Source: Propioniciclava sinopodophylli
GTDB taxonomy: Bacteria > Actinomycetota > Actinomycetes > Propionibacteriales > Propionibacteriaceae
Direction: 5' to 3'
Assembly: GCF_004324755.1 (NCBI RefSeq)
Contig: NZ_SDMQ01000001.1
Span: 62,001-126,000 of the forward strand
DNA length: 64,000 nucleotides
A model generated the notes under the pieces. It was not told the DNA's origin. It made no database searches and worked only from the letters and a program-made list of their open reading frames with translations. The position numbers and the translations under genes were made by a program. This document shows positions 1-64,000 of the stretch, in pieces. Each line of letters opens with the position of its first letter. The first letter of the stretch is position 1.

Positions 1-1130
1 ACGAGCTGCTGGGCAGCCAGCCCGACGGCCGACCCGTCGCCGAGCTGTGGCTGGGTGCGCACCCCCTCGCCCCGTCCACCCTGGTCGACACCACTCTCGA
101 CGTGGCCGTGGCCCAGCGGCCCGAGCTGCTGGGCGCCCCGAGCGTGGCCGAGTTCGGCCCGAACCTGCCGTTCCTCATGAAGGTGCTCTCCGCCCGACAC
201 CCTCTGTCGCTCCAGGCGCACCCCTCCCGCCAGCAGGCCCGCGAGGGTTTCGCCGCGGAGGAGGCCGCCGGCGTCCCGCTCACCTCACCCCAACGCATCT
301 ACAAGGACGACTGGCCCAAGCCCGAGATCCTCGTGGCGCTGACGGAGTTCCACGCCCTGTGCGGCTTCCGCGACCCGGACCGGACGTTCGCACTGTTCGA
401 GGCGCTGGGCGCCGGCCCGCTGGTCGACCGCCTCGTCGCACCGCTTCGCGGCCGCGGGGGCGAGGTCGGGCTCCAGGAGTTCTTCCTCGAGGTGCTGTCG
501 ATGAAGGAGCGCCACGTCGACGTGGTGGACGCCGTCCTCGCGGCCGCCGTCCCCCTGCGCCACGAGCGAGGCGAGCTCGGCGCGTTCGCGGCCACGGCCC
601 TCGAGCTGGACGACGTCTTCCCGCGCGACCCCGGCATCCTGGCCGCCCTCCTGATGAACCGCATCACGCTGGCGCCCGGCCAGGGCATGTACACCGACGC
701 CGGCGTGATGCACGCGCACCTGCGCGGCACCGGCGTCGAGGTGATGGCCAGCAGCGACAACGTCCTGCGCGGCGGCCTCACCGCCAAGCACGTGTCGGTC
801 GACGAGCTCGTCCGGGTGGTCGACTTCGGCTGGGGCGACCCTGAGGTGATGGACGGCGTCGAGACCAGCCCCGGCGTGTGGGACTACCCCACGCACTGCC
901 ACGAGTTCGACGTCTGGCGCCTCGAGGTCGCCCCCGGCGCGAGCGTCGCGGTGCCCGCGCCCGAGGGGGCCCGGATCGCCCTGGTCACGCAAGGAACCGT
1001 CACGCTCGCCAGCAGCGTGCACACGCTCGAGCTCACCCGCGGCGCTTCGGTGTTCATCCCGGCCGGCAGCCCGGCGATCACGGCCACCGGCTCGGGGCAG
1101 GTCTTCCTCTCGGCGCCCGGCCTCGGCTGA
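1..1130 (+). CDS. manA: Mannose-6-phosphate isomerase, class I (5' end outside window)
   Basis: Interconverts fructose-6-phosphate and mannose-6-phosphate in the cytoplasm and supplies mannose for glycans and GDP-mannose. The reading frame is open from the first bases of the window and the stop is at 1128-1130. The visible part has the type I PMI signature: the AELWLGAHP block near the cut, the QAHPS metal-binding stretch, the KPE motif and the GQGMYTDAG cupin segment. About 376 residues are visible, so only a short N-terminus is missing. The C-terminal part is the usual second cupin-like domain. The identity is clear; the true start lies upstream of this sequence. Confidence 0.93.
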   Translation, partial: ELLGSQPDGRPVAELWLGAHPLAPSTLVDTTLDVAVAQRPELLGAPSVAEFGPNLPFLMKVLSARHPLSLQAHPSRQQAREGFAAEEAAGVPLTSPQRIYKDDWPKPEILVALTEFHALCGFRDPDRTFALFEALGAGPLVDRLVAPLRGRGGEVGLQEFFLEVLSMKERHVDVVDAVLAAAVPLRHERGELGAFAATALELDDVFPRDPGILAALLMNRITLAPGQGMYTDAGVMHAHLRGTGVEVMASSDNVLRGGLTAKHVSVDELVRVVDFGWGDPEVMDGVETSPGVWDYPTHCHEFDVWRLEVAPGASVAVPAPEGARIALVTQGTVTLASSVHTLELTRGASVFIPAGSPAITATGSGQVFLSAPGLG

Positions 1131-1178
1131 GCGCGAGCGCTTCCGGCTTGGACGCGCTGAGCCAACCGATCGGCGGGC

Positions 1179-1616
1179 TCAGCCGCGCCCGTCCGCGCCG
1201 ACGAGGGTCCGGCCGTCGTCGGTGACCGTCCAGTACGGGTTGTAGGCGATCTCCCACGGGTGGTCGTCCGGGTCGCAGAACACGCCCGCGTAGCCGCCCC
1301 AGTAGGTCGCCGCGGGCTCGCGCACCACGCGCGCGCCGGCGTCCGCCGCCTCGGCCATCAGCCGGTCGACCTCGGACGGTTCGGACACGTTGACGGCCAG
1401 CGTCACACCGCCCCAGCCACCGCGGTCGAGGTCCTGGGTGCCGGAGTCGATGGCCAGGGCCGAGCGCTCCCACAGCGCCACGACCAGCCCACCCGCCTGG
1501 TAGAAGACGATCCCGTCCGGTGAGGGCGACTCGCTCCAGCCGAGCGCGCCGTAGAAGGCGCGCGACCGGTCGAGGTCGGCGACACCGAGGGTCACCAGGG
1601 AGATCCGCATATCCAT
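1179..1616 (-). CDS. VOC (glyoxalase/bleomycin-resistance-like) family protein
   Basis: A 145-residue protein of the vicinal oxygen chelate fold. It opens with the beta-strand pattern LVTLGVADLDRSRAFYGALGW and ends with the FCDPDDHPWEIAYNPYW block that closes the second beta-alpha-beta-beta-beta unit. Such stand-alone proteins are often annotated as glyoxalase-like, but substrate cannot be read from sequence. I start it at the ATG complementary to 1614-1616. The same frame stays open for 700 bases upstream, but that stretch is an antisense shadow of the DUF808 gene. GAGGAT sits six bases before the ATG and could be a weak -10 box or a ribosome-binding site. The stop lies 50 bases from the manA stop, so the two genes converge. 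Confidence 0.82.
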   Translation of the reverse strand: MDMRISLVTLGVADLDRSRAFYGALGWSESPSPDGIVFYQAGGLVVALWERSALAIDSGTQDLDRGGWGGVTLAVNVSEPSEVDRLMAEAADAGARVVREPAATYWGGYAGVFCDPDDHPWEIAYNPYWTVTDDGRTLVGADGRG

Positions 1617-1709
1617 GCGGCCATCCTCCCCCACGCGGCCCGGTGGTGCACGCACTACCGCCCGTGCCCGTAAACTTGGGGCGCACACCGAGCGGAGAAG
1701 GACAAACCC

Positions 1710-2834
1710 ATGAGTGGTGGCCTGGCTGCACTGCTGGACGACATCGCGGCTCTGGCCAAGCTGGCCGCAGCCTCGGTCGACGACGTGGCCGCGGCCGCCG
1801 GGCGCGCGGGCGCCAAGGCCGCCGGCGTCGTCATCGACGACGCGGCCGTGACCCCCCGCTACGTGACCGGCTTCAGCCCGGCGCGCGAGCTGCCGATGAT
1901 CAGGACGATCGCGATCGGGTCGCTGCGCAACAAGTTCCTGTTCATCCTCCCGGCCATCCTGGTGCTGTCCCAGTTCGTGCCGTGGATCCTCACGCCCCTG
2001 CTCATGCTCGGCGGCCTGTACCTGAGCTACGAGGGCGCCGAGAAGATCTGGGAGAAGGTCTCCGGCCACGGCAAGGACAACCCCAAGAACAAGACGCCCG
2101 TCGCGCTGCAGGGCGGCGACCAGGAGAAGGGGATGACGTCGGGCGCGATCCGCACCGACTTCATCCTGTCGGCCGAGATCATGGTGATCGCGCTCAACGA
2201 GGTCGCCAACGAGCCGATCGTCTCCCGCGCCATCATCCTCGCCTTGGTCGCCCTCGCGATCACGATCGGCGTCTACGGCGTGGTGGCCCTCATCGTGAAG
2301 ATGGACGACATCGGCCTCCACCTCGTGGCGAGCGGGCGTGCGCCCGGCGTCGGCAACGCGCTGGTGAAGGGCATGCCCAAGCTACTCACGGCCCTGGGCA
2401 TCATCGGCACCATCGCGATGCTCTGGGTCGGCGGCCACATCCTGCTGGTCGGCGTCGACGAGCTCGGCTGGCACGCCCCCTACGGCTTCGTCCACGACGC
2501 CGAGGTGCTGGTCGCCGGTGCCATCGGGCCTCTGGGCGGGATCATGGGTTGGCTGACCAACACCTTCTTCTCGTTCCTGGTCGGCCTGTTCGTGGGCGGC
2601 ATCATCGTCGCGATCATGCACGTCATCCCTCGCGAGGGCGGGCATAACGCGGACGCCCACGCCGTGGCCGCCGACGGCACCTTGGTGGGCACCGGCCACG
2701 CGGCCGTGGCGTCCGACCGCGCCGTCGTCGTGAACCGCGACCCGGCCGCCTTCGGCCCGCCGGTCCTCGGCTCCTCCCAAGGCAACTCCCCCGGCGAGCT
2801 CGTCAAGCGCCAGGTGGAGGAACGGAGGGGCTGA
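1710..2834 (+). CDS. DUF808 (YedI-like) integral membrane protein
   Basis: A 374-residue membrane protein. The N-terminus MSGGLAALLDDIAALAKLAA followed by an Ala/Gly-rich stretch is the hallmark of the DUF808 family, exemplified by E. coli YedI; the function of the family is unknown. Hydrophobic segments are visible around residues 70-110, 150-200, 225-250 and 265-310, followed by a polar C-terminal tail of about 60 residues. The ATG at 1710 is preceded by an AGAAGGA ribosome-binding site, and TAAACT at 1671-1676 is a plausible -10 box. The last 32 bases overlap, tail to tail, the end of the downstream SMR gene on the other strand. Confidence 0.88.
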   Translation: MSGGLAALLDDIAALAKLAAASVDDVAAAAGRAGAKAAGVVIDDAAVTPRYVTGFSPARELPMIRTIAIGSLRNKFLFILPAILVLSQFVPWILTPLLMLGGLYLSYEGAEKIWEKVSGHGKDNPKNKTPVALQGGDQEKGMTSGAIRTDFILSAEIMVIALNEVANEPIVSRAIILALVALAITIGVYGVVALIVKMDDIGLHLVASGRAPGVGNALVKGMPKLLTALGIIGTIAMLWVGGHILLVGVDELGWHAPYGFVHDAEVLVAGAIGPLGGIMGWLTNTFFSFLVGLFVGGIIVAIMHVIPREGGHNADAHAVAADGTLVGTGHAAVASDRAVVVNRDPAAFGPPVLGSSQGNSPGELVKRQVEERRG

Positions 2835-3156
2835 CCTCCGGCTCACCCGCGGCCTTCAGCGTCGCGACGCACGCGATGGTGCCGGCCAGCAGCACCACCT
2901 TGACCGGCGAGAGGGGCTCGGCGCCGCTGATCGCGGCCCACGTGACGGTGAGCACCGCGCCGATGCCGGTCCAGACCGCGTAGGCCGTCCCAGTGGGGAT
3001 CGTCCGCATCGCCCAGCCGAGGCCGACCACCGACGCGACGGTCGCCACGAGGAAGACCACGCTCGGCACCGGTTCGGTGAGCCCGTTCGACTGCGAGAGG
3101 GCGGTCGCCCACACGGCTTCCAGCACCGCGCCGAGGATGAGCACCAGCCACGCCAC
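2803..3156 (-). CDS. SMR family transporter, second subunit of a paired guanidinium exporter
   Basis: A 117-residue small multidrug resistance protein with four transmembrane segments and a short polar C-terminal extension. It keeps the essential Glu13 (LGAVLEAVWATAL) and the PTGTAYAVWTGIGAV loop found in the Gdx/SugE branch. The GTG start lies one base after the stop of the upstream SMR gene (TGACGTG), so the two are cotranscribed and probably translationally coupled. Paired SMR genes commonly make obligate heterodimers. The guanidine-III riboswitch upstream points to guanidinium export rather than drug resistance; this is inferred from context. The 3' end overlaps the DUF808 gene by 32 bases. 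Confidence 0.9.
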   Translation of the reverse strand: MAWLVLILGAVLEAVWATALSQSNGLTEPVPSVVFLVATVASVVGLGWAMRTIPTGTAYAVWTGIGAVLTVTWAAISGAEPLSPVKVVLLAGTIACVATLKAAGEPEVSPSVPPPGA

Positions 3157-3157
3157 G

Positions 3158-3472
3158 TCAGCCCACCACCTTCAGGCCGACCACGCACGCGACGATCCCC
3201 ATCAGCAGCAGGCCGCGCCGCAGGGTCGCCGGCTCGGTGCCGCGCAACATCGCCCACGCGACAGTCAAGGTGGCGCCGGTGGCCGTCCAGACCGCGTACG
3301 CGGTGCCGACCGGGATCGTCACCATCGCCACGCCCAGCCCGTAAAGGCTCAGGATCGACGCGACGACGAACACCACCGTCGGCTTCAGCGTCTTCAGGCC
3401 GTTGGACGCCCCCAGCGCTGTGGCCCACACCGCCTCCAGCACGCCGGAGGCGAGCAGGATGACCCAGTCCAT
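3158..3472 (-). CDS. SMR family transporter, first subunit of a paired guanidinium exporter
   Basis: A 104-residue SMR protein with four hydrophobic helices. It has Glu13 in LLASGVLEAVWATAL and the PVGTAYAVWTATGAT segment characteristic of guanidinium exporters (Gdx). I start it at the ATG complementary to 3470-3472 because a strong GGGAGGAG site stands in front of it; the frame is open 16 codons further but without a ribosome-binding site. The leader upstream contains a guanidine-III riboswitch and then a hairpin (3491-3509) just before the ribosome-binding site. That arrangement suggests control of this gene and the one downstream by guanidinium. Confidence 0.92.
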   Translation of the reverse strand: MDWVILLASGVLEAVWATALGASNGLKTLKPTVVFVVASILSLYGLGVAMVTIPVGTAYAVWTATGATLTVAWAMLRGTEPATLRRGLLLMGIVACVVGLKVVG

Positions 3473-3490
3473 CAGACTCCTCCCACCCCG

Positions 3491-3509
3491 CGGACGCCCA
3501 CAGCGTCCG
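3491..3509 (-). promoter_or_regulatory. Leader hairpin between riboswitch and SMR ribosome-binding site
   Basis: CGGACGC and GCGTCCG form a perfect 7-base stem with a short loop. The hairpin lies between the aptamer and the GGGAGGAG ribosome-binding site, so it may be part of the expression platform. No U-run follows, which argues for translational rather than terminator-based control. The role is inferred. Confidence 0.4.
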
Positions 3510-3524
3510 TCATCGAACACGGTT

Positions 3525-3566
3525 TGCCAGTCTTGTCCTCACCGGGTACTGGTCGCCTCGTCCGGG
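3525..3566 (-). ncRNA. Guanidine-III (ykkC-III) riboswitch
   Basis: Read on the minus strand, the leader of the SMR pair contains CCGGACGAGG, then GTACCCGGT, then AGGACAAGAC at the spacing of the guanidine-III aptamer. I compared it from memory with the Thermobifida fusca aptamer. The conserved pseudoknot and ligand-binding segments match, while the variable helix has changed on both sides in a compensatory way (CCAGT pairing with ACTGG). The motif ends about 50 bases before the SMR start codon. TAGACT at 3585-3590 (minus strand) is a possible -10 box, giving a leader of about 100 bases. Confidence 0.88.
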
Positions 3567-3608
3567 GCTCGGGAGCCGCGAGCCAGTCTACGGCCTGGGG
3601 TTGAGGCC

Positions 3609-3800
3609 ATGCAGTTCGAAGTGGAGGCCATCCTGTTCGACGTCGACGGCACGCTGGTCGACTCGACCGCGGCGGTCGAGCGCACGTGGCGCACCTGGGC
3701 GGCCGCGTACGGACTCGACGCGGAGGCGATCCTGGCGGCCAAGGAGCACGCCGGGGCGCTCGTCGCGGCCATACCGACGGGGTTGGTGGTGCGGGTCTGA
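3609..3800 (+). pseudogene. Truncated HAD-superfamily phosphatase, N-terminal fragment
   Basis: The ATG at 3609 opens a 63-codon frame reading MQFEVEAILFDVDGTLVDST, the HAD motif I with both catalytic aspartates, followed by the beginning of the helical cap. The frame then stops at 3798-3800. Family members are about 210-230 residues and need motifs II to IV, none of which are present here. The fragment therefore cannot be an active phosphatase. It lies between the divergent SMR leader and tRNA-Thr, and loss of the remainder by deletion is the simplest explanation. Confidence 0.75.
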
Positions 3801-3859
3801 CGAGCCGGGCGCGAGTCGGGCACAATGGTCCCCGGCCCATCGCGCACGCGCCGGGCAGT

Positions 3860-3932
3860 GCCTCCGTAGCTCAGTTGGTAGAGCGCCCGCCTTGTAAGCG
3901 GATGGTCGCGGGTTCGAATCCTGTCGGAGGCT
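3860..3932 (+). tRNA. tRNA-Thr (anticodon TGT)
   Basis: A 73-nucleotide cloverleaf. The acceptor arms GCCTCCG and CGGAGGC pair perfectly. The D-arm is GCTC with AGTTGGTA, the anticodon loop is CTTGTAA with anticodon TGT reading ACA/ACG, and the T-loop is TTCGAAT. The discriminator base is T. No CCA is encoded. A methyltransferase frame begins two bases downstream. Confidence 0.96.
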
Positions 3933-3933
3933 C

Positions 3934-4608
3934 GTGGACCCCTCCAAGCTCGCCCCGACCAGCCTGACCGCCGCCATGCTCCGCGCGGCGCGGCGCAGCA
4001 AGTGGGCCGACGCCGTGGCCAACAACCCCAACCACTCGGCCTGGTACGTGCAGCGCTTCCGCGACATGGCCGCCAACGGGGCGGACCTTGTCGGCGAGGC
4101 CCGCCTCATCGACGCCATGGCCCAGCGGGGTTCGACCATCCTCGACGCCGGCTGTGGTCCGGGCCGCCACGCCGGCTACCTGCACGCCGCCGGCCACACC
4201 GTCGTCGGCGTCGACCTCGACCCGGTGCTCATCCAGGCAGCCGAGGAGGACTTCCCCGGTCCCCGCTACGTCGTGGGCGACCTCACCGACGTCGTGCTGC
4301 CCACCGACGCCCCGCAAGAATTCGACCTCGTGTTCTCGGCCGGAAATGTGATGGGCTTCCTGCACCCCGACACCCGGCGCGACGTGCTGGCGAACATCGC
4401 CGGCTGGCTGAAGCCCGAGGGCCGCGCGGTGATCGGCTACGGCGCCGGCCGCGGCTACGACTTCGACGACTTCGTGACGGACGCCGCGAGCTCAGGCCTG
4501 CTGCTGAAGCAGGCCTTCTCGACGTGGGACCTGCAGCTGTTCACCGAGGAGTCCGCGTTCCTCGTGGCGGTGCTGCATCGCGCTCGCACCGCCCTTCCTC
4601 CCTCGTAA
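3934..4608 (+). CDS. Class I SAM-dependent methyltransferase
   Basis: A 224-residue protein with a Rossmann methyltransferase core. Motif I ILDAGCGPGRHAGYL lies near residue 70, the acidic end of strand 2 is VVGVDLDP, and motif IV is EFDLVFSAGNVMG. The substrate is not predictable; such proteins are annotated only as class I methyltransferases. The first possible start, GTG at 3934, is one base past the tRNA-Thr end, so no ribosome-binding site could exist outside the tRNA. Translation would have to follow tRNA 3' processing as a leaderless message. ATG at 3976 is an alternative start that keeps the whole fold. Confidence 0.85.
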   Translation: MDPSKLAPTSLTAAMLRAARRSKWADAVANNPNHSAWYVQRFRDMAANGADLVGEARLIDAMAQRGSTILDAGCGPGRHAGYLHAAGHTVVGVDLDPVLIQAAEEDFPGPRYVVGDLTDVVLPTDAPQEFDLVFSAGNVMGFLHPDTRRDVLANIAGWLKPEGRAVIGYGAGRGYDFDDFVTDAASSGLLLKQAFSTWDLQLFTEESAFLVAVLHRARTALPPS

Positions 4609-4614
4609 CGCGGA

Positions 4615-4650
4615 TCGCAACCGCGTCACGAGCGAGGAACCGCGTTGCGA
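4615..4650. terminator. Hairpin between convergent genes
   Basis: TCGCAACCGCG and CGCGTTGCGA form a stem of nine pairs with one bulged C and a 15-base loop. It sits in the 47-base gap between the methyltransferase and the NarL-type regulator, which converge. A role as bidirectional terminator is inferred from position. There is no clear U-run. Confidence 0.45.
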
Positions 4651-4655
4651 GTGCT

Positions 4656-5315
4656 TCAGACGAGCCCGGCGTCGTGCACCTTCATGGCGACCTGGACGCG
4701 GTTGTCGACGCCAAGTTTGTAGAAGATGCGGGTGACGTAGGCCTTCACGGTCGCGATGGACATGTAGAGCTCGCCGGCGATCTCGGCGTTCGACTTGCCC
4801 TGCCCGATGGCCACGGCGACCTCGCGCTCGCGCTCGGTGAGGGCGTCCAGCTGCTTCAGCGCCATCTCCGAACGCCCGTCGTCGGCCGACTTCGTCGCCA
4901 ACCCGACCACCTGCGAGATCACCGAGGGCGAGAGCGTCGTCTCCCCGGCGTCCACCGCGCGGATGGCCTCGACCATCCGGGCGGGCGGGGTGTCCTTCAG
5001 CAGGAAGCCGGACGCGCCGGCCTGCAGCGCCTTGAGCACCAGGTCGTCGGAGTCGAACGTGGTCAGCACGATCACGCGCGGGGCGTCCGGGCGGGCGAGG
5101 ATCTCCTCGGTCGCGGCGATGCCGTCCTTGCGGGGCATGCGGATGTCCATGAGCACGATGTCGGGGCGGTGCTGGCGCACGACCTCGAGCGCGTCCGCGC
5201 CGTCGGACGCCTCGGCCACCACCTCCAGGTCGGGCGAGCCGCCGAGGATGAGCCCCAGCCCCGCCCGGACGAGGGCGTCGTCGTCGACGAGCACGATGCG
5301 GATGGTGTCGGTCAT
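4656..5315 (-). CDS. NarL/LuxR-family response regulator
   Basis: A 219-residue two-domain regulator. The receiver has the acidic pair in VLVDDDALVRAG, phosphoacceptor Asp57 in DIVLMDIRMP, and the conserved Thr and Lys in VLTTFD and FLLKD. The C-terminal LuxR helix-turn-helix is LTEREREVAVAIGQGKSNAE with the recognition helix SIATVKAYVTRI. The start is the ATG at 5313-5315 with an AGGAGG site in front. It overlaps the upstream histidine kinase stop by four bases (ATGA), so the two form a translationally coupled two-component system. The input signal is unknown. The kinase promoter probably drives both genes. Confidence 0.93.
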   Translation of the reverse strand: MTDTIRIVLVDDDALVRAGLGLILGGSPDLEVVAEASDGADALEVVRQHRPDIVLMDIRMPRKDGIAATEEILARPDAPRVIVLTTFDSDDLVLKALQAGASGFLLKDTPPARMVEAIRAVDAGETTLSPSVISQVVGLATKSADDGRSEMALKQLDALTEREREVAVAIGQGKSNAEIAGELYMSIATVKAYVTRIFYKLGVDNRVQVAMKVHDAGLV

Positions 5316-6595
5316 GCGTTCCTCCTGAAGTCCGTGTCCCACGGTAGCCATGCCTCGACGACGAACCGTCCGCCTCTCACGCCGGCGTCCAGCCGCCCGC
5401 CCAGCATCTGGGCGCGCTCGGTGATGCCGACCAGGCCCAGCCGCGAACCGGGGATCGACGCGGTCGGGTTGGTGAGCTCGTTATCCGCCCGCACCGTGAT
5501 GCCCACGCGCCGGTTGCCGGACAGCTCGAGCCGCACCGTCGAGCGCGGCGCATGCTTGCGGGCATTCGTCAGGCACTCCTGGACGATCCGGTACAGGTGG
5601 CGCTGCAGCACGAGCGGCACGGACGGCGCGTCGAGGGTGTCCTGCACGTCGAGGCGCTGCCCGGAGGCGCGCACCTCCTCGAGCAGGGCGGGCAGGTCGG
5701 CGAGCGTCGGCTGGGGCGCCGCGACGGGGCCGGACGCCGCGACCCCGGCGGCCACGACCCCACCCGAGGCGTCCAGCGTCGGGACCTCGCGGAGCGTGGA
5801 CAGCACCGATCGCAGTTCGGTCAGGGACGCGTGGGCGTTCTCCTGGATGATCGAGGCGATCTCCTGGGTCTTCTCGGGTGGGAGATCACTGCGGTAGGCG
5901 AGCACGCCGGCGTGCATCGAGACGAGCGAGATGCGGTGCGCGAGCACGTCGTGCATCTCGCGGGCGATCCGGTTGCGCTCGGCGAGGACGGCGAACTGGC
6001 GGTCGGCCTCGGCCTGCTCGACGCGGCGCAGGAAGCCGGCGGCGGCGTCGCGGCGGACGCCGATGTACATGCCGAGCAGCGTCCAAGCCACGGTGAACAG
6101 CCCGGCGGAGACGAGGCTGCTCCAGGTGAAGGGCGCCGACCAGGGCAGCAGGAAGCTGGCCAGGCCCGCCCCCATGGTGACGGCGAAGGCGATCGCGGTG
6201 TTGCGCAGGTTCCGGCGCGAGGCGTTGGAGATGTAGGCCCACAGGGTGACGGCCGCGATGGAGGCCGAGGCGAACGAGAAGACGGCCGTGCCCACGGCCA
6301 GCGCCAGCGGGAAACGGCGTCGCAGGTGGATGGTCGCCAGACCGACGGCGCCGAGGATCGGGTCGAGGACGGCCCACCAGACGGGCGGCAGGGAGCCGAC
6401 CTCCTCGGGGGTGATGGGGATGTCGAGGATCACGCCCGTCTGCCGGGCCTGGAAGGCCAGCACCCACAGGGCGGCCATCGTGAAGAAGACGCCGATGGCC
6501 ACGGAGTAGCGCCACGCGAACCCGAGGCCGGTCAGCGGCGGGGGCGGGTACTTCTCGGCCTCGAACATGGCGGCCCAGGTGGCGCGGAGCGGCAT
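5312..6595 (-). CDS. Two-component sensor histidine kinase (HisKA_3 type)
   Basis: A 427-residue membrane kinase partner of the adjacent NarL-type regulator. The N-terminal half holds several hydrophobic segments (roughly residues 28-48, 75-130, 135-185) with no large extracellular domain. The dimerization helix has phosphoacceptor His215 in AREMHDVLAHRISLV, typical of HisKA_3. The ATPase domain is recognisable by the N-box RIVQECLTNARKHA and the GLVGITERAQMLGG box. TAGTCT lies six bases before the ATG (minus strand, 6602-6607), indicating a leaderless transcript. Lack of an extracellular sensor suggests that signals come from within the membrane. Confidence 0.92.
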   Translation of the reverse strand: MPLRATWAAMFEAEKYPPPPLTGLGFAWRYSVAIGVFFTMAALWVLAFQARQTGVILDIPITPEEVGSLPPVWWAVLDPILGAVGLATIHLRRRFPLALAVGTAVFSFASASIAAVTLWAYISNASRRNLRNTAIAFAVTMGAGLASFLLPWSAPFTWSSLVSAGLFTVAWTLLGMYIGVRRDAAAGFLRRVEQAEADRQFAVLAERNRIAREMHDVLAHRISLVSMHAGVLAYRSDLPPEKTQEIASIIQENAHASLTELRSVLSTLREVPTLDASGGVVAAGVAASGPVAAPQPTLADLPALLEEVRASGQRLDVQDTLDAPSVPLVLQRHLYRIVQECLTNARKHAPRSTVRLELSGNRRVGITVRADNELTNPTASIPGSRLGLVGITERAQMLGGRLDAGVRGGRFVVEAWLPWDTDFRRNA

Positions 6596-6648
6596 GGTGG
6601 GAGACTACGAGTCCCCGCGTCGAGGCGGGAGCGACCTTCGTCTGCCGG

Positions 6649-7401
6649 TCAGCGCTCCCGGGTCGAAACGGCGGCGTCCGCCTTCTTCTGGCGGTACCAG
6701 AACACCGCGAGCATGCCGACGAGGATGGCGATGGACACGTACCAGAGGTAGCGGCCGTAGGTGTCGACCGCCTGCACGGCCAGCTCCCCGATCCAGTAGC
6801 CCAGGGCCATGTAGCCGGCGGTCGTGACCAGCGCACTGAGGAAGCCAACCGTGAGGAACTTCCACAGCTTGGTGCCGGCGGCTCCCAGGGCGGCGTAGAT
6901 CACGCCCGCGGGCAGCGGGACCGGGAGGAAGGTCACGAAGATCGCGAGGGTCTCGAAGCGGCGGGCGCCGTCCCACATCTTCTCCCAGCGGCGCTGCGTG
7001 CGGGGCGACTTGTTGGCCGCCCACACGTTCATGATGTTGCGCCCCCAGAGGCGTCCGGCCCACCAGTACACCCAGTCGAACTTGATGGCCATCAGCGAGC
7101 CGAGCACCAGCACGAGCGGCCACCACCGGTCACCGACCGCCGCGAGCGCGCCCACCAGCACCAGTCCGGTGCGGTAGCCCAGCGAGCCCAGCACGTGCGG
7201 GGCCAGCCCGAGGATGACCGGGCGCAGCGGCAGCATCACCAGGGAGTAGATCGCCACGATCGACATGGCCGACATGCAGAGGATGTCCGCCCGCTCGGGC
7301 TTGTGCCGCCACGGCAGCGCCGGGTTGTCCCACCACTCGGGCTCGGCCGAGGCGGACGCGCCTGCGTCGTCCGGTGCGTCGGGGGCGGGCTGCGAGGTCA
7401 C
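6649..7401 (-). CDS. DedA/VTT-domain family membrane protein
   Basis: A 250-residue membrane protein with a polar N-terminal tail of about 45 residues and five to six hydrophobic segments. The central block FVTFLPVPLPAGVIYAALGAAG is the re-entrant loop of the VTT/DedA superfamily, which includes undecaprenyl-phosphate and phospholipid translocases. The specific substrate is not known. The GTG start at 7399-7401 is preceded by TATCCT with a six-base gap and no ribosome-binding site, fitting a leaderless message. It ends 53 bases before the histidine kinase start and is probably a separate unit. Confidence 0.8.
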   Translation of the reverse strand: MTSQPAPDAPDDAGASASAEPEWWDNPALPWRHKPERADILCMSAMSIVAIYSLVMLPLRPVILGLAPHVLGSLGYRTGLVLVGALAAVGDRWWPLVLVLGSLMAIKFDWVYWWAGRLWGRNIMNVWAANKSPRTQRRWEKMWDGARRFETLAIFVTFLPVPLPAGVIYAALGAAGTKLWKFLTVGFLSALVTTAGYMALGYWIGELAVQAVDTYGRYLWYVSIAILVGMLAVFWYRQKKADAAVSTRER

Positions 7402-7590
7402 CCGGTGAGGATACTCGCCGTACCGCCGCCCGCGGCGTCCAACATCTCGCTTCGGTCACGACTCCCGCCGGCCGACTTGCGGGAGCGCTGACAGACGAGT
7501 TGAATGGCATGAAGGGTCGCGAGCGCGCGTCCCGAGTATTTCCACTACGGATCGTCGGGCACGTACCTGCCCGTGGAAAGGATGTGTGGC

Positions 7591-8688
<1,098 letters not shown>

Positions 8689-8699
8689 CGTCTCTCAGC

Positions 8700-8750
8700 A
8701 CCGACCAGGGCTCCTGCTCCCCCACGGGTGCGGGGGCCCTGCTCGTCGGT
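8700..8750 (+). terminator. Compound stem-loop after the ABC ATPase gene
   Basis: Three nested perfect stems are visible: ACCGAC/GTCGGT, CAGGG/CCCTG and CCCCC/GGGGG, joined by small internal loops. The element begins 12 bases after the stop codon and ends before the DUF4032 gene. It lacks a U-run, as is common for actinobacterial terminators. Termination is inferred. Confidence 0.6.
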
Positions 8751-8781
8751 ACCCGGCGTCGCGTTCTGAGAGGATGGCCCC

Positions 8782-10161
8782 GTGCCCCGATTCCTGGCTG
8801 CCCAACCGGACGCCCGGCTGCTGCCCCTGCCCTGGCACACGCCGCTGGCCGAGTGGCCGCACGAGCACCTGGTCGCGCTACCGCGCGGCATCTCCCGCCA
8901 CGTCGTCCGCTTCATCCAGGTCGGCGACGAGGTGTACGCGGCCAAGGAGGTCATCGAGACCGCCGCGGTGCACGAGTACAGGATGCTCACCGACCTGCAC
9001 CGCCTCGGCACGCCGGCCGTGGAGCCCACCGGCGTGGTCACGAATCGGGTCTCGTCCGAGGGGGAGCCGCTGGACTCGATCCTGCTGACCCGGCACCTGC
9101 AGTTCTCGCTGCCCTACCGCTCCCTGTTCTCCTCCGGCGTCCGCCGCGAGACGGTGTCGCGGCTGCTGGACGCCATGGTCGTCCTGCTGGCGCGCCTGCA
9201 CCTGATCGGCTTCCTGTGGGGGGACGTGTCCCTGTCCAACATCCTGTTCCGCCGCGACGCCGGCGAGTTCGCCGCCTACCTCGTGGACGCCGAGACGGGC
9301 GAACTGCACGACAGGCTGTCGGACGGCCAGCGGCTGCACGACCTCGAGATCGCCATGGTCAACCTGTTCGGCGAGTTCTCCGACCTCGAGGCGGGGCGGA
9401 TGCTCGACGAGTCGCTCGACCCGCTGGGCCTCGTGCAGCAGATCGAGGCCCGCTACCGCGACCTGTGGTGCGAGCTGACCGGGCTGGAGCGGTTCGCCGG
9501 CTCCGAGCTGTACCGCATCGAGTCGCGCGTGCGCCGCCTCAACGAGCTGGGCTTCGACGTGGCCGAACTCGACATCCACACCTCCCCCACCGGGGACACC
9601 ATCAGCATCCAGCCCAAGGTGGTGGACGCGGGCCACCACAGCCGCCGCCTGCTGCGCCTGACCGGCCTCGACACCGAGGAGAACCAGGCCCGCCGCCTGC
9701 TGAACGACCTGGACACCTACCGGGCCCGCACCAACCAGGGCCACGTCGAGGAGTCGGTGCTGGCCCACCAGTGGCTGACCAACGCCTTCGAGCCCGTGGT
9801 CACGGCGATCCCGCCCGAACTGGCCGGCAAGCGCGAGCCCGCCCAGATCTTCCACGAGGTGCTCGACTACCGCTGGTACCAGAGCCAGCGCGAGAACCGG
9901 GAAGTCCCGCTCACCGAGGCCGTCCACGGCTACGTCCGCGACGTGCTGAGCGTGCTGCCCGACGAGGTGATCTCGCACGAGTCGTTCTCGCCGCTGGGCG
10001 AGCAGCGCCAGCTGGCGAACCCGCTCGACCCCTCCCAAGGCTTCGTCGATGAGGACGAGATGCCCGAGGACCCGTGGGAGTCCGAGGCGTTCGCCCCCGG
10101 TACCGAGGTCCTGCCCGACTTCCTCGACATCGAGGCCCTGCGACGCCGGGCGCAGGGGTGA
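8782..10161 (+). CDS. DUF4032 domain-containing protein (kinase-like)
   Basis: A 459-residue protein conserved in actinobacteria. The N-terminal half resembles a lipopolysaccharide-kinase or RIO-type fold, with a catalytic-loop-like [16 protein letters not shown] near residue 155. The C-terminal half matches the DUF4032 region and is followed by an acidic tail ([15 protein letters not shown]). The biochemical function is not established; a phosphotransferase is plausible from the catalytic loop. The GTG start at 8782 has GAGGAT six bases upstream, which could act as a -10 or as a weak ribosome-binding site. It ends 25 bases before cysS. Confidence 0.82.
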
Positions 10162-10186
10162 GCGTCCGCTTCGGTACGCTTGCCCG

Positions 10187-11599
10187 GTGAGCCTGCACCT
10201 GTACAACACCGCCACGCGTGCCAAGACCGAGTTCCGCCCCCTCGTCGAGGGCCAGGTCTCGATCTACGCGTGCGGCCCGACCGTACAGAAGCCCCCGCAT
10301 CTCGGCCACGTCCGCAAGGAGGTCAACTTCGACGTCCTGCGCCGCTGGCTGGAGCACTCCGGCTACGACGTCACCTTCGTGGCCAACATCACCGACATCG
10401 ACGACAAGATCCTCGCGATCTCTGCTGAGTCAGGCGAGCCGTGGTGGGCCCTGGGCTACCGGGTCGAGGGCGAGTTCCACGAGGCCATCCGCGCCCTCGG
10501 CGTCCGGCCGCCCACGTACGAGCCGAAGGCGACCGGCCACGTCACCGAGATGGTCGAGCTCATCGGCGAGATCATCGACGCTGGCCACGCCTACGCGACC
10601 GAGGACGGCTCGGGCGACGTGTACTTCGACGTGGCCAGCTGGCCGGCCTACGGGTCGCTGTCGGGCATGCGGGCCGACGAGATGGTCTCCGACGAGGAGG
10701 CCGACCTGCGGGGCAAGCGCGACCCCCGCGACTTCGCGCTGTGGAAGGGCACCAAGCCCGGCGAACCCGCGACGGCGTCCTGGCCTTCCCCGTGGGGTCG
10801 CGGACGCCCGGGCTGGCACATCGAGTGCTCGGCGATGGCTGGCAAATACCTGGGCCCGGAGTTCGACATCCACGGCGGCGGCCTGGACCTGCGCTTCCCG
10901 CACCACGAGAACGAGCTGGCCCAGAGCCAGGCGGCCGGGCGCCCATTCGCCCGCGTGTGGATGCACAACGCCTGGGTCACCCGGGCGGGCGAGAAGATGA
11001 GCAAGAGCCTCGGCAACACTGCCGACGTGGGCGAGGCCGTCGCGCAGTACGGCGGCCGCGCCGTGCGCCTCTACCTGGCCGGGCCGCACTACCGCTCGGC
11101 GATCGAGCTGTCCGACGAGTCGCTGGCCGAGTCGGCCGCCCAGCTCGGGCGCATCGACTCGTTCCTGGCGCGAGCGGGCGAGGCCGTCGGCCACCGACCG
11201 GACGCCGACCTCCCGCAGGCCTTCGCCGCAGCCATGGACGACGACCTCGGCACGCCGGGGGCGCTTGCCGTGCTCTTCACGACGGTCAAGGAGGGCAACA
11301 CGGCGCTGGGCGCGGGCGACACCGAGGGCGTCCGAGCCGCGTACGGGTCTGTCCTGGCCATGCTCGACATCCTGGGTCTGGATCCGGCTGCGCCCCAGTG
11401 GGCGGACGGGGCGTCGGCGTCCGGCGACCTGACGCCCGTCGTGGACGCCCTCGTCACGACCCTGCTCGACCAGCGCGCCGAGGCGCGCGCCGCCAAGGAC
11501 TGGGCCACCGCCGACGCCATCCGCGACTCGCTCGCGGCGTCCGGCCTGACCATCACCGACACCAAGGACGGGGCCCGTTGGTCCCTGGAGAGGGGCTGA
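10187..11599 (+). CDS. cysS: Cysteinyl-tRNA synthetase
   Basis: A 470-residue class I aminoacyl-tRNA synthetase that charges tRNA-Cys. The HIGH signature appears as [13 protein letters not shown] near residue 38 and the KMSKS loop as EKMSKSLGN near residue 268. Zinc ligands include the Cys in IYACGPTV and the Cys/His set in WHIECSAM and HHENE. The GTG at 10187 is supported by TACGCT ending six bases before it, a leaderless arrangement; the frame is open further upstream but overlaps the DUF4032 gene. rlmB follows after one base, so the two are an operon. In M. tuberculosis the same pair lies next to ispDF and carD. Confidence 0.97.
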
Positions 11600-11600
11600 C

Positions 11601-12602
11601 ATGCCCGGGAACAGCCAGCGCAAGGGGGCCGTCCGCAAGCGCGGCAAGGGCGTCGGATCGACCGGCAACACGGCCGGCTCCGGCGGCCGAGTGAAGCGCG
11701 GCCTCGAGGGCAAGGGGCCCACGCCGAAGGCCGAGGACCGCCCGTACCACAAGGCCTACCGCAAGCGCCGTCCGGGCGAGTCGCCGATCTCGAACGACAC
11801 GCCGCGCGGACGCCGCACCGTCCCGGGCGAGCAGCGCGTCCGCCAGACCTCGGCCAAGGCGCCGGGCGCGGACTGGATCATCGGCCGCAACCCCGTGCTC
11901 GAGGCGCTGCAGGCCGACCTGCCCGTGCGTCGCGCGTACATCATGGAGGGCGCCGAGCGGGATTCGCGCATCACCGAGATCCTGAAGCTGGCCGCCGAGA
12001 AGGGCGTCACGCTGCTGCGGGCGTCGCGCTCCGAGCTCGACCGGCTGACCGCCGGCGCTGTGCACCAGGGCGTCGCGTTCCAGATGCCCGAGTACGAGTA
12101 CGCCCACCCGGGCGACCTCCTCGAGGAGGTGCTGGCCGACTCCGACGCCCCGATCATGGTGGCCTGCGACTCGATCACCGACCCGCGCAACCTGGGCGCG
12201 ATCATCCGCTCGGCGGCGGCGTTCGGCGCCCGCGGCGTCATCGTGCCGGAGCGCCGCTCGGCGCACATGACCGCGGCGTCGTGGAAGACGTCCGCCGGTG
12301 CGGCCGCCCGTGTGCCGGTCGCGCTGGCGACCAACCTCAACCGCGTCCTGCGCGACTACGCCGAGGCCGGCTTCGTCGTGGTCGGGCTCGCGGGCGAGGG
12401 CGAGGTCGACATCGCCGACATCCCGGGCGTGGAGGGGCCGGTGCTGCTGGTCATCGGCTCCGAGCGCGAGGGCCTGGCCCAGCTGGTGCGCAAGAACTGC
12501 GACGTGCTGGCGTCCATCCCGATCGCCTCCGACGTCGAGTCGCTCAACGCGTCGGTGGCGGCGTCCATCGCCCTGTACGAGGTGGCGCGCGCCCGCGACT
12601 GA
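11601..12602 (+). CDS. rlmB: 23S rRNA (guanosine-2'-O)-methyltransferase RlmB (SpoU family)
   Basis: A 333-residue enzyme of the SpoU/TrmH class with the knotted methyltransferase domain. The three motifs are DSITDPRNLGAIIRS, LLVIGSEREGL and IPIASDVESLNASVAAS. The N-terminal 85 residues are Lys/Arg/Gly-rich and look disordered; an RNA-binding substrate domain (IIGRNPVLEAL) follows. RlmB modifies G2251 of 23S rRNA in E. coli, and the same role is assumed here by family. The ATG follows the cysS stop by one base, so translational coupling is likely. The stop is four bases from the convergent DUF779 gene. Confidence 0.93.
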   Translation: MPGNSQRKGAVRKRGKGVGSTGNTAGSGGRVKRGLEGKGPTPKAEDRPYHKAYRKRRPGESPISNDTPRGRRTVPGEQRVRQTSAKAPGADWIIGRNPVLEALQADLPVRRAYIMEGAERDSRITEILKLAAEKGVTLLRASRSELDRLTAGAVHQGVAFQMPEYEYAHPGDLLEEVLADSDAPIMVACDSITDPRNLGAIIRSAAAFGARGVIVPERRSAHMTAASWKTSAGAAARVPVALATNLNRVLRDYAEAGFVVVGLAGEGEVDIADIPGVEGPVLLVIGSEREGLAQLVRKNCDVLASIPIASDVESLNASVAASIALYEVARARD

Positions 12603-12606
12603 GCGG

Positions 12607-12996
12607 TCACAGCAGGCCGAAGTGCCGGGACTCATCCTCGGTCATCAACCGCGACCGGATGAGGAACCGGACTCCTTCGGGCGCCTCGAGCGAGAAGCCC
12701 GCGCCGCGACCCTTGACGACGTCGACGGTCAGGTGCGTGTGCTTCCAGTACCCGTACTGGGCCTTCGACATCCAGAACGGCACCGGGGCCTCCAGGCCCT
12801 CGACGGGCACCTCGCCGAGGCAGATGTCGGCGTCCCCGGTGAGGAAGTCGCCGTCGGGGTAGCACATGGGCGCCGAGCCGTCGCAGCAGCCGCCTGACTG
12901 GTGGAACATCACCGGGCCGTGCCGCCCGACGAGGCGGCGGACGAGGTCCGCCGCCGCGTCGGTGAACGCGACCCGCGCGAAGGCGGGGGCGTCCAT
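12607..12996 (-). CDS. DUF779 domain-containing protein
   Basis: A 129-residue protein with the DUF779 signature: HQSGGCCDGSAPMCYP near residue 33 and the Trp/Tyr-rich WMSKAQYGYWKHTHLTVDVV block. The cluster of three cysteines suggests metal or redox binding, but no activity is established. The family is very often encoded next to AldB/ExaC-type aldehyde dehydrogenases, as here. Its ATG shares one base with the dehydrogenase stop (TGATG), so the two are translationally coupled. Confidence 0.9.
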   Translation of the reverse strand: MDAPAFARVAFTDAAADLVRRLVGRHGPVMFHQSGGCCDGSAPMCYPDGDFLTGDADICLGEVPVEGLEAPVPFWMSKAQYGYWKHTHLTVDVVKGRGAGFSLEAPEGVRFLIRSRLMTEDESRHFGLL

Positions 12997-14519
12997 CAGA
13001 AGAAGCCCAACTTGTCCTGCGCGTAGGACACCAGCAGGTTCTTGGTCTGCTGGTAGTGCGACAACATCATCAAGTGGTTCTCGCGGCCGATGCCGGACTG
13101 CTTGTAGCCGCCGAATGCGGCGTGCGCCGGGTAGTGGTGGTAGCAGTTCGTCCACACGCGCCCGGCCTTGATCGCCCGGCCCATCGTGTACGCCCGGTGC
13201 GTGTGGCGCGACCAGACGCCGGCGCCGAGGCCGTACAGGGTGTCGTTGGCGATCGACAGCGCCTCGGCGTCGTCGGCGAACTTCGTCACCGAGACGACGG
13301 GGCCGAAGATCTCCTCCTGGAAGATGCGCATGGTGTTGACGCCCTCGAAGACCGTCGGCTGGATGTAGTAGCCGCCCGACAGGTCCCCGCCCAGGTCGAC
13401 GGGCTCGCCGCCGGTGAGGATCTTCGCGCCCTCCTCCTTGCCGATCTGGATGTAGGACAGGATCTTCTCGTACTGGTCGTTCGACGCCTGCGCGCCCATC
13501 ATCGTGTCGGTGTCGAGGGGGTTGCCGCGCTTGACCGCCTCGACGCGCTTGATGCCGTCGGACAGGAACTCGTCGTAGATGGACGCCTGGATGAGCGCGC
13601 GGCTCGGGCAGGTGCACACCTCACCGTTGTTGAGCGCGAAGAAGGCGAAGCCCTCCAGCGCCTTGTCGTAGAAGGCGTCCTTGGACTCGGCCACGTCCTC
13701 GAAGAAGACGTTCGGGCTCTTGCCGCCCAGTTCCAGGGTGACCGGGATGATGTTCTGGCTCGCGTACTGCATGATCAGGCGGCCGGTGGTGGTCTCGCCC
13801 GTGAACGCGATCTTGGCGATGCGCGGGCTGGACGCCAGCGGCTTGCCGGCCTCGACGCCGAAGCCGTTGACGATGTTGACCACGCCCGGGGGCAACAGGT
13901 CGCCGATGATCTCGAACAGCTTCAAGATCGACCACGGCGTCTGCTCGGCCGGCTTCAGCACGATGCAGTTGCCGGCGGCCAGCGCGGGGGCGAGCTTCCA
14001 CACGGCCATCAGGATGGGGAAGTTCCACGGGATGATCTGGCCGACGACGCCCAACGGCTCGTGGAAGTGGTAGGCCACGGTGGTCTCGTCGAGCTGGGAG
14101 AGGCGGCCCTCCTGCGCCCGGATCGCGCCGGCGAAGTAGCGGAAGTGGTCGATCGCGAGCGGGATGTCGGCGTTCAGCGTCTCGCGGACGGCCTTGCCGT
14201 TGTCCCAGGTCTCGAAGACCGCGATGTCCTCGAGGTTCTGCTCCATCCGGTCGGCGATCTTGTTGAGGATGACGGCGCGCTCGGCCGGCGAGGTCTTCCC
14301 CCAGGCGTCCGCTGCGGCGTGGGCGGCGTCCAGCGCCTTGTCGATGTCCTCGGCGGTCCCGCGGCCCACCTCGGTGAACGCTTGGCCGGTGACCGGCGTG
14401 ATGTTCTCGAAGTACTCGCCCTTGACGGGGTCGACCCACTCTCCCCCGATGTAGTGCCCGTAGCGGGACTTGACCTCGATCGAGCTCCCGTCGTGCCCGG
14501 GCGGCGTGTACACGGTCAT
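12996..14519 (-). CDS. NAD(P)-dependent aldehyde dehydrogenase (AldB/ExaC type)
   Basis: A 507-residue aldehyde dehydrogenase that probably oxidises acetaldehyde or similar short aldehydes to acids. Catalytic Cys302 is in GEVCTCPSR and the general-base Glu in TLELGGKSP; the Rossmann motif is [10 protein letters not shown] and the Asn in IIPWNFP is present. The ATG complementary to 14517-14519 has an AGGAGG site. Closest in organisation to the AldB/AcoD group, which carries the extra Cys two residues after the nucleophile and is paired with DUF779. The next gene upstream, sppA, ends in a strong terminator, so this pair has its own promoter. Confidence 0.93.
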
Positions 14520-14622
14520 GCAGATCCTCCTCGATATGCGGACACCCACGTCGATGGCGTGGGCGTAGGGGGACAGTCTGTCCAAGCAGGCGCCCGAGCG
14601 AAAGGGGTCGACACGACCAGAA

Positions 14623-14653
14623 AGGGGCCCGGACGCCGTGCGTCCGGGCCCCT
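14623..14653 (-). terminator. Strong rho-independent-type hairpin after sppA
   Basis: A perfect 13-base inverted repeat (AGGGGCCCGGACG with its complement) closes on a 5-base loop. On the minus strand it is followed by TTTC. It lies 18 bases after the sppA stop and is the clearest terminator in the window. Confidence 0.82.
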
Positions 14654-14670
14654 CGTCAGGCTGGGTGGGG

Positions 14671-15942
14671 TCAGCTGCAGACGCCCACCAGCGGCCCGTG
14701 CCACACCAGGGGGGCGGTGGGGTCGGTGCACATCTGCGCGGTGGCGCGGGCGGGCTGCCCGCCGACCGGCTGCGCGGCCGGCGCCACGCCCCACGGGCGC
14801 GCCTCGACGCCGAACAGGCTCGCCCACAGGCCGGGGGCGGTGGCCTGGACGACCTTGGTGTCGGCCGGGTCGAGGCCCGCGCCGGTGGCGAAGTGGCGCA
14901 TGGCCTCGTCGCGGCCCATGACCTCGTCGATGTAGCCGACCTCCTTGGCCTTCTGGCCGGTGAACATGCCGGCGCCGAGCTGGTCGACGATCACGGCCCG
15001 GTCGATGCCGCGCTTGGTGGCGACGTGGTTCACGAAGTCGTCGTACATCTCGTTGGTGATGTCGGTCAGGTTCGCGCGCTCCTCGGGGGTGAGGTCGCGG
15101 AACGGCTGGCCGGCGTCCTTGCCCTTGCCTGCGGTGATGTACTCCTGCGTGATCGAGCCGGCCTCGACGGCACCCATGATGCTGCCCATGCCGGTGACGT
15201 CGCGGTAGCGCTCGAGGGGGCCCATGATGACGCCCACGCTGCCGACGGTGGTGCCGTGGTCGGCGATGATCTCGTCGGCTCCCGCCATCGCGTACATGCC
15301 GCCGGAGGCCGACATGCCCTGCACGAAGGCGTAGACCTTCTTGTTGGTGCGCTCGCGGTAGCGGTCCACGGCGTCCGCGATGGCCTTGGAGCCGGTGACG
15401 GTGCCGCCGGGGGTGTCCATCATCAGGATGACGCCGTCGGTGTCGTCGGCCTCCAGGGCGTCGAGCACGTCGGCGACCTCGTAACCGTAGGTGCCCTCGG
15501 CGAGGGCGAACCCGTCGGCCGCGCGCGTCTGGATGGCCCCGGCCACGGGGATGGCGCGGAGCTTCCTGGTGGCGGTGTCCTTGCCCCACACGGTGGCCAG
15601 CGGCTCGACCGCCGTCTGGCCGCTGCCGGACAGCGTGGACGCGGCGCCGGCGAAGCCCATCATCATCAGGCCGGTCAGCAGGCTGGCGAGCAGGGAGAAC
15701 ACCAGCATCGCGCCGCCGAAGCCGAGGCCGGCGCCCGCGCCGAGCCCGAAGCCGCGGCGGAACGGGGCCGGCTTGGCGAGGGCCATCGGCGACAGCGAGG
15801 GCGGCGCGGGCTGGTAAGGGGGCGCCATGGGTCGCGGTGCGGGCTGGGGGTGCGGGTCCTGCTGCGGACCGGACGCCTCGGGGTGCTGCTGGGGCTGGTG
15901 GGGCTGCTGGGGCTGCTGGGGCTGCTGCGAGTCTTGGCTCAC
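14671..15942 (-). CDS. sppA: Signal peptide peptidase SppA (S49 family serine protease)
   Basis: A 423-residue membrane protease that degrades cleaved signal peptides. A Pro/Gln-rich N-terminal tail (about 60 residues) precedes a transmembrane segment and the S49 domain. The nucleophile Ser213 lies in [14 protein letters not shown], and the catalytic Lys is probably in the TAGKGKDAG segment about 50 residues later, as in Bacillus SppA. The GTG complementary to 15940-15942 is preceded by GAGGAGA and is preferred; the frame is open 34 codons upstream. It is divergent from glyA, sharing a 165-base intergenic region. Confidence 0.9.
15884..15930. repeat. Low-complexity GGGGCTGCT tandem tract in sppA
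   Basis: Imperfect 9-base repeats of GGGGCTGCT type encode the Gln/Pro run in the cytoplasmic tail of SppA. All units are multiples of three, so length changes would not break the frame. Confidence 0.6.
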
Positions 15943-16107
15943 GTCATCTCCTCGGTCGGGGGGCTTGCCCGCCAACGTAGTCGGGCCCATCGGTGGACCG
16001 ACATCGACCGGCGGCTCCGGGGGCACCGTCCGGCGGCCAGACAAAGGTCGGTACCCCGGCCGTCCGGACAGTATGTTGAGGGGGTACGCCCAACGAAGGA
16101 GTCCCTC

Positions 16108-17550
16108 GTGTCCGACCTCGCCGCCACCGCGTCCAGCGCCTACGCACAGGCCCTGTCCGTCATCGAGTCGGTGGAGCCGCGGATCAGCGGAGCGATCCGC
16201 TCCGAACTCGACGACCAGCGCGCCTCACTGAAGTTGATCGCGTCCGAGAACTACGCCTCGCTCGCCACCCTGCTCACGATGGGCAACTGGCTGAGCGACA
16301 AGTACGCCGAGGGCACCATCGGCCACCGCTTCTACGCCGGCTGCCAGAACATCGACACCGTCGAGAGCGTCGCGGCCGAGCACGCGCGCGAGCTGTTCGG
16401 CTCCGAGTACGCCTACGTGCAGCCCCACTCCGGCATCGACGCGAACCTCGTGGCCTACTGGGCGATCCTGAACACGCGCATCGAGTCGCCGACGCTGGCT
16501 CGCCTGGGCGCCAAGAACGTCAACGACCTGTCACACTCCGACTGGGAGGCGCTGCGCCGGGAGTTCAACTCCCAGCGCGTCATGGGCATGAGTCTGGACG
16601 CCGGTGGCCACCTCACCCACGGCTTCCGCCACAACATCTCCGGCAAGATGTTCGAGCAGCTCAGCTACGGCACCGATCCCGAGACCGGCCTGATCGACTA
16701 CGACCAGTTGCTGGCGACCGCGCGTGAGTTCAAGCCGCTGGTGATCGTGGCCGGCTACTCCGCCTACCCGCGCCGGGTGAACTTCGCGAGGATGCGCGAG
16801 ATCGCGGACGCCGTGGGCGCCACTCTGTTCGTCGACATGGCGCACTTCGCCGGCCTCGTGGCGGGCAAGGTGTTCACCGGCGAGGAGAACCCGGTGCCGT
16901 ACGCCGACATCGTCGCCTCGACCACCCACAAGTCGCTGCGCGGCCCGCGCGGCGGCTTCGTGCTCGCCACCAAGGAGTACTCCGACGCGGTCGACAAGGG
17001 CTGCCCGATGGTGCTCGGCGGCCCGCTGTCGCACGTGATGGCCGCCAAGGCCGTGGCGTTCGCCGAGGCGCGGACGCCCGACTTCCAGGCCTACGCCCAG
17101 AAGGTGGCCGACAACGCACACGCGCTGGCCGAGGGCCTGATGAAGCGCGGCGTGAAGCTGGTCACCGACGGCACCGACAACCACCTCGTGCTGCTCGACG
17201 TCACAACCTCGTTCGGCCTCACCGGCCGCCAGGCCGAGTCGGCCCTGCTCGACTCGGGCGTGGTCACCAACCGCAACTCGATCCCGCGCGACCCGAACGG
17301 CGCCTGGTACACCTCCGGCGTCCGCATCGGGACGCCCGCGCTCACCTCGCGCGGCTTCGGCGCCGACGAGTTCGACCGCGTGGCCGAGCTGATGGTGGAC
17401 GTGCTGAAGCAGACGACGCCGGTCACGGCGTCCAACGGCCAGCCCGGCAAGGCGAAGTACTCGCTCGCCGACGGGGTCGCCGACCGCACCAAGGCGTCCG
17501 CCGCCGAGCTGCTGGACGCCAACCCCCTGTACCCCGGCCTGGAGCTCTGA
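16108..17550 (+). CDS. glyA: Serine hydroxymethyltransferase
   Basis: A 480-residue PLP enzyme that converts serine and tetrahydrofolate to glycine and methylene-THF. Lys275 in [13 protein letters not shown] forms the internal aldimine, and [16 protein letters not shown] near residue 70 is the conserved substrate loop. At 480 residues it belongs to the longer actinobacterial form rather than the 417-residue E. coli type. GTG 16108 has an AAGGAG site; the much longer open frame upstream is an antisense shadow of sppA. TATGTT near 16073-16078 is a possible -10 box. The stop codon is embedded in a hairpin shared with the convergent DUF2207 gene. Confidence 0.95.
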
Positions 17551-17564
17551 GGGCTGACCCTCAG
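17547..17564. terminator. Hairpin overlapping two convergent stop codons
   Basis: CTGAGGG and CCCTCAG form a perfect 7-base stem with loop CTGA. The left arm contains the glyA stop (17548-17550) and the right arm the stop of the DUF2207 gene (17561-17563). A bidirectional terminator role is inferred. Confidence 0.5.
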
Positions 17565-19237
17565 CGCTGGAGGAGCGACCCCTCCACCGTGGTGACGAAG
17601 TTGCGCAGGGAGTCCGGGAGGTCGGCCAGGTGCCAGCCCTCCGGGCCGTGGTACCAGTCGAGTTCGGTCTCGTCCGAGGTGTTGTCGCGGTCGGTGGCCG
17701 CCAGGCCGTCGAGCCAGCGGTCCGCACCGCCGAGCACGACCGCGAACGGCAACACCTTGGAGAGCTCTTCCACGGCGTGGCCGGGCGGCATCTCCTCGAC
17801 CGGCTGGGTGAGCAGGTGCCCCCGCAGCAGGCCGAGGCCCGCGTGCAGGCCGGAGCCGGCCTTCGTCCGCGTCGGGGCTTCCTGCGCCATCAGGCCGAAC
17901 CCGCCCGCCAGCGCGACGAGCACCAGGGCCGCGCCCCCGAAGGACGTGAACGCGATGAGCAGCAGCGCGACCACGATCGCCAACGCGAGCAGCACCCAGC
18001 CGACCCGGGTCATGACCGAGCGCACGGCGTCCGGGCGGCGGGAGAACCAGCCGCGCTCCACGACGTCGTCGTACAGCTGCGACCGGACCTCGGGCAGCAC
18101 CTCGGCGACGCAGGCGCCCAGGTTCGAGCAGCGCACCGACCCGTCGGCGGGGGCGACGGCGTCCAGCAGGGTTCGCTCGTAGGGGCGCAACGGGTCGTCG
18201 GAGAAGCGGCGCTCGAACTCCCAGTCGGCGCGCGCGTAGGTGGAGCGGTGCGGCAGCTCGCGGATCAGCAGGTGGCCGCGGACGGCCAGGTCCAGCAGGG
18301 TGGCGGTGATGTCGACGGGGTCGACCGACTCGTCGACGAGCGTGCCGACCTGCCCGGGGCGGATGCCGTCGGACACCTCGAACGCCGAGTAGCCCGCGCC
18401 GGCGGGCCGGAAGGTGCCCACGAGCGTGGGGGTCGGGTCGGCCACCTCGGCCGCCCGGAAGCGTCGTCGTACCAGGTACAGCCCGACCAGGCCGAGCGCC
18501 GCGATGCCGGCGGCGATCGCGGCGGGCAGGGGGGCCAGCGAGAAGGCGCGGTCGAGCGACCAGCGCTGCACGACCTGCTGGTCGGACGCCACGGTCCCGG
18601 CCGGGAAGCGCACCATGACCTGGACGACCTCGCCGGCGCCGCGCGGGCCGTCGTTGAACGTCGGGACGGGGTTCTCGTGCGTGCCGCCGGAGTACCACCC
18701 GCAGGCGCCGGGCGCCCCGGGTGGGCCGGCGGCGCAGTCGATCATCGTGAAGGGGGCCGGGACGGCCACGGTCGCCTCGAACGACCGCACGGGCAGGTTC
18801 AGGCCCTGCAGGAGGCGCCAGGTGACGGTGGTGGTGTCCTCGGTGGCGATGGCCGCTCCCCGCACCGTGTACTCCAGCACCACAGGCTCGGCGCCGTCGA
18901 CGGGGATCGCGACGACCTCGTAACCGCCATCGCGGGTCACCCGGGCGCCGGCGTCCGCCCCACCGCGGGTCGCGCGCACGTCCTCGAGGGTGAACTGGAA
19001 CTCGCGCGCGTCGCTCGTGGGCAGGGTGGTCGCGAACCGCTGGACGACCTCGCCCGCCCCTCCGTCGGGCGTGATCGTCGCGCGCACCCTCAGCCCGCCG
19101 TCGGCGGCGATCGTGGCGTCGACGATGTACGACTCGACCTCGGTGGCGGCCGACGCCGGCAGTGGGACGGACACGACGGCCACGGCGAGGAGCAGCGCCG
19201 CGACGAGGCGGCCCAGGGCGGTGCGGACGGGGCTCAC
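17561..19237 (-). CDS. DUF2207 family secreted/membrane protein
   Basis: A 558-residue protein. An N-terminal signal peptide (RTALGRLVAALLLAVAVV, cleavage near ASAAT) precedes an extracytoplasmic beta-rich domain of about 200 residues. A transmembrane helix follows near residue 235, then a cytoplasmic region interrupted by a paired hydrophobic segment near residues 415-450. This order matches the DUF2207 family, of unknown function. The GTG at 19235-19237 has TAGGTT seven bases upstream, so the message is probably leaderless. The promoter overlaps that of the divergent metallopeptidase gene. Confidence 0.85.
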   Translation of the reverse strand: MSPVRTALGRLVAALLLAVAVVSVPLPASAATEVESYIVDATIAADGGLRVRATITPDGGAGEVVQRFATTLPTSDAREFQFTLEDVRATRGGADAGARVTRDGGYEVVAIPVDGAEPVVLEYTVRGAAIATEDTTTVTWRLLQGLNLPVRSFEATVAVPAPFTMIDCAAGPPGAPGACGWYSGGTHENPVPTFNDGPRGAGEVVQVMVRFPAGTVASDQQVVQRWSLDRAFSLAPLPAAIAAGIAALGLVGLYLVRRRFRAAEVADPTPTLVGTFRPAGAGYSAFEVSDGIRPGQVGTLVDESVDPVDITATLLDLAVRGHLLIRELPHRSTYARADWEFERRFSDDPLRPYERTLLDAVAPADGSVRCSNLGACVAEVLPEVRSQLYDDVVERGWFSRRPDAVRSVMTRVGWVLLALAIVVALLLIAFTSFGGAALVLVALAGGFGLMAQEAPTRTKAGSGLHAGLGLLRGHLLTQPVEEMPPGHAVEELSKVLPFAVVLGGADRWLDGLAATDRDNTSDETELDWYHGPEGWHLADLPDSLRNFVTTVEGSLLQR

Positions 19238-19274
19238 GTGAGTGAACCTACCGCACGCCCGCTAGGGTGGCGGC
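19238..19274. promoter_or_regulatory. Divergent leaderless promoters packed in 37 bases
   Basis: The entire gap between the two start codons holds two -10 boxes: TAGGTT on the minus strand (19245-19250) and TAGGGT on the plus strand (19263-19268). Each is six to seven bases from its own GTG. The -35 region of each must fall over the other promoter or inside the other gene. Confidence 0.65.
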
Positions 19275-20453
19275 GTGAGCCAGACCCCGTGGGGAGCCCC
19301 ACCGCCGCCCCAGCGCGGCGGGGCATGGCCCCCGCCCCCGCAGCCCCGGCAGTGGCAGGGCTGGCCCCAGCAGCGCGGGCTGCAGCAGCCTTGGCCGGCC
19401 CAGCAGCAGTGGCAGCGCCCGCCCCAGCAGTGGCCGCCGCCCCAGCCCCCGCGCCGGCGTCCGGGCAGCGGGCTGGCCAACGCGGTCCGCGTGGTGATGG
19501 CGGTGGTCGCCATCCTGATGCTGGCCTCGTTCGTGCGCGGGCTGCTCGACCAGGCGCCGGGCATCGAGGCGCCCCGAACGCCCGTGCCCCCGCGTCCAGA
19601 CGCCCCCGCCCCGGCCCCCCAGGTGCCGGGGGACCCGACCTCGCCGTACCGGAACGAGGACTACACGCCCCCGGCCGCCACCCGGAACCCGCCGGCCGTG
19701 CCGGGCCCCCGCAACATGGACGCCGCCGGGCGCCTCGTGCGCGAGAACCCGCTGTACGAACAGCAGATCCCCACGCCGACCAACTGCCGGATGGCGCCGG
19801 TCGACGTCGGCTCCGCCTCCGCGGCCGAGAAGGAGTCGCACTTCAACGAGCTGATGGCGTGCCTGATGACGGTCTTCGCCGGGCCCGTCGAAGCCGCGGG
19901 CTTCGAGATGCCACGCCCACCGGTGGTGGTCTACACGCGCCCGATCAAGACGGCCTGCGGCGACTTCGCCGAGGTGAACGCCGCCTACTGCACCGGCGAC
20001 CAGCGCGTCTACTACGCCAACTCGCTGCTGCGGGCGTTCCCCGCGCGGGTGGCGAGCGCCCCGTACGCGGCCGAGGTGATCCTCGCCCACGAGTTCGGGC
20101 ACGCGATCCAGGCGCGCGCCGCCATCCTCATCTCCGAGAAGTACCTGGAGCAGGATGCCCGCACCGAGCGCGAGGCGATGGACCTCTCCCGCCGGACCGA
20201 GGTGCAGGCGGACTGCTTCGCCGGCCAGTACGTGCGCTCGGTCGCGCAGAGCCAGTCGCTGGGGGCACGCGAGCTGGCCGGGCTCGGCGAGCTCGCGTGG
20301 AACTTGGGCGACGACGTGTTGACGGGGCGTCCGGGCTACTCGGGCGGCCACGGCACCGGCAGCGCGCGCCAGGACTGGTTCAACCGCGGCCTCGGCTCGG
20401 ACGCCGCGGGAGTCTGCAACAGCTTCGTGGCCGGCTCGGACGAGGTGCGCTGA
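19275..20453 (+). CDS. Neutral zinc metallopeptidase (YpfJ-like)
   Basis: A 392-residue membrane-anchored protein. A Pro/Gln/Trp-rich cytoplasmic N-terminus of about 65 residues precedes one transmembrane helix (VRVVMAVVAILMLASFV) and a Pro-rich linker. The C-terminal domain carries the zinc motif LAHEFGHAIQ (His272, Glu273, His276) and a downstream EVQADCFAGQYVRS block, where the Glu/Asp likely completes the site. This matches the putative neutral zinc metallopeptidase family; substrates are unknown. GTG 19275 has TAGGGT six bases upstream and no ribosome-binding site. Confidence 0.88.
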   Translation: MSQTPWGAPPPPQRGGAWPPPPQPRQWQGWPQQRGLQQPWPAQQQWQRPPQQWPPPQPPRRRPGSGLANAVRVVMAVVAILMLASFVRGLLDQAPGIEAPRTPVPPRPDAPAPAPQVPGDPTSPYRNEDYTPPAATRNPPAVPGPRNMDAAGRLVRENPLYEQQIPTPTNCRMAPVDVGSASAAEKESHFNELMACLMTVFAGPVEAAGFEMPRPPVVVYTRPIKTACGDFAEVNAAYCTGDQRVYYANSLLRAFPARVASAPYAAEVILAHEFGHAIQARAAILISEKYLEQDARTEREAMDLSRRTEVQADCFAGQYVRSVAQSQSLGARELAGLGELAWNLGDDVLTGRPGYSGGHGTGSARQDWFNRGLGSDAAGVCNSFVAGSDEVR

Positions 20454-20455
20454 CC

Positions 20456-20923
20456 CTACGGGGCGAGCAGGAGGGCCGTGGCGACCGCCGCGACGCCCTC
20501 GCCGCGCCCGGTGAGGCCCAGCCCGTCGGTCGTGGTGCCCGACAGGGTCACCGGCGCCCCGAGTGCCTCCGACAGCACGGCCTCGGCCTCGGCGCGCCGC
20601 CCGGACAGGCGGGGGCGGTTGCCGACAACCTGCACCGCGACATTGCCGATCTCGAACCCAGCCGCGCGCACGCGCCGGGCGGTCTCGGCCAGGAAGGCCA
20701 CGCCGGACGCCCCGGCCCACTCGGGCTCGGCGGTGCCGTAGTTGGAGCCCAGGTCACCCAGCCCGGCGGCCGACAACAGCGCGTCGCAGGCCGCGTGTGC
20801 GGCGACGTCGCCGTCGGAGTGCCCGGCCAGGCCGGCCGGCTCGTCGGGGAAGTGCAGGCCCGCGCACCACATCGGCACGCCGGCCTTCAGCGCGTGGACG
20901 TCCGTCCCGATGCCCACCCTCAT
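20456..20923 (-). CDS. ispF: 2-C-methyl-D-erythritol 2,4-cyclodiphosphate synthase
   Basis: A 155-residue MEP-pathway enzyme that makes MEcPP for isoprenoid synthesis. Metal ligands are Asp8 and His10 in GIGTDVHAL and His42-type in [11 protein letters not shown]; the C-terminal [14 protein letters not shown] block binds CDP. Length and motifs are typical of the trimeric enzyme. The ATG overlaps the ispD stop by four bases, so carD-ispD-ispF is one operon. The gene ends two bases from the convergent metallopeptidase stop. Confidence 0.96.
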
Positions 20924-21639
20924 GCGGGTTCCCCGCGCGCGGCGATGGCCTCGGCGACCACGAGGTCGAACGGGTCGGTCACCTTGAACGCGTCGCGGGA
21001 ACCCTCGACGAGCACCACGTCGCAGCCGATGTACTCCGCGGCGGCCGCGTCATCGGTAACAGTCATCCGGGTCTCGTAGAGGGCGGCGTGGGCGTCCTCG
21101 AGGAGGCCCCGGCGGAAGCCCTGCGGGGTCTGGACGGCGCGGAGGCGGGCGCGGTCGACCACCACCGAGCCGGTGTCGGTGAGCTCGCGGACGGTGTCGG
21201 AGACGGGGACGGCCGGCACGACGGCGTCCGCCCCGGCCCGGACCGCCTCGATCACCCGCGCGACGACCTCGGCGGGCACGAAGGCCCGGGCGGCGTCATG
21301 GACGAGGACGACCTGGCCCTCGGCGTCCGCCTCGTCCAGGTCGGGCAGGGCGGCCAGGCCGTTGGCGACGGAGTCCTGCCGCTCCGCTCCCCCGTCGACC
21401 CAGATCACGGGCACGGGCGCGGACGCCAGCACCTCGACGAAGGCCTCGCGCTCGGCGGCGGGCACAACGACGATGACCTCGCCGACGCCACCCTCGGCCA
21501 GCCGCTCGATGGCGCGCGTCACCAGCGGGACGCCCGCGACCGGCACGAGCGCCTTGGGCACCGCGGCCCCCAGCCGGGAACCGGAACCGGCCGCCACCAC
21601 GATGGCGACGACCGGTACGGGATTGTTGTGTTCACCCAT
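20920..21639 (-). CDS. ispD: 2-C-methyl-D-erythritol 4-phosphate cytidylyltransferase
   Basis: A 239-residue MEP-pathway enzyme that transfers CMP from CTP to MEP. The nucleotidyltransferase loop is [21 protein letters not shown], the metal-binding region [10 protein letters not shown], and the signature VQTPQGFRR is present. Start ATG at 21637-21639 lies five bases after the carD stop. The carD-ispD-ispF order is the same as Rv3583c-Rv3582c-Rv3581c in M. tuberculosis. Confidence 0.96.
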
Positions 21640-21644
21640 GGGTG

Positions 21645-22136
21645 TTACGAGGCCAGCACCTCGTCGAGCATGACCTCCGCGCGGTCGTCGGAGACCTTCT
21701 CGGCGAGCGCGAGCTCGGAGACGAGGATCTGGCGCGCCTTGGCCAGCATTCGCTTCTCGCCGGCGGACAGGCCGCGCTCACGCTCACGGCGCCACAGGTC
21801 CCGGACGACCTCGGCCACCTTCATGACGTTGCCGGAGTGCAGCTTCTCGAGGTTCGCCTTGTAGCGGCGCGACCAGTTGGTCGGCTCCTCGGTGTGCGCG
21901 GCGCGCAGGACGCCGAACACACGCTCGAGGCCGTCCGCGTCGACGACGTCGCGTACGCCCACCAGGTCGAGGTTGCAGGCCGGGACCCGCACCACCAAGT
22001 CGTTCTGGCCGACGATGCGGAGGACGAGGTAGAGGCGCTCCTCTCCCTTGATCGTCCGGGTTTCGATGTCTTCGATCACAGCGGCCCCATGGTTCGGGTA
22101 CACGACCGTTTCGCCGACCTGAAAAGTCATATTCAT
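21645..22136 (-). CDS. carD: CarD-family RNA polymerase-binding transcription factor
   Basis: A 163-residue essential actinobacterial regulator. The N-terminal RNAP-interacting Tudor-like domain is seen in [21 protein letters not shown]. The helical DNA-binding C-terminus has the conserved Trp ([14 protein letters not shown]) that wedges into the open complex upstream edge. CarD stabilises open complexes at rRNA and many other promoters. The ATG at 22134-22136 has an AAAGGGG site; a second ATG two codons later is possible. The frame extends further upstream but without homology. It heads the ispDF operon. Confidence 0.96.
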
Positions 22137-22478
22137 TGACCCCTTTCCCAAACGCCAGTCTACCACGGCCCCTCGGGGCTCCGCGGTGGCATGAGGCGTT
22201 GTCAGAGCGACTTTGACCTCTTGACAAGCGGCGGAGAGTGTGCTCCGGGGTAGACCTCGCCCCATCCAAGCGCGTCGTTACCAACCTAGAACGCCGACCC
22301 GCCGGACGCCAGCGCCGCCGCCCCGTGTTGCCACACGTTGCACGCAACGTCCTTTCGTGGCCCGCCGGGTCCCGGTTTGACAACGTTGTCCACCGCGGGG
22401 TGCTGCGGCTAACCATCCGCAGCGGTGTTTCGTTATTGTGTCTGCGAGATTGAAGTCCCGAACCAGGAGGCTCCTGCC
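22137..22478. promoter_or_regulatory. carD / lipoprotein divergent intergenic region with two palindromes
   Basis: This is the only gene-free gap over 300 bases. It must hold promoters for carD (minus) and the lipoprotein gene (plus). TTGACA occurs at 22221-22226 and 22378-22383 on the plus strand, without an unmistakable -10. Two dyads share the half-site ACGTTG: ACGTTG-CACG-CAACGT at 22335-22350 and GACAACGTTGTC at 22379-22390. Their centres are 42 bases apart, about four helical turns. Base composition here is visibly less GC-rich than in the flanking genes. No convincing small gene is seen. Confidence 0.5.
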
Positions 22479-23069
22479 ATGGATTCCAGCACCCGTCGTC
22501 GCCGCCGGGCCGCAAGCACGTTCGTCGCCGGCCTCGGCGTCAGCCTGCTGCTGACCGGTTGTGGCTTCAACATGCAGACCCTCCAGCCCTACACGCCCGC
22601 CCATGGCGTGAACGTCGACGTCGCCGCGGGCGAGGCCGGTCGGCAGTTGAAGGTGCGCAACCTGCTGGTCGTCTCCGACGCGGAGGGCCAGGGCATCCTG
22701 TCCGCCTCCATTGTCTCCCCGGTCGCCGACCGCCTGGTCAAGGTCGAGGGCAACGCCCGCAGGGCCGACAACACAGTCGGCGCCCCGTTGACCGTGACCG
22801 GCAGCCCCGTGGAGCTCAGGCCCAACCAGATCGCGGTGCTCACCGACGGCGACCCGTATACAGTCACGAGCCCCGACCTGAAGCCGGGCCTGCTGGTGGA
22901 CCTCACGCTGACCTTCGAGTCGGGCGCCCAGGCGTCCGCCCAGGCGCCGGTCATGAGCTACGAGAACCCGATCTACTCCTCGTTATCCCCCTCGCCCGTC
23001 GCGTCCCCGGCCGCGACAGCCACCGCCCCGGCGGCCACGCCGGCCCCGTCGGCGACCCCGACACCCTGA
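22479..23069 (+). CDS. LpqE-like lipoprotein
   Basis: A 196-residue predicted lipoprotein. The N-terminus has an Arg-rich start and hydrophobic core ending in the lipobox LLLTGC. A beta-rich domain of about 125 residues follows, then a Ser/Pro/Ala/Thr-rich C-terminal tail. ATG 22479 has an AGGAGG site. Position opposite carD matches lpqE (Rv3584) in M. tuberculosis, and the fold resembles PCuAC-like copper chaperone lipoproteins, though the Met/His metal motif is not evident. The LpqE identity rests mostly on synteny; function is unknown. Confidence 0.72.
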   Translation: MDSSTRRRRRAASTFVAGLGVSLLLTGCGFNMQTLQPYTPAHGVNVDVAAGEAGRQLKVRNLLVVSDAEGQGILSASIVSPVADRLVKVEGNARRADNTVGAPLTVTGSPVELRPNQIAVLTDGDPYTVTSPDLKPGLLVDLTLTFESGAQASAQAPVMSYENPIYSSLSPSPVASPAATATAPAATPAPSATPTP

Positions 23070-23080
23070 CGCCGGGGGTT

Positions 23081-24037
23081 TCACTCCCCGTAGGTGTTCT
23101 CCTCGGAGAACAGCGTGCTGACCGACTCGCCGAGGTGGATGCGCCGCACCGCCTCGGCGAACAACGGCGCCACCGACAGCACCCGCAGCTTCTCGACGGG
23201 CTTGTCCTGCGGGACCGTGTTGGTCGTCACGATCTCATCGATGGCCTCGACGGCGCCCAGGCGCTCGACGGCGTTTCCGGTGAACAGGCCGTGAGTGGTC
23301 GCCACCGAGATGCTGTTGACTCCGTAGTCGCACAGCGCGTCGATGAGGGTGACGATCGAGCCGCCCGTGGCGATCTCGTCGTCCAGCACGATGCAGTCCT
23401 TCCCGGCCACGTCGCCCACGATGGCGTCGATGACGACCGTGTCGTCGCCCTTGCGCTGCTTGGAGCCGGCGGCCACCTCGACGCCCAGAGCGCGCGCGAA
23501 CCGTCCGGCGTCCTTGGCGTTACCGAAGTCGGGTGAGACCACCACGGTGTTGGAGAGGTCGCGCCCGCGGTAGTGATCGGCCAGCACCGGCAGGGCGGTC
23601 AGGTGGTCGACCGGGACGGAGAAGAAGCCGTGGACCTGCTCCGAGTGCAGCGCCATGGTCAGCACGCGCGTCGCACCGGCGGTGGCCAGCAGGTCGGCGA
23701 CCAGCCGTCCGCCCACCGAGATGCGCGGGGCGTCCTTCTTGTCCGAGCGCGCGTACGCGTAATGGGGCATGACGACGTTGACGTGGGCGGCGGAGGCCCC
23801 GCGCGCGGCGTCCACCATCATGAGCAGCTCGACGAGGTTCTCCTGCGTGGGCGGGACGAGCGGCTGAACGATGTAGACGTCCCGCTGGCGGCAGTTGGCC
23901 CGCAGCTGCACCTGGACGCAGTCGTTGCTGAAGCGCTGCACGCGGGTCGGGGAGAGCTCGACGCCGAGCAGGCCGCACATCTCCTCGGCGAACTCGGGGT
24001 GGGCCGCACCGGAGAAGACGACGACATCGTTGGTCAC
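23081..24037 (-). CDS. prs: Ribose-phosphate pyrophosphokinase (class I-like)
   Basis: A 318-residue PRPP synthetase-like protein. The PRPP-binding loop is IVLDDEIATGGSIVTLI and the ribose-phosphate region VVVSPDFGNAKDAGRFA; both depart slightly from the standard DDMIDTGG and DxGG forms. The N-terminal block MPHYAYARSDKKD is the ATP/flexible-loop region. It may be a second, divergent copy rather than the main Prs. I choose GTG 24037 because TAGGAT lies exactly seven bases upstream; the ATG nine bases earlier would sit inside that -10 box. It is followed by an unrelated lipoprotein gene in convergence. Confidence 0.87.
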   Translation of the reverse strand: MTNDVVVFSGAAHPEFAEEMCGLLGVELSPTRVQRFSNDCVQVQLRANCRQRDVYIVQPLVPPTQENLVELLMMVDAARGASAAHVNVVMPHYAYARSDKKDAPRISVGGRLVADLLATAGATRVLTMALHSEQVHGFFSVPVDHLTALPVLADHYRGRDLSNTVVVSPDFGNAKDAGRFARALGVEVAAGSKQRKGDDTVVIDAIVGDVAGKDCIVLDDEIATGGSIVTLIDALCDYGVNSISVATTHGLFTGNAVERLGAVEAIDEIVTTNTVPQDKPVEKLRVLSVAPLFAEAVRRIHLGESVSTLFSEENTYGE

Positions 24038-24080
24038 GGGCCGCATCCTACGCACGGGCCCGGGCGGGCGGACCGGGGGC

Positions 24081-24758
24081 CTACCCGTTGAACTTGTAGC
24101 CCAGGCCACGCACGGTGACGAGCATCCGCGGGTTCGCCGGGTCGGCCTCGATCTTGCCCCGCAGCCGCTTCACGTGGACATCCAGGGTCTTGGTGTCCCC
24201 CACGTAGTCAGCTCCCCAGATGCGGTCGATGAGCTGGCCACGGGTCATCACACGCCCGGCGTTGCGCAGCAGCATCTCCAGCAGCTCGAACTCCTTCAGC
24301 GCCAGCCGCACGGGCTCGCCGTCCACCCACACCTCGTGGCGCTCGACGTCCATGCGGACTCCGGAACCCTCGATCACGTCGGGGATCAGCTCGGTGTCGA
24401 CGCCGCGTCGCAGCACAGCGCGGACGCGCGCCACCAGCTCGCGGTGGCTGAACGGCTTGGTGACGTAGTCGTCGGCGCCGAGCTCCAGACCGACGACCTT
24501 GTCGATCTCGGCGTCCCGGGCGGTGACCATGATGATGGGCACGGTGCTGCGCTGGCGCAGGCGGCGGCACACCTCGGTGCCGGACAGCCCGGGCATCATC
24601 AGGTCGAGCAGGACGATGTCGGCGCCGTGGCGCTCGAACTGGGCCAGCCCCTCCTCGCCGTCGGCAGCCAGGAGGACCTCGAACCCCTCCTTGGCGAGCA
24701 TGAAGCCCAGGGCGTCCCGATAGCTCTCCTCGTCCTCGACGATCAGGACAACGCTCAT
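24081..24758 (-). CDS. regX3: Phosphate-responsive response regulator RegX3 (OmpR/PhoB family)
   Basis: A 225-residue regulator with phosphoacceptor Asp52 in DIVLLDLMMPG, the acidic pocket in LIVEDEESYRDA, and the switch Thr/Lys in IMVTARD and YVTKPF. The winged-helix C-terminus has the recognition helix in TKTLDVHVKRLRGKI and the wing TVRGLGYKF. Its ATG overlaps the senX3 stop by four bases. Pairing with a PAS-like kinase and divergent phoU identifies it as RegX3/PhoP-type control of phosphate starvation genes. Likely binding sites are the 11-base GTTCACC repeats at 25955-25987 and 63595-63616. Confidence 0.94.
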   Translation of the reverse strand: MSVVLIVEDEESYRDALGFMLAKEGFEVLLAADGEEGLAQFERHGADIVLLDLMMPGLSGTEVCRRLRQRSTVPIIMVTARDAEIDKVVGLELGADDYVTKPFSHRELVARVRAVLRRGVDTELIPDVIEGSGVRMDVERHEVWVDGEPVRLALKEFELLEMLLRNAGRVMTRGQLIDRIWGADYVGDTKTLDVHVKRLRGKIEADPANPRMLVTVRGLGYKFNG

Positions 24759-25894
24759 GCGACTTCCTCCTCAGCGGGGGCGGCGGGCAGGGTGATGGTG
24801 AAGGTCGAGCCGCTCCCCAGTTTGCTCCACACGGCGACCTCGCCGCCGTGCCCCTCGACGATCTCGGCCACGATCGACAACCCGAGGCCGGTGCCGCCCG
24901 TCTGGCGGCTGCGTGCGTAGTCGACGCGGTAGAACCGCTCGAAGATGCGCCGAGTGTCCTCGGCGGAGATCCCGATGCCGTTGTCGGAGACGGCAATGGC
25001 GATGCGGTCGCCGCGCTCGGCGTCCTCGACCGGGCGCGTGGTGACGACGACGCGCGCCTTGTCGTCGGAGTACGTGATCGCGTTGTGCACGAGGTTGGCC
25101 AGTGCGGTGACGAGCTGCTCGCGTGAGCCCCGCACCACCAGGCCGCGGACGCCGCCGAGCGTCAGGCTGATCCGGCGGGCCTCGGCGAGCTGCCGACTGC
25201 GGTCCAGCGCGCTGCCGATGACCTCGTCGACCTCCAACCGCTCGGCGTTCGCCGGTGCCTGCCCCTGCAGGCGGGAGAGCTGGACGATCTGGGCCACGAG
25301 CAGCGACAAGCGGCTCGACTCGGCCTGGATCTTGCGGGAGAAGCGGACGACGGCGTCGGGGTCGTCGGCGGCCTGCTCGACCGCCTCGCCCAGCAGCGTG
25401 ATCGCGCCGACCGGAGTCTTGAGCTCGTGGGTGGCGTTCGCCATGAAGTCGCGTGCGGACGCCTGTACGCGCAGGGCGGCGCTGCGGTCGTCAGCGATGA
25501 CGAGCACGTTGCCGTCCTCGAGCCGCAGGACGCGGACAGCCAGCTGTTGCTCGGCGCGGCCGGCGCGTGTCTGGTCGAGGTTGATGGCCGCGGTCTCCCC
25601 CGTGCGACGCACCTCGCGCACCTGGGTGAGCAGGGCCGGGATGGCGACCCGATTGCCGCGGACGATGCCCAGGTCGATGGCCGGCTCGTTGGCGGCCAGG
25701 ATCTCGTCGATGGGCCCGATGACGGCCCCGCCGCAACGCAGGGCGTCCAGCACGCGCCGCAACTCCAGGAGCGGGTCGGGTTCAGGTCCTTCGTTCGGCT
25801 GCCGGACGATCGCCCAGGCGATGAGGTACCCGCCCAGGAGCCCGACGACCACACCGATGAGGGCGGCAAGGGCAGGCGTCACGTCCGCCAGCAT
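24755..25894 (-). CDS. senX3: Phosphate sensor histidine kinase SenX3
   Basis: A 379-residue membrane kinase. One or two hydrophobic N-terminal segments (ALAALIGVVVGLLGGYLIAW) precede a PAS-like domain (residues about 45-140). The HisKA helix has His156 in FMANATHELKTPVG, and the ATPase domain has the N-box LVHNAITYSDD and the G-box GGTGLGLSIVAEI. There is no large periplasmic sensor, as expected for PhoR/SenX3 kinases that read the state of the Pst transporter through PhoU. ATG at 25892-25894 is preferred over an in-frame site 21 codons upstream. Confidence 0.93.
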   Translation of the reverse strand: MLADVTPALAALIGVVVGLLGGYLIAWAIVRQPNEGPEPDPLLELRRVLDALRCGGAVIGPIDEILAANEPAIDLGIVRGNRVAIPALLTQVREVRRTGETAAINLDQTRAGRAEQQLAVRVLRLEDGNVLVIADDRSAALRVQASARDFMANATHELKTPVGAITLLGEAVEQAADDPDAVVRFSRKIQAESSRLSLLVAQIVQLSRLQGQAPANAERLEVDEVIGSALDRSRQLAEARRISLTLGGVRGLVVRGSREQLVTALANLVHNAITYSDDKARVVVTTRPVEDAERGDRIAIAVSDNGIGISAEDTRRIFERFYRVDYARSRQTGGTGLGLSIVAEIVEGHGGEVAVWSKLGSGSTFTITLPAAPAEEEVA

Positions 25895-25954
25895 AGGCCG
25901 ATCCGACCGGCCGGGGTCGGGGCCCGTCCCACCCGTGCCGCACTCCGATGTGAG

Positions 25955-25987
25955 CATTCACCGAGAGTTCACCCGGGGTTAGCCGAG
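25955..25987 (+). promoter_or_regulatory. PHO box: three 11-base direct repeats upstream of phoU
   Basis: Three consecutive 11-base units, CATTCACCGAG, AGTTCACCCGG and GGTTAGCCGAG, sit back to back. This matches the GTTCACC-type direct-repeat units bound by PhoP in Streptomyces and RegX3 in mycobacteria. The array ends nine bases before the -10 box TATGCT at 25997-26002, where an activator replacing the -35 would bind. It also lies 60 bases from the senX3 start and could regulate both directions. Confidence 0.78.
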
Positions 25988-25996
25988 GCGTCCGAT

Positions 25997-26002
25997 TATG
26001 CT
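25997..26002 (+). promoter_or_regulatory. -10 box of phoU
   Basis: TATGCT, located nine bases after the PHO repeats and 87 bases before the phoU start. No -35 consensus is present, consistent with activator dependence. Confidence 0.55.
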
Positions 26003-26088
26003 TGCCGGGGGCCGTAATGTCATGGTCTTCGCCCACCTCCGGGCGACCGTGCCCGCACGGGAACCGCACCACCAGCAAAGGAGCTCAC

Positions 26089-26754
26089 ATGCGCGAGAGC
26101 TACCACGAGGAACTCACCTCCGTCGTCACCGATCTCGTCACCATGACCGACCGGGTCCAAACCGCCGTCCAGGACGCCACGCGCGCCCTGTTGACCACGG
26201 ACCTGGCCGCGGCGGAGAAGGTGATCGGCGACGACGTCGTGCTCGACCGCCTCCACGACGACCTCGAGCAGCGCTGCTTCTCGCTGCTGGCCCGCCAGTC
26301 CCCCGTCGCCGGCGAGCTGCGGACGCTCGTGGCCGCCCTGCGCATGGTGGCCGACCTGGCCCGCATGGGCGACCTGTCGGCCCACATCGCCAAGATCGCC
26401 CGCATGCGCTACCCGCGCGGCGCCGTGCCCGAGTCGATGCAGCCGAACTTCCAGCGCATGGCCGTCCTGGCCAGCGAGATGGTCGAGGCCGCCGGACGCA
26501 CCCTGCGCGAGCGCAACGTGCTGGACGCCGAGAAGATGGCCGACCACGACGAGGAGATCGACGAGCTCCGCACCCACCAGTTCCGCGTGCTGCTGGACGA
26601 CTCGTGGAACCACGGCGTCGAGGCCGCCGTCGACTGCGCGTTGCTGGGCCGCTACTACGAGCGCATTGCCGATCACGCCGTCCTCATGGGAAGCCGCGTG
26701 ATCTACATCGTCACCGGCCTGCACCCCGAGGGCGAGAACTGGACGATCGCCTGA
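26089..26754 (+). CDS. phoU: Phosphate signalling protein PhoU
   Basis: A 221-residue all-helical protein made of two three-helix PhoU repeats (about residues 8-100 and 112-205). The conserved acidic metal-binding motifs are seen in [16 protein letters not shown] and in the second-half equivalent ADHDEEIDELRTHQF. PhoU links the Pst transporter to the SenX3 kinase and represses the response when phosphate is plentiful. ATG 26089 has an AAAGGAG site. It is divergent from senX3-regX3 with a PHO box in between, so it is probably induced by starvation. Confidence 0.95.
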   Translation: MRESYHEELTSVVTDLVTMTDRVQTAVQDATRALLTTDLAAAEKVIGDDVVLDRLHDDLEQRCFSLLARQSPVAGELRTLVAALRMVADLARMGDLSAHIAKIARMRYPRGAVPESMQPNFQRMAVLASEMVEAAGRTLRERNVLDAEKMADHDEEIDELRTHQFRVLLDDSWNHGVEAAVDCALLGRYYERIADHAVLMGSRVIYIVTGLHPEGENWTIA

Positions 26755-26864
26755 GTCCGCCGAGGGCTTGGGTTCAGTCCGCCGAGGGCTTGCCTCCAGA
26801 ACGCCGAGGGCTCCACCTGCTGCTGCAGGTGGAGCCCTCGGCGGTGTGGAGGCAAGCCCTCGGC
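26755..26864. repeat. Nested inverted repeat with five copies of a GCCGAGGGCT unit
   Basis: GCCGAGGGCT occurs three times on the plus strand (starting near 26759, 26781 and 26803) and twice inverted. Bases 26781-26798 pair perfectly with 26847-26864 over 18 bases. Inside them, 26802-26819 pair perfectly with 26826-26843 over another 18, leaving loop CTGCTG. The element fills the gap between convergent phoU and gpmA. It can serve as a bidirectional terminator, but its size and duplicated unit look like a REP-type element. Confidence 0.85.
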
Positions 26865-26874
26865 GAGCGTGGTG

Positions 26875-27624
26875 CTACTTCTTGCCCTGGTTCTTGACGG
26901 CCTCGATGGCGGCCTTGGCGGCCTCCGGGTCGAGGTAGCGGCCGCCCTTGGTGATCGGCTTGAAGTCGTCGTCCAGCTCGTAGTACAGCGGGATGCCGGT
27001 GGGGATGTTCAGGCCCGCGATGTCGGCGTCGGAGATGTCGTCGAGGTGCTTGACGAGCGCGCGCAGCGAGTTGCCGTGCGCGGTGACCAGGACGGTCCTG
27101 CCCTCAGCCAGGTCCGGCTTGATGTCGGACTCCCAGTACGGCAGCATCCGGACGACCACGTCGGCCAGGCACTCGGTCTGGGGGCGCTCGTCGGCCGGGA
27201 TGTCGGCGTAGCGCGGGTCGTTGTACTGGCTGTACTCGGCGTCCTTGTCGAGGACGGGCGGCGGGGTGTCGTAGCTGCGGCGCCACAGCATGAACTGTTC
27301 CTCGCCGTACTTGGCCAGGGTCTCGGCCTTGTCGAGGCCCTGCAGGCCGCCGTAGTGGCGCTCGTTGAGGCGCCAGCTGCGGGAGACGGGGATCCAGTGG
27401 CGGTCGCAGCCGTCCAGCGCCAGGTAGGCGGTGTGGATCGCCCGCCGGAGCAGGGACGTGTGCAGCTTCTCAGGCAGCAACCCCTCGGCCTTGAGCATCT
27501 CGGCGGCCTTCTTCGCCTCGCCGACACCCTTCTCGTTGATGTCCACGTCCACCCAGCCCGTGAACAGGTTCTTCTGGTTCCACTCGCTCTCGCCGTGGCG
27601 CAGCAGTATCAACTTGTACGTCAT
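26875..27624 (-). CDS. gpmA: 2,3-bisphosphoglycerate-dependent phosphoglycerate mutase
   Basis: A 249-residue glycolytic enzyme interconverting 3- and 2-phosphoglycerate. The phosphohistidine motif [20 protein letters not shown] is at the N-terminus, and the second catalytic His lies in [16 protein letters not shown]. Length and motifs are typical. TAGGCT six bases before the ATG (27631-27636, minus strand) indicates a leaderless message. In many actinobacteria gpmA lies beside senX3-regX3, as it does here with phoU. Confidence 0.97.
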
Positions 27625-27698
27625 GGCCCGAGCCTATCGCCCGCGGCCCCGCGGGTGTCTCCCCCGCGGTCCCTTCGATCGCGTGCGAGGATGGCGCG

Positions 27699-29186
27699 AT
27701 GACCGAGCAGCACCGGCACGCCGAGGTCACCGCGCGTGCCTTGGCGATCGCCCCCACCGAGTTGTTCGTCGACGGCGCGTGGCGGCCGGCGGCGGACGGC
27801 GCCACCCTCGACATCGCCAACCCGGCGACCGGGGCCGTGCTCGCGACCATCGCGTCAGCGGGCCCCGACGACGCCCGGGCGGCACTGGACGCGGCGGCCT
27901 CCGCCCGGGACGACTGGGCTCGGACGCCCGCGCGCACCCGGTCGGAGTTGCTCCGCGCGGCGTTCGAGCGGGTCCACGAGCTCGGCGAGGAGTTCGCGGC
28001 CCTGATGACCCTCGAGATGGGCAAGCCCCTGACGGACGCCCGCGCCGAGGTCACCTACGGCGCCGAGTTCCTGCGTTGGTACGCCGAAGAGGCCGTCCGC
28101 ATCAACGGGCGCTACGCGGCCTCGCCGGAGGGGAACCTGCGCCTCCTGACGGTGCGGCGTCCGGTGGGGCCCTGCCTGTTCATCACGCCCTGGAACTTCC
28201 CGCTCGCGATGGCCACGCGGAAGATCGCCCCGGCCCTGGCCGCGGGCTGCACGGTCGTGCTCAAGCCGGCCGCACTGACGCCGCTCACCTCGCTGGCGCT
28301 CGCACGGGTGCTGGAGGCGGTGGGCGTCCCGGCCGGGGTCGTCAACGTGGTGCCCACGGCGTCCGCCGGCGCGGTGACCGACCCGTTGCTGGCCGACCGC
28401 CGGTTGCGCAAGCTGTCGTTCACCGGCTCGACCGCCGTCGGACGGTCGCTGCTGCGCACCTCGGCCGACAACGTGCTGCGCACCTCGATGGAGCTCGGCG
28501 GGTGCGCGCCGTTCATCGTCTTCGAGGACGCCGACCTCGACCTCGCCGTGGAGAACGCGGTCCGGACGAAGATGCGCAACATCGGGCAGGCCTGCAACGC
28601 CGCGAACTCGTTCCACGTGCAGCGCGGCGTCGTCGAGGCGTTCACCGACCGGCTCACCGAGCGCCTCGGTTCGCTGCCGATCGGCAACGGGCTGGACGTC
28701 GGCGTCGAGGTTGGGCCGCTCGTCAGCGAGGACGCCCGCGCCGACGTCGACACCCTGGTGCGGGACGCCGTGGCCGCCGGCGCCCGCGTGGCGACGGGGG
28801 GCGCCGTCCCGGAAGGCCCCGGCTCCTTCTACCCGCCGACCGTGCTGGCCGACGTGCCCGCCGACGCCGCGATCCTGGGCCGGGAGATCTTCGGTCCGGT
28901 GGCCCCCGTCACGTCCTTCGACACCGAGGAGGAGGTGCTGGCCCGCGCCAACGCGTCCGAGGTGGGGCTGGCGGGCTACCTGCACACCGGCGACATGGCG
29001 CGGGTGCTGCGGTTCGCCGAACGCCTCGAGGTGGGGTTGCTGGGGGTCAACTCCCCCGCGATCTCGAACGCCGCAGCCCCGTTCGGCGGGGTGAAGCACT
29101 CGGGCCTGGGCCGGGAGGGCGGCCCCGAAGGCATCGAGGAGTACCTGGAGACGGTCTACGTGGGCCTCACCGACCCGTTCGCCTGA
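27699..29186 (+). CDS. NAD(P)-dependent succinate-semialdehyde-type aldehyde dehydrogenase
   Basis: A 495-residue aldehyde dehydrogenase. Catalytic Cys299 lies in NIGQACNAANSF, the Glu in TSMELGGCAPF, the NAD motif is LSFTGSTAVGRSLL and the Asn loop is ITPWNFPLAM. The overall pattern is closest to the GabD/SSADH group, which oxidises succinate semialdehyde, but the typical GQTC(V/I)CANR is replaced by GQACNAANS, so substrate is uncertain. ATG 27699 is preceded by GAGGAT six bases upstream. It stands alone between gpmA and ligD. Confidence 0.88.
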   Translation: MTEQHRHAEVTARALAIAPTELFVDGAWRPAADGATLDIANPATGAVLATIASAGPDDARAALDAAASARDDWARTPARTRSELLRAAFERVHELGEEFAALMTLEMGKPLTDARAEVTYGAEFLRWYAEEAVRINGRYAASPEGNLRLLTVRRPVGPCLFITPWNFPLAMATRKIAPALAAGCTVVLKPAALTPLTSLALARVLEAVGVPAGVVNVVPTASAGAVTDPLLADRRLRKLSFTGSTAVGRSLLRTSADNVLRTSMELGGCAPFIVFEDADLDLAVENAVRTKMRNIGQACNAANSFHVQRGVVEAFTDRLTERLGSLPIGNGLDVGVEVGPLVSEDARADVDTLVRDAVAAGARVATGGAVPEGPGSFYPPTVLADVPADAAILGREIFGPVAPVTSFDTEEEVLARANASEVGLAGYLHTGDMARVLRFAERLEVGLLGVNSPAISNAAAPFGGVKHSGLGREGGPEGIEEYLETVYVGLTDPFA

Positions 29187-29318
29187 TCAGGCGATGGCGA
29201 GCGTGAGGCCGAGCATCTCGCACAACGACCACGAGCGCGATGATCGCGCCGGGATCGCCCAGGCGAACTGCACCTCCCGACGGCGGGAGATGTGAATGGC
29301 GCAGGAGAGTCCCCTCAC
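29187..29318 (-). CDS. Possible 43-residue ORF downstream of ligD
   Basis: A GTG frame starts 12 bases after the ligD stop and runs 43 codons to a TGA that abuts the SSADH stop. The product would be Arg/Ser-rich with a hydrophobic end (CEMLGLTLAIA). I recognise no family, and there is no convincing ribosome-binding site. It may be a remnant or chance frame; recorded because it fills the otherwise empty gap. Confidence 0.22.
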   Translation of the reverse strand: MRGLSCAIHISRRREVQFAWAIPARSSRSWSLCEMLGLTLAIA

Positions 29319-29330
29319 GGGGCTGCGGCG

Positions 29331-31550
29331 CTACCCCGCCGTCCCCAGCACGTCGGCGAGGTCATAGCTGACGGGTTCGTCGAGTTGCGCGTACGTACAC
29401 GAGGCCGGCTCGCGGTCCGGACGCCAGCGAACGAACTGGGCGGTGTGCCGGAACCTGTTGCCCTCCATGTGGTCGTAACGCACCTCGACTACGCGCTCGG
29501 GGCGCAGGGGCGTGAACGACAGGTCCTTCTTGGCGTTCCAGCGCGAGTGCGCCGCGGCGGTCGGCGTCCGGGGGAAGGCCTGGTCGCGCAGGTCCTCCTG
29601 CCCTGCGCCGGGGCCCTTCGAGGCTCGCTCCGCTCGCACCTCAGGGTCCTCCGGCTCGGCCCACGCCCACGGGTGGCCCTCCCAGTCGGAGACCAGCTCC
29701 TGCAACTCGACGAACAGCTCGCGGCGCCGCTCCATGGTGAACGCACCGATCACGCCCACCGAGTTGAGCGTCCCGTCGTCGGTGTACAGGCCGAGCAGGA
29801 GCGAGCCGATGGCGTCCGTCTCGTCGCGGTAGAGGCGGTAGCCGGCCACAACGCAGTCGGCGGTGCGCTCGTGCTTGATCTTCCACATGACGCGCTTGTC
29901 CTCGGCGTACGGGGCGTCCAGCGGCTTGGCGATGACGCCGTCGAGCCCCGCCCCCTCGAACTGCTCGAACCACTGCTTGGCCAACTCACGGTCGGCGGTC
30001 GCCCGGGTGAGGAAGATCGGGGGCTTCGCCCCAGCCAGCGCCTTCTCCAGGCCCTTGCGCCGCTCGGCGAAGGGCTTCTCGGCCCAGTTCTCCTCGCCCC
30101 ACGCGAGCAGGTCGAAGCCGACGAAGCTGACCGGCATCTGTTCCGACAGCTTCTTGATCCGGGACGCCGCGGGGTGGATCCGTTGCTGCAGCAGCTCGAA
30201 GTTCAGCCGGTCGCCGGAGTCGGGGTCGATGAGGATGATCTCGCCGTCGATCACGCACGGGTCGGGGAAGTTCTCCTTCACCGCCTCAACCAGCTCGGGG
30301 AAGTAGCGGGTCATCGGGCGGCTGTTGCGCGAGCCCAGCTCGACCATGTCGCCCGAGCGCCAGATGATCGTGCGGAAGCCGTCCCACTTGGGCTCGAACA
30401 GCACGTCCGCCTTGGGGAACTCCTTGACCGACTTGGCCAGCATCGGCCCGAACGGCGGCACGATGGGCGTCCCCCACTCGGCGTCGCGCTCGGCCTTGGG
30501 CGCGAGGTAGTCCTCCTCGGGCCGGTCGGCCTTGCGCTTGCTGGGCGGCACGCGCGGCGGCTCGCCGGGCATCTTCGGGTAGTCGGGCGGGAAGTTCAGC
30601 TCGCCCAGGCCCCGCTCGAGGTCGGCCTCCCACAACGCCAGCGCGCCGGCGAGGTCGCCGGGCTCGGCGTCCATGGACGCCCACGGGCACGGCCGGTCGG
30701 CGAGCAGTTTCGGGACCCTCCACACGGTGAGGTCGCGCGGGTCGGCGTCCGGAAGCTCGTCCCACGTCAGCGGGGTGGAGACGGGCGCGCCCGGCAGCGG
30801 ACGCGGCGAGTACGCCCCGGCGATGGTGCGGTCGCGGTTGGCCTGGTTGAAGTCGACGAAGACGCGCTCGCCGCGCTCCTCCTTCCACCAGCTGGTGGTG
30901 ACGAGGTCGGGCATCCGGCGCTCGAGCTCGCGGGCGACGCCGATCACGCCGTGGCGGACGTCCTGGAACTCGTGCGTCGGGGCGATGCGGGCGTAGACGT
31001 GGACGCCGCGGTTGCCGCTGGTCTTCGCATACGCGGCGAGGCCGACCTCGGCCATCACCTCGCGCAGCGCCAGGGCAGCGGTGACGGCGTCGGTGAAGTC
31101 GCGGCCGGGCTGGGGGTCGAGGTCGATGCGGAACTCGTCGGGGTTGTCGAGGTTCGCCGTGCGCACCGGCCACGGGTGGAAGGTGATCGTCGCCATCTGG
31201 GCGGCCCAGGCCAGGGCGGCCGGCTCGTCGAAGGTCAGCTGGTCATGGCGGCGCCGACTCGGGTAGGTGCACGTCACCCGGTTGAGCCACTTCGGCGCGC
31301 CGGCCGGCGGCCGCTTGGCGAAGAACTCCTCGCCCTCGATGCCGTCGGGGAACCGCTGCAGCGTCATCGGCCGGTCGCCGTTGATGCGCAGGAAGGGCCC
31401 GGACACGGCGAGGAGGTAGTCGGCCAGGTCGCGCTTGGTGATGGCGGCGGACCGCCCGACCTTCGGCCACAGCACCTTGTCGGCGCTGGACAGCTTCACC
31501 TCACGCGTCCCGTGGGAACCGTCGATGGACAGAATCTCTGCTTCGGCCAC
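29331..31550 (-). CDS. ligD: ATP-dependent DNA ligase LigD (polymerase-ligase, no phosphoesterase)
   Basis: A 739-residue protein for non-homologous end joining. The N-terminal primase-polymerase domain (about 1-290) has the catalytic FRIDLDPQPG acidic motif. The ligase domain follows, with adenylated Lys388 in FEPKWDGFRT, motif IV DGVIAKPLD and motif V MWKIKHER. The 3'-phosphoesterase domain present in mycobacterial LigD is absent. GTG at 31548-31550 is chosen because TAGGCT is five bases upstream. Near the C-terminus a copy of a 31-base dispersed repeat is read in frame. No ku gene is in the window. Confidence 0.9.
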   Translation of the reverse strand: MAEAEILSIDGSHGTREVKLSSADKVLWPKVGRSAAITKRDLADYLLAVSGPFLRINGDRPMTLQRFPDGIEGEEFFAKRPPAGAPKWLNRVTCTYPSRRRHDQLTFDEPAALAWAAQMATITFHPWPVRTANLDNPDEFRIDLDPQPGRDFTDAVTAALALREVMAEVGLAAYAKTSGNRGVHVYARIAPTHEFQDVRHGVIGVARELERRMPDLVTTSWWKEERGERVFVDFNQANRDRTIAGAYSPRPLPGAPVSTPLTWDELPDADPRDLTVWRVPKLLADRPCPWASMDAEPGDLAGALALWEADLERGLGELNFPPDYPKMPGEPPRVPPSKRKADRPEEDYLAPKAERDAEWGTPIVPPFGPMLAKSVKEFPKADVLFEPKWDGFRTIIWRSGDMVELGSRNSRPMTRYFPELVEAVKENFPDPCVIDGEIILIDPDSGDRLNFELLQQRIHPAASRIKKLSEQMPVSFVGFDLLAWGEENWAEKPFAERRKGLEKALAGAKPPIFLTRATADRELAKQWFEQFEGAGLDGVIAKPLDAPYAEDKRVMWKIKHERTADCVVAGYRLYRDETDAIGSLLLGLYTDDGTLNSVGVIGAFTMERRRELFVELQELVSDWEGHPWAWAEPEDPEVRAERASKGPGAGQEDLRDQAFPRTPTAAAHSRWNAKKDLSFTPLRPERVVEVRYDHMEGNRFRHTAQFVRWRPDREPASCTYAQLDEPVSYDLADVLGTAG
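29613..29643. repeat. 31-base dispersed repeat, copy 1 (inside ligD)
   Basis: This sequence, beginning GCCCTTCGAGGCTCGC and ending GCACCTCA, is identical over 31 bases to 56148-56178. Here it lies within the coding frame of ligD and encodes EVRAERASKG on the minus strand. Confidence 0.85.
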
Positions 31551-31772
31551 GGCTGAGCCTAACCCGGCCGTCAACGACGCCGACCTTGGAGAGGGGTTCC
31601 CAGCACCGCGTCGCTCCCCGGAGCGTCGAAGGCCCGTCGCCGACACCAGGAGCAGCACTGCGGACGCGCTGGGCCGGGACACCGCGGGCCTGAGGCGGGT
31701 CCGGGCGGCGTCGCCCCTGACCAGGCCCCGAATCCCTCGCCCGCCTCGGCCGCACTTGCTACGGTCGGCGGC

Positions 31773-32651
31773 GTGACCGACTCGGCCGACCCGCGCTACA
31801 CCGTCAAGCAGGTGTCCGCCATCACTGGGGTGCTGGAGACAACCCTGCGCGTGTGGGAGCGACGCTACGGGGTGGTGGAGCCCGAACGCTCACAGGGCGG
31901 CTACCGCCTCTACACCCCCGAGCAGGTCGAGCGGCTGCGCCGGATGGCGGCCCTCGTCGAGGGTGGCATGGCCGCGTCGCTGGCGGCCCGGACGATCGCG
32001 AGCGGGTCGCCGCCCGACGCCGGTGACGCCGCCACGCTGGGCCGCCTGGACCTGGTCGCCGCGGCCGTGAGCCTCGACCCGGCCAGCCTTGACGCCGTGC
32101 TGGCCGACGCCTTCGCCGCCGCGCCGCTGGACGTGGTCTGCCAGGCCTGGCTGATGCCCGAGCTGGAGCGGCTGGGGGCGGCGTGGGCACAGGGCGAGCT
32201 CACGGTCGCCCACGAGCACTTCGCCAGCGCCGGCGTCCTGCGCGCGCTGGGCCGCCGCTTCGACGAGGCGCGCCCGACCGAGCCCGGGCGCGTGCTGGTG
32301 GGCCTCCCGCCGGGCTCGCACCACCAGCTCGGCCTGCTTGCCTTCGCCACGTGTCTGCGCCAGCGCGGCGTGGACGTGGTCTATCTCGGCGCCGACGTCC
32401 CGATCGCGGACTGGGCGCGGGCGGCCACCTCGCTCGCCCCGCGCGCCGCGGTGCTCGGGGTGCCCCGGGCGTCCCGGACGCCGCGAGCCCAGGAGGTCGT
32501 CAACCGGCTGCGGGCCTTCTCCCCTCCGATCCTGGTCTGGGTCGGCGGAGTCCGCGCCGGGCACCTCCCCGGGGCGGCGCGCCTGCCCGACGACGTGGGC
32601 GTCGCCGCCCAGGAGGTGGCACAGTCGCTGCGCGTGCGCGACACCGGCTGA
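31773..32651 (+). CDS. MerR-family regulator with B12-binding domain (CarH/LitR-like)
   Basis: A 292-residue regulator. The MerR winged helix (about 8-75) reads YTVKQVSAITGVLETTLRVW with RYGVVEPER as the wing. A helical bundle follows with W138-x9-E148-H149, exactly the light-sensing motif that caps adenosylcobalamin in CarH. The cobalamin-binding Rossmann domain contains S182-x-H184-x-x-G187, giving the lower axial His. By family this would be a light-released repressor, often of carotenoid or photoprotection genes. GTG 31773 has TACGGT seven bases upstream. No carotenoid gene is adjacent; the SDR gene follows. Confidence 0.85.
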   Translation: MTDSADPRYTVKQVSAITGVLETTLRVWERRYGVVEPERSQGGYRLYTPEQVERLRRMAALVEGGMAASLAARTIASGSPPDAGDAATLGRLDLVAAAVSLDPASLDAVLADAFAAAPLDVVCQAWLMPELERLGAAWAQGELTVAHEHFASAGVLRALGRRFDEARPTEPGRVLVGLPPGSHHQLGLLAFATCLRQRGVDVVYLGADVPIADWARAATSLAPRAAVLGVPRASRTPRAQEVVNRLRAFSPPILVWVGGVRAGHLPGAARLPDDVGVAAQEVAQSLRVRDTG

Positions 32652-32847
32652 CGCGGTTACCGCCGACAGGGTTGGACATCGTTTGCCGCCCCGGTTCCGG
32701 GATCCCTCGCGTGGTCGGGACGCACCCCGAACGGGCTGCTGCTGGTCGCCGTCGTCACCGCCGCCCTGTGCCTGGGCATCCTGGCCGTCCGGCAGTGGGG
32801 CGCCCGACTTGGCGCCGTAAGCGGTACCGACTCCTATGATCGGGGGC
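32652..32847 (+). promoter_or_regulatory. Intergenic region with SDR promoter
   Basis: TATGAT at 32835-32840 lies seven bases before the SDR ATG, the best -10 box in the window. TTGGCG at 32809-32814 could be a -35, although the spacer is 20 bases. One frame across about 32705-32820 encodes a hydrophobic stretch (GLLLVAVVTAALCLGILAV) with no start or family match, which I do not call a gene. Confidence 0.5.
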
Positions 32848-33585
32848 ATGACCTCCACCGCCGTCGTCACCGGAGCCTCCAGCGGGATCGGGGCCGCCAC
32901 CGCGCGCGCGCTCGCGGCCCAGGGCTACCGCGTCCTCTGCGCCGCCCGCCGCATCGACCGGATCGAGGCGCTCGCCGCCGAGATCGGCGGCGAGGCCGTG
33001 GCCTGCGACATCACCTCGGACGCCGACGTGGCCGCCCTCGCGGAAGCCGCCGGGCCCGGCGTGGACCTGCTCGTCAACAACGCCGGCGGCGCCGTTGGGC
33101 TGGAGCCGCTGGAGAACGCGGACCTCGAGGCCTGGACGACCATGTACGAGACGAACGTGCTCGGCTCCGGCCGCGTGACCAAGGCCCTGCTCCCCGCCAT
33201 CGAGGCGGCCGAGGGCACCGTGGTGTTCGTCACGTCGACCGCAGCCGAGGCGGCGTACGAGAACGGGGCCGGCTACAACGCAGCCAAGGCGGGCGAACGG
33301 ATGTTGGCGGGCGCGCTGCGCCTGGAGCTGTCCGGACGCCCCGTCCGCGTGTGCGAGGTGGCGCCGGGCATGGTGCACACCGAGGAGTTCTCGCTCGTGC
33401 GCTTCCACGGCGACCAGGCGAAGGCGGACGCCACGTACGCGGGCGTCCCGGACCCTCTGGTCGCCGAGGACGTGGCCGACGCGATCGCCTGGGTGGCGTC
33501 GCGTCCGGCGCACGTGAACATCGACCGGCTGGTGATCCGGCCCCGGGCCCAGGCGGCGAACCACAAGGTCCACCGCGTCACCTGA
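32848..33585 (+). CDS. Short-chain dehydrogenase/reductase (SDR) family oxidoreductase
   Basis: A 245-residue classical SDR. The cofactor loop is VVTGASSGIGAATARAL, the NNAG motif is LLVNNAGGAVG, and the catalytic Ser-Tyr-Lys set is seen as TST and YNAAKAG. Basic residues after strand 2 (CAARRIDR) suggest NADPH preference. It resembles the NADP-dependent 3-hydroxy acid / serine dehydrogenase group (YdfG-like); substrate is unproven. ATG 32848 directly follows a TATGAT -10 box by seven bases, so a leaderless message is likely. It converges on the transcarboxylase operon. Confidence 0.88.
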   Translation: MTSTAVVTGASSGIGAATARALAAQGYRVLCAARRIDRIEALAAEIGGEAVACDITSDADVAALAEAAGPGVDLLVNNAGGAVGLEPLENADLEAWTTMYETNVLGSGRVTKALLPAIEAAEGTVVFVTSTAAEAAYENGAGYNAAKAGERMLAGALRLELSGRPVRVCEVAPGMVHTEEFSLVRFHGDQAKADATYAGVPDPLVAEDVADAIAWVASRPAHVNIDRLVIRPRAQAANHKVHRVT

Positions 33586-33603
33586 GCCCGGGACGGGCGC
33601 GGC

Positions 33604-33969
33604 TCAGCCGAGCTCGATGAGGGCCTCGCCGCCGGCGACGGACTCGCCCTTGGCGACGAGGATGCGGGCCACCGTGCCGTCAGCCGGAGCGGTGATCTCG
33701 GTCTCCATCTTCATGGCCTCGAGGACGCAGAGGACATCGCCGGCCTTGATGGCCTGGCCCTCCTCGACGAGGATGCGCGACACCGAGCCCGACAGGGGCG
33801 CGGTGACGGCGTTGGCCGACGTGGCCTGCACGGACGCCGTGGTCACGACCGGGGTGTTCATGCCCCCCGCGCCGCCGATCACGATCGAGCCGACGGGGCG
33901 CTTCTCCTCCGCCTGGACGTCCACCTCGATGTCGTAGGGAATACCGTTGACGGTCACTTTGAGCTTCAT
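33604..33969 (-). CDS. Methylmalonyl-CoA carboxyltransferase 1.3S (biotin carrier) subunit
   Basis: A 121-residue biotinyl protein. The N-terminal MKLKVTVNG segment is nearly identical to that of the Propionibacterium 1.3S subunit, where it tethers the carrier to the 12S and 5S enzymes. The biotin domain has the acceptor Lys87 in [10 protein letters not shown]. In transcarboxylase the carrier shuttles carboxyl from methylmalonyl-CoA (12S) to pyruvate (5S), giving propionyl-CoA and oxaloacetate. It is the last gene of the operon, 16 bases after the small 88-residue ORF. Stand-alone biotin carriers also serve acyl-CoA carboxylases, but context decides. Confidence 0.93.
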
Positions 33970-33985
33970 AAGAGTACCTTTCGGT

Positions 33986-34252
33986 TCACCGCAGGTGGGG
34001 CGGCGTGCGGTCGTGCTGGGAGGCGCGCGTGGTCGACTGCCAGGCAGCCGAGCGCGTGAAGTGGGCCTGGCGACGCTTGGCGCGGTGACCGAGGTAGGCG
34101 GCGACGGCCGCCGAGATGGCGACCACCACCTCCTCGGGCACGTTCTGCGCGTTCAGCAGCTTGATGCTCTTGATCTCCGCCTCGAGGCCCTCGACGCGAT
34201 CGGTGAGCTTCCTGACCGCGGCCAGCAGCTCGGCGTTGATGTCGTCCGACAT
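33986..34252 (-). CDS. Small transcarboxylase-associated protein (unknown function)
   Basis: An 88-residue protein. The N-terminal half is a predicted amphipathic helix or coiled coil ([20 protein letters not shown]). It is followed by [17 protein letters not shown] and a basic tail with Trp and His ([16 protein letters not shown]). The second half recalls the small subunits of Na+-translocating biotin decarboxylases, which help assemble the complex, but this is weak similarity seen by eye. ATG at 34250-34252 has a GGGGAGGG site. It lies between the 12S and 1.3S genes, 14 bases after the 12S stop, and is surely cotranscribed. Confidence 0.8.
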
Positions 34253-34266
34253 GGTTCCCTCCCCGA

Positions 34267-35835
34267 TCACACCGGACCGAGGCCGTGCTTCTTGGCCGGC
34301 CGCAGCTCACGCTTGTTGACGAGGATCTCCAGCTGCATCGCGATGTAGCGACGCGTGTCGGCCGGGTCGATGACGTCGTCGACCAGGCCACGGGACGCGG
34401 CCACGAACGGCGTGGAATAGGTGTCCTTGTACTCCTGGACCAGCTCGGCGCGGCGTGCGTCCGGGTCGTCGGCGGCCTCGATCTCCTTGCGGAAGACCAC
34501 GGCGGCCGCACCCTCGGCGCCCATGACGGCGATCTCGGCGGTCGGCCATGCGTACACCGTGTCCGCACCCATGTCCTTCGAACACATCGCCAGATAGGCG
34601 CCGCCGTAGGCCTTGCGAAGCACGACGGTGATCTTCGGGACGGTCGCCGCCGCGTAGGCGTACAGCATCTTCGCGCCGTGGCGGATGATGCCGCCGGCCT
34701 CCTGGGCGACGCCCGGCAGGAAGCCGGGGACGTCCACGAGCGTCACCAGCGGAATGTTGAAGGCGTTGCAGAAGCGGATGAACCTGCTCGCCTTGTCCGA
34801 GGAGTTGATGTCGAGCACGCCCGCCATCACCTGCGGCTGGTTCGCCACGATGCCGACCGAGCGGCCGTTGACGCGGCCGAAGCCGATCACGATGTTGGTG
34901 GCGTAGCCGGCCTGCACCTCGAGGAAGTCCTCGTGGTCGACGATGCGCGCGATGACCGTGCGGACGTCGTAGCCCTTGTTGCCGTCGGTCGGCACCAGGT
35001 CGTAGATCGACGGGTCGTGCTCGACATACGGGTCGGGGTCGATGATCGGCGGGTCTTCGGTGTTGTTCTGCGGCAGGTAGCTCAGCAGTTTCTGCGCCAC
35101 GAGGATGGCCTGGGCGTCGTCGTCCACCACGAAGTGGTTGACGCCGGAGACAGCCATGTGGGTGTCCGCACCGCCGAGCTTGTCGGCCGTGACGTCCTCA
35201 CCGGTGACCTGCTTGATCACGCCGGGGCCCGTGATGAACATGTGGGCCTTGCGCGTCTGGATGATGAAGTCGGTCAGCGCCGGGGAGTACGCGGCGCCGC
35301 CGGCGCAGGGGCCCGCGATGATCGAGACCTGCGGAACGGCGCCGGACAGCTTCACGTTGGTGTGGAACACCGCGCCGTAGCCGTGAAGGGAGTCGATGCC
35401 CTCCTGCACGCGCGCGCCGCCGGAGTCGTTGATGAAGACGAAAGGCGTGCCGCACTTGAGGGCGGCGTCCATCATCTGCGCGACCTTCAGGCTGTGCACC
35501 TCGCCGGCGGACCCGCCGACGACGGTGAAGTCCTGGCTGGCGATGTGCACCGGGCGCCCCAGCACCGTGCCGGTGCCGGTCACCACGCCGTCGGCGGGCA
35601 TGTCGGCGGTGTCCATCCCGAACGCGGTCGTCCGGTTGCGGCGGAAGAGGCCGACCTCGGTGAACGAGTTCTCGTCAACCAGAGCGGTCACGCGCTCGCG
35701 GGCGGTCATCTTCCCGGCGTCGCGCTGCTTGGCCAGGCGGTCCTCGCCGCCGCCCTGCCGGGCGGCGAACCGGGCCTTGTTGAGTTGCTCGACCTGCTGC
35801 TGCATGGGAACGGGCTTCTTGGCCACGGTCTTCAC
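34267..35835 (-). CDS. Methylmalonyl-CoA carboxyltransferase 12S subunit
   Basis: A 522-residue carboxyltransferase of the acyl-CoA carboxylase beta type with two crotonase-fold halves. Oxyanion-hole regions are seen in GGSAGEVHSLK, INDSGGARVQEG and the second-half LVDVPGFLPG with AYGGAYLAMCSKDMGAD. It transfers carboxyl from methylmalonyl-CoA to biotin on the 1.3S subunit. Identification as the transcarboxylase 12S rather than PccB rests on the flanking 5S and 1.3S genes. It overlaps the 5S stop by four bases. Confidence 0.95.
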   Translation of the reverse strand: MKTVAKKPVPMQQQVEQLNKARFAARQGGGEDRLAKQRDAGKMTARERVTALVDENSFTEVGLFRRNRTTAFGMDTADMPADGVVTGTGTVLGRPVHIASQDFTVVGGSAGEVHSLKVAQMMDAALKCGTPFVFINDSGGARVQEGIDSLHGYGAVFHTNVKLSGAVPQVSIIAGPCAGGAAYSPALTDFIIQTRKAHMFITGPGVIKQVTGEDVTADKLGGADTHMAVSGVNHFVVDDDAQAILVAQKLLSYLPQNNTEDPPIIDPDPYVEHDPSIYDLVPTDGNKGYDVRTVIARIVDHEDFLEVQAGYATNIVIGFGRVNGRSVGIVANQPQVMAGVLDINSSDKASRFIRFCNAFNIPLVTLVDVPGFLPGVAQEAGGIIRHGAKMLYAYAAATVPKITVVLRKAYGGAYLAMCSKDMGADTVYAWPTAEIAVMGAEGAAAVVFRKEIEAADDPDARRAELVQEYKDTYSTPFVAASRGLVDDVIDPADTRRYIAMQLEILVNKRELRPAKKHGLGPV

Positions 35836-37325
35836 GCCCTTTCCACGACGACGTTGTGTTCGCGTCCACCGAGGGACACCTTGTAGGTGATCGGGCCCTT
35901 CACGGCGCGATCGTCATCGCCCTTCGCGGCGGCCTGGCTGGCCATCTGCTCGGGCGTCTTGCCGACGTTCTTGGGGCCGTCGGCGCGGTTCTCGAAGAAC
36001 CCGGGCGCGACCGAGGGGAACATCGCGTAGGTGAGTACGTCCTCGTCGGAGCCGTCGTTGCCCGGCAGGGCCGTGGCCTCCGCGACCAGCTTGTCCCATT
36101 CGGGCTCGAGCAGGTCGGCCGGACGCTGCGTGATCGGCTCCTTCTTGGTCTGTGCGCGGGCGACCTCGACGACCTCGGGGTTCCGCTCCCCGATGCACTC
36201 GCCGTAGTAGCCGAGCATCAGGTCGGCGAACTCGCCGGTGAGCACCTTGTACTTGCCCATCAGGACGTTGAACACCGCCTGGGTGCCGACGATCTGCGAG
36301 CTGGGCGTCACCAGCGGCGGGTGTCCGGCGTCCGCCTTGACCAGGGGAACCTCGGCCATGACCTCCCTGATGCGGTCGCCCGCACCCTGGGCCTTGAGCT
36401 GGCTCTCCATGTTGGAAAGCATGCCGCCGGGGATCTGGCTGGAGAAGATGTCGGTGTCGACCAGGGTCGCCGACTCGAACTGCGCGTACTTGGGGCGCAC
36501 CTTCGCGAAGTGGTCGCGGATGCGCAGCAGCCGGTCCATGTCGAGGTCGGTGGTGTACTCGGTGCCCTCGAGCATCGCAACGAGCGACTCGGTCGGGTTG
36601 TGGCCAGGGCCGAGGCTCATCGAGGAGATAGCGGTGTCGACCACGTCGGCGCCGGCCTCGATCGCCTTCATGAGGCTGACCAGCGTGACACCGGTGGTGG
36701 AGTGGCAGTGCACGTTGACCTGCACGTCGCCGTAGGTGTCCTTGATGCCCTTGACGACGTCGTAGGCGGCCTGCGGCTGCAGGAGGGCGGCCATGTCCTT
36801 CAGCGCGATGGACTCCGCACCCATGTCGAGCAGCTGGCCGGCGAGCTTGATGTAGCCCTCGGTGGTGTGCAGCGGCGAGATCGTGTAGCAGATCGTGCCC
36901 TGGGCGTGCTTGCCGGTCTTCTTGACCGCCTGCATCGCCCGGGCCATGTTGCGCGGGTCGTTGAGGGCGTCGAACACGCGGAAGACGTCCATGCCGTTCT
37001 CGGCGGACTTCTCGACGAAGCGCTCGACCACGCCGTCCTCGTAGTGGCGGTAGCCGAGCAGGTTCTGCCCGCGCAGCAGCATCTGCAGGCGGCTGTTGGG
37101 CATCAGCTCACGGAACGTCCGGAGGCGCTGCCAAGGGTCCTCGTTGAGGAACCGGATACAGGCGTCGTACGTCGCGCCGCCCCAGCACTCGACGCTCCAG
37201 AAACCGGCCTGGTCGATGTCGGCGCACGCGTCGACCATGTCTTCCATGGCCATGCGCGTGGCCATCAGGGATTGGTGTGCATCACGAAGCGCGACCTCTG
37301 TCACGCCAATGGTTCGTGGAGTCAT
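35832..37325 (-). CDS. Methylmalonyl-CoA carboxyltransferase 5S subunit
   Basis: A 497-residue pyruvate carboxyltransferase that carboxylates pyruvate from carboxybiotin to form oxaloacetate. The TIM barrel has VALRDAHQSLMATRM with the first metal ligand, Lys176 in SIALKDMAALL as the carbamylated lysine, and metal ligands His207 and His209 in VNVHCHSTTG. The PYC_OADA-type domain follows at the C-terminus. It is the first gene of the operon (5S, 12S, small ORF, 1.3S). The ATG at 37323-37325 is preceded by a weak AGGATGG site. Transcription start is not obvious in the 170-base gap to the divergent glycosyltransferase. Confidence 0.95.
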   Translation of the reverse strand: MTPRTIGVTEVALRDAHQSLMATRMAMEDMVDACADIDQAGFWSVECWGGATYDACIRFLNEDPWQRLRTFRELMPNSRLQMLLRGQNLLGYRHYEDGVVERFVEKSAENGMDVFRVFDALNDPRNMARAMQAVKKTGKHAQGTICYTISPLHTTEGYIKLAGQLLDMGAESIALKDMAALLQPQAAYDVVKGIKDTYGDVQVNVHCHSTTGVTLVSLMKAIEAGADVVDTAISSMSLGPGHNPTESLVAMLEGTEYTTDLDMDRLLRIRDHFAKVRPKYAQFESATLVDTDIFSSQIPGGMLSNMESQLKAQGAGDRIREVMAEVPLVKADAGHPPLVTPSSQIVGTQAVFNVLMGKYKVLTGEFADLMLGYYGECIGERNPEVVEVARAQTKKEPITQRPADLLEPEWDKLVAEATALPGNDGSDEDVLTYAMFPSVAPGFFENRADGPKNVGKTPEQMASQAAAKGDDDRAVKGPITYKVSLGGREHNVVVERA

Positions 37326-37498
37326 GGGCCCATCCTGCCACTGTCTCTACTACATGTCGTCGGACTGACGAATAATGCCGACACGTGGGACACTTCCTAC
37401 CACATCGTGGGATGGACGGGCGCCGCGCGGCCACCGCGTCTCCCCGCGCCCCCGAACGGTAGAGTCGGGGACGTCCGTAGCCGACCTCCAGGGGACCC

Positions 37499-38218
37499 AT
37501 GACCCAGAAAAGCACCCTCGTGCTGATGCCCGCGTGGAACGAGTCCGTCGTCGTCGGCGAGACCGTCCGTGAGCTCCGCGAGGCCGTCCCCGACGTGGAC
37601 CTGCTCGTCATCGACGACGGGTCGACCGACGACACCGCGGCCGTGGCCCGCGCGGCGGGGGCGACCGTCCTGAGCCTGCCCTACAACCTGGGCGTCGGCG
37701 GTGCCATGCGCGCGGGCTACAAGTACGCGTGGCGCAACGGCTACGACCAGGCGATCCAGGTGGACGCCGACGGCCAGCACAACCCGGCCGACCTGCACCG
37801 CGTCCTCGAGGGGCTGGAGCGCGCCGACATCTCGATCGGGGCCCGCTTCGCCGGCGAGGGCGACTACAAGGCGTCCGGCCCCCGGCGCTGGGCGATGCTG
37901 CTGCTCGCCTCCACGATCTCCCGCGCGGCGCACACGCCGCTGACCGACGTGACGTCCGGCTTCCGTGCCGCGAACCGCCGTGCCATCCGCCAGTACACCG
38001 AGCACTTCCCCGCCGAGTACCTCGGCGACACCATCGACTCGCTGATGACCGCCATCAAGGCCGGGCTGACGGTCACGCAGGTTCCGGTCGCGATGCGGCC
38101 CCGGCAGGGCGGCGTCCCCAGCAAGAACCCATGGAAGGCCGCGATCTACCTGTTCCGCTCCTTGTTCGCCTTGTTCATCGCGAGCACCCGCCGCGCCCGG
38201 AAGGCGATCGAGCCATGA
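37499..38218 (+). CDS. Glycosyltransferase family 2 (dolichol-phosphate mannosyltransferase-like)
   Basis: A 239-residue GT-A enzyme with [17 protein letters not shown], nucleotide-binding [13 protein letters not shown] and metal-binding VDADGQHNP. The [13 protein letters not shown] block is typical of DPM1-like transferases that load sugar onto polyprenyl phosphate. No transmembrane domain follows in the same protein; instead the adjacent DUF2304 protein may anchor it. It begins the surface-glycan region. TAGAGT at 37460-37465 is a possible -10 box. The stop overlaps the next gene by four bases. Confidence 0.92.
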
Positions 38219-38616
38219 CAACCATCATCTTCGTCGTCATCGCGCTGCTGGTGCTGGTGACCCTGGGCCGCGTGCTGCGCAACGGCAACATCCGCGAGAA
38301 GTACGCCTTCCTGTGGGTGCTCGTCGGCGTCGCCACCGTGGTGCTGGCCCTGTGGCCCGGCCTGCTGGAGTGGCTGGCCCGACTCGTCGGCGTCGCCGTC
38401 CCCTCCAACCTGCTCTTCTTCCTGTCGATTCTGATGCTGCTGGGCGTCTCTCTGCACTTGTCGCTGGAGGTGTCCGAGCTGGAGGACGAGACCCGCACCC
38501 TGGCCGAGGAGGTCGCGATGCTGAACCTGCGCGTCGCCGACCTCGAGCCGCCGGCGGTCAACCGCCTCGACGCGCCGGAGCCCCCGCTGGAGCTTCCGGG
38601 GCCGGAGGGCCGCTGA
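38215..38616 (+). CDS. DUF2304 domain-containing membrane protein
   Basis: A 133-residue protein with three hydrophobic helices (about 2-20, 32-50, 63-85) and a C-terminal coiled-coil-like segment ([20 protein letters not shown]). DUF2304 genes routinely accompany GT2 polyprenyl-phosphate glycosyltransferases; a scaffolding or flippase-assisting role is presumed, not proven. ATG 38215 overlaps the upstream stop as ATGA, so translation is coupled. The next gene starts three bases after its stop. Confidence 0.9.
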
Positions 38617-38619
38617 ACG

Positions 38620-39507
38620 ATGGCCGTGGAGATCCTCATCCCCTACTGGGGAGACCCGGCCCTGATGAAGGAGGCCGTCAACAGCGTCCTGGCCCAGACC
38701 AGCGACCAGTGGCGGCTGACGATCGTCGACGACGCCTACCCCTCGCTCGAGATCCGCGACTGGATCGCCGAACTCGACCACCCGCGCATCGCCTACCACC
38801 GCAAGCCCGTCAACGAGGGGCTGGTGGCCAACTTCCGCACCACCGTCGGCATGGCCACCGAGCCGCTGCTCGTCAACCTCGGCAGCGACGACCGCCTTCT
38901 GCCGAACTACGTCGAGGAGATCCTGCGCGTCCACGCGCAGTTCCCGCAGGCCTCGATGATCCAGCCGGGCGTCCGCGTGATCGACGAGGACGGCAACGAG
39001 TCCCTGCCGCTGGCCGACCGGGTCAAGCAGCGGCTGGTCAGGCCGCGCGGCCACGGCCCACAGGTGCTCTCGGGCGAGGCGCTGGTGGCGAACCTGCTCA
39101 CCGGCAACTGGCTCTACTGGCCCTCGATCGCGTTCCGCACCGACCGCATCCAGTCGGTCGACTTCCGCGAGGAGTACGCGATCGTGCTGGACCTGGCCCT
39201 GATCGTCGACCTGCTGGCCCAGGGCGACGTGCTCGTCACCACACCGAAGGTGTGCTTCGAGTACCGCCGCCACTCGGCCTCGGCGTCCAGCCTCGACCTG
39301 CTCGACGGCAGGCGCTTCGCCGGCGACCGCCACTACTTCGCCGCCGCGGCCGCGCAGGCCCGGGCCCTGGGCTGGCGGAGGGCCGAGATGGCCGCCCGGC
39401 TCCGCCTCACCGCGCGCGCCCACGCGCTCACGCTGCTGCCCGAGGCCGTCCGCACCCACGACACCCGCGGCGTCCGCACCGTGCTGCGGCACGCGTTCGG
39501 CGCCTGA
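38620..39507 (+). CDS. Glycosyltransferase family 2
   Basis: A 295-residue GT2 enzyme. The start [20 protein letters not shown] and [10 protein letters not shown] are the nucleotide-sugar strands, and [14 protein letters not shown] supplies the DxD-like metal site. The C-terminus (RRHSASASS onward) is helical. Donor and acceptor are unknown. It is cotranscribed with neighbours, with gaps of 3 and 14 bases. Confidence 0.9.
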
Positions 39508-39521
39508 GGAGGAGGAGCCCC

Positions 39522-40511
39522 ATGGCCGACCCCCGGGTCACCGTCGTCATCCCGGCCTACAACGCCGAGGAGAGCATCGAGCGGGCCGTCCGCTCCTGCC
39601 TCGCCCAGACCGACCCCGACCTCGAGGTCGTCGTGGTCGACGACGGATCCACCGACGGCACCCGGGCGATCCTGGAGGGACTGGTGGCCGAGGACGCCCG
39701 CGTCCGGCTGTTGCCCGCCGCCCCGAACGCCGGGGTGTCCGTGGCGCGCAACCGCTGCCTGGACGCCGCGCGCGGGGAGTGGATCACCTTCTTGGACGCC
39801 GACGACGACGTCACCCCCGACCGCCACGCCGTGATGCTGGCGGCCGCCACGGGCGACGTCGACCTCGTCGTCTCCCACCACACCATCCACCCCGCCGACG
39901 GGGCCCCTCGCGACCGGGGGCCCGCGGCGTCCGGCGACCTCGTCGGGCGCGAGGTGCTGCTCGCCGCCCTGCAGGACCGGCTGGGGCCGTTCCTGTGGGA
40001 CAAGATGGTGCGGGCCACCGTGATGGCCGACCTGCGCTTCCCCGAGGGCGTCCACCGGGGCGAGGACGCCGCCGTCGTCGTCGGCATGGCGAAGCGGGCC
40101 CGCCGGGCGCGCGTCGTGGCCCGTCCCACCCTGAACTACTACGTGAACCCCGCCTCGCTGACGTGGGGCCACGTCCGTCCGCTGGCCGAGAGCCGCGCCG
40201 CGGTCGACTTCGTGCGCGAGGGACTGGGCGAGCTGGCCCACGACCCCGCGGTGGCGCGGGCGCTGACGGCCTCGGCGATGATGACCTACCTGACCGCCGC
40301 CCACCAGGCCATTCGGGGCACCGGGGACGCCGTGTCACGGAGGGCGGGGGTTCGCGCGGCGGCGTCGGCGTTCAGCTGGGGCGACGTGGCGGTGACGCTG
40401 CGCGAGCGCCCGCCGGTGGGCGCGGCCGGCCTCCTGCTCAAGGCGGCCCCGGGGCTGTACGGCCGTCTGTACCGCGCTTACGTGGCGCGGGCCTACAACG
40501 TGGGGCGCTGA
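39522..40511 (+). CDS. Glycosyltransferase family 2
   Basis: A 329-residue GT2 enzyme with the canonical [31 protein letters not shown] and the metal-binding [10 protein letters not shown]. It ends with a basic helical tail. ATG 39522 has AGGAGGAGGAG in front, the strongest ribosome-binding site in the cluster; a longer upstream frame is a shadow of other glycosyltransferase genes. The last 19 bases overlap, tail to tail, the flippase gene on the other strand. Confidence 0.92.
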
Positions 40512-41800
40512 GCGCGGTCGGCCCGGGCGATCGCCTCGAGGTGGACGCCCCAGCCCAGCAGCGGCCCCGCCAGCAGGGCGACCACGACGCGGGGCTCCAG
40601 CGGCAGCGGCAGCCACAGCAGGGCGACGGACGCCGCTGAGGCGACGACCCAGCCCGCGAGGTAGGTTCGGTGCGCGTTGATGGCCAGCGCGGCCATGCCG
40701 CTGAGGGTCAGCCAGGTGATGGCGACGGCGGCCAGCATCAGGCCGGCGAAGGTGGCGCCGGGCAGCTCGTAGCCCAGGGCCGGGTAGAGCAGGCCCAGCA
40801 GCCACGGCCCCAGCAGCGCGGCGGCGACGGCCGCCACCGCGCCCAGGGCGGCCAGCGCCCCCATGTAGCGCGCGAGCACGGCGAGCCGGCGCCCGGGGGC
40901 GGCGAGGAACGCGGTGACGGCCACGCCCTGGAACGCCTGCAGGGGGATCATCAGGGGCGAACGCGTCAGCGAGATGGCGAGGATGAGCGCCGCGAGCGCG
41001 GCCGCCTGCTGGCCCCCGCCCGCGAGCCCCTTGAGCACGGCCGGGAAGCCGGTGATCAGGACGGCGGTAGCGGCGGCCGACAGCGCAGTGACGACGTTGT
41101 TGCGGACGAGCTGGCCCAGCCCGACGTCGGCCACGGACGCCGCCGCCCGCCGCGAATCGCGCGACAGCGCCACGAAGACCAGCCACATCGCCGCGGGCCC
41201 GATGGTCGCCCAGGCCAGCGCCGTCAGGTTGCCGGGGGCGAACCACGCGGCCAGCGCGACGGTCACCAGCCGGAGCACGGCTTCCGCGCCCATGACGAGG
41301 GCGAACAGGCCCCAGCTCCGCTGGCCGGCGAGGGCGCCGGAGAGGGCGACGTGGAACGCGTAGAGGAACACCGCGCCGACGAGCAGCGCCGGGGCCCAGC
41401 CGACGTGCGGGACGAACCGCGGGGCCCACCACCAGGCGGACGCGCCCACGAGCGCCGCCGCGGCACCGCCCATGACCGCGGCGCCGGCCAGGACGGGCGC
41501 GCCCCTCGTCACCGGCCGCCGCGCCCCGGTGGGTGCGTGCTCGGCGAGCCAGACCGCGCTGGTCGCGCGGGTCGTCTCGTTCTGGATGCCCGAGATGACA
41601 CCGTAGGCGCCGAACAGCAGGGCCCAGAAAACGAGGAACTCCAGCGCCAACTCCTCGCTGCCGAGGCTGTTGGTGCTCACGACGGTGATCAGGAAGCTGC
41701 ACACGGCGGCCGCGCCCGAGGAGGCGACGATACCCAGCGCGCGCGACCGGGCGATGGGAGGCTCGGGGGTCGCCTCCGGGGCCTGCTGGGTGCTGCTCAC
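40493..41800 (-). CDS. Polysaccharide flippase (Wzx/MOP superfamily)
   Basis: A 435-residue polytopic membrane protein with about twelve hydrophobic segments and few charged residues, as in O-antigen or teichuronic-acid flippases. The start [20 protein letters not shown] and the [16 protein letters not shown] block match this group loosely; no short motif is diagnostic. Location between glycosyltransferase genes supports lipid-linked glycan export. GTG at 41798-41800 has TAGGAT six bases upstream (41807-41812), so a leaderless message is likely. Opposite orientation to the other glycan genes implies separate control. Confidence 0.82.
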
Positions 41801-41883
41801 TCGAGGATCCTACGGGGCGGGCCGGCGTCCGGCCGACGCGCGGCTGCCGCTGGGCCGACGGCGGATCGGGCAGGATGGGGACC

Positions 41884-43875
41884 ATGTCTTGGCTGGCCCT
41901 CCTTCCCGCGGCGCTGCTCGCGGCCCTGCTGCTGTTCGGGCTCGGCGTCCCGGTCCTGCTGGCGGCGGGCATCCGTGGTTTCCCGGTCGCGGCGCTGGCC
42001 CCGGCCACCTCGTTGACCATCATCGCCGTCACCGCCATCCTGACGACCCCGCTCGGCCTGCCCTGGACGTGGATCGCCCCGGCGGTCGTCGCGCTCCTCC
42101 TCACGGTGGCGCTGTGGTTCGTCGTGCGCCGGTGGGGCCTCCTGCGTCGGTTCGACGGCGTACTGGGCGCAAGGACGCCCGACCGCTGGCTGGGCATGGA
42201 CTCGCTGTGGACGCTGGTCTCCTTCGTGGTCGCCGCCCTGCTGATGACCCGGCACTTCGTCCGGATCTTCGGTCGCCCGGACGCCATCTCCCAGACCTAC
42301 GACAACATCTTCCACCTCTCGGCAACGCGCTACATCGTCGACACCAACAACGCCTCCACGCTGACCCTGAGCGCCATGAGCGCCGGTCCGGGCGAGTCCA
42401 CGCTGTACCCGGCGGCCTTCCACGACACCGTCTCGCTGGTGCTCAAGGCGATGCCCGAGAGCCTGCCGCTGGCGATGAACGGCGTCCTCTACGTGATCGT
42501 TGCGCTGGTGTGGCCGCTGGCCTGCATCTTCTTCGTCCGCTCGGTGATGGCGCCCAAGGCGGCCACGCTGGTGGCGGCGGGCATCCTGTCGGCGTCCTTC
42601 ACCGCGTTCCCGATCGGGCTGCTCGACTTCGGCGTCCTGTACCCCAACCTGCTGGGCCTGGCGCTGCTGCCGGCCGCGCTGGGGCTGGTGGTCCAGCTGA
42701 TGGGGCTGGCCACCGTGCCGCGGTTCACCCTCGGCGAGGTGCTCTTCCTCGGCCTGGTCACCGTGCCCGGCATGCTGCTGAGCCACCCCAACGTGTTCAT
42801 GACCCTGTGCCTGATGGTCATCCCGTTCGTGGTGACCCGGCTGTACCGGCAGTTCCGCGCCGGACGCCGCGGCGAGATCCCGTGGCGGACCGCCGCGTGG
42901 CAGGTGGCCGGGCTCGCCGCCATCCTGCTGGTGATCCTCGCACTGTGGCCGATCGTGCGCCCGCCGGCCTCGGCCGCCACGTGGCCGCCGTTCCACACCA
43001 CGCAGGCCGCCCTGGGCCAGGCGATCCTCAACGCCCCCATGGAGAACACCCCGGCGTGGTTCGTCAGCGTGCTGATGTGCATCGGCGCGTGGGCGGCGCT
43101 GGTGCACAAGCGGGCGTGGCTGTTCTGGTCGTGGGCCGGCGTGACCCTGCTGTGGGTCATCATCGCCAGCTTCGGCATGAGCCCGCTGCGGATGTTCCTG
43201 ACCGGCATCTGGTACAACGACTCGCATCGCTACGCGGCGTTCCTCGTGTTCATCTCTTTGCCGCTGGCCACCCTCGGGTTCGGCTGGCTCCAGCGGGCCC
43301 TGGACATGGTGTGGGCCGGGTTGGCCCGCCGGTGGGGGCGCCCGTCCGCGCGCGCACACCTCGCCGTCTCCCGCCTCATCGGGGTCGGCCTGCTCGGCGT
43401 CCTGCTCGTGATGACGCAGCCGGCCAATTACCTCGACCGCGCCGTGGAGCGCGCCGCGGCCCAGTACGTGCTCGACGACGACTCCCTGGTCGTCGACGCC
43501 GACGAGATGAAGCTGCTGGAGCGCCTGCGCGAGCACGTCCCCGACGGCGCCGTGGTGGCGACCGAGCCGGGCAACGGCTCCTCGCTGGCCTACGCGCTGA
43601 CGGGCGTGAAGACCACGACCCGGCACATCCTCTACATGCCGTCCCCGCCGCTGCGCATCGTCAACGCACGTCTGGACACCGCGGGCATCGACCCGACCGT
43701 CTGCCCGGCGGTGCGCGAGCTGGGCATCACGCACGTACTCGACTTCCGCTACCCGGTGGGGCGGTTCCAGCGGATCCGCGACGCGGGCTTCTCCGACCTC
43801 GCGTGGATGCCCGGCTTCCGGCTGGTGGACTCCGAGGGCGACGCCGCGCTGTACGAGGTCACCGCCTGCGGCTGA
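41884..43875 (+). CDS. Large polytopic membrane protein (DUF6541-like, glycan region)
   Basis: A 663-residue membrane protein with about fourteen hydrophobic segments and a C-terminal soluble domain of about 140 residues. The loop YDNIFHLSATRYIVDT after the early helices resembles DUF6541 proteins, which look like GT-C glycosyltransferases (acidic/His loop, many helices). The tail VVATEPGNGSSLAYALTG is typical of such enzymes. Function is unproven; a lipid-linked sugar transferase for the surface polymer is a reasonable guess. ATG 41884 has CAGGAT seven bases upstream; an ATG nine bases earlier is less likely. Confidence 0.78.
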   Translation: MSWLALLPAALLAALLLFGLGVPVLLAAGIRGFPVAALAPATSLTIIAVTAILTTPLGLPWTWIAPAVVALLLTVALWFVVRRWGLLRRFDGVLGARTPDRWLGMDSLWTLVSFVVAALLMTRHFVRIFGRPDAISQTYDNIFHLSATRYIVDTNNASTLTLSAMSAGPGESTLYPAAFHDTVSLVLKAMPESLPLAMNGVLYVIVALVWPLACIFFVRSVMAPKAATLVAAGILSASFTAFPIGLLDFGVLYPNLLGLALLPAALGLVVQLMGLATVPRFTLGEVLFLGLVTVPGMLLSHPNVFMTLCLMVIPFVVTRLYRQFRAGRRGEIPWRTAAWQVAGLAAILLVILALWPIVRPPASAATWPPFHTTQAALGQAILNAPMENTPAWFVSVLMCIGAWAALVHKRAWLFWSWAGVTLLWVIIASFGMSPLRMFLTGIWYNDSHRYAAFLVFISLPLATLGFGWLQRALDMVWAGLARRWGRPSARAHLAVSRLIGVGLLGVLLVMTQPANYLDRAVERAAAQYVLDDDSLVVDADEMKLLERLREHVPDGAVVATEPGNGSSLAYALTGVKTTTRHILYMPSPPLRIVNARLDTAGIDPTVCPAVRELGITHVLDFRYPVGRFQRIRDAGFSDLAWMPGFRLVDSEGDAALYEVTACG

Positions 43876-43906
43876 CCGGCGGGCGGGTCGTGGCGCGGGC
43901 GTCCGG

Positions 43907-43937
43907 TTAACGTCATCGGGGCCGCGGCGCGTAGAAT
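43907..43937 (+). promoter_or_regulatory. typA promoter candidate
   Basis: TTAACG (43907-43912) and TAGAAT (43932-43937) are separated by 19 bases. The -10 match is good and the leader would be about 33 bases. Confidence 0.45.
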
Positions 43938-43976
43938 CGAGCGTCAATCCCCATCGACGGTCTGAGAGATCCCCGC

Positions 43977-45842
<1,866 letters not shown>

Positions 45843-45942
45843 GGCCACAGCGGTGCCCGAGCCGGGGCGAGGGCGTGGCGCGGAGTGGCTCCTCCATGTC
45901 AAGGTGTCTCCCGACACACCACTCGCCCCGGAGAGGCCCGAC

Positions 45943-47220
45943 ATGGCACCCACCCTCATCAAGCGCGGCCTGGCGGTCGCCACGGCCGCCGCGCTGCTCG
46001 CTGTCGGCCAGGGCGTCCCCGCCTCGTCGCAGGGCACCCCGGTGGGCGGGACGGGCAACACGTACTACCTGAACGACTCCTTCACCGGCACGGCGAACAC
46101 GGTGTTCCCGTTCGGCGACGTGACCGACGTCGTGTTCTTCGGCGACTGGGACGGCAACGCGACAGACACCCCGATGCTGCGCCGCGGCAACCAGTTCCTC
46201 ATCCGCAACAGCAACAGCACCGGCGTGGCCGACAAGGTGGTCTCCTACGGCGACGCCGGCGACGTCGTGCTGGCCGGCGACTGGGACGGCGACGGCGTCG
46301 ACACGCTGGCCGTCCGCCGCGGCAACACCTACTTCTTCAAGAACTCGATCAGCTCCGGCTACGCCGACAAGGTCATCGCCTACGGCAACCCGGGCGACGT
46401 GGTGCTCGTCGGCGACTGGGACGGCGACGGCGTCGACACCCTCACCGTGCGCCGCGGCAACCAGTACTTCGTGAAGAACTCGATCGCGACGGGGTACGCC
46501 GACAGCGTCTTCTCCTACGGCGACGACGGCGACACCGTGCTCGTGGGCAACTGGGACGCCCAGGACGGCGACAGCCTGGCCGTCCGCCGCGGGCACACCT
46601 ACTACCTGCGCAACACGCTCACCACGGGCAACGCGGACGTCGTGTTCGGCTACGGCAACCCCGAGGACACGTCGTTCACCGGCGACTGGGACGGCGACGG
46701 GGCCGACACCCTCGGCGTCCGCCGCCCGCCCGCCCAGGCCCCCTTCGGAGACGGCACCCACCGGATCGGAGTGAACCTCAAGCCGGGCACCTACCGGGCC
46801 AGCGGGCCCAACGACGCGAGCTGCCACTGGAAGCGCCTCAGGGGGCTGAACGGCGACGGTGACATCATCGCCCAGGACTACGGCATGCCGACCTCGATCG
46901 TGACCATCGCGCCGACCGACGTGGCCTTCTCGGCATCCCGGTGCGGCACGTGGCGCCTCGTCGAGCAGACGTTCCCGCAGGCCCCGGCCACCTCGATCGC
47001 CGACCCCGGCCACCACGTGGTGGGCGAGCACATCCAGCCCGGCACCTACACCGCCGCCGGCGGCTCCCAGTGCTACTGGGAGCGGACACGCGCCTTCACC
47101 GGGCTCGGCCCGAACGACACCATCGACAACGGCTCGGGCCAGACGCGCCCGACCGTCACGATCGCCGCGTCGGACGCCGGCTTCTACACCTTCGACTGCG
47201 GCACCTGGACCAGGGCCTGA
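45943..47220 (+). CDS. Secreted tandem-repeat protein with calcium-binding-like Asp motifs
   Basis: A 425-residue exported protein. The signal peptide is TLIKRGLAVATAAALLAVG. Five units of exactly 45 residues follow, each with the pattern YGxxxDxVLxGDWDGDGxDTLxVRRGN, resembling FG-GAP/VCBS-type Asp loops that bind calcium. The C-terminus holds two copies of a domain of about 75 residues, each with GxxIxPGTYxAxG, a Cys-Tyr/His-Trp and a final CGTW; the paired Cys probably form a disulfide. ATG 45943 has GGAGAGG in front. A surface adhesin or matrix role is plausible but unproven. No anchor is visible. Confidence 0.85.
   Translation: MAPTLIKRGLAVATAAALLAVGQGVPASSQGTPVGGTGNTYYLNDSFTGTANTVFPFGDVTDVVFFGDWDGNATDTPMLRRGNQFLIRNSNSTGVADKVVSYGDAGDVVLAGDWDGDGVDTLAVRRGNTYFFKNSISSGYADKVIAYGNPGDVVLVGDWDGDGVDTLTVRRGNQYFVKNSIATGYADSVFSYGDDGDTVLVGNWDAQDGDSLAVRRGHTYYLRNTLTTGNADVVFGYGNPEDTSFTGDWDGDGADTLGVRRPPAQAPFGDGTHRIGVNLKPGTYRASGPNDASCHWKRLRGLNGDGDIIAQDYGMPTSIVTIAPTDVAFSASRCGTWRLVEQTFPQAPATSIADPGHHVVGEHIQPGTYTAAGGSQCYWERTRAFTGLGPNDTIDNGSGQTRPTVTIAASDAGFYTFDCGTWTRA
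46111..46740 (+). repeat. 135-base tandem repeat array (coding)
   Basis: Unit starts at 46111, 46246, 46381, 46516 and 46651 are spaced exactly 135 bases apart; the fifth unit is shortened. The phase is set by the TACGGC codons that open each unit from the second on. Units 2 and 3 are the most alike. Confidence 0.92.
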
Positions 47221-47234
47221 GCGCCGGGGTCGCC

Positions 47235-47257
47235 GGCCGGGATCAGCCGACCCGGCC
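47235..47257. terminator. Hairpin containing the rfbA stop codon
   Basis: GGCCGGG and CCCGGCC pair perfectly across a 9-base loop. The loop contains the rfbA stop codon (47243-47245), and the repeat-protein gene ends 15 bases to the left. A shared terminator for these convergent genes is inferred. Confidence 0.5.
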
Positions 47258-48118
47258 CGACTCCAGCAGCCCGAGCAGGTAGTCGCCGTACCCGGACTTC
47301 ACCAGCGCCTCGGCGCGGGTGCGCAGTTCGTCGTCGGACAGGAACCCCATGCGCCAGGCGACCTCCTCCGGGCAGCCGACCTGCAGGCCCTGACGGGCCT
47401 GGATGGTGCGGACGAAGTTGCTGGCGTCGTTGAGGGAGTCGAACGTGCCGGTGTCCAGCCACGCGGTGCCGCGGGTCAGGACGCCGACCTGCAGCTTGCC
47501 CTGCTCGAGGTAGACGCGGTTCACGTCGGTGATCTCGTACTCCCCGCGCGCCGAGGGCTGCAGGTTCGCGGCGATGTCGGTGACCTGCTCGTCGTAGAAG
47601 TACAGGCCCGGCACGGCGTAGTTCGACTTCGGGTGGGCCGGCTTCTCCTCGATGGAGATGGCCTTGAACGCGTCGTCGAACTCGACCACGCCGTAGGCGG
47701 TGGGATCGGAGACCCAGTAGGCGAACACGGCGGCGCCGTCGACCTCGCTGAAGCCGCGCAGCTGTCGGCCCAGTCCCGGCCCGTAGAAGATGTTGTCGCC
47801 CAGCACCAGCGCGCACTTCTCACCCCGGGCGAAGTCGGCGCCGATGGTGAACGCCTGCGCCAGCCCCTTGGGCTCGGGCTGCGTGGCGTAGCTGATGTTG
47901 ATGCCGAACTGCGAGCCGTCGCGCAGCAGCCGCTGGAACGCCTCCGCCTCGTGCGGGGTCGTGATCACCAGCACGTCCGAGATGCCCGCGAACATCAGCG
48001 TGGAGAGCGGGTAGTAGATCATGGGCTTGTCGTAGACCGGGACAAGTTGCTTGCTCGTCGCCTGGGTGACCGGGTGCAACCGGGTACCAGAGCCACCGGC
48101 CAGGATGATTCCGCGCAT
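47243..48118 (-). CDS. rfbA: Glucose-1-phosphate thymidylyltransferase (RmlA)
   Basis: A 291-residue enzyme making dTDP-glucose, first step of dTDP-rhamnose synthesis. The nucleotide-binding loop is [16 protein letters not shown], and the sugar-phosphate site is seen in [29 protein letters not shown] and [20 protein letters not shown] are also diagnostic. ATG at 48116-48118; the extra upstream codons in frame carry no homology. CACAAT lies seven bases upstream and could be a -10 box. It is divergent from the unknown membrane protein gene, with rfbB and rfbCD beyond it. Confidence 0.96.
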
Positions 48119-48215
48119 GGGGCCCATTGTGGCGCACCTCCTCCATCGGCGCACCGCGGGAGAATGTCCGACCCGAGTCATACCCTCCTGGTGTCCCACC
48201 CACGACAGGAGACCT

Positions 48216-51515
<3,300 letters not shown>

Positions 51516-51542
51516 GGCGCGCGCGGCGCGGGCCCGGCTTGG

Positions 51543-51705
51543 ACACCCTGTCGACGTCGTCGTGGTCGAGCACGACCAGTCCGACGTGCTGGCGGCCGTG
51601 GCGTCCGCCGGGATGGCGGACGTCGAGTGGTACCGCCGCGGCCCGCTGCCGCACGAGGGCGCCGCCGAGCACCTGTACGTGCTGGCGCGGAAGCCGGTTG
51701 GCTGA
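51543..51705 (+). pseudogene. Possible 3' remnant of a methyltransferase-like gene
   Basis: A frame running from within the end of the RmlCD gene to a TGA at 51703-51705 encodes VDVVVVEHDQSDVLAAVASA and ends RRGPLPHEGAAEHLYVLARKP. This looks like the C-terminal strand pair of a class I methyltransferase. There is no start codon or N-terminal domain, and the rest of the gene is missing. The identification is by eye and tentative. Confidence 0.35.
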
Positions 51706-51741
51706 GCTGGCCAAAGCCCCTTCGACAGGCTCAGGGGGCCG
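51706..51741. repeat. Dispersed CCCTTCGACAGGCTCAGGG-type repeat
   Basis: The core CCCCTTCGACAGGCTCAGGG is an imperfect inverted repeat (CCCCTTCG/AGGGGG-type arms around GACAGGCTC). It covers the stop codon of the ygfZ gene at 51731-51733. Sequences of this type recur between genes in several high-GC actinobacteria; that is from memory and was not checked here. Confidence 0.5.
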
Positions 51742-52657
51742 GGCGCAGGTGGGGGCGCACGTGCAGGCCGACCTCGGGGTCGACCAGCGCCTCCTGCGCG
51801 GCGACCAGCCCGTCGACGACGAGGGTGGCGTCCAGCGGTGTGTTGCGCTTGAGCAGCGCCAGCCCGATCGGACCGAGTTCGTGATGGATCGCCGAGCTGC
51901 CCATGCGGCCCACCGCCTTGCCGTCGAGCAGCACGTCCGCGCCCACCTCCGGCAGGCGCTCGTCCGAGCCGTCGAAGTGCAGCAACGTGAGGCGGCGCGG
52001 GGGGCGTCCGAGCGTGTGGACGCGTGCGACGGTCTCCTGGCCGCGGTAGCAGCCCTTCTGCAGGTGGACGCCCGAGCCGAGCGCCAGTCCGTCCGGCATC
52101 GCGACCTCGTTGGGGATGGTCCGCTCGTCGGTGTCGAGGAAGACCCGCGGCTCGCCGGCGGCGATGCGCAGCGCCTCGGACGCCCACGTGCCCGCGCGCT
52201 CGGCGCCCAGCACGGCGTCCAGCTCGTCGCGGGCGCAGATGCGGGGGCCGCCGGCGATCACCATCGCGTGGGTGGCCGACACATCGGCCAGCTCGACGCG
52301 CGAGGCGAACACCATGCGGCGCAGCCAGGCCAGCAACGCCTCGGCGTGGCCGGGTTCGGTGGTGGCCCAGAAGGTCTCCCCGTCGTCCACGCCGCCCAGG
52401 ACGTGCTCGATGCGGCCGTTCGGGTCGAGGACGAACGCCGTCGTCCACACGCCCGGCGCCAGGCCCTCGAAGGCCTGGGACGTGATGGCGTGCAGCCAGG
52501 TGAGGCGGTCGGGGCCGCTGATGGTGAACACCGGCCGGTGCGACAGGTCGACCGTGGCCTCTCCCGAGGCGAGGCGGCGCTGCTCGCGCAGCGGCTCGCC
52601 GTGGTGCCACGGGACGCCGGCGTCCGGCCCGGCCTCGTTCAGGACCGGCCTCCCCAC
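51731..52657 (-). CDS. ygfZ: Folate-binding protein YgfZ/GcvT family
   Basis: A 308-residue protein of the YgfZ group, involved in iron-sulfur enzyme maintenance with tetrahydrofolate. The signature KGCYRGQETVARVHTLG, containing the conserved Cys, is near residue 220, and the N-terminal GcvT-like domain includes ISGPDRLTWLHAITSQAF. GTG at 52655-52657 follows the upstream gene's stop after one base (TGACGTG), so the two are an operon. The stop codon lies inside a dispersed repeat. Confidence 0.9.
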   Translation of the reverse strand: MGRPVLNEAGPDAGVPWHHGEPLREQRRLASGEATVDLSHRPVFTISGPDRLTWLHAITSQAFEGLAPGVWTTAFVLDPNGRIEHVLGGVDDGETFWATTEPGHAEALLAWLRRMVFASRVELADVSATHAMVIAGGPRICARDELDAVLGAERAGTWASEALRIAAGEPRVFLDTDERTIPNEVAMPDGLALGSGVHLQKGCYRGQETVARVHTLGRPPRRLTLLHFDGSDERLPEVGADVLLDGKAVGRMGSSAIHHELGPIGLALLKRNTPLDATLVVDGLVAAQEALVDPEVGLHVRPHLRPAP

Positions 52658-52658
52658 G

Positions 52659-53159
52659 TCAGGACCCCACGCGGTTGAGAGTCGCCCACATGTAGGGGCG
52701 CAGCGCCTCATCGGTGGTGGCCCGGTCGAAGCTGTACATCAACTGGCCGTTGACGTTGCCGTAGAGGCGGCGTCCGGCCGAGTACTCCACCGGGGCGTTC
52801 GGCGAGCGCACGACGGCGTCGGTGGTCAGGTCGACGCGTCCCGGCTGGAGCTTGCCGAACCAGATCTCGGAGTACCCCTCGGGGCTGCACATGACGACGT
52901 CGGCCTCGGCCTTGGCGTTCGCGCGCCAGAAGCCGGTCTCGATGGTGAGGGGCCGCTCGGGTCGACCCTCGCCGTCCAGGAGGAACATCTGCGCGAGGTA
53001 GTGCAGGTAGTCCCCACCGTTCTCGACGAAGTCGATCTGGACGCCGAACTCCACCTTCCCCTCACCTGGCCACTCGCGGAAACCGGTGCCCTCCCAGCGG
53101 CCACGCAGCCAGGCGAGCCCGGCGAGGGCGGGGTTGAGGTCGGACGGGATCTCGAACAC
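52659..53159 (-). CDS. Nitrobindin-like (FABP/DUF1794) heme-binding beta-barrel protein
   Basis: A 166-residue protein with the start LNPALAGLAWLRGRWEGTG, diagnostic of nitrobindin-type beta barrels (GxWxGxG motif). The C-terminal ATTDEALRPYMWATLNRV is also conserved, and family members bind ferric heme at a conserved His, which I cannot place with confidence here. GTG at 53157-53159 has a GAGGAGA site. In actinobacteria this gene commonly precedes ygfZ, as it does here. Confidence 0.88.
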   Translation of the reverse strand: MFEIPSDLNPALAGLAWLRGRWEGTGFREWPGEGKVEFGVQIDFVENGGDYLHYLAQMFLLDGEGRPERPLTIETGFWRANAKAEADVVMCSPEGYSEIWFGKLQPGRVDLTTDAVVRSPNAPVEYSAGRRLYGNVNGQLMYSFDRATTDEALRPYMWATLNRVGS

Positions 53160-53247
53160 GGGGCATTCTCCTCGGTAGGTGCTTCGACACCCCAACGCTC
53201 GCGCCTACGGGATGATTCCGCAACCTCTGGGGCTAGGGTGGACACCG

Positions 53248-54891
53248 ATGATCACCCGTCGGAACCTCCTCCTGTCCACCGCCGCCTCAGGATCCCTGTT
53301 GCTCGTCGCGGGCTGCACCGCGGACGGGCCCGCCCCCAACCCCTCCACCTCACCCGGCGGCCCCGTCGGGCCCGAGGAGACGCCCCGCCTCGACCCGAAC
53401 GCCCACCAGGTCGTGACCCGCACCCCCGCCGCCGACGTCGTCGTCACCCCGGACGCCGCGGGTGCGCTGGCCGCCTCCCGCGCGCTGCTGGCCGCGGCGA
53501 CCGCCGTGGTCGTGCTGGCGGACGCCACCCCGCCGACCCCCTCCGCCTCCGCGTCCCCGGCGGCATCGCCCACGGCGTCTGCCCGGCCCTCGCCCAGCGC
53601 GTCCGCCACCGCGACACCCACGGCGTCCGCCGCACCCGCGGAGGAGCCGGCGACCGACCCGGTGCAGGTCGCGGCCGGCCTTGCCCGCGAGCTGGGCGTT
53701 CCCCTGTTCGTGGACACCCCCGACCTGGCCGCAGAACTGGACCGCCTGCAGACCCGCACCGTCATCGCCTACGGGACGCCGGCCCACGTCGGCGGCCGCG
53801 AGGTCATCCCGGCCCCGGCCACCGCGGCCGAGCTGTCGGTGCCCGGCCTGCCCGTCGCAGCGCCCGCCCCGGCCGCGCTCGCCGTGGTGTCCGGCGAGGC
53901 CGTCCCCGCCGTGCTGGCGACGCTGGCCGCCGCAGGCGTCCAGCCGCAGCAGGTCCCCGCGCCGCACCCCGGCGCGACGGTCGAGTCGACCGCGCTGCTC
54001 AAGGCCAACCCCGGGCCCGTCGTCGCCGTCGGCGAGGGCTTCGGCACCGACGAGCAGTTCGCCACCCAGGTGAAGGTCACCCGCACCGCCGACGAGCTCC
54101 CCGGCGGCGGCATCGCGCCGCTCCCCGGGCGCCACATGATCGCGTTCTACGGCCACCCCGAGACTGCCGCCCTCGGCATGATGGGCGAGCAGCCGCCGGC
54201 CGAGGCCGTCCGCCGCCTGGGGAGGCTGGTCGACGAGTACCGGGCGCTCATGCCCGGGCAGACCGTCATCGGCTCGTTCGAGATCATCACCACTGTCGCC
54301 TCGGCGGCGGCCGGCGACGACGGCGACTACTCCTACGAGACGCCGATCGAGAAGCTCATGCCGTGGGTCGAGGCCGCCGAGGCCAACGACATCTACGTGG
54401 TGCTCGACCTGCAGCCCGGCCGCACCGGGTTCCTCGAGCAGGCCAAGCGCTACGAGGAGTTGCTGCTCCGCCCCACCGTGGGCCTGGCCCTGGACCCGGA
54501 GTGGCGCCTCAAGCCCGACCAGAAGCACCTGCGCCAGATCGGACAGGTGCACATCGACGAGGTCAACGAGGTCGGGGCATGGCTGGCCGACCTGGTCGCC
54601 GAGCACGAGCTGCCGCCGAAGGTGCTGACGCTGCACCAGTTCCAGACCCGGATGATCATCGACCGGGCCCGCCTCGACACCTCCCGGCCCGAGGTGCAGT
54701 ACCTCGTGCACGTGGACGGCCAGGGCGGCCAGGGCGCCAAGCAGGGCACATGGTCGGTCATCCGCCGCGACCTGCCCCCGCGCGTGTGGCTGGGCTGGAA
54801 GAACTTCGAGGACGAGGACATCCCGATGCTCACACCGAAGCAGACCGTGGAGCAGGTGCACCCCACACCACACTTCATCTCGTACCAGTGA
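53248..54891 (+). CDS. TAT-exported lipoprotein with C-terminal TIM-barrel-like domain
   Basis: A 547-residue lipoprotein. The N-terminus has a twin-arginine signal (ITRRNLLLSTAASGS) and the lipobox LLVAGC. A Ser/Pro/Ala linker (about residues 90-130) interrupts an N-terminal region with beta-alpha units like cell-wall-binding repeat 2 domains. The C-terminal half (from AFYGHPETAALGMMG) resembles an uncharacterised glycoside-hydrolase-like barrel with acidic strand ends (VVLDLQPG, ALDPEWRL). Substrate and catalysis are unproven. ATG 53248 has TAGGGT eight bases upstream. Confidence 0.8.
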   Translation: MITRRNLLLSTAASGSLLLVAGCTADGPAPNPSTSPGGPVGPEETPRLDPNAHQVVTRTPAADVVVTPDAAGALAASRALLAAATAVVVLADATPPTPSASASPAASPTASARPSPSASATATPTASAAPAEEPATDPVQVAAGLARELGVPLFVDTPDLAAELDRLQTRTVIAYGTPAHVGGREVIPAPATAAELSVPGLPVAAPAPAALAVVSGEAVPAVLATLAAAGVQPQQVPAPHPGATVESTALLKANPGPVVAVGEGFGTDEQFATQVKVTRTADELPGGGIAPLPGRHMIAFYGHPETAALGMMGEQPPAEAVRRLGRLVDEYRALMPGQTVIGSFEIITTVASAAAGDDGDYSYETPIEKLMPWVEAAEANDIYVVLDLQPGRTGFLEQAKRYEELLLRPTVGLALDPEWRLKPDQKHLRQIGQVHIDEVNEVGAWLADLVAEHELPPKVLTLHQFQTRMIIDRARLDTSRPEVQYLVHVDGQGGQGAKQGTWSVIRRDLPPRVWLGWKNFEDEDIPMLTPKQTVEQVHPTPHFISYQ

Positions 54892-54932
54892 GCACCGCGT
54901 ACCTGTGAGCATCACGAGCCTGTGAGGCAGGC

Positions 54933-55373
54933 ATGAGGGTCGTCGTCCAGCGGGTCACCCGGGCGTCCGTCACGGTGGCGGGCGAGGTCGTCGGTTCCAT
55001 CGACGGCCCCGGCCTGTGCCTGCTGGTCGGCGCCACGCACGACGACACGCAGGCGGACGTGGACCGGCTGGCCGACAAGGTCTGGGGGCTCCGCATCATG
55101 CGCGACGAACTCTCGGCCGCCGACCTGGACGCGCCCGTGCTGGTCGTCAGCCAGTTCACCTTGTACGCCGACGTCCGCAAGGGGCGCCGGCCGTCCTGGA
55201 ACGAGGCGGCGCCGGGCGCGGTCTCCGAGCCGCTGGTGGACGCCTTCGTGGCCGCCCTCCGGGCGCGCGGGGCCCGGGTGGCAACCGGACGGTTCGGCGC
55301 CGACATGGCCGTGGAGCTCGTGAACGACGGGCCGGTGACCATCCTCCTCGACAGCGCCATCTGGTCACGCTGA
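54933..55373 (+). CDS. dtd: D-aminoacyl-tRNA deacylase
   Basis: A 146-residue editing enzyme that removes D-amino acids (and glycine from tRNA-Ala) from tRNA. The start [15 protein letters not shown] and the active-site [17 protein letters not shown] are diagnostic, as is the C-terminal [14 protein letters not shown] 54933 follows the lipoprotein gene by 41 bases. Ribosome-binding site is weak (GAGGCAGG). Probably cotranscribed with the gene before it. Confidence 0.96.
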
Positions 55374-55439
55374 ACTCCCGCACCCTCTCCGCCCCTAGAC
55401 TGGGGCCGACCGCCACGGCGGTCGGAAGGGGGGCAGCAG

Positions 55440-56123
55440 ATGGCCCAGGTCCTCGCGGTCAGCCCACGCGCGCACCACGCGTCGGGTGAACTCGCGTTCG
55501 GCGTCCTCGGCCTCCTCCCCCACACCGTCCGCGAACTGAGGCCCGACACGGCCGTCGCCACCGAGGCGGCCCGCGCCGACATCGTCGTGCTGGACGGCCG
55601 CAGCGACCTCGCCGTCGCGCGGCAGATGTGCCGGCTGCTGGAGGCCGCAGGCAACGAGACGCCGATCCTGCTGGTCCTCAGCGAGGGCGGGTTCGCCGCC
55701 GTCAGCAGCGAGTGGGGCGTCCGCGACATCGTTGTGGACGGAGCCGGGCCCGCCGAGGTGGACGCCCGCATCCGCCTGGCCATCCGCCGCGAGGAGTCGG
55801 CGGGCGTGCTGTCGGCCGGCGGGCTCGTCATCGACGAGTCCGCGTACTCGGCCTCCCTCAACGGCCGCCCCCTCGACCTGACCTACACCGAGTTCGAGCT
55901 GCTGAAGTACCTCGCCCAGCAGCCCGGGCGCGTGTTCACGCGCGAGACCCTCCTGTCGGACGTGTGGGGTTACGACTACTACGGCGGCACCCGGACGGTC
56001 GACGTCCACGTCCGCCGCCTGCGCGCCAAGCTCGGCGTCGAGCACGAGACCCTCATCGGTACCGTCCGCAACGTCGGCTACCGCTTCGCCCCCGACGCCC
56101 GCCGCAGCGAGGCGTCCGCCTAG
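55440..56123 (+). CDS. glnR: Nitrogen regulator GlnR (OmpR family, atypical receiver)
   Basis: A 227-residue orphan regulator. The receiver domain has only Asp52 (DIVVLDGRSDL) of the usual acidic pocket, with LSEGGFAAVSSEWGV in place of the switch residues, as in Streptomyces GlnR, which dimerises without phosphorylation. The winged-helix domain is highly conserved: TYTEFELLKYLAQQPGRVFT and GGTRTVDVHVRRLRAKLG. GlnR controls glutamine synthetase and ammonium genes. ATG 55440 has a GGAAGGGGGG site; TAGACT at 55396-55401 is a likely -10. The same region carries mshD, as near Rv0818-Rv0819 in M. tuberculosis. Confidence 0.92.
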   Translation: MAQVLAVSPRAHHASGELAFGVLGLLPHTVRELRPDTAVATEAARADIVVLDGRSDLAVARQMCRLLEAAGNETPILLVLSEGGFAAVSSEWGVRDIVVDGAGPAEVDARIRLAIRREESAGVLSAGGLVIDESAYSASLNGRPLDLTYTEFELLKYLAQQPGRVFTRETLLSDVWGYDYYGGTRTVDVHVRRLRAKLGVEHETLIGTVRNVGYRFAPDARRSEASA

Positions 56124-56147
56124 CGGCTCCCGGGTCCGTTGGGGCGC

Positions 56148-56178
56148 GCCCTTCGAGGCTCGCTCCGCTCGCACCTCA
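56148..56178. repeat. 31-base dispersed repeat, copy 2 (intergenic)
   Basis: Identical over 31 bases to 29613-29643. It lies between glnR and the helicase gene, 25 bases after the glnR stop. Confidence 0.85.
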
Positions 56179-56250
56179 CGGACCGCGGAGCGAGCCCGAC
56201 GCGACGCCCGGCGACCGGCGGGGGCCGGACGCCGTACGATCTAGGGTGCG

Positions 56251-59200
56251 ATGACGATCCCCGACTGGGTGTCCTCCTATTCCGACACCGACCTCGAACG
56301 CCGCTTCGGCGCGGAGACCGCCGCGCGCGGGCAGTCCTATGCCGAGGACGGGCGCGTGCGCGCGATCCGGTCGGCCGGGGACCTGGTGATGGCCACCGTG
56401 CTGGGCAGCGCCCGCGAGGCCTACCAGTGCTCCGTCGTGGCCACGGCGGGCCCCACGTCGCTGGTGGCCACCTGCACCTGCCCCGTCCGGCGGGACTGCA
56501 AGCACTCGGCCGCGCTGCTGCTGGCGGCCCGCCGCTCGGCCGGACGCCGGGGGCCGGCCTCCTGGCAGCTCGCCCTCTCCCCGCTGGTGCCACGCCCGAG
56601 CTCGGGGCGCGGCACGACCCTGCTGGCACTGCAGGTGAACGCGTCCGGCCGCGAGTTCACCCTGCGCCCGCTGCGCCCCGGCCACCGCGACGCGTGGATC
56701 AAGGCGGGCGCCACCTGGGACGACGTACGCCTTAGCCCGGCGGTGTTCGACCCCGAGCAGCGCGAGGCCGTGCTGGCCCTGCTGGACTCCCGCCGCCGCA
56801 ACGAGTACGCCTACGGCCATCGGGCCGACGCCCTGCCCCTGCGGGAGCTGCACACCGACGTCTGGGAGGTCCTGGCCCGCGCTCGCGCGACCGGCGTCCC
56901 GCTGGTGCCGGGCGAGGGGCCCGACCGGCGCCCGCTGCCCACCCCGGAACTGTTGGCCGACCCGCTCGTGCCGGTGCTGCACCTGCACCGTGCCGACGGA
57001 GCGGTCCGGCTCGACCCGCGTGTTCTGCTGGAGGGCGAGGAGGTCGCTCTGGACTGGCAGTCGCTGGTGGGGCGTCCGGCCCACGGCGCCGCCTTCCTGC
57101 ACGAGGGCCGGCTCATCCTGGCCCGCCTCGAACGGCCGCTGGACCAGGCCGAGCACCAGCTCTTCACCCAACCCGCCACCGTGACGGTACCGGAGGCCGA
57201 CCTGGCCCTGTTCGGCGCCGGGTTCCTCCCGGCGTTGCGTCGCCGCATGGCGGTCGTGGTCGACGACGGCGTCGAGATCCCCGAGGGCAGCCCACCCACG
57301 TTGGTGTGCACCGTCGAGTTCGGCGAGGGCAGCGCGACCGTGCGGTGGGGCTTCCGCTACCGCTTGGGCGGCGACGTCCACTCGCTCGGGCTGGCGCCCG
57401 CGGCGTCCGACCCGCCGATCCGCGACCTCCACGCCGAGTCCGCGCTGGCCCGGAGCGTGCCCGAGGGGCCCTGGAGCGTGGTCGGCCCGCGCGGCGAGCC
57501 GGAGCTGCGGCCCTCCTTCCTCACCGGGCGCGCCCTGTTCGGGTTCACAGCACGCACGCTACCCATGCTGCAGGAGCGCGACGACGTCGAGGTCGAACTC
57601 TCCCGCCCGGCGCCGACCTTCCGCCGCGCCGAGGCGGCGCCGGTCGTCTCCCTCACCGTCAGCGAGCCCACGGCGGGAGATTGGTTCAACCTGGCGGTGG
57701 AGGTGACCGTCGACGGCGAGGTCGTCCCGTTCGCGGCGCTGTTCGCCGCCCTCACCCTCGGGCAGGACCACCTCCTGCTCGACTCCGGCACATGGTTCGA
57801 CCTCGACCGGCCCGAGTTGGGGCAGCTGCGCGCCCTCATAGAGGAGGCGCGCCTGCTGGTCGAGGCCGACGGCGACACCTTCCGCCTTCGGCCCGAGCAC
57901 GTGGGCCTGTGGGCCGAACTCGTCGAGCTGGGCGTCGTGGCCGAGCAGTCGGCCGCCTGGCAGGAATCCGTCGGGGCGCTCATGGACCTCGACGAGCTCC
58001 CCGAGACCCCGCTGCCCGACGGCCTGGACGCCGACCTGCGCCCCTACCAGCACACCGGCTTCTCGTGGCTGTCGTTCCTGTGGCGGACGCGGCTGGGCGG
58101 CATCCTCGCCGACGAGATGGGCCTGGGCAAGACGCTCCAGACGCTCGCGCTGGCGCAGTCCGCCCACGAGGCGGGCGAGTTGACCGCCCCGGTGCTCGTC
58201 GTCGCGCCCACCTCCGTGCTGGGCACATGGGTGGCGGAGGCGGCCAAGTTCACACCGGGGCTGCGGGTGACGTCCATCACCGAGTCCCACAAGCGCCGCC
58301 GGACCCCGCTGGCGGACGCCGTGGCCGGGGCGCACATCGTGGTCACCAGCTACACGCTGCTGCGGCTGGAGGCGGACGCCTACGCCGAGCTGGACTGGTC
58401 GGCCGTCCTGCTGGACGAGGCACAGTTCGTCAAGAACCACCGCTCGCAGGCGTACCAGGCCGTCCGGAAGCTGCGCTCCCGTGTGAAGATCGCGCTCACC
58501 GGCACCCCGCTGGAGAACAACCTGATGGATCTGTGGTCGCTGCTGTCGATCACCGCACCCGGCCTGTTCCCGCACCCGCAGGCGTTCACCGAGGCGTACC
58601 GCAAGCCCGTCGAGGCCGGCGACGCGGACGCCCTGGCCCGCCTCCACCGCCGCATCCGCCCGCTGGTGCTGCGGCGCACCAAGTCCGCCGTCGCCGCCGA
58701 GCTACCCGACAAGCAGGAGCAGGTCGTGCCCGTGGAGCTGGCCGGCCCGCACCGCCGCCTCTACGACCGCCACCTGGCCCGCGAGCGGCAGAAGGTGCTG
58801 GGCCTGGTCGACGAGCTGGGCCGGAACCGGGTGACAATCCTGCGCTCGCTCACCCTGCTGCGACAGCTCAGCCTCTCCCCCGCCCTCATCGACGAGGAGT
58901 ACCCGGCCCACTCGGCGAAGATCGACACCCTGCTGGAGCTGCTGGACGAGGTCGTCGCCGGAGGACACCGCGCGCTGGTGTTCAGCCAGTTCACCGGCTT
59001 CCTCGCGCTGGTGCGCCAGAGGCTGGACGACGAGGGCATCAGCTACTCCTACCTGGACGGGCGGACCCGCGACCGCGCGGCCCGGATCGGCGCGTTCCGC
59101 ACCGGCGACGACCCGGTGTTCCTGATCTCCCTCAAGGCAGGCGGCTTCGGCCTCACGCTGACCGAGGCCGACTACGTGTTCATCCTCGACCCTTGGTGGA

Positions 59201-59418
59201 ACCCGGCGGCCGAGGCCCAGGCCATCGACCGCGCCCACCGCATCGGGCAGGACAAGCCGGTCAACGTGTACCGGCTGGTCTCGGCCGACACCATCGAGGA
59301 GAAGGTCGTGGCGCTGGCCGACTCCAAGCGCCATCTCTTCGACGAGGTCGTGGGCGCGGCGTCCGACATGGTCGCGCCGCTCAGCGCGGACGACATCCGC
59401 GGCCTCCTCCTGCCCTGA
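56251..59418 (+). CDS. SWIM zinc-finger SNF2-family DNA/RNA helicase-like ATPase
   Basis: A 1055-residue protein. The N-terminal SWIM zinc finger has the CxCx5CxH set in CTCPVRRDCKHS (residues 75-85). A long bacterial SNF2-specific region follows. Motor motifs are Walker A DEMGLGKTLQTLAL near residue 623, the DEAQ box LLDEAQFVKNH near 722, TGTPLENNLMDLWSL, and the C-terminal lobe LVFSQFTGFLALV, LISLKAGGFGLTLTEADYV and IDRAHRIGQDKPV. It is the HepA/RapA-like class found across actinobacteria; role in transcription recycling or repair is unproven. TACGAT ten bases before ATG 56251 is a possible -10. Confidence 0.92.
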   Translation: MTIPDWVSSYSDTDLERRFGAETAARGQSYAEDGRVRAIRSAGDLVMATVLGSAREAYQCSVVATAGPTSLVATCTCPVRRDCKHSAALLLAARRSAGRRGPASWQLALSPLVPRPSSGRGTTLLALQVNASGREFTLRPLRPGHRDAWIKAGATWDDVRLSPAVFDPEQREAVLALLDSRRRNEYAYGHRADALPLRELHTDVWEVLARARATGVPLVPGEGPDRRPLPTPELLADPLVPVLHLHRADGAVRLDPRVLLEGEEVALDWQSLVGRPAHGAAFLHEGRLILARLERPLDQAEHQLFTQPATVTVPEADLALFGAGFLPALRRRMAVVVDDGVEIPEGSPPTLVCTVEFGEGSATVRWGFRYRLGGDVHSLGLAPAASDPPIRDLHAESALARSVPEGPWSVVGPRGEPELRPSFLTGRALFGFTARTLPMLQERDDVEVELSRPAPTFRRAEAAPVVSLTVSEPTAGDWFNLAVEVTVDGEVVPFAALFAALTLGQDHLLLDSGTWFDLDRPELGQLRALIEEARLLVEADGDTFRLRPEHVGLWAELVELGVVAEQSAAWQESVGALMDLDELPETPLPDGLDADLRPYQHTGFSWLSFLWRTRLGGILADEMGLGKTLQTLALAQSAHEAGELTAPVLVVAPTSVLGTWVAEAAKFTPGLRVTSITESHKRRRTPLADAVAGAHIVVTSYTLLRLEADAYAELDWSAVLLDEAQFVKNHRSQAYQAVRKLRSRVKIALTGTPLENNLMDLWSLLSITAPGLFPHPQAFTEAYRKPVEAGDADALARLHRRIRPLVLRRTKSAVAAELPDKQEQVVPVELAGPHRRLYDRHLARERQKVLGLVDELGRNRVTILRSLTLLRQLSLSPALIDEEYPAHSAKIDTLLELLDEVVAGGHRALVFSQFTGFLALVRQRLDDEGISYSYLDGRTRDRAARIGAFRTGDDPVFLISLKAGGFGLTLTEADYVFILDPWWNPAAEAQAIDRAHRIGQDKPVNVYRLVSADTIEEKVVALADSKRHLFDEVVGAASDMVAPLSADDIRGLLLP

Positions 59419-59612
59419 CAGCACGCCTGTCCAGCATGTGGACGCACCTGACAAGCGAAACCGCGGCGGCGCGATCACCCCAGCCCAGCCCGAGGTCCGA
59501 GCCTCCGCCGGCCAACGCGCGGTCCGAGGCCCCGCAGGGCACGGCGCGGACGGATCCGCCCGCCTCGCCCGAGCCCGGCCCGCAGGCCCGAACCGACGGC
59601 TAGGGTGTCCTC

Positions 59613-60467
59613 GTGGAGCCACTCAGCAGCCTGTCCGGGCGCCAACGCGCCGCCGTGAGCGCCCTCGCCGCGGCCGCCGAGGCGGCCGACGGTGTGGCCC
59701 CGCTGAACGAGGAGGCCCGCCTCCAGCTGGGGCGCGAGGACGCCTTGCACTGGCTCGCGACCGAGGGCGACACCGTTGTCGGGTACGCCCAGTGGCAGCC
59801 CACGAACGCGACCGCCCAGCTCTTCGTGCACCCCGGCCACCGTCGGGCAGGCCACGGCACATCCCTGCACACCGCCTTGGTCGCCGACGTCGCCGAGCCC
59901 GCACTCTGGGCCTTCGGCGACCTGCACGCCGCCCAGCGCTTCGCGGCCTCCCGTGACCTCGTCCCGGCCCGTGGCCTGCACATCATGGAGCGCGCGATCG
60001 GAGACGCCCCCGGCCGGCCCGTGCCGGACGGTGTCACCCTGCGCCCCTTCACCGACGCCGACACCGACGCCTTCCTCGCCGTGAACGCGGCCGCGTTCGC
60101 CGACCACCCCGAGCAGGGGCACTTCTCGGCCGATGACCTCGCCAACCGGCGCGCGGAGGACTGGTGGGACCCGGCAGGCCTCATCCTCGCCGAGGACGCC
60201 GAGGGCGTCGTCGGCTTCCACTGGACCAAGCGTCACCCCGGCAACACCGGCGAGGTGTACGTGCTCGGCGTCCACCCCCGCGGCGCCGGGCGCGGCCTGG
60301 GCGGCATCCTGCTGGATGCCGGGCTGGCCCACCTGGCCGGCACGGGCGCGACGCGGGTGATCCTCTATGTCGACGCGGTCAACGCCCCTGCGGTCGCCCT
60401 GTACGAGCGCAGTGGGTTCGCGGTATTCCACACCGATACCCTCTATCGCCCGGCCACCCGGGACTGA
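59613..60467 (+). CDS. mshD: Mycothiol synthase
   Basis: A 284-residue enzyme with two GNAT domains that acetylates Cys-GlcN-Ins, the last step of mycothiol synthesis, in the cytoplasm. The active C-terminal domain (about 140-284) has the signature [20 protein letters not shown] and acetyl-CoA loop [13 protein letters not shown]. The N-terminal domain is a degenerate GNAT ([15 protein letters not shown]). Mycothiol is the main low-molecular thiol of actinobacteria. GTG 59613 has TAGGGT six bases upstream. ppk1 follows after 22 bases and may be cotranscribed. Confidence 0.95.
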
Positions 60468-60489
60468 GACCGGTAGCGAGAGGAGCAAG

Positions 60490-62595
60490 GTGACCCCCGT
60501 GCGCGCGCGCCTCGCGGCCCCGGACCTTCCCCAAGAGCGGTTCCAGGACCGGGAACTGTCCTGGCTGGACTTCAACAACCGCGTCCTCGACCTGGCCCGG
60601 GACGCCGACCGCATCCCCCTGCTCGAGCGCGCCCGGTTCCTGTCGATCTTCAGCTCCAACCTCGACGAGTACTTCATGGTGCGCGTCGCCGGACTCAAGC
60701 GCCGCATCGCGGCGGGCGTGGCGATGCCCGCCGCGTCCGGCATCCTGCCGCGCGACCTGCACGCCCTGATCCTCGGCCGCGTCCGCGAGCTCACCGACGC
60801 CCAGGCCCGCGTGTTCACCGACGACGTGCGTCCGGCCCTGGCCGCCGAGGGCATCCGCATCATCGGCTGGGACGACCTGTCCGCCGCCGAGCACGAGCGC
60901 ATGGCCCAGCTGTTCGAGGAGCGGATCTACCCGATCCTGACGCCGCTGGCGGTCGACCCGTCCCACCCCTTCCCCTACATCTCGGGGCTGACGGTCAACA
61001 TCGCCGTCCTCGTCCGCAACCCGTCCACCGGCAGCCGGCAGTTCGCCCGCATCAAGGTGCCCGGCATCCTGCCGCGGTTCACCGCGCTGGCCGACGGCCG
61101 CTACCTTCCGATCGAGGACATCATCGGCCACCAGCTGGACGCCCTGTTCCCCGGCATGGATCTGCTGGCGTGGACGACCTTCCGGGTGACCCGCAACGAG
61201 GACCTGGAGGTCGAGGAGGACGACGCCGAGAACATCCTCGTCGCGCTGGAGAAGGAACTGCTGCGCCGCAAGGTCGGCCGCCCGCCCGTCCGGCTGGAGG
61301 TCGAGCGCGGCATCCCCACCGAACTGCTGGATGTGCTGCTGGCCGAGCTCGACGTGGCCGAGGACGAGGTGTTCCACCTCCCCGCTCCGCTCGACCTGAC
61401 CGGGCTGTCGGAGATCGCCGCGAGCAGCGAGCGGGAGGACCTGTGCTTCTCCGCTTTCCTGCCCAAGACGCACCCCGACCTCGCCGAGGTCGAGACGGCC
61501 CAGCCCGCGGACCTGTTCAAAGCCCTGCACGATCGCGACGTCCTCCTGCACCACCCCTACGACAGCTTCGCCACCTCGGTGCAGCGCTTCGTGGAGCAGG
61601 CGGCGGCCGACCCGGCCGTGCTGGCCATCAAGCAGACGCTGTACCGCACCTCGGGCGACTCCCCGATCGTGGACGCCCTCGTCGAGGCCGCCGAGGCGGG
61701 CAAGCAGGTGCTCGTGGTCGTCGAAATCATGGCCCGCTTCGACGAGCAGGCGAACATCCGCTGGGCCCGGAAGCTGGAGCGGGCCGGCTGCCACGTCGTG
61801 TACGGCCTGCTGGGGCTCAAGACCCACGCCAAGCTGTGCCTGGTGGTGCGCGACGAGCCGGACGGCCTCAAGCGCTACGTGCACATCGGCACCGGCAACT
61901 ACCACCCGAAGACGGCCCGCCTCTACGAGGACATGGGCCTGCTCAGCTCGAACCCGATCATCACCGAGGACGTCGGGCGCGTGTTCAACCACCTGTCCGG
62001 CCTCACGCGCGACATGGAGTACCGCCGGCTGCTGGTCGCCCCCCACGGCGTCCGGACCGGGCTCATCGCCAACATCGAGCGCGAGATCGAGCACGCGCGG
62101 GCGGGGCGTCCGGCCGGCGCGCGGATCAAGGTCAACTCGATCGTCGACGAGCAGGTCATCGAAGCGCTCTACCGGGCCTCGCAGGCGGGCGTGCCCGTGG
62201 ACGTGTGGGTGCGCGGGGCCTGCGTGCTTCGCCCGGGCGTCCCGGGGTTGAGCGACAACATCCGCGTCCGGTCGATCCTGGGCCGGTTCCTCGAGCACAG
62301 CCGCCTGTACTGGTTCGCCGACGGCGGCCACCCACGCGTCGGCCTGGGCAGCGCCGACCTGATGCACCGCAACCTCGACCGGCGGGTCGAGGTGATCGTG
62401 TCCATCCCGCAACAGCGGCACGTGGACCGCATCGGGGAACTGTTCGACACGGCCTTCGCCGACGACACGGCGTCCTGGCACCTGGTCGACACCACGTGGA
62501 CGATGCGGACGACCGAACCCGACGGGACGCCGCTGGTCGACCTGCAGGAGCACCTGATCCGCAGCGTCGGCGCCAAGCGAGCGGAGGGCCGATGA
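60490..62595 (+). CDS. ppk1: Polyphosphate kinase 1
   Basis: A 701-residue enzyme that reversibly transfers the terminal phosphate of ATP to polyphosphate. The N-terminal [16 protein letters not shown] and [15 protein letters not shown] blocks are diagnostic. The phosphohistidine is His446 in [11 protein letters not shown] and the second essential His603 lies in [28 protein letters not shown] is also conserved. GTG 60490 has AGAGGAGC in front. mutT1 overlaps its stop by four bases. Propionibacteria store large amounts of polyphosphate, fitting the nearby pst and phoU genes. Confidence 0.97.
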
Positions 62596-63479
62596 GGCGC
62601 CGGGGCAGTGTCACGGTGGCCGCGGGCACGGTCACCATCCGCGAGCGCGAGGGGAAGCCGCCGCACGTCCTCCTCATCCACCGGCCGGCGTACGACGACT
62701 GGTCGCTGCCCAAGGGGCACCTCGAGCCGGGCGAGTACGAGGCCGTCGCGGCCGGACGCGAGACGCTGGAGGAGACCGCCGTCCGTGTCACGCTCAAGCA
62801 GCCCCTGGGCGCCATCTCGTACCCCGTCGGCAGCGGCACCAAGGTCGTCCACTACTGGCGCGCCGATCCCGTGGACGCCAAACACCGCAAGGCCGACAAG
62901 GAGGTCGACAGGGTTGCCTGGCTGACCCCGGCCAACGCGCTGGCCCGGATGACGTACGCCGACGAACGCGGCGTCCTGGAGCACGCGCTCGAGTTGGAGG
63001 GGACCACGCCCTTCCTCGTCGTGCGGCACGCAAAGGCGATGGACCGGAAGAACTGGTCCAAGCGCGACCAGTACCGGCCCATCACGAGCCGGGGGCGCAA
63101 GCAGAGCCGCCGGCTCATCCCGCTGCTGGAGGCCTTCGGAGTCCGTGCGCTGGCCTCGAGCACGTCGACCCGCTGCGTCCAGACCCTGGAGCCCTACGCG
63201 CGCAGCGCCGGGCTGCAGGTGGACGGCTGGGCGATCCTGTCCGAGGAGGTGGGCGAGGAGGACCTGCCCGGCGTGGCGAAGATGATGAAGCGGCTGGCGA
63301 AGCAGGCCGCAGCCTCCGGCACCCCGACCGCGGTGTGCGGGCACCGGCCCGTCCTGCCGACGATGCTGGAGGCGCTCGGGGTCTCGAACCGGCTGATGCA
63401 GACGGCGGCGACGATCATCGTGCACCTGGACGCCCAGGCCCGACCGGTCGCGACCGAGTTCCACCGCCCCCGCGCCTGA
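62592..63479 (+). CDS. mutT1: NUDIX hydrolase fused to histidine phosphatase (MutT1-like)
   Basis: A 295-residue two-domain protein. The NUDIX domain (1-135) has the box [20 protein letters not shown]. The C-terminal histidine-phosphatase domain has the catalytic [14 protein letters not shown] and the second His in [13 protein letters not shown]. In mycobacteria MutT1 (Rv2985, next to ppk) cleans oxidised nucleotides such as 8-oxo-GTP and hydrolyses diadenosine polyphosphates. ATG 62592 overlaps the ppk1 stop (ATGA). Substrate here is inferred from architecture and position. Confidence 0.93.
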
Positions 63480-63594
63480 CCTGTTGCCGCGCGGTTGCCA
63501 CAAATCGGTCCACCTGATTTTGCCGGGCGTCGATGCTCTCCTGACTGACGGTTTCGCCACCGGGCCCCGACTTCTTGTCCGGATCGAGACAACG

Positions 63595-63616
63595 CGTTCA
63601 CCGTTCGTTCACCTCG
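63595..63616 (+). promoter_or_regulatory. PHO box: two 11-base direct repeats upstream of pstS
   Basis: CGTTCACCGTT and CGTTCACCTCG are adjacent, same-strand 11-base units, the closest match to the GTTCACC consensus in the window. A weaker third unit (CGGATCGAATC) follows at 63617-63627. The array is 107 bases before the pstS start. The rest of the 243-base gap after mutT1 shows no gene. Confidence 0.78.
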
Positions 63617-63722
63617 CGGATCGAATCTCTTCATGGCGCCTCCCTACCGTCGAGCGCGGAGACCGGATCACACGTTCCGCCCTCGGGGGGCTCCCCCGAA
63701 CGCTCGTACGTTAGGAAGAACC

Positions 63723-64000
63723 TTGAAGCTCAAGAAGATCGGCGCCCCGCTCGCCGTCCTCACGGCCGCCGCCCTCTCGCTCACCGCCTGTGCGGCCAAC
63801 GAGGGCGCCGCCCCGGCCACCACTCCCGCCGGCGGTTCCGGCCCCGGCGCCCCCTCCACGGCCGCCGCCTCCTCCCTGTCCGGCACCCTCGCCGGCCGCG
63901 GCTCCAGCGCGATGAGCGTGGCGCAGCAGACCTGGATCGCCGGCTTCCAGGCCGCGAACTCCGGCGTCACCATCAACTACTCCCCCGACGGCTCCGGCGC
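63723..64000 (+). CDS. pstS: Phosphate ABC transporter substrate-binding protein PstS (3' end outside window)
   Basis: The visible 92 residues begin with a lipoprotein signal peptide (LKKIGAPLAVLTAAALSL, lipobox LTAC). A Pro/Ala/Gly/Ser linker and then the start of the phosphate-binding domain follow, SLSGTLAGRGSSAMSVAQQT and VTINYSPDGSGA, where the SGA-type loops contact phosphate. Start appears to be TTG 63723, with AGGAAG in front; no in-frame ATG or GTG is nearby. It captures phosphate outside the membrane for PstCAB, which should follow beyond the window. PHO boxes upstream indicate induction by phosphate starvation. Confidence 0.9.
   Translation, partial: MKLKKIGAPLAVLTAAALSLTACAANEGAAPATTPAGGSGPGAPSTAAASSLSGTLAGRGSSAMSVAQQTWIAGFQAANSGVTINYSPDGSG

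Follow-up and report, generated by a model that had tools for sequence, protein, structure and literature searches.

A conserved small gene of the transcarboxylase operon of Propioniciclava sinopodophylli and its probable role as a scaffold subunit related to those of membrane decarboxylases

Transcarboxylase, a long-studied multienzyme complex of propionic-acid bacteria, is classically described as having three subunits, on which decades of reconstitution work have been built. Reassembly of these three in vitro counts against a fourth. Related biotin enzymes have small additional subunits. In the sodium-pumping decarboxylases these are OadG/MmdD (NF047902, TIGR01195, PF04277), with an N-terminal membrane helix, and MmdE (epsilon, NF047904), which is small and soluble. 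According to the accessible text of PMC7274780, deletion of the C-terminus of oxaloacetate decarboxylase (OAD) gamma (residues 61-84) severely reduced the co-purification of alpha; the same text names MCD/GCD delta as a scaffolding homologue of OAD gamma. The actinobacterial acyl-CoA carboxylases have an epsilon subunit (ACC_epsilon, PF13822; AccE/PccE), likewise small and soluble, whose gene lies directly behind the carboxyltransferase gene; it reportedly increases activity and helps assembly (PMC13118682, in the portion available).

For Propionibacterium freudenreichii, four coding sequences have been described in the transcarboxylase operon (PMC2909200, accessible part). One of them, PFREUD_18850, was given 98% similarity to the C-terminal part of Swiss-Prot Q8GBW6 and was interpreted as the C-terminal portion of a truncated 12S protein. 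We describe here the corresponding locus of P. sinopodophylli, in a window of 64,000 nucleotides (the whole stretch of DNA analysed). Features are listed by position in the window.

33604..33969, minus strand: gene for the 1.3S biotin carrier subunit, 121 aa; Biotin_lipoyl, PDB 1o78
33986..34252, minus strand: small ORF, proposed soluble scaffold subunit, 88 aa, ATG start; from conservation, linkage and dN/dS
34025..34042, minus strand: W-x3-5-R tail motif of MmdD/MmdE-type subunits, residues 71-76 (W-Q-S-T-T-R); from the alignment
34091..34138, minus strand: Ala-rich helix common to OadG/MmdD/MmdE, residues 39-54; from profile matches and a predicted helix at 40-54
34151..34249, minus strand: predicted coiled-coil helix, residues 2-34; from an AlphaFold2 helix at 2-34, heptads and PDB profile matches
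34181..34198, minus strand: trimer-type coiled-coil motif R-h-x-x-h-E, residues 19-24 (R-V-E-G-L-E); from motif counts against shuffles
34255..34264, minus strand: purine-rich, ribosome-binding-like stretch of the small ORF; read in the sequence
34267..35835, minus strand: gene for the 12S subunit (methylmalonyl-CoA carboxyltransferase), 522 aa, GTG start; Pfam Carboxyl_trans, PDB 1on3
35832..37325, minus strand: gene for the 5S subunit (carboxyltransferase towards pyruvate), 497 aa; NF008984, PDB 1rqb family

The genes for 5S, 12S and 1.3S are all together at the locus. All four genes lie on the minus strand in the order 5S, 12S, small ORF, 1.3S, as the first-pass annotation had read it. The 12S and 5S genes overlap by 4 nt, and GGGGAGGGAA stands immediately upstream of the ATG of the small ORF. 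The 5S product passes the NCBIfam cut-off for NF008984 (972.7 bits against 827) and matches the PDB 1rqb family at E 1.2e-253; 12S matches Carboxyl_trans at 1.5e-194 and PDB 1on3 at E 6.4e-241; 1.3S matches Biotin_lipoyl at 2.7e-20 and PDB 1o78 at E 7.1e-20. The PDB entries listed for the three subunits share no common code, each part being represented only singly. The C-terminus of 5S is a strand-hairpin module (KVSLGGREHNVVVE), and module comparison relates to it another strand-hairpin module at the N-terminus of 1.3S.

The small ORF is under purifying selection, with dN/dS of 0.20-0.38 against eight of nine same-genus relatives and 0.73 against the ninth. Homologues of its product (E <= 0.01) were found in 147 of 197 sampled Propionibacteriaceae genomes. 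A spurious ORF is ruled out by dN/dS together with this distribution. Among 394 sampled genomes of Actinomycetes, with 13 candidates per genome scored (three in the 5S search), 5S was found in six and the small protein in the same six. Within Propionibacteriaceae 137 of the 148 5S-positive genomes have the small protein, the ORF lying shortly 3′ of 5S in the same orientation in 130 and on another contig in seven; one of the 11 genomes lacking it has instead a complete 12S followed by a short membrane protein. All seven family loci found by 12S carry the small ORF. A further rate, 74 of 75 transcarboxylase loci, is not unbiased because most of those loci were fetched for having the small protein, so the unbiased tests are the 5S searches and the seven loci found by 12S. 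Six pairs among the 74 small proteins are identical over their last 60 residues. The first-pass annotation had asked whether the small ORF is absent or degenerate in other transcarboxylase operons; it is not, since ORF and operon co-occur almost perfectly in the orthologue search.

The product has a pI of 9.8 and a mass of 9.75 kDa. It had been described at first pass as having a helical N-terminus, a hydrophobic segment and a basic Trp/His tail. The N-terminal helix, an Ala-rich hydrophobic stretch and the basic tail are indeed there; the hydrophobic stretch, however, is not membrane-like, and the N-terminus reads as a coiled coil rather than a transmembrane helix. The best 19-residue Kyte-Doolittle mean is 1.26, and no membrane-like segment occurs in the 40 family proteins measured, the query included (0.11-1.73). 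Seven consecutive heptad positions (9, 13, 16, 20, 23, 27 and 30) are all L, V or I. In register with them lies R19-E24, an instance of R-h-x-x-h-E, which we take to be a trimer-type motif. Its strict form is present in 55 of 74 loci and in 26 of 41 representatives (<75% identity), against a mean of 0.87 and a maximum of 4 of 41 in shuffles; even a relaxed form is missing in 13 of 74 loci. The best PDB matches of the small-family profile are coiled coils, and MLKL_N, the best Pfam match of the ORF (9.8e-4, under cut-off), is also a coiled coil but an unrelated one. The best match of a further PDB profile search, a tautomerase (E 0.022), was taken as chance. Structure models are weak (pTM 0.36 for the 88-residue model, and 0.50). 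Foldseek of the 55-residue model against PDB gave no match (best E 8.4), and profile searches of PDB found no homologue of the domain, whereas AccE5 has PDB structures.

The first pass had also likened the protein to the assembly subunits of membrane biotin decarboxylases, and profile searches showed this likeness to be homology: the C-terminal half of the small protein is homologous, by sequence comparison, to the C-terminal domain of OadG/MmdD/MmdE. A profile of 40 family proteins run against 10,258 six-frame ORFs from 73 foreign 12S/MmdA loci gave 42 matches at E <= 0.05, with no match to reversed or shuffled sequences. A reverse profile was built from 43 membrane-type delta proteins picked solely by position, membrane helix (Kyte-Doolittle >=2.2 by selection) and OadB, and hence independently of the query. 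Among the 853 ORFs of the window it ranked the small ORF first, at E 8.6e-6 with the runner-up at 1.3, and hhalign in this reverse test gave a probability of 96.3 and E 1.9e-9. A separate ‘foreign’ profile, picked by the query's own profile, is circular, and the 43-protein profile is its independent version. Matches to the curated models all fall below cut-off. Positions 7-52 of 57 of NF047904 align with one family member (E 2.4e-4; 20.9 bits against a cut-off of 65), three of 21 family members match it at E <= 1, and the P. sinopodophylli protein does not match. The latter scores below cut-off with TIGR01195 (15.4 bits against 36.05) and PF04277 (12.4 against 27), and the last 26 positions of oadG_fam align, sub-threshold, to its residues 32-57. 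Past the end of the OadG model lies the W-x3-5-R tail. Its W71 is invariant and its R76 is kept in at least 90% of 51 aligned proteins; the motif is present in 68 of 74 transcarboxylase loci, absent in six, and present in 40 of the 43 position-defined delta proteins.

The small protein and MmdD/OadG thus have a C-terminal domain in common, and both are encoded just behind a carboxyltransferase gene. The small ORF lacks the N-terminal membrane helix, and its operon lacks OadB; the sole OadB match in the genome lies on a different contig, in a locus that has an MmdA paralogue of its own. Among foreign proteins a membrane helix is found in 36 of 39 with OadB in the locus and in three of 12 without, counted over 51 loci after leaving out three matches: L083 and L087 (long open frames) and L053 (position 2). 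Fisher's test on such counts takes related genomes to be independent. The likeness to MmdE is of a small, soluble protein of helix plus tail over most of the model, and relatives of 55-57 aa adjoin 12S/MmdA in Verrucomicrobia and Fibrobacterota. Unlike MmdE, the transcarboxylase protein has an extra N-terminal coiled coil and belongs with a soluble enzyme that has 5S and no sodium pump.

We consider it likely that transcarboxylase has a fourth protein, separate and soluble, which is the product of the small ORF and serves as a scaffold or assembly subunit descended from the family of the decarboxylase delta/gamma and epsilon subunits. The published reading of this gene is different. PFREUD_18850 is the same gene, lying between 12S and 1.3S, and stands in print as a piece of 12S. 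The case for a C-terminal piece of 12S, separated from it by a stop codon in some strains, draws on the 98% similarity to Q8GBW6 (PMC2909200, accessible part) and on the genome that encodes the 12S of the crystal structure, where the small ORF follows a TGA in the 12S frame. Yet the crystallised 12S (523 aa), identical to that genome at 511 of 512 positions, ends exactly at the stop between the two ORFs. The frames of the ORFs differ in 57 of 74 loci, 12S has its own stop in each, and in other phyla a gene of its own, next to MmdA, encodes the domain. No fusion with 12S was seen in the 74 loci; an apparent one in L083 is an open frame outside that of 12S. As a general reading this is refuted, and we hold it very improbable; we argue that it arose because the two ORFs share a frame in P. 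freudenreichii. A literature search that covered few subscription papers found no paper on a fourth transcarboxylase subunit; in the ten papers checked for the phrase ‘fourth subunit’ it did not occur. The first-pass annotation was right to this extent that such a subunit is absent from the classical description; the ORF itself was already in print as PFREUD_18850 (PMC2909200, in the part available).

The remaining alternatives concern function. Homology to delta and the OadB encoded in the same genome would suit a membrane anchor of transcarboxylase, but hydropathy (maximum 1.73 in the 40 proteins measured) and the separate decarboxylase locus, which already has an MmdA paralogue, a membrane delta-like ORF (maximum 2.79) and a carrier, rule this out for practical purposes and we give it almost no chance. 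Membership of the ACC_epsilon family is also quite improbable. Gene position is the same, the layout is similar (a helix, then W and R), and the hhalign scores (20.0 and 17.4) lie above every one of 100 column-shuffled controls, the highest of which reached 13.3 and 13.5; the hhalign probability is nevertheless just 13.6% over 9 columns, which is not significant, PF13822 is absent from the Pfam matches of the small ORF and from the 25 of 65 families listed for its relatives, and a different carboxyltransferase gene of this genome is accompanied by a separate ACC_epsilon. A transient, non-stoichiometric chaperone for assembly or biotinylation of transcarboxylase is unlikely but carries some weight: its gene would lie between 12S and 1.3S as found, it would be missing from the three-subunit description, and a small basic protein could be lost during purification. 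Against it, the accessible text of PMC7274780 describes OAD gamma and MCD/GCD delta, both of them homologues, as stable components of the complexes to which they belong.

For the scaffold subunit we infer that the protein is made, binds 12S/1.3S, trimerises and stabilises the complex. The C-terminal domain (Ala-rich helix and W-x3-5-R tail), kept in all these enzymes, would most likely hold the 12S/biotin-carrier module. In the decarboxylases a membrane helix makes the link to the sodium-pump subunit; the coiled coil, probably trimeric, would take its place. By bringing several C-terminal domains together on the 12S hexamer, it would stabilise the 12S-1.3S-5S assembly. A fuller model is tentative, and we doubt it more than we favour it. 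In this four-protein transcarboxylase, small-subunit trimers would sit on the 12S threefold axis through the coiled coil, which would stand in for the membrane trimer of the sodium pumps. The Ala-rich helices would form composite modules with the N-terminal hairpins of 1.3S and C-terminal hairpins of 5S, similar to the pyruvate-carboxylase tetramerisation domain that OAD gamma has been proposed to make up with OadA. Soluble and membrane enzymes would then be one architecture, switched by the N-terminus of the scaffold.

If a conserved fourth gene product has been listed in print as a 12S fragment, it could account for the assembly or instability of the 26S form. It would also link soluble carboxyl transfer to sodium-pumping decarboxylation through one C-terminal domain, joined to a membrane helix in the pumps, whereas in the soluble enzymes it either follows a coiled coil or stands alone. 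One small scaffold subunit may therefore set whether a carboxyltransferase is cytosolic or acts at the membrane. Outside Actinobacteria, three loci that lack OadB carry 12S, 1.3S, a soluble relative of 55 residues and 5S.

The small ORF lies in a transcarboxylase operon on the minus strand of the window, where descending coordinates give the order 5S, 12S, small ORF, 1.3S read by the first-pass annotation:

37325-35832, minus strand, 5S
35835-34267, minus strand, 12S
34252-33986, minus strand, small ORF (88 aa, product P0001)
33969-33604, minus strand, 1.3S

The small ORF is single-copy in its own genome (3.07 Mb, 43 contigs), with dN/dS of 0.20-0.38 against eight of nine same-genus relatives and 0.73 against the other. 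An SDR (short-chain-dehydrogenase)-like gene, identified by eye at 32836-33585 on the plus strand, is convergent with the 1.3S gene.

The family sample comprises 197 genomes: the small protein is matched in 147 (E <= 0.01), 5S in 148 (E <= 1e-100) and both in 137. In 130 of the 137 the small ORF shares the strand of 5S and lies 3' of it (median gap 1599 nt), and in 7 the two are on separate contigs. In a class-wide sample the small protein occurs in 6 of 394 genomes, and the identical six carry 5S (E <= 1e-120); four belong to other families, all with the order 5S, 12S, small ORF, followed by 1.3S in three, one being cut by a contig end. Fisher tests of this linkage, counting related genomes as independent, gave 5.6e-22 and 2.0e-13. 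The earlier annotation had allowed that the ORF might prove absent or degenerate in other transcarboxylase operons; it is instead retained in 137 of 148 5S-positive family genomes and in the same 6 of 394 class-wide. Where the small protein occurs without 5S (10 family genomes), the small ORF follows 12S in all four inspected (G010, G100, G128, G196).

Eleven family genomes have 5S alone. In seven, the contig stops inside or just before 12S. Three (G007, G079, G101) are of one genus, where the best 12S relative is at 50% or there is none, and a 12S search of these genomes found no transcarboxylase-type 12S. Their orphan 5S loci are L136, L131 and L133, respectively; in L131 an SDR-like gene directly follows 5S (by eye). 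In G176 12S is complete and is followed by an ORF of 48 residues that includes a hydrophobic stretch. At this locus (G176:C155, L134/L170) 5S is 86% and 12S ~70% identical to those of the window, the hydrophobic ORF replaces the soluble small protein, and the contig ends ~330 nt further on; the arrangement may reflect a transcarboxylase whose partner is of the membrane type, or an artefact of the MAG.

Seventy-five loci hold the complete 3' end of 12S, and 74 of them, all but G176, have the small ORF (profile E <= 1e-3). The small protein itself was the route to most of these loci; all seven family loci obtained via 12S (L031-L036, L067) carry the ORF. The median spacing is 11 nt from the 12S stop to its start (range -4 to 60) and 17 nt from its end to 1.3S (range 8 to 136; 73 loci), and 68 of the 74 small proteins are distinct over their last 60 residues. 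PPA2007/2008 are highly expressed in the P. acnes transcriptome (PMC3124536); the small ORF is not named in that passage, nor in the cold-storage omics passages of PMC3258244 that list 12S and 5S, and a literature search found no protein-level evidence for its product.

The ORF could be read as a detached 12S C-terminus. Passages of PMC2909200 describe the P. freudenreichii enzyme as a polycistronic gene of four coding sequences, with Swiss-Prot Q8GBW6 matched over its N-terminal part (524 aa) by PFREUD_18860 and over its C-terminal part by PFREUD_18850, and term the 12S truncated, in disagreement with crystal data. That disagreement, as worded there, is not reproduced for crystallised 12S 1on3: the 12S of one sampled genome (G067, locus L111) is identical to it at 511/512 positions and shares its end, ...GNFPC, at residue 523 of 523. 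In G067 a TGA follows 12S, then five codons, then the small ORF in the same frame. If Q8GBW6 has 611 residues, as we take it to, then 523 + 1 + 5 + 82 = 611, and read-through of this single stop would yield the long 12S. Across 74 loci, the frame of the small ORF relative to 12S is 2, 0 and 1 in 42, 17 and 15; since the frames differ in 57, the two are in general separately encoded proteins.

Library profiles place P0001 poorly. It scores under the cut-offs of oadG_fam (15.4 bits, cut-off 36.05) and OAD_gamma (12.4, cut-off 27), and better against MLKL_N, an unrelated coiled coil (9.8e-4; 19.1 bits, cut-off 27). OAD_gamma matches 5 of 21 family members (best 0.02) and MmdE 3 (best 2.4e-4), while coiled-coil families match the 21 equally often or better (e.g. 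DivIC, 5 members, best 0.0013). A profile of 40 family proteins was run against 10,258 six-frame ORFs from 73 foreign 12S/MmdA loci. Matches numbered 54, 42 and 15 at E <= 1, 0.05 and 1e-3, against 2, 0 and 0 for reversed and 0, 0 and 0 for shuffled sequences. With three rows dropped the domain is in 51 foreign loci, directly preceded by 12S or by 12S and carrier; 22 of the 73 gave no match. An independent profile was built from 43 delta proteins, for which the only selection criteria were a location behind mmdA, a helix of membrane type and the presence of OadB (the pump beta subunit) in the locus. Of 853 window ORFs it ranks that of P0001 first (8.6e-6; the runner-up has 1.3), and it matches 40/40 family proteins (worst 5.4e-4). 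Delta and small-protein families align by hhalign at 96.3% probability (E 1.9e-9, 49 columns), scoring 54.9 against <= 14.6 in 100 column-shuffled controls. W71 does not vary across 51 aligned proteins, in which A48, A49 and R76 each reach at least 90%.

The likeness to assembly subunits of membrane biotin decarboxylases noticed earlier is thus homology, in the C-terminal half. The small ORF is genuine and conserved, and as a gene of its own it encodes a soluble protein related to the decarboxylase scaffold subunits; lacking a membrane helix and OadB and scoring under cut-off, this protein falls outside MmdD/OadG. Judged from sequence, it most likely works like the MmdD/OadG scaffold.

With a membrane-like segment defined by Kyte-Doolittle >= 2.2, an arbitrary threshold to which L100 (2.01) and L102 (2.06) are close, the segment is found in 36/39 foreign loci with OadB versus 3/12 without (51 loci; Fisher 1.3e-5). 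Those three have contig ends within 0.7 kb; L084 has the soluble form despite OadB. The maximum across the 40 family proteins is 1.73. Verrucomicrobial L062, L064 and L085 (12S, 1.3S, 55-residue soluble relative, 5S) are transcarboxylase-like clusters outside Actinobacteria, with 5S 43-46% identical to that of the window (cut by the contig end in L085) and OadB absent from the sequenced stretch. They also carry an epimerase-like gene before 12S and a biotin-ligase-like ORF before 5S (both by eye). Verrucomicrobial L089 has a membrane delta, carrier and OadB, plus a 5S relative (42%) ~3.2 kb downstream of 12S.

Passages of PMC7274780 give OAD as beta3-gamma3 and name MCD/GCD delta a scaffolding homologue; there, deletion of gamma residues 61-84 severely reduced co-purified alpha and kept the beta-gamma contact, and the association domain of OadA is the proposed binding site of the gamma tail, the two forming a structure that resembles the tetramerisation domain of pyruvate carboxylase. 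The Ala-rich helix of P0001 (32-57) pairs in alignment with the final stretch of the OadG model (positions 58-83 of 84). The tail motif W-x3-5-R lies beyond that model and is found in 40/43 position-defined delta proteins and 68/74 transcarboxylase loci, being missing in L113, L114, L120, L138, L142 and L150. L113, L114 and L120 form a changed-tail lineage of 70-74 aa proteins, with a GRxxTxxLxSA-like end in its place. Because the domain adjoins MmdA in loci without 5S, its common partner is expected to be either the carrier or 12S/MmdA. The 5S and 1.3S proteins each carry a strand hairpin at one end:

35832-35900, minus strand, 5S C-terminus
33910-33969, minus strand, 1.3S N-terminus

They are related (hhalign 83.0%, E 9.1e-6, 16 columns), and a strict hairpin pattern occurs in 59/74 1.3S and 24/48 5S proteins (~0 in shuffles), as if each retained half of a joint. 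Decarboxylase carriers start with a similar hairpin (five read; that of the own genome diverged). Given these related hairpins, we propose that the Ala-rich helix may complete a composite module with hairpins of the 1.3S/5S type. The N-terminal coiled coil is modelled by AlphaFold2 as helix 2-34 (mean pLDDT 75.5, pTM 0.36) and is not evident in L118 and L119. Its strict R-h-x-x-h-E, presumably a trimer motif, occurs in 26/41 representatives (shuffled mean 0.87). The 12S hexamer has a threefold axis, which a coiled-coil trimer would suit.

The own genome has three 12S-family genes (E <= 1e-80). One, a 52% paralogue, is on contig C22, where its neighbours are a 146-aa ORF, a biotin carrier and OadB:

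C22:58000-69000, 8680-5041, minus strand, locus L160

The 146-aa ORF has a membrane-like helix (2.79) and reaches 31.2 bits against the oadG_fam cut-off of 36.05; the profiles do not reach its C-terminus, where W-GR was seen by eye. This locus is probably a sodium-pump methylmalonyl-CoA decarboxylase alongside the transcarboxylase; OadB is found in 52/197 family genomes. The third gene (C33:95090-96840) has an ACC_epsilon match 36 nt behind. ACC_epsilon (described in passages of PMC13118682) is analogous to the small ORF in position and role; profile comparison of the two gave an hhalign probability of 13.6% over 9 columns, with scores above those of all 100 column-shuffled controls. Each carboxyltransferase of this genome thus has its own, different small partner gene.
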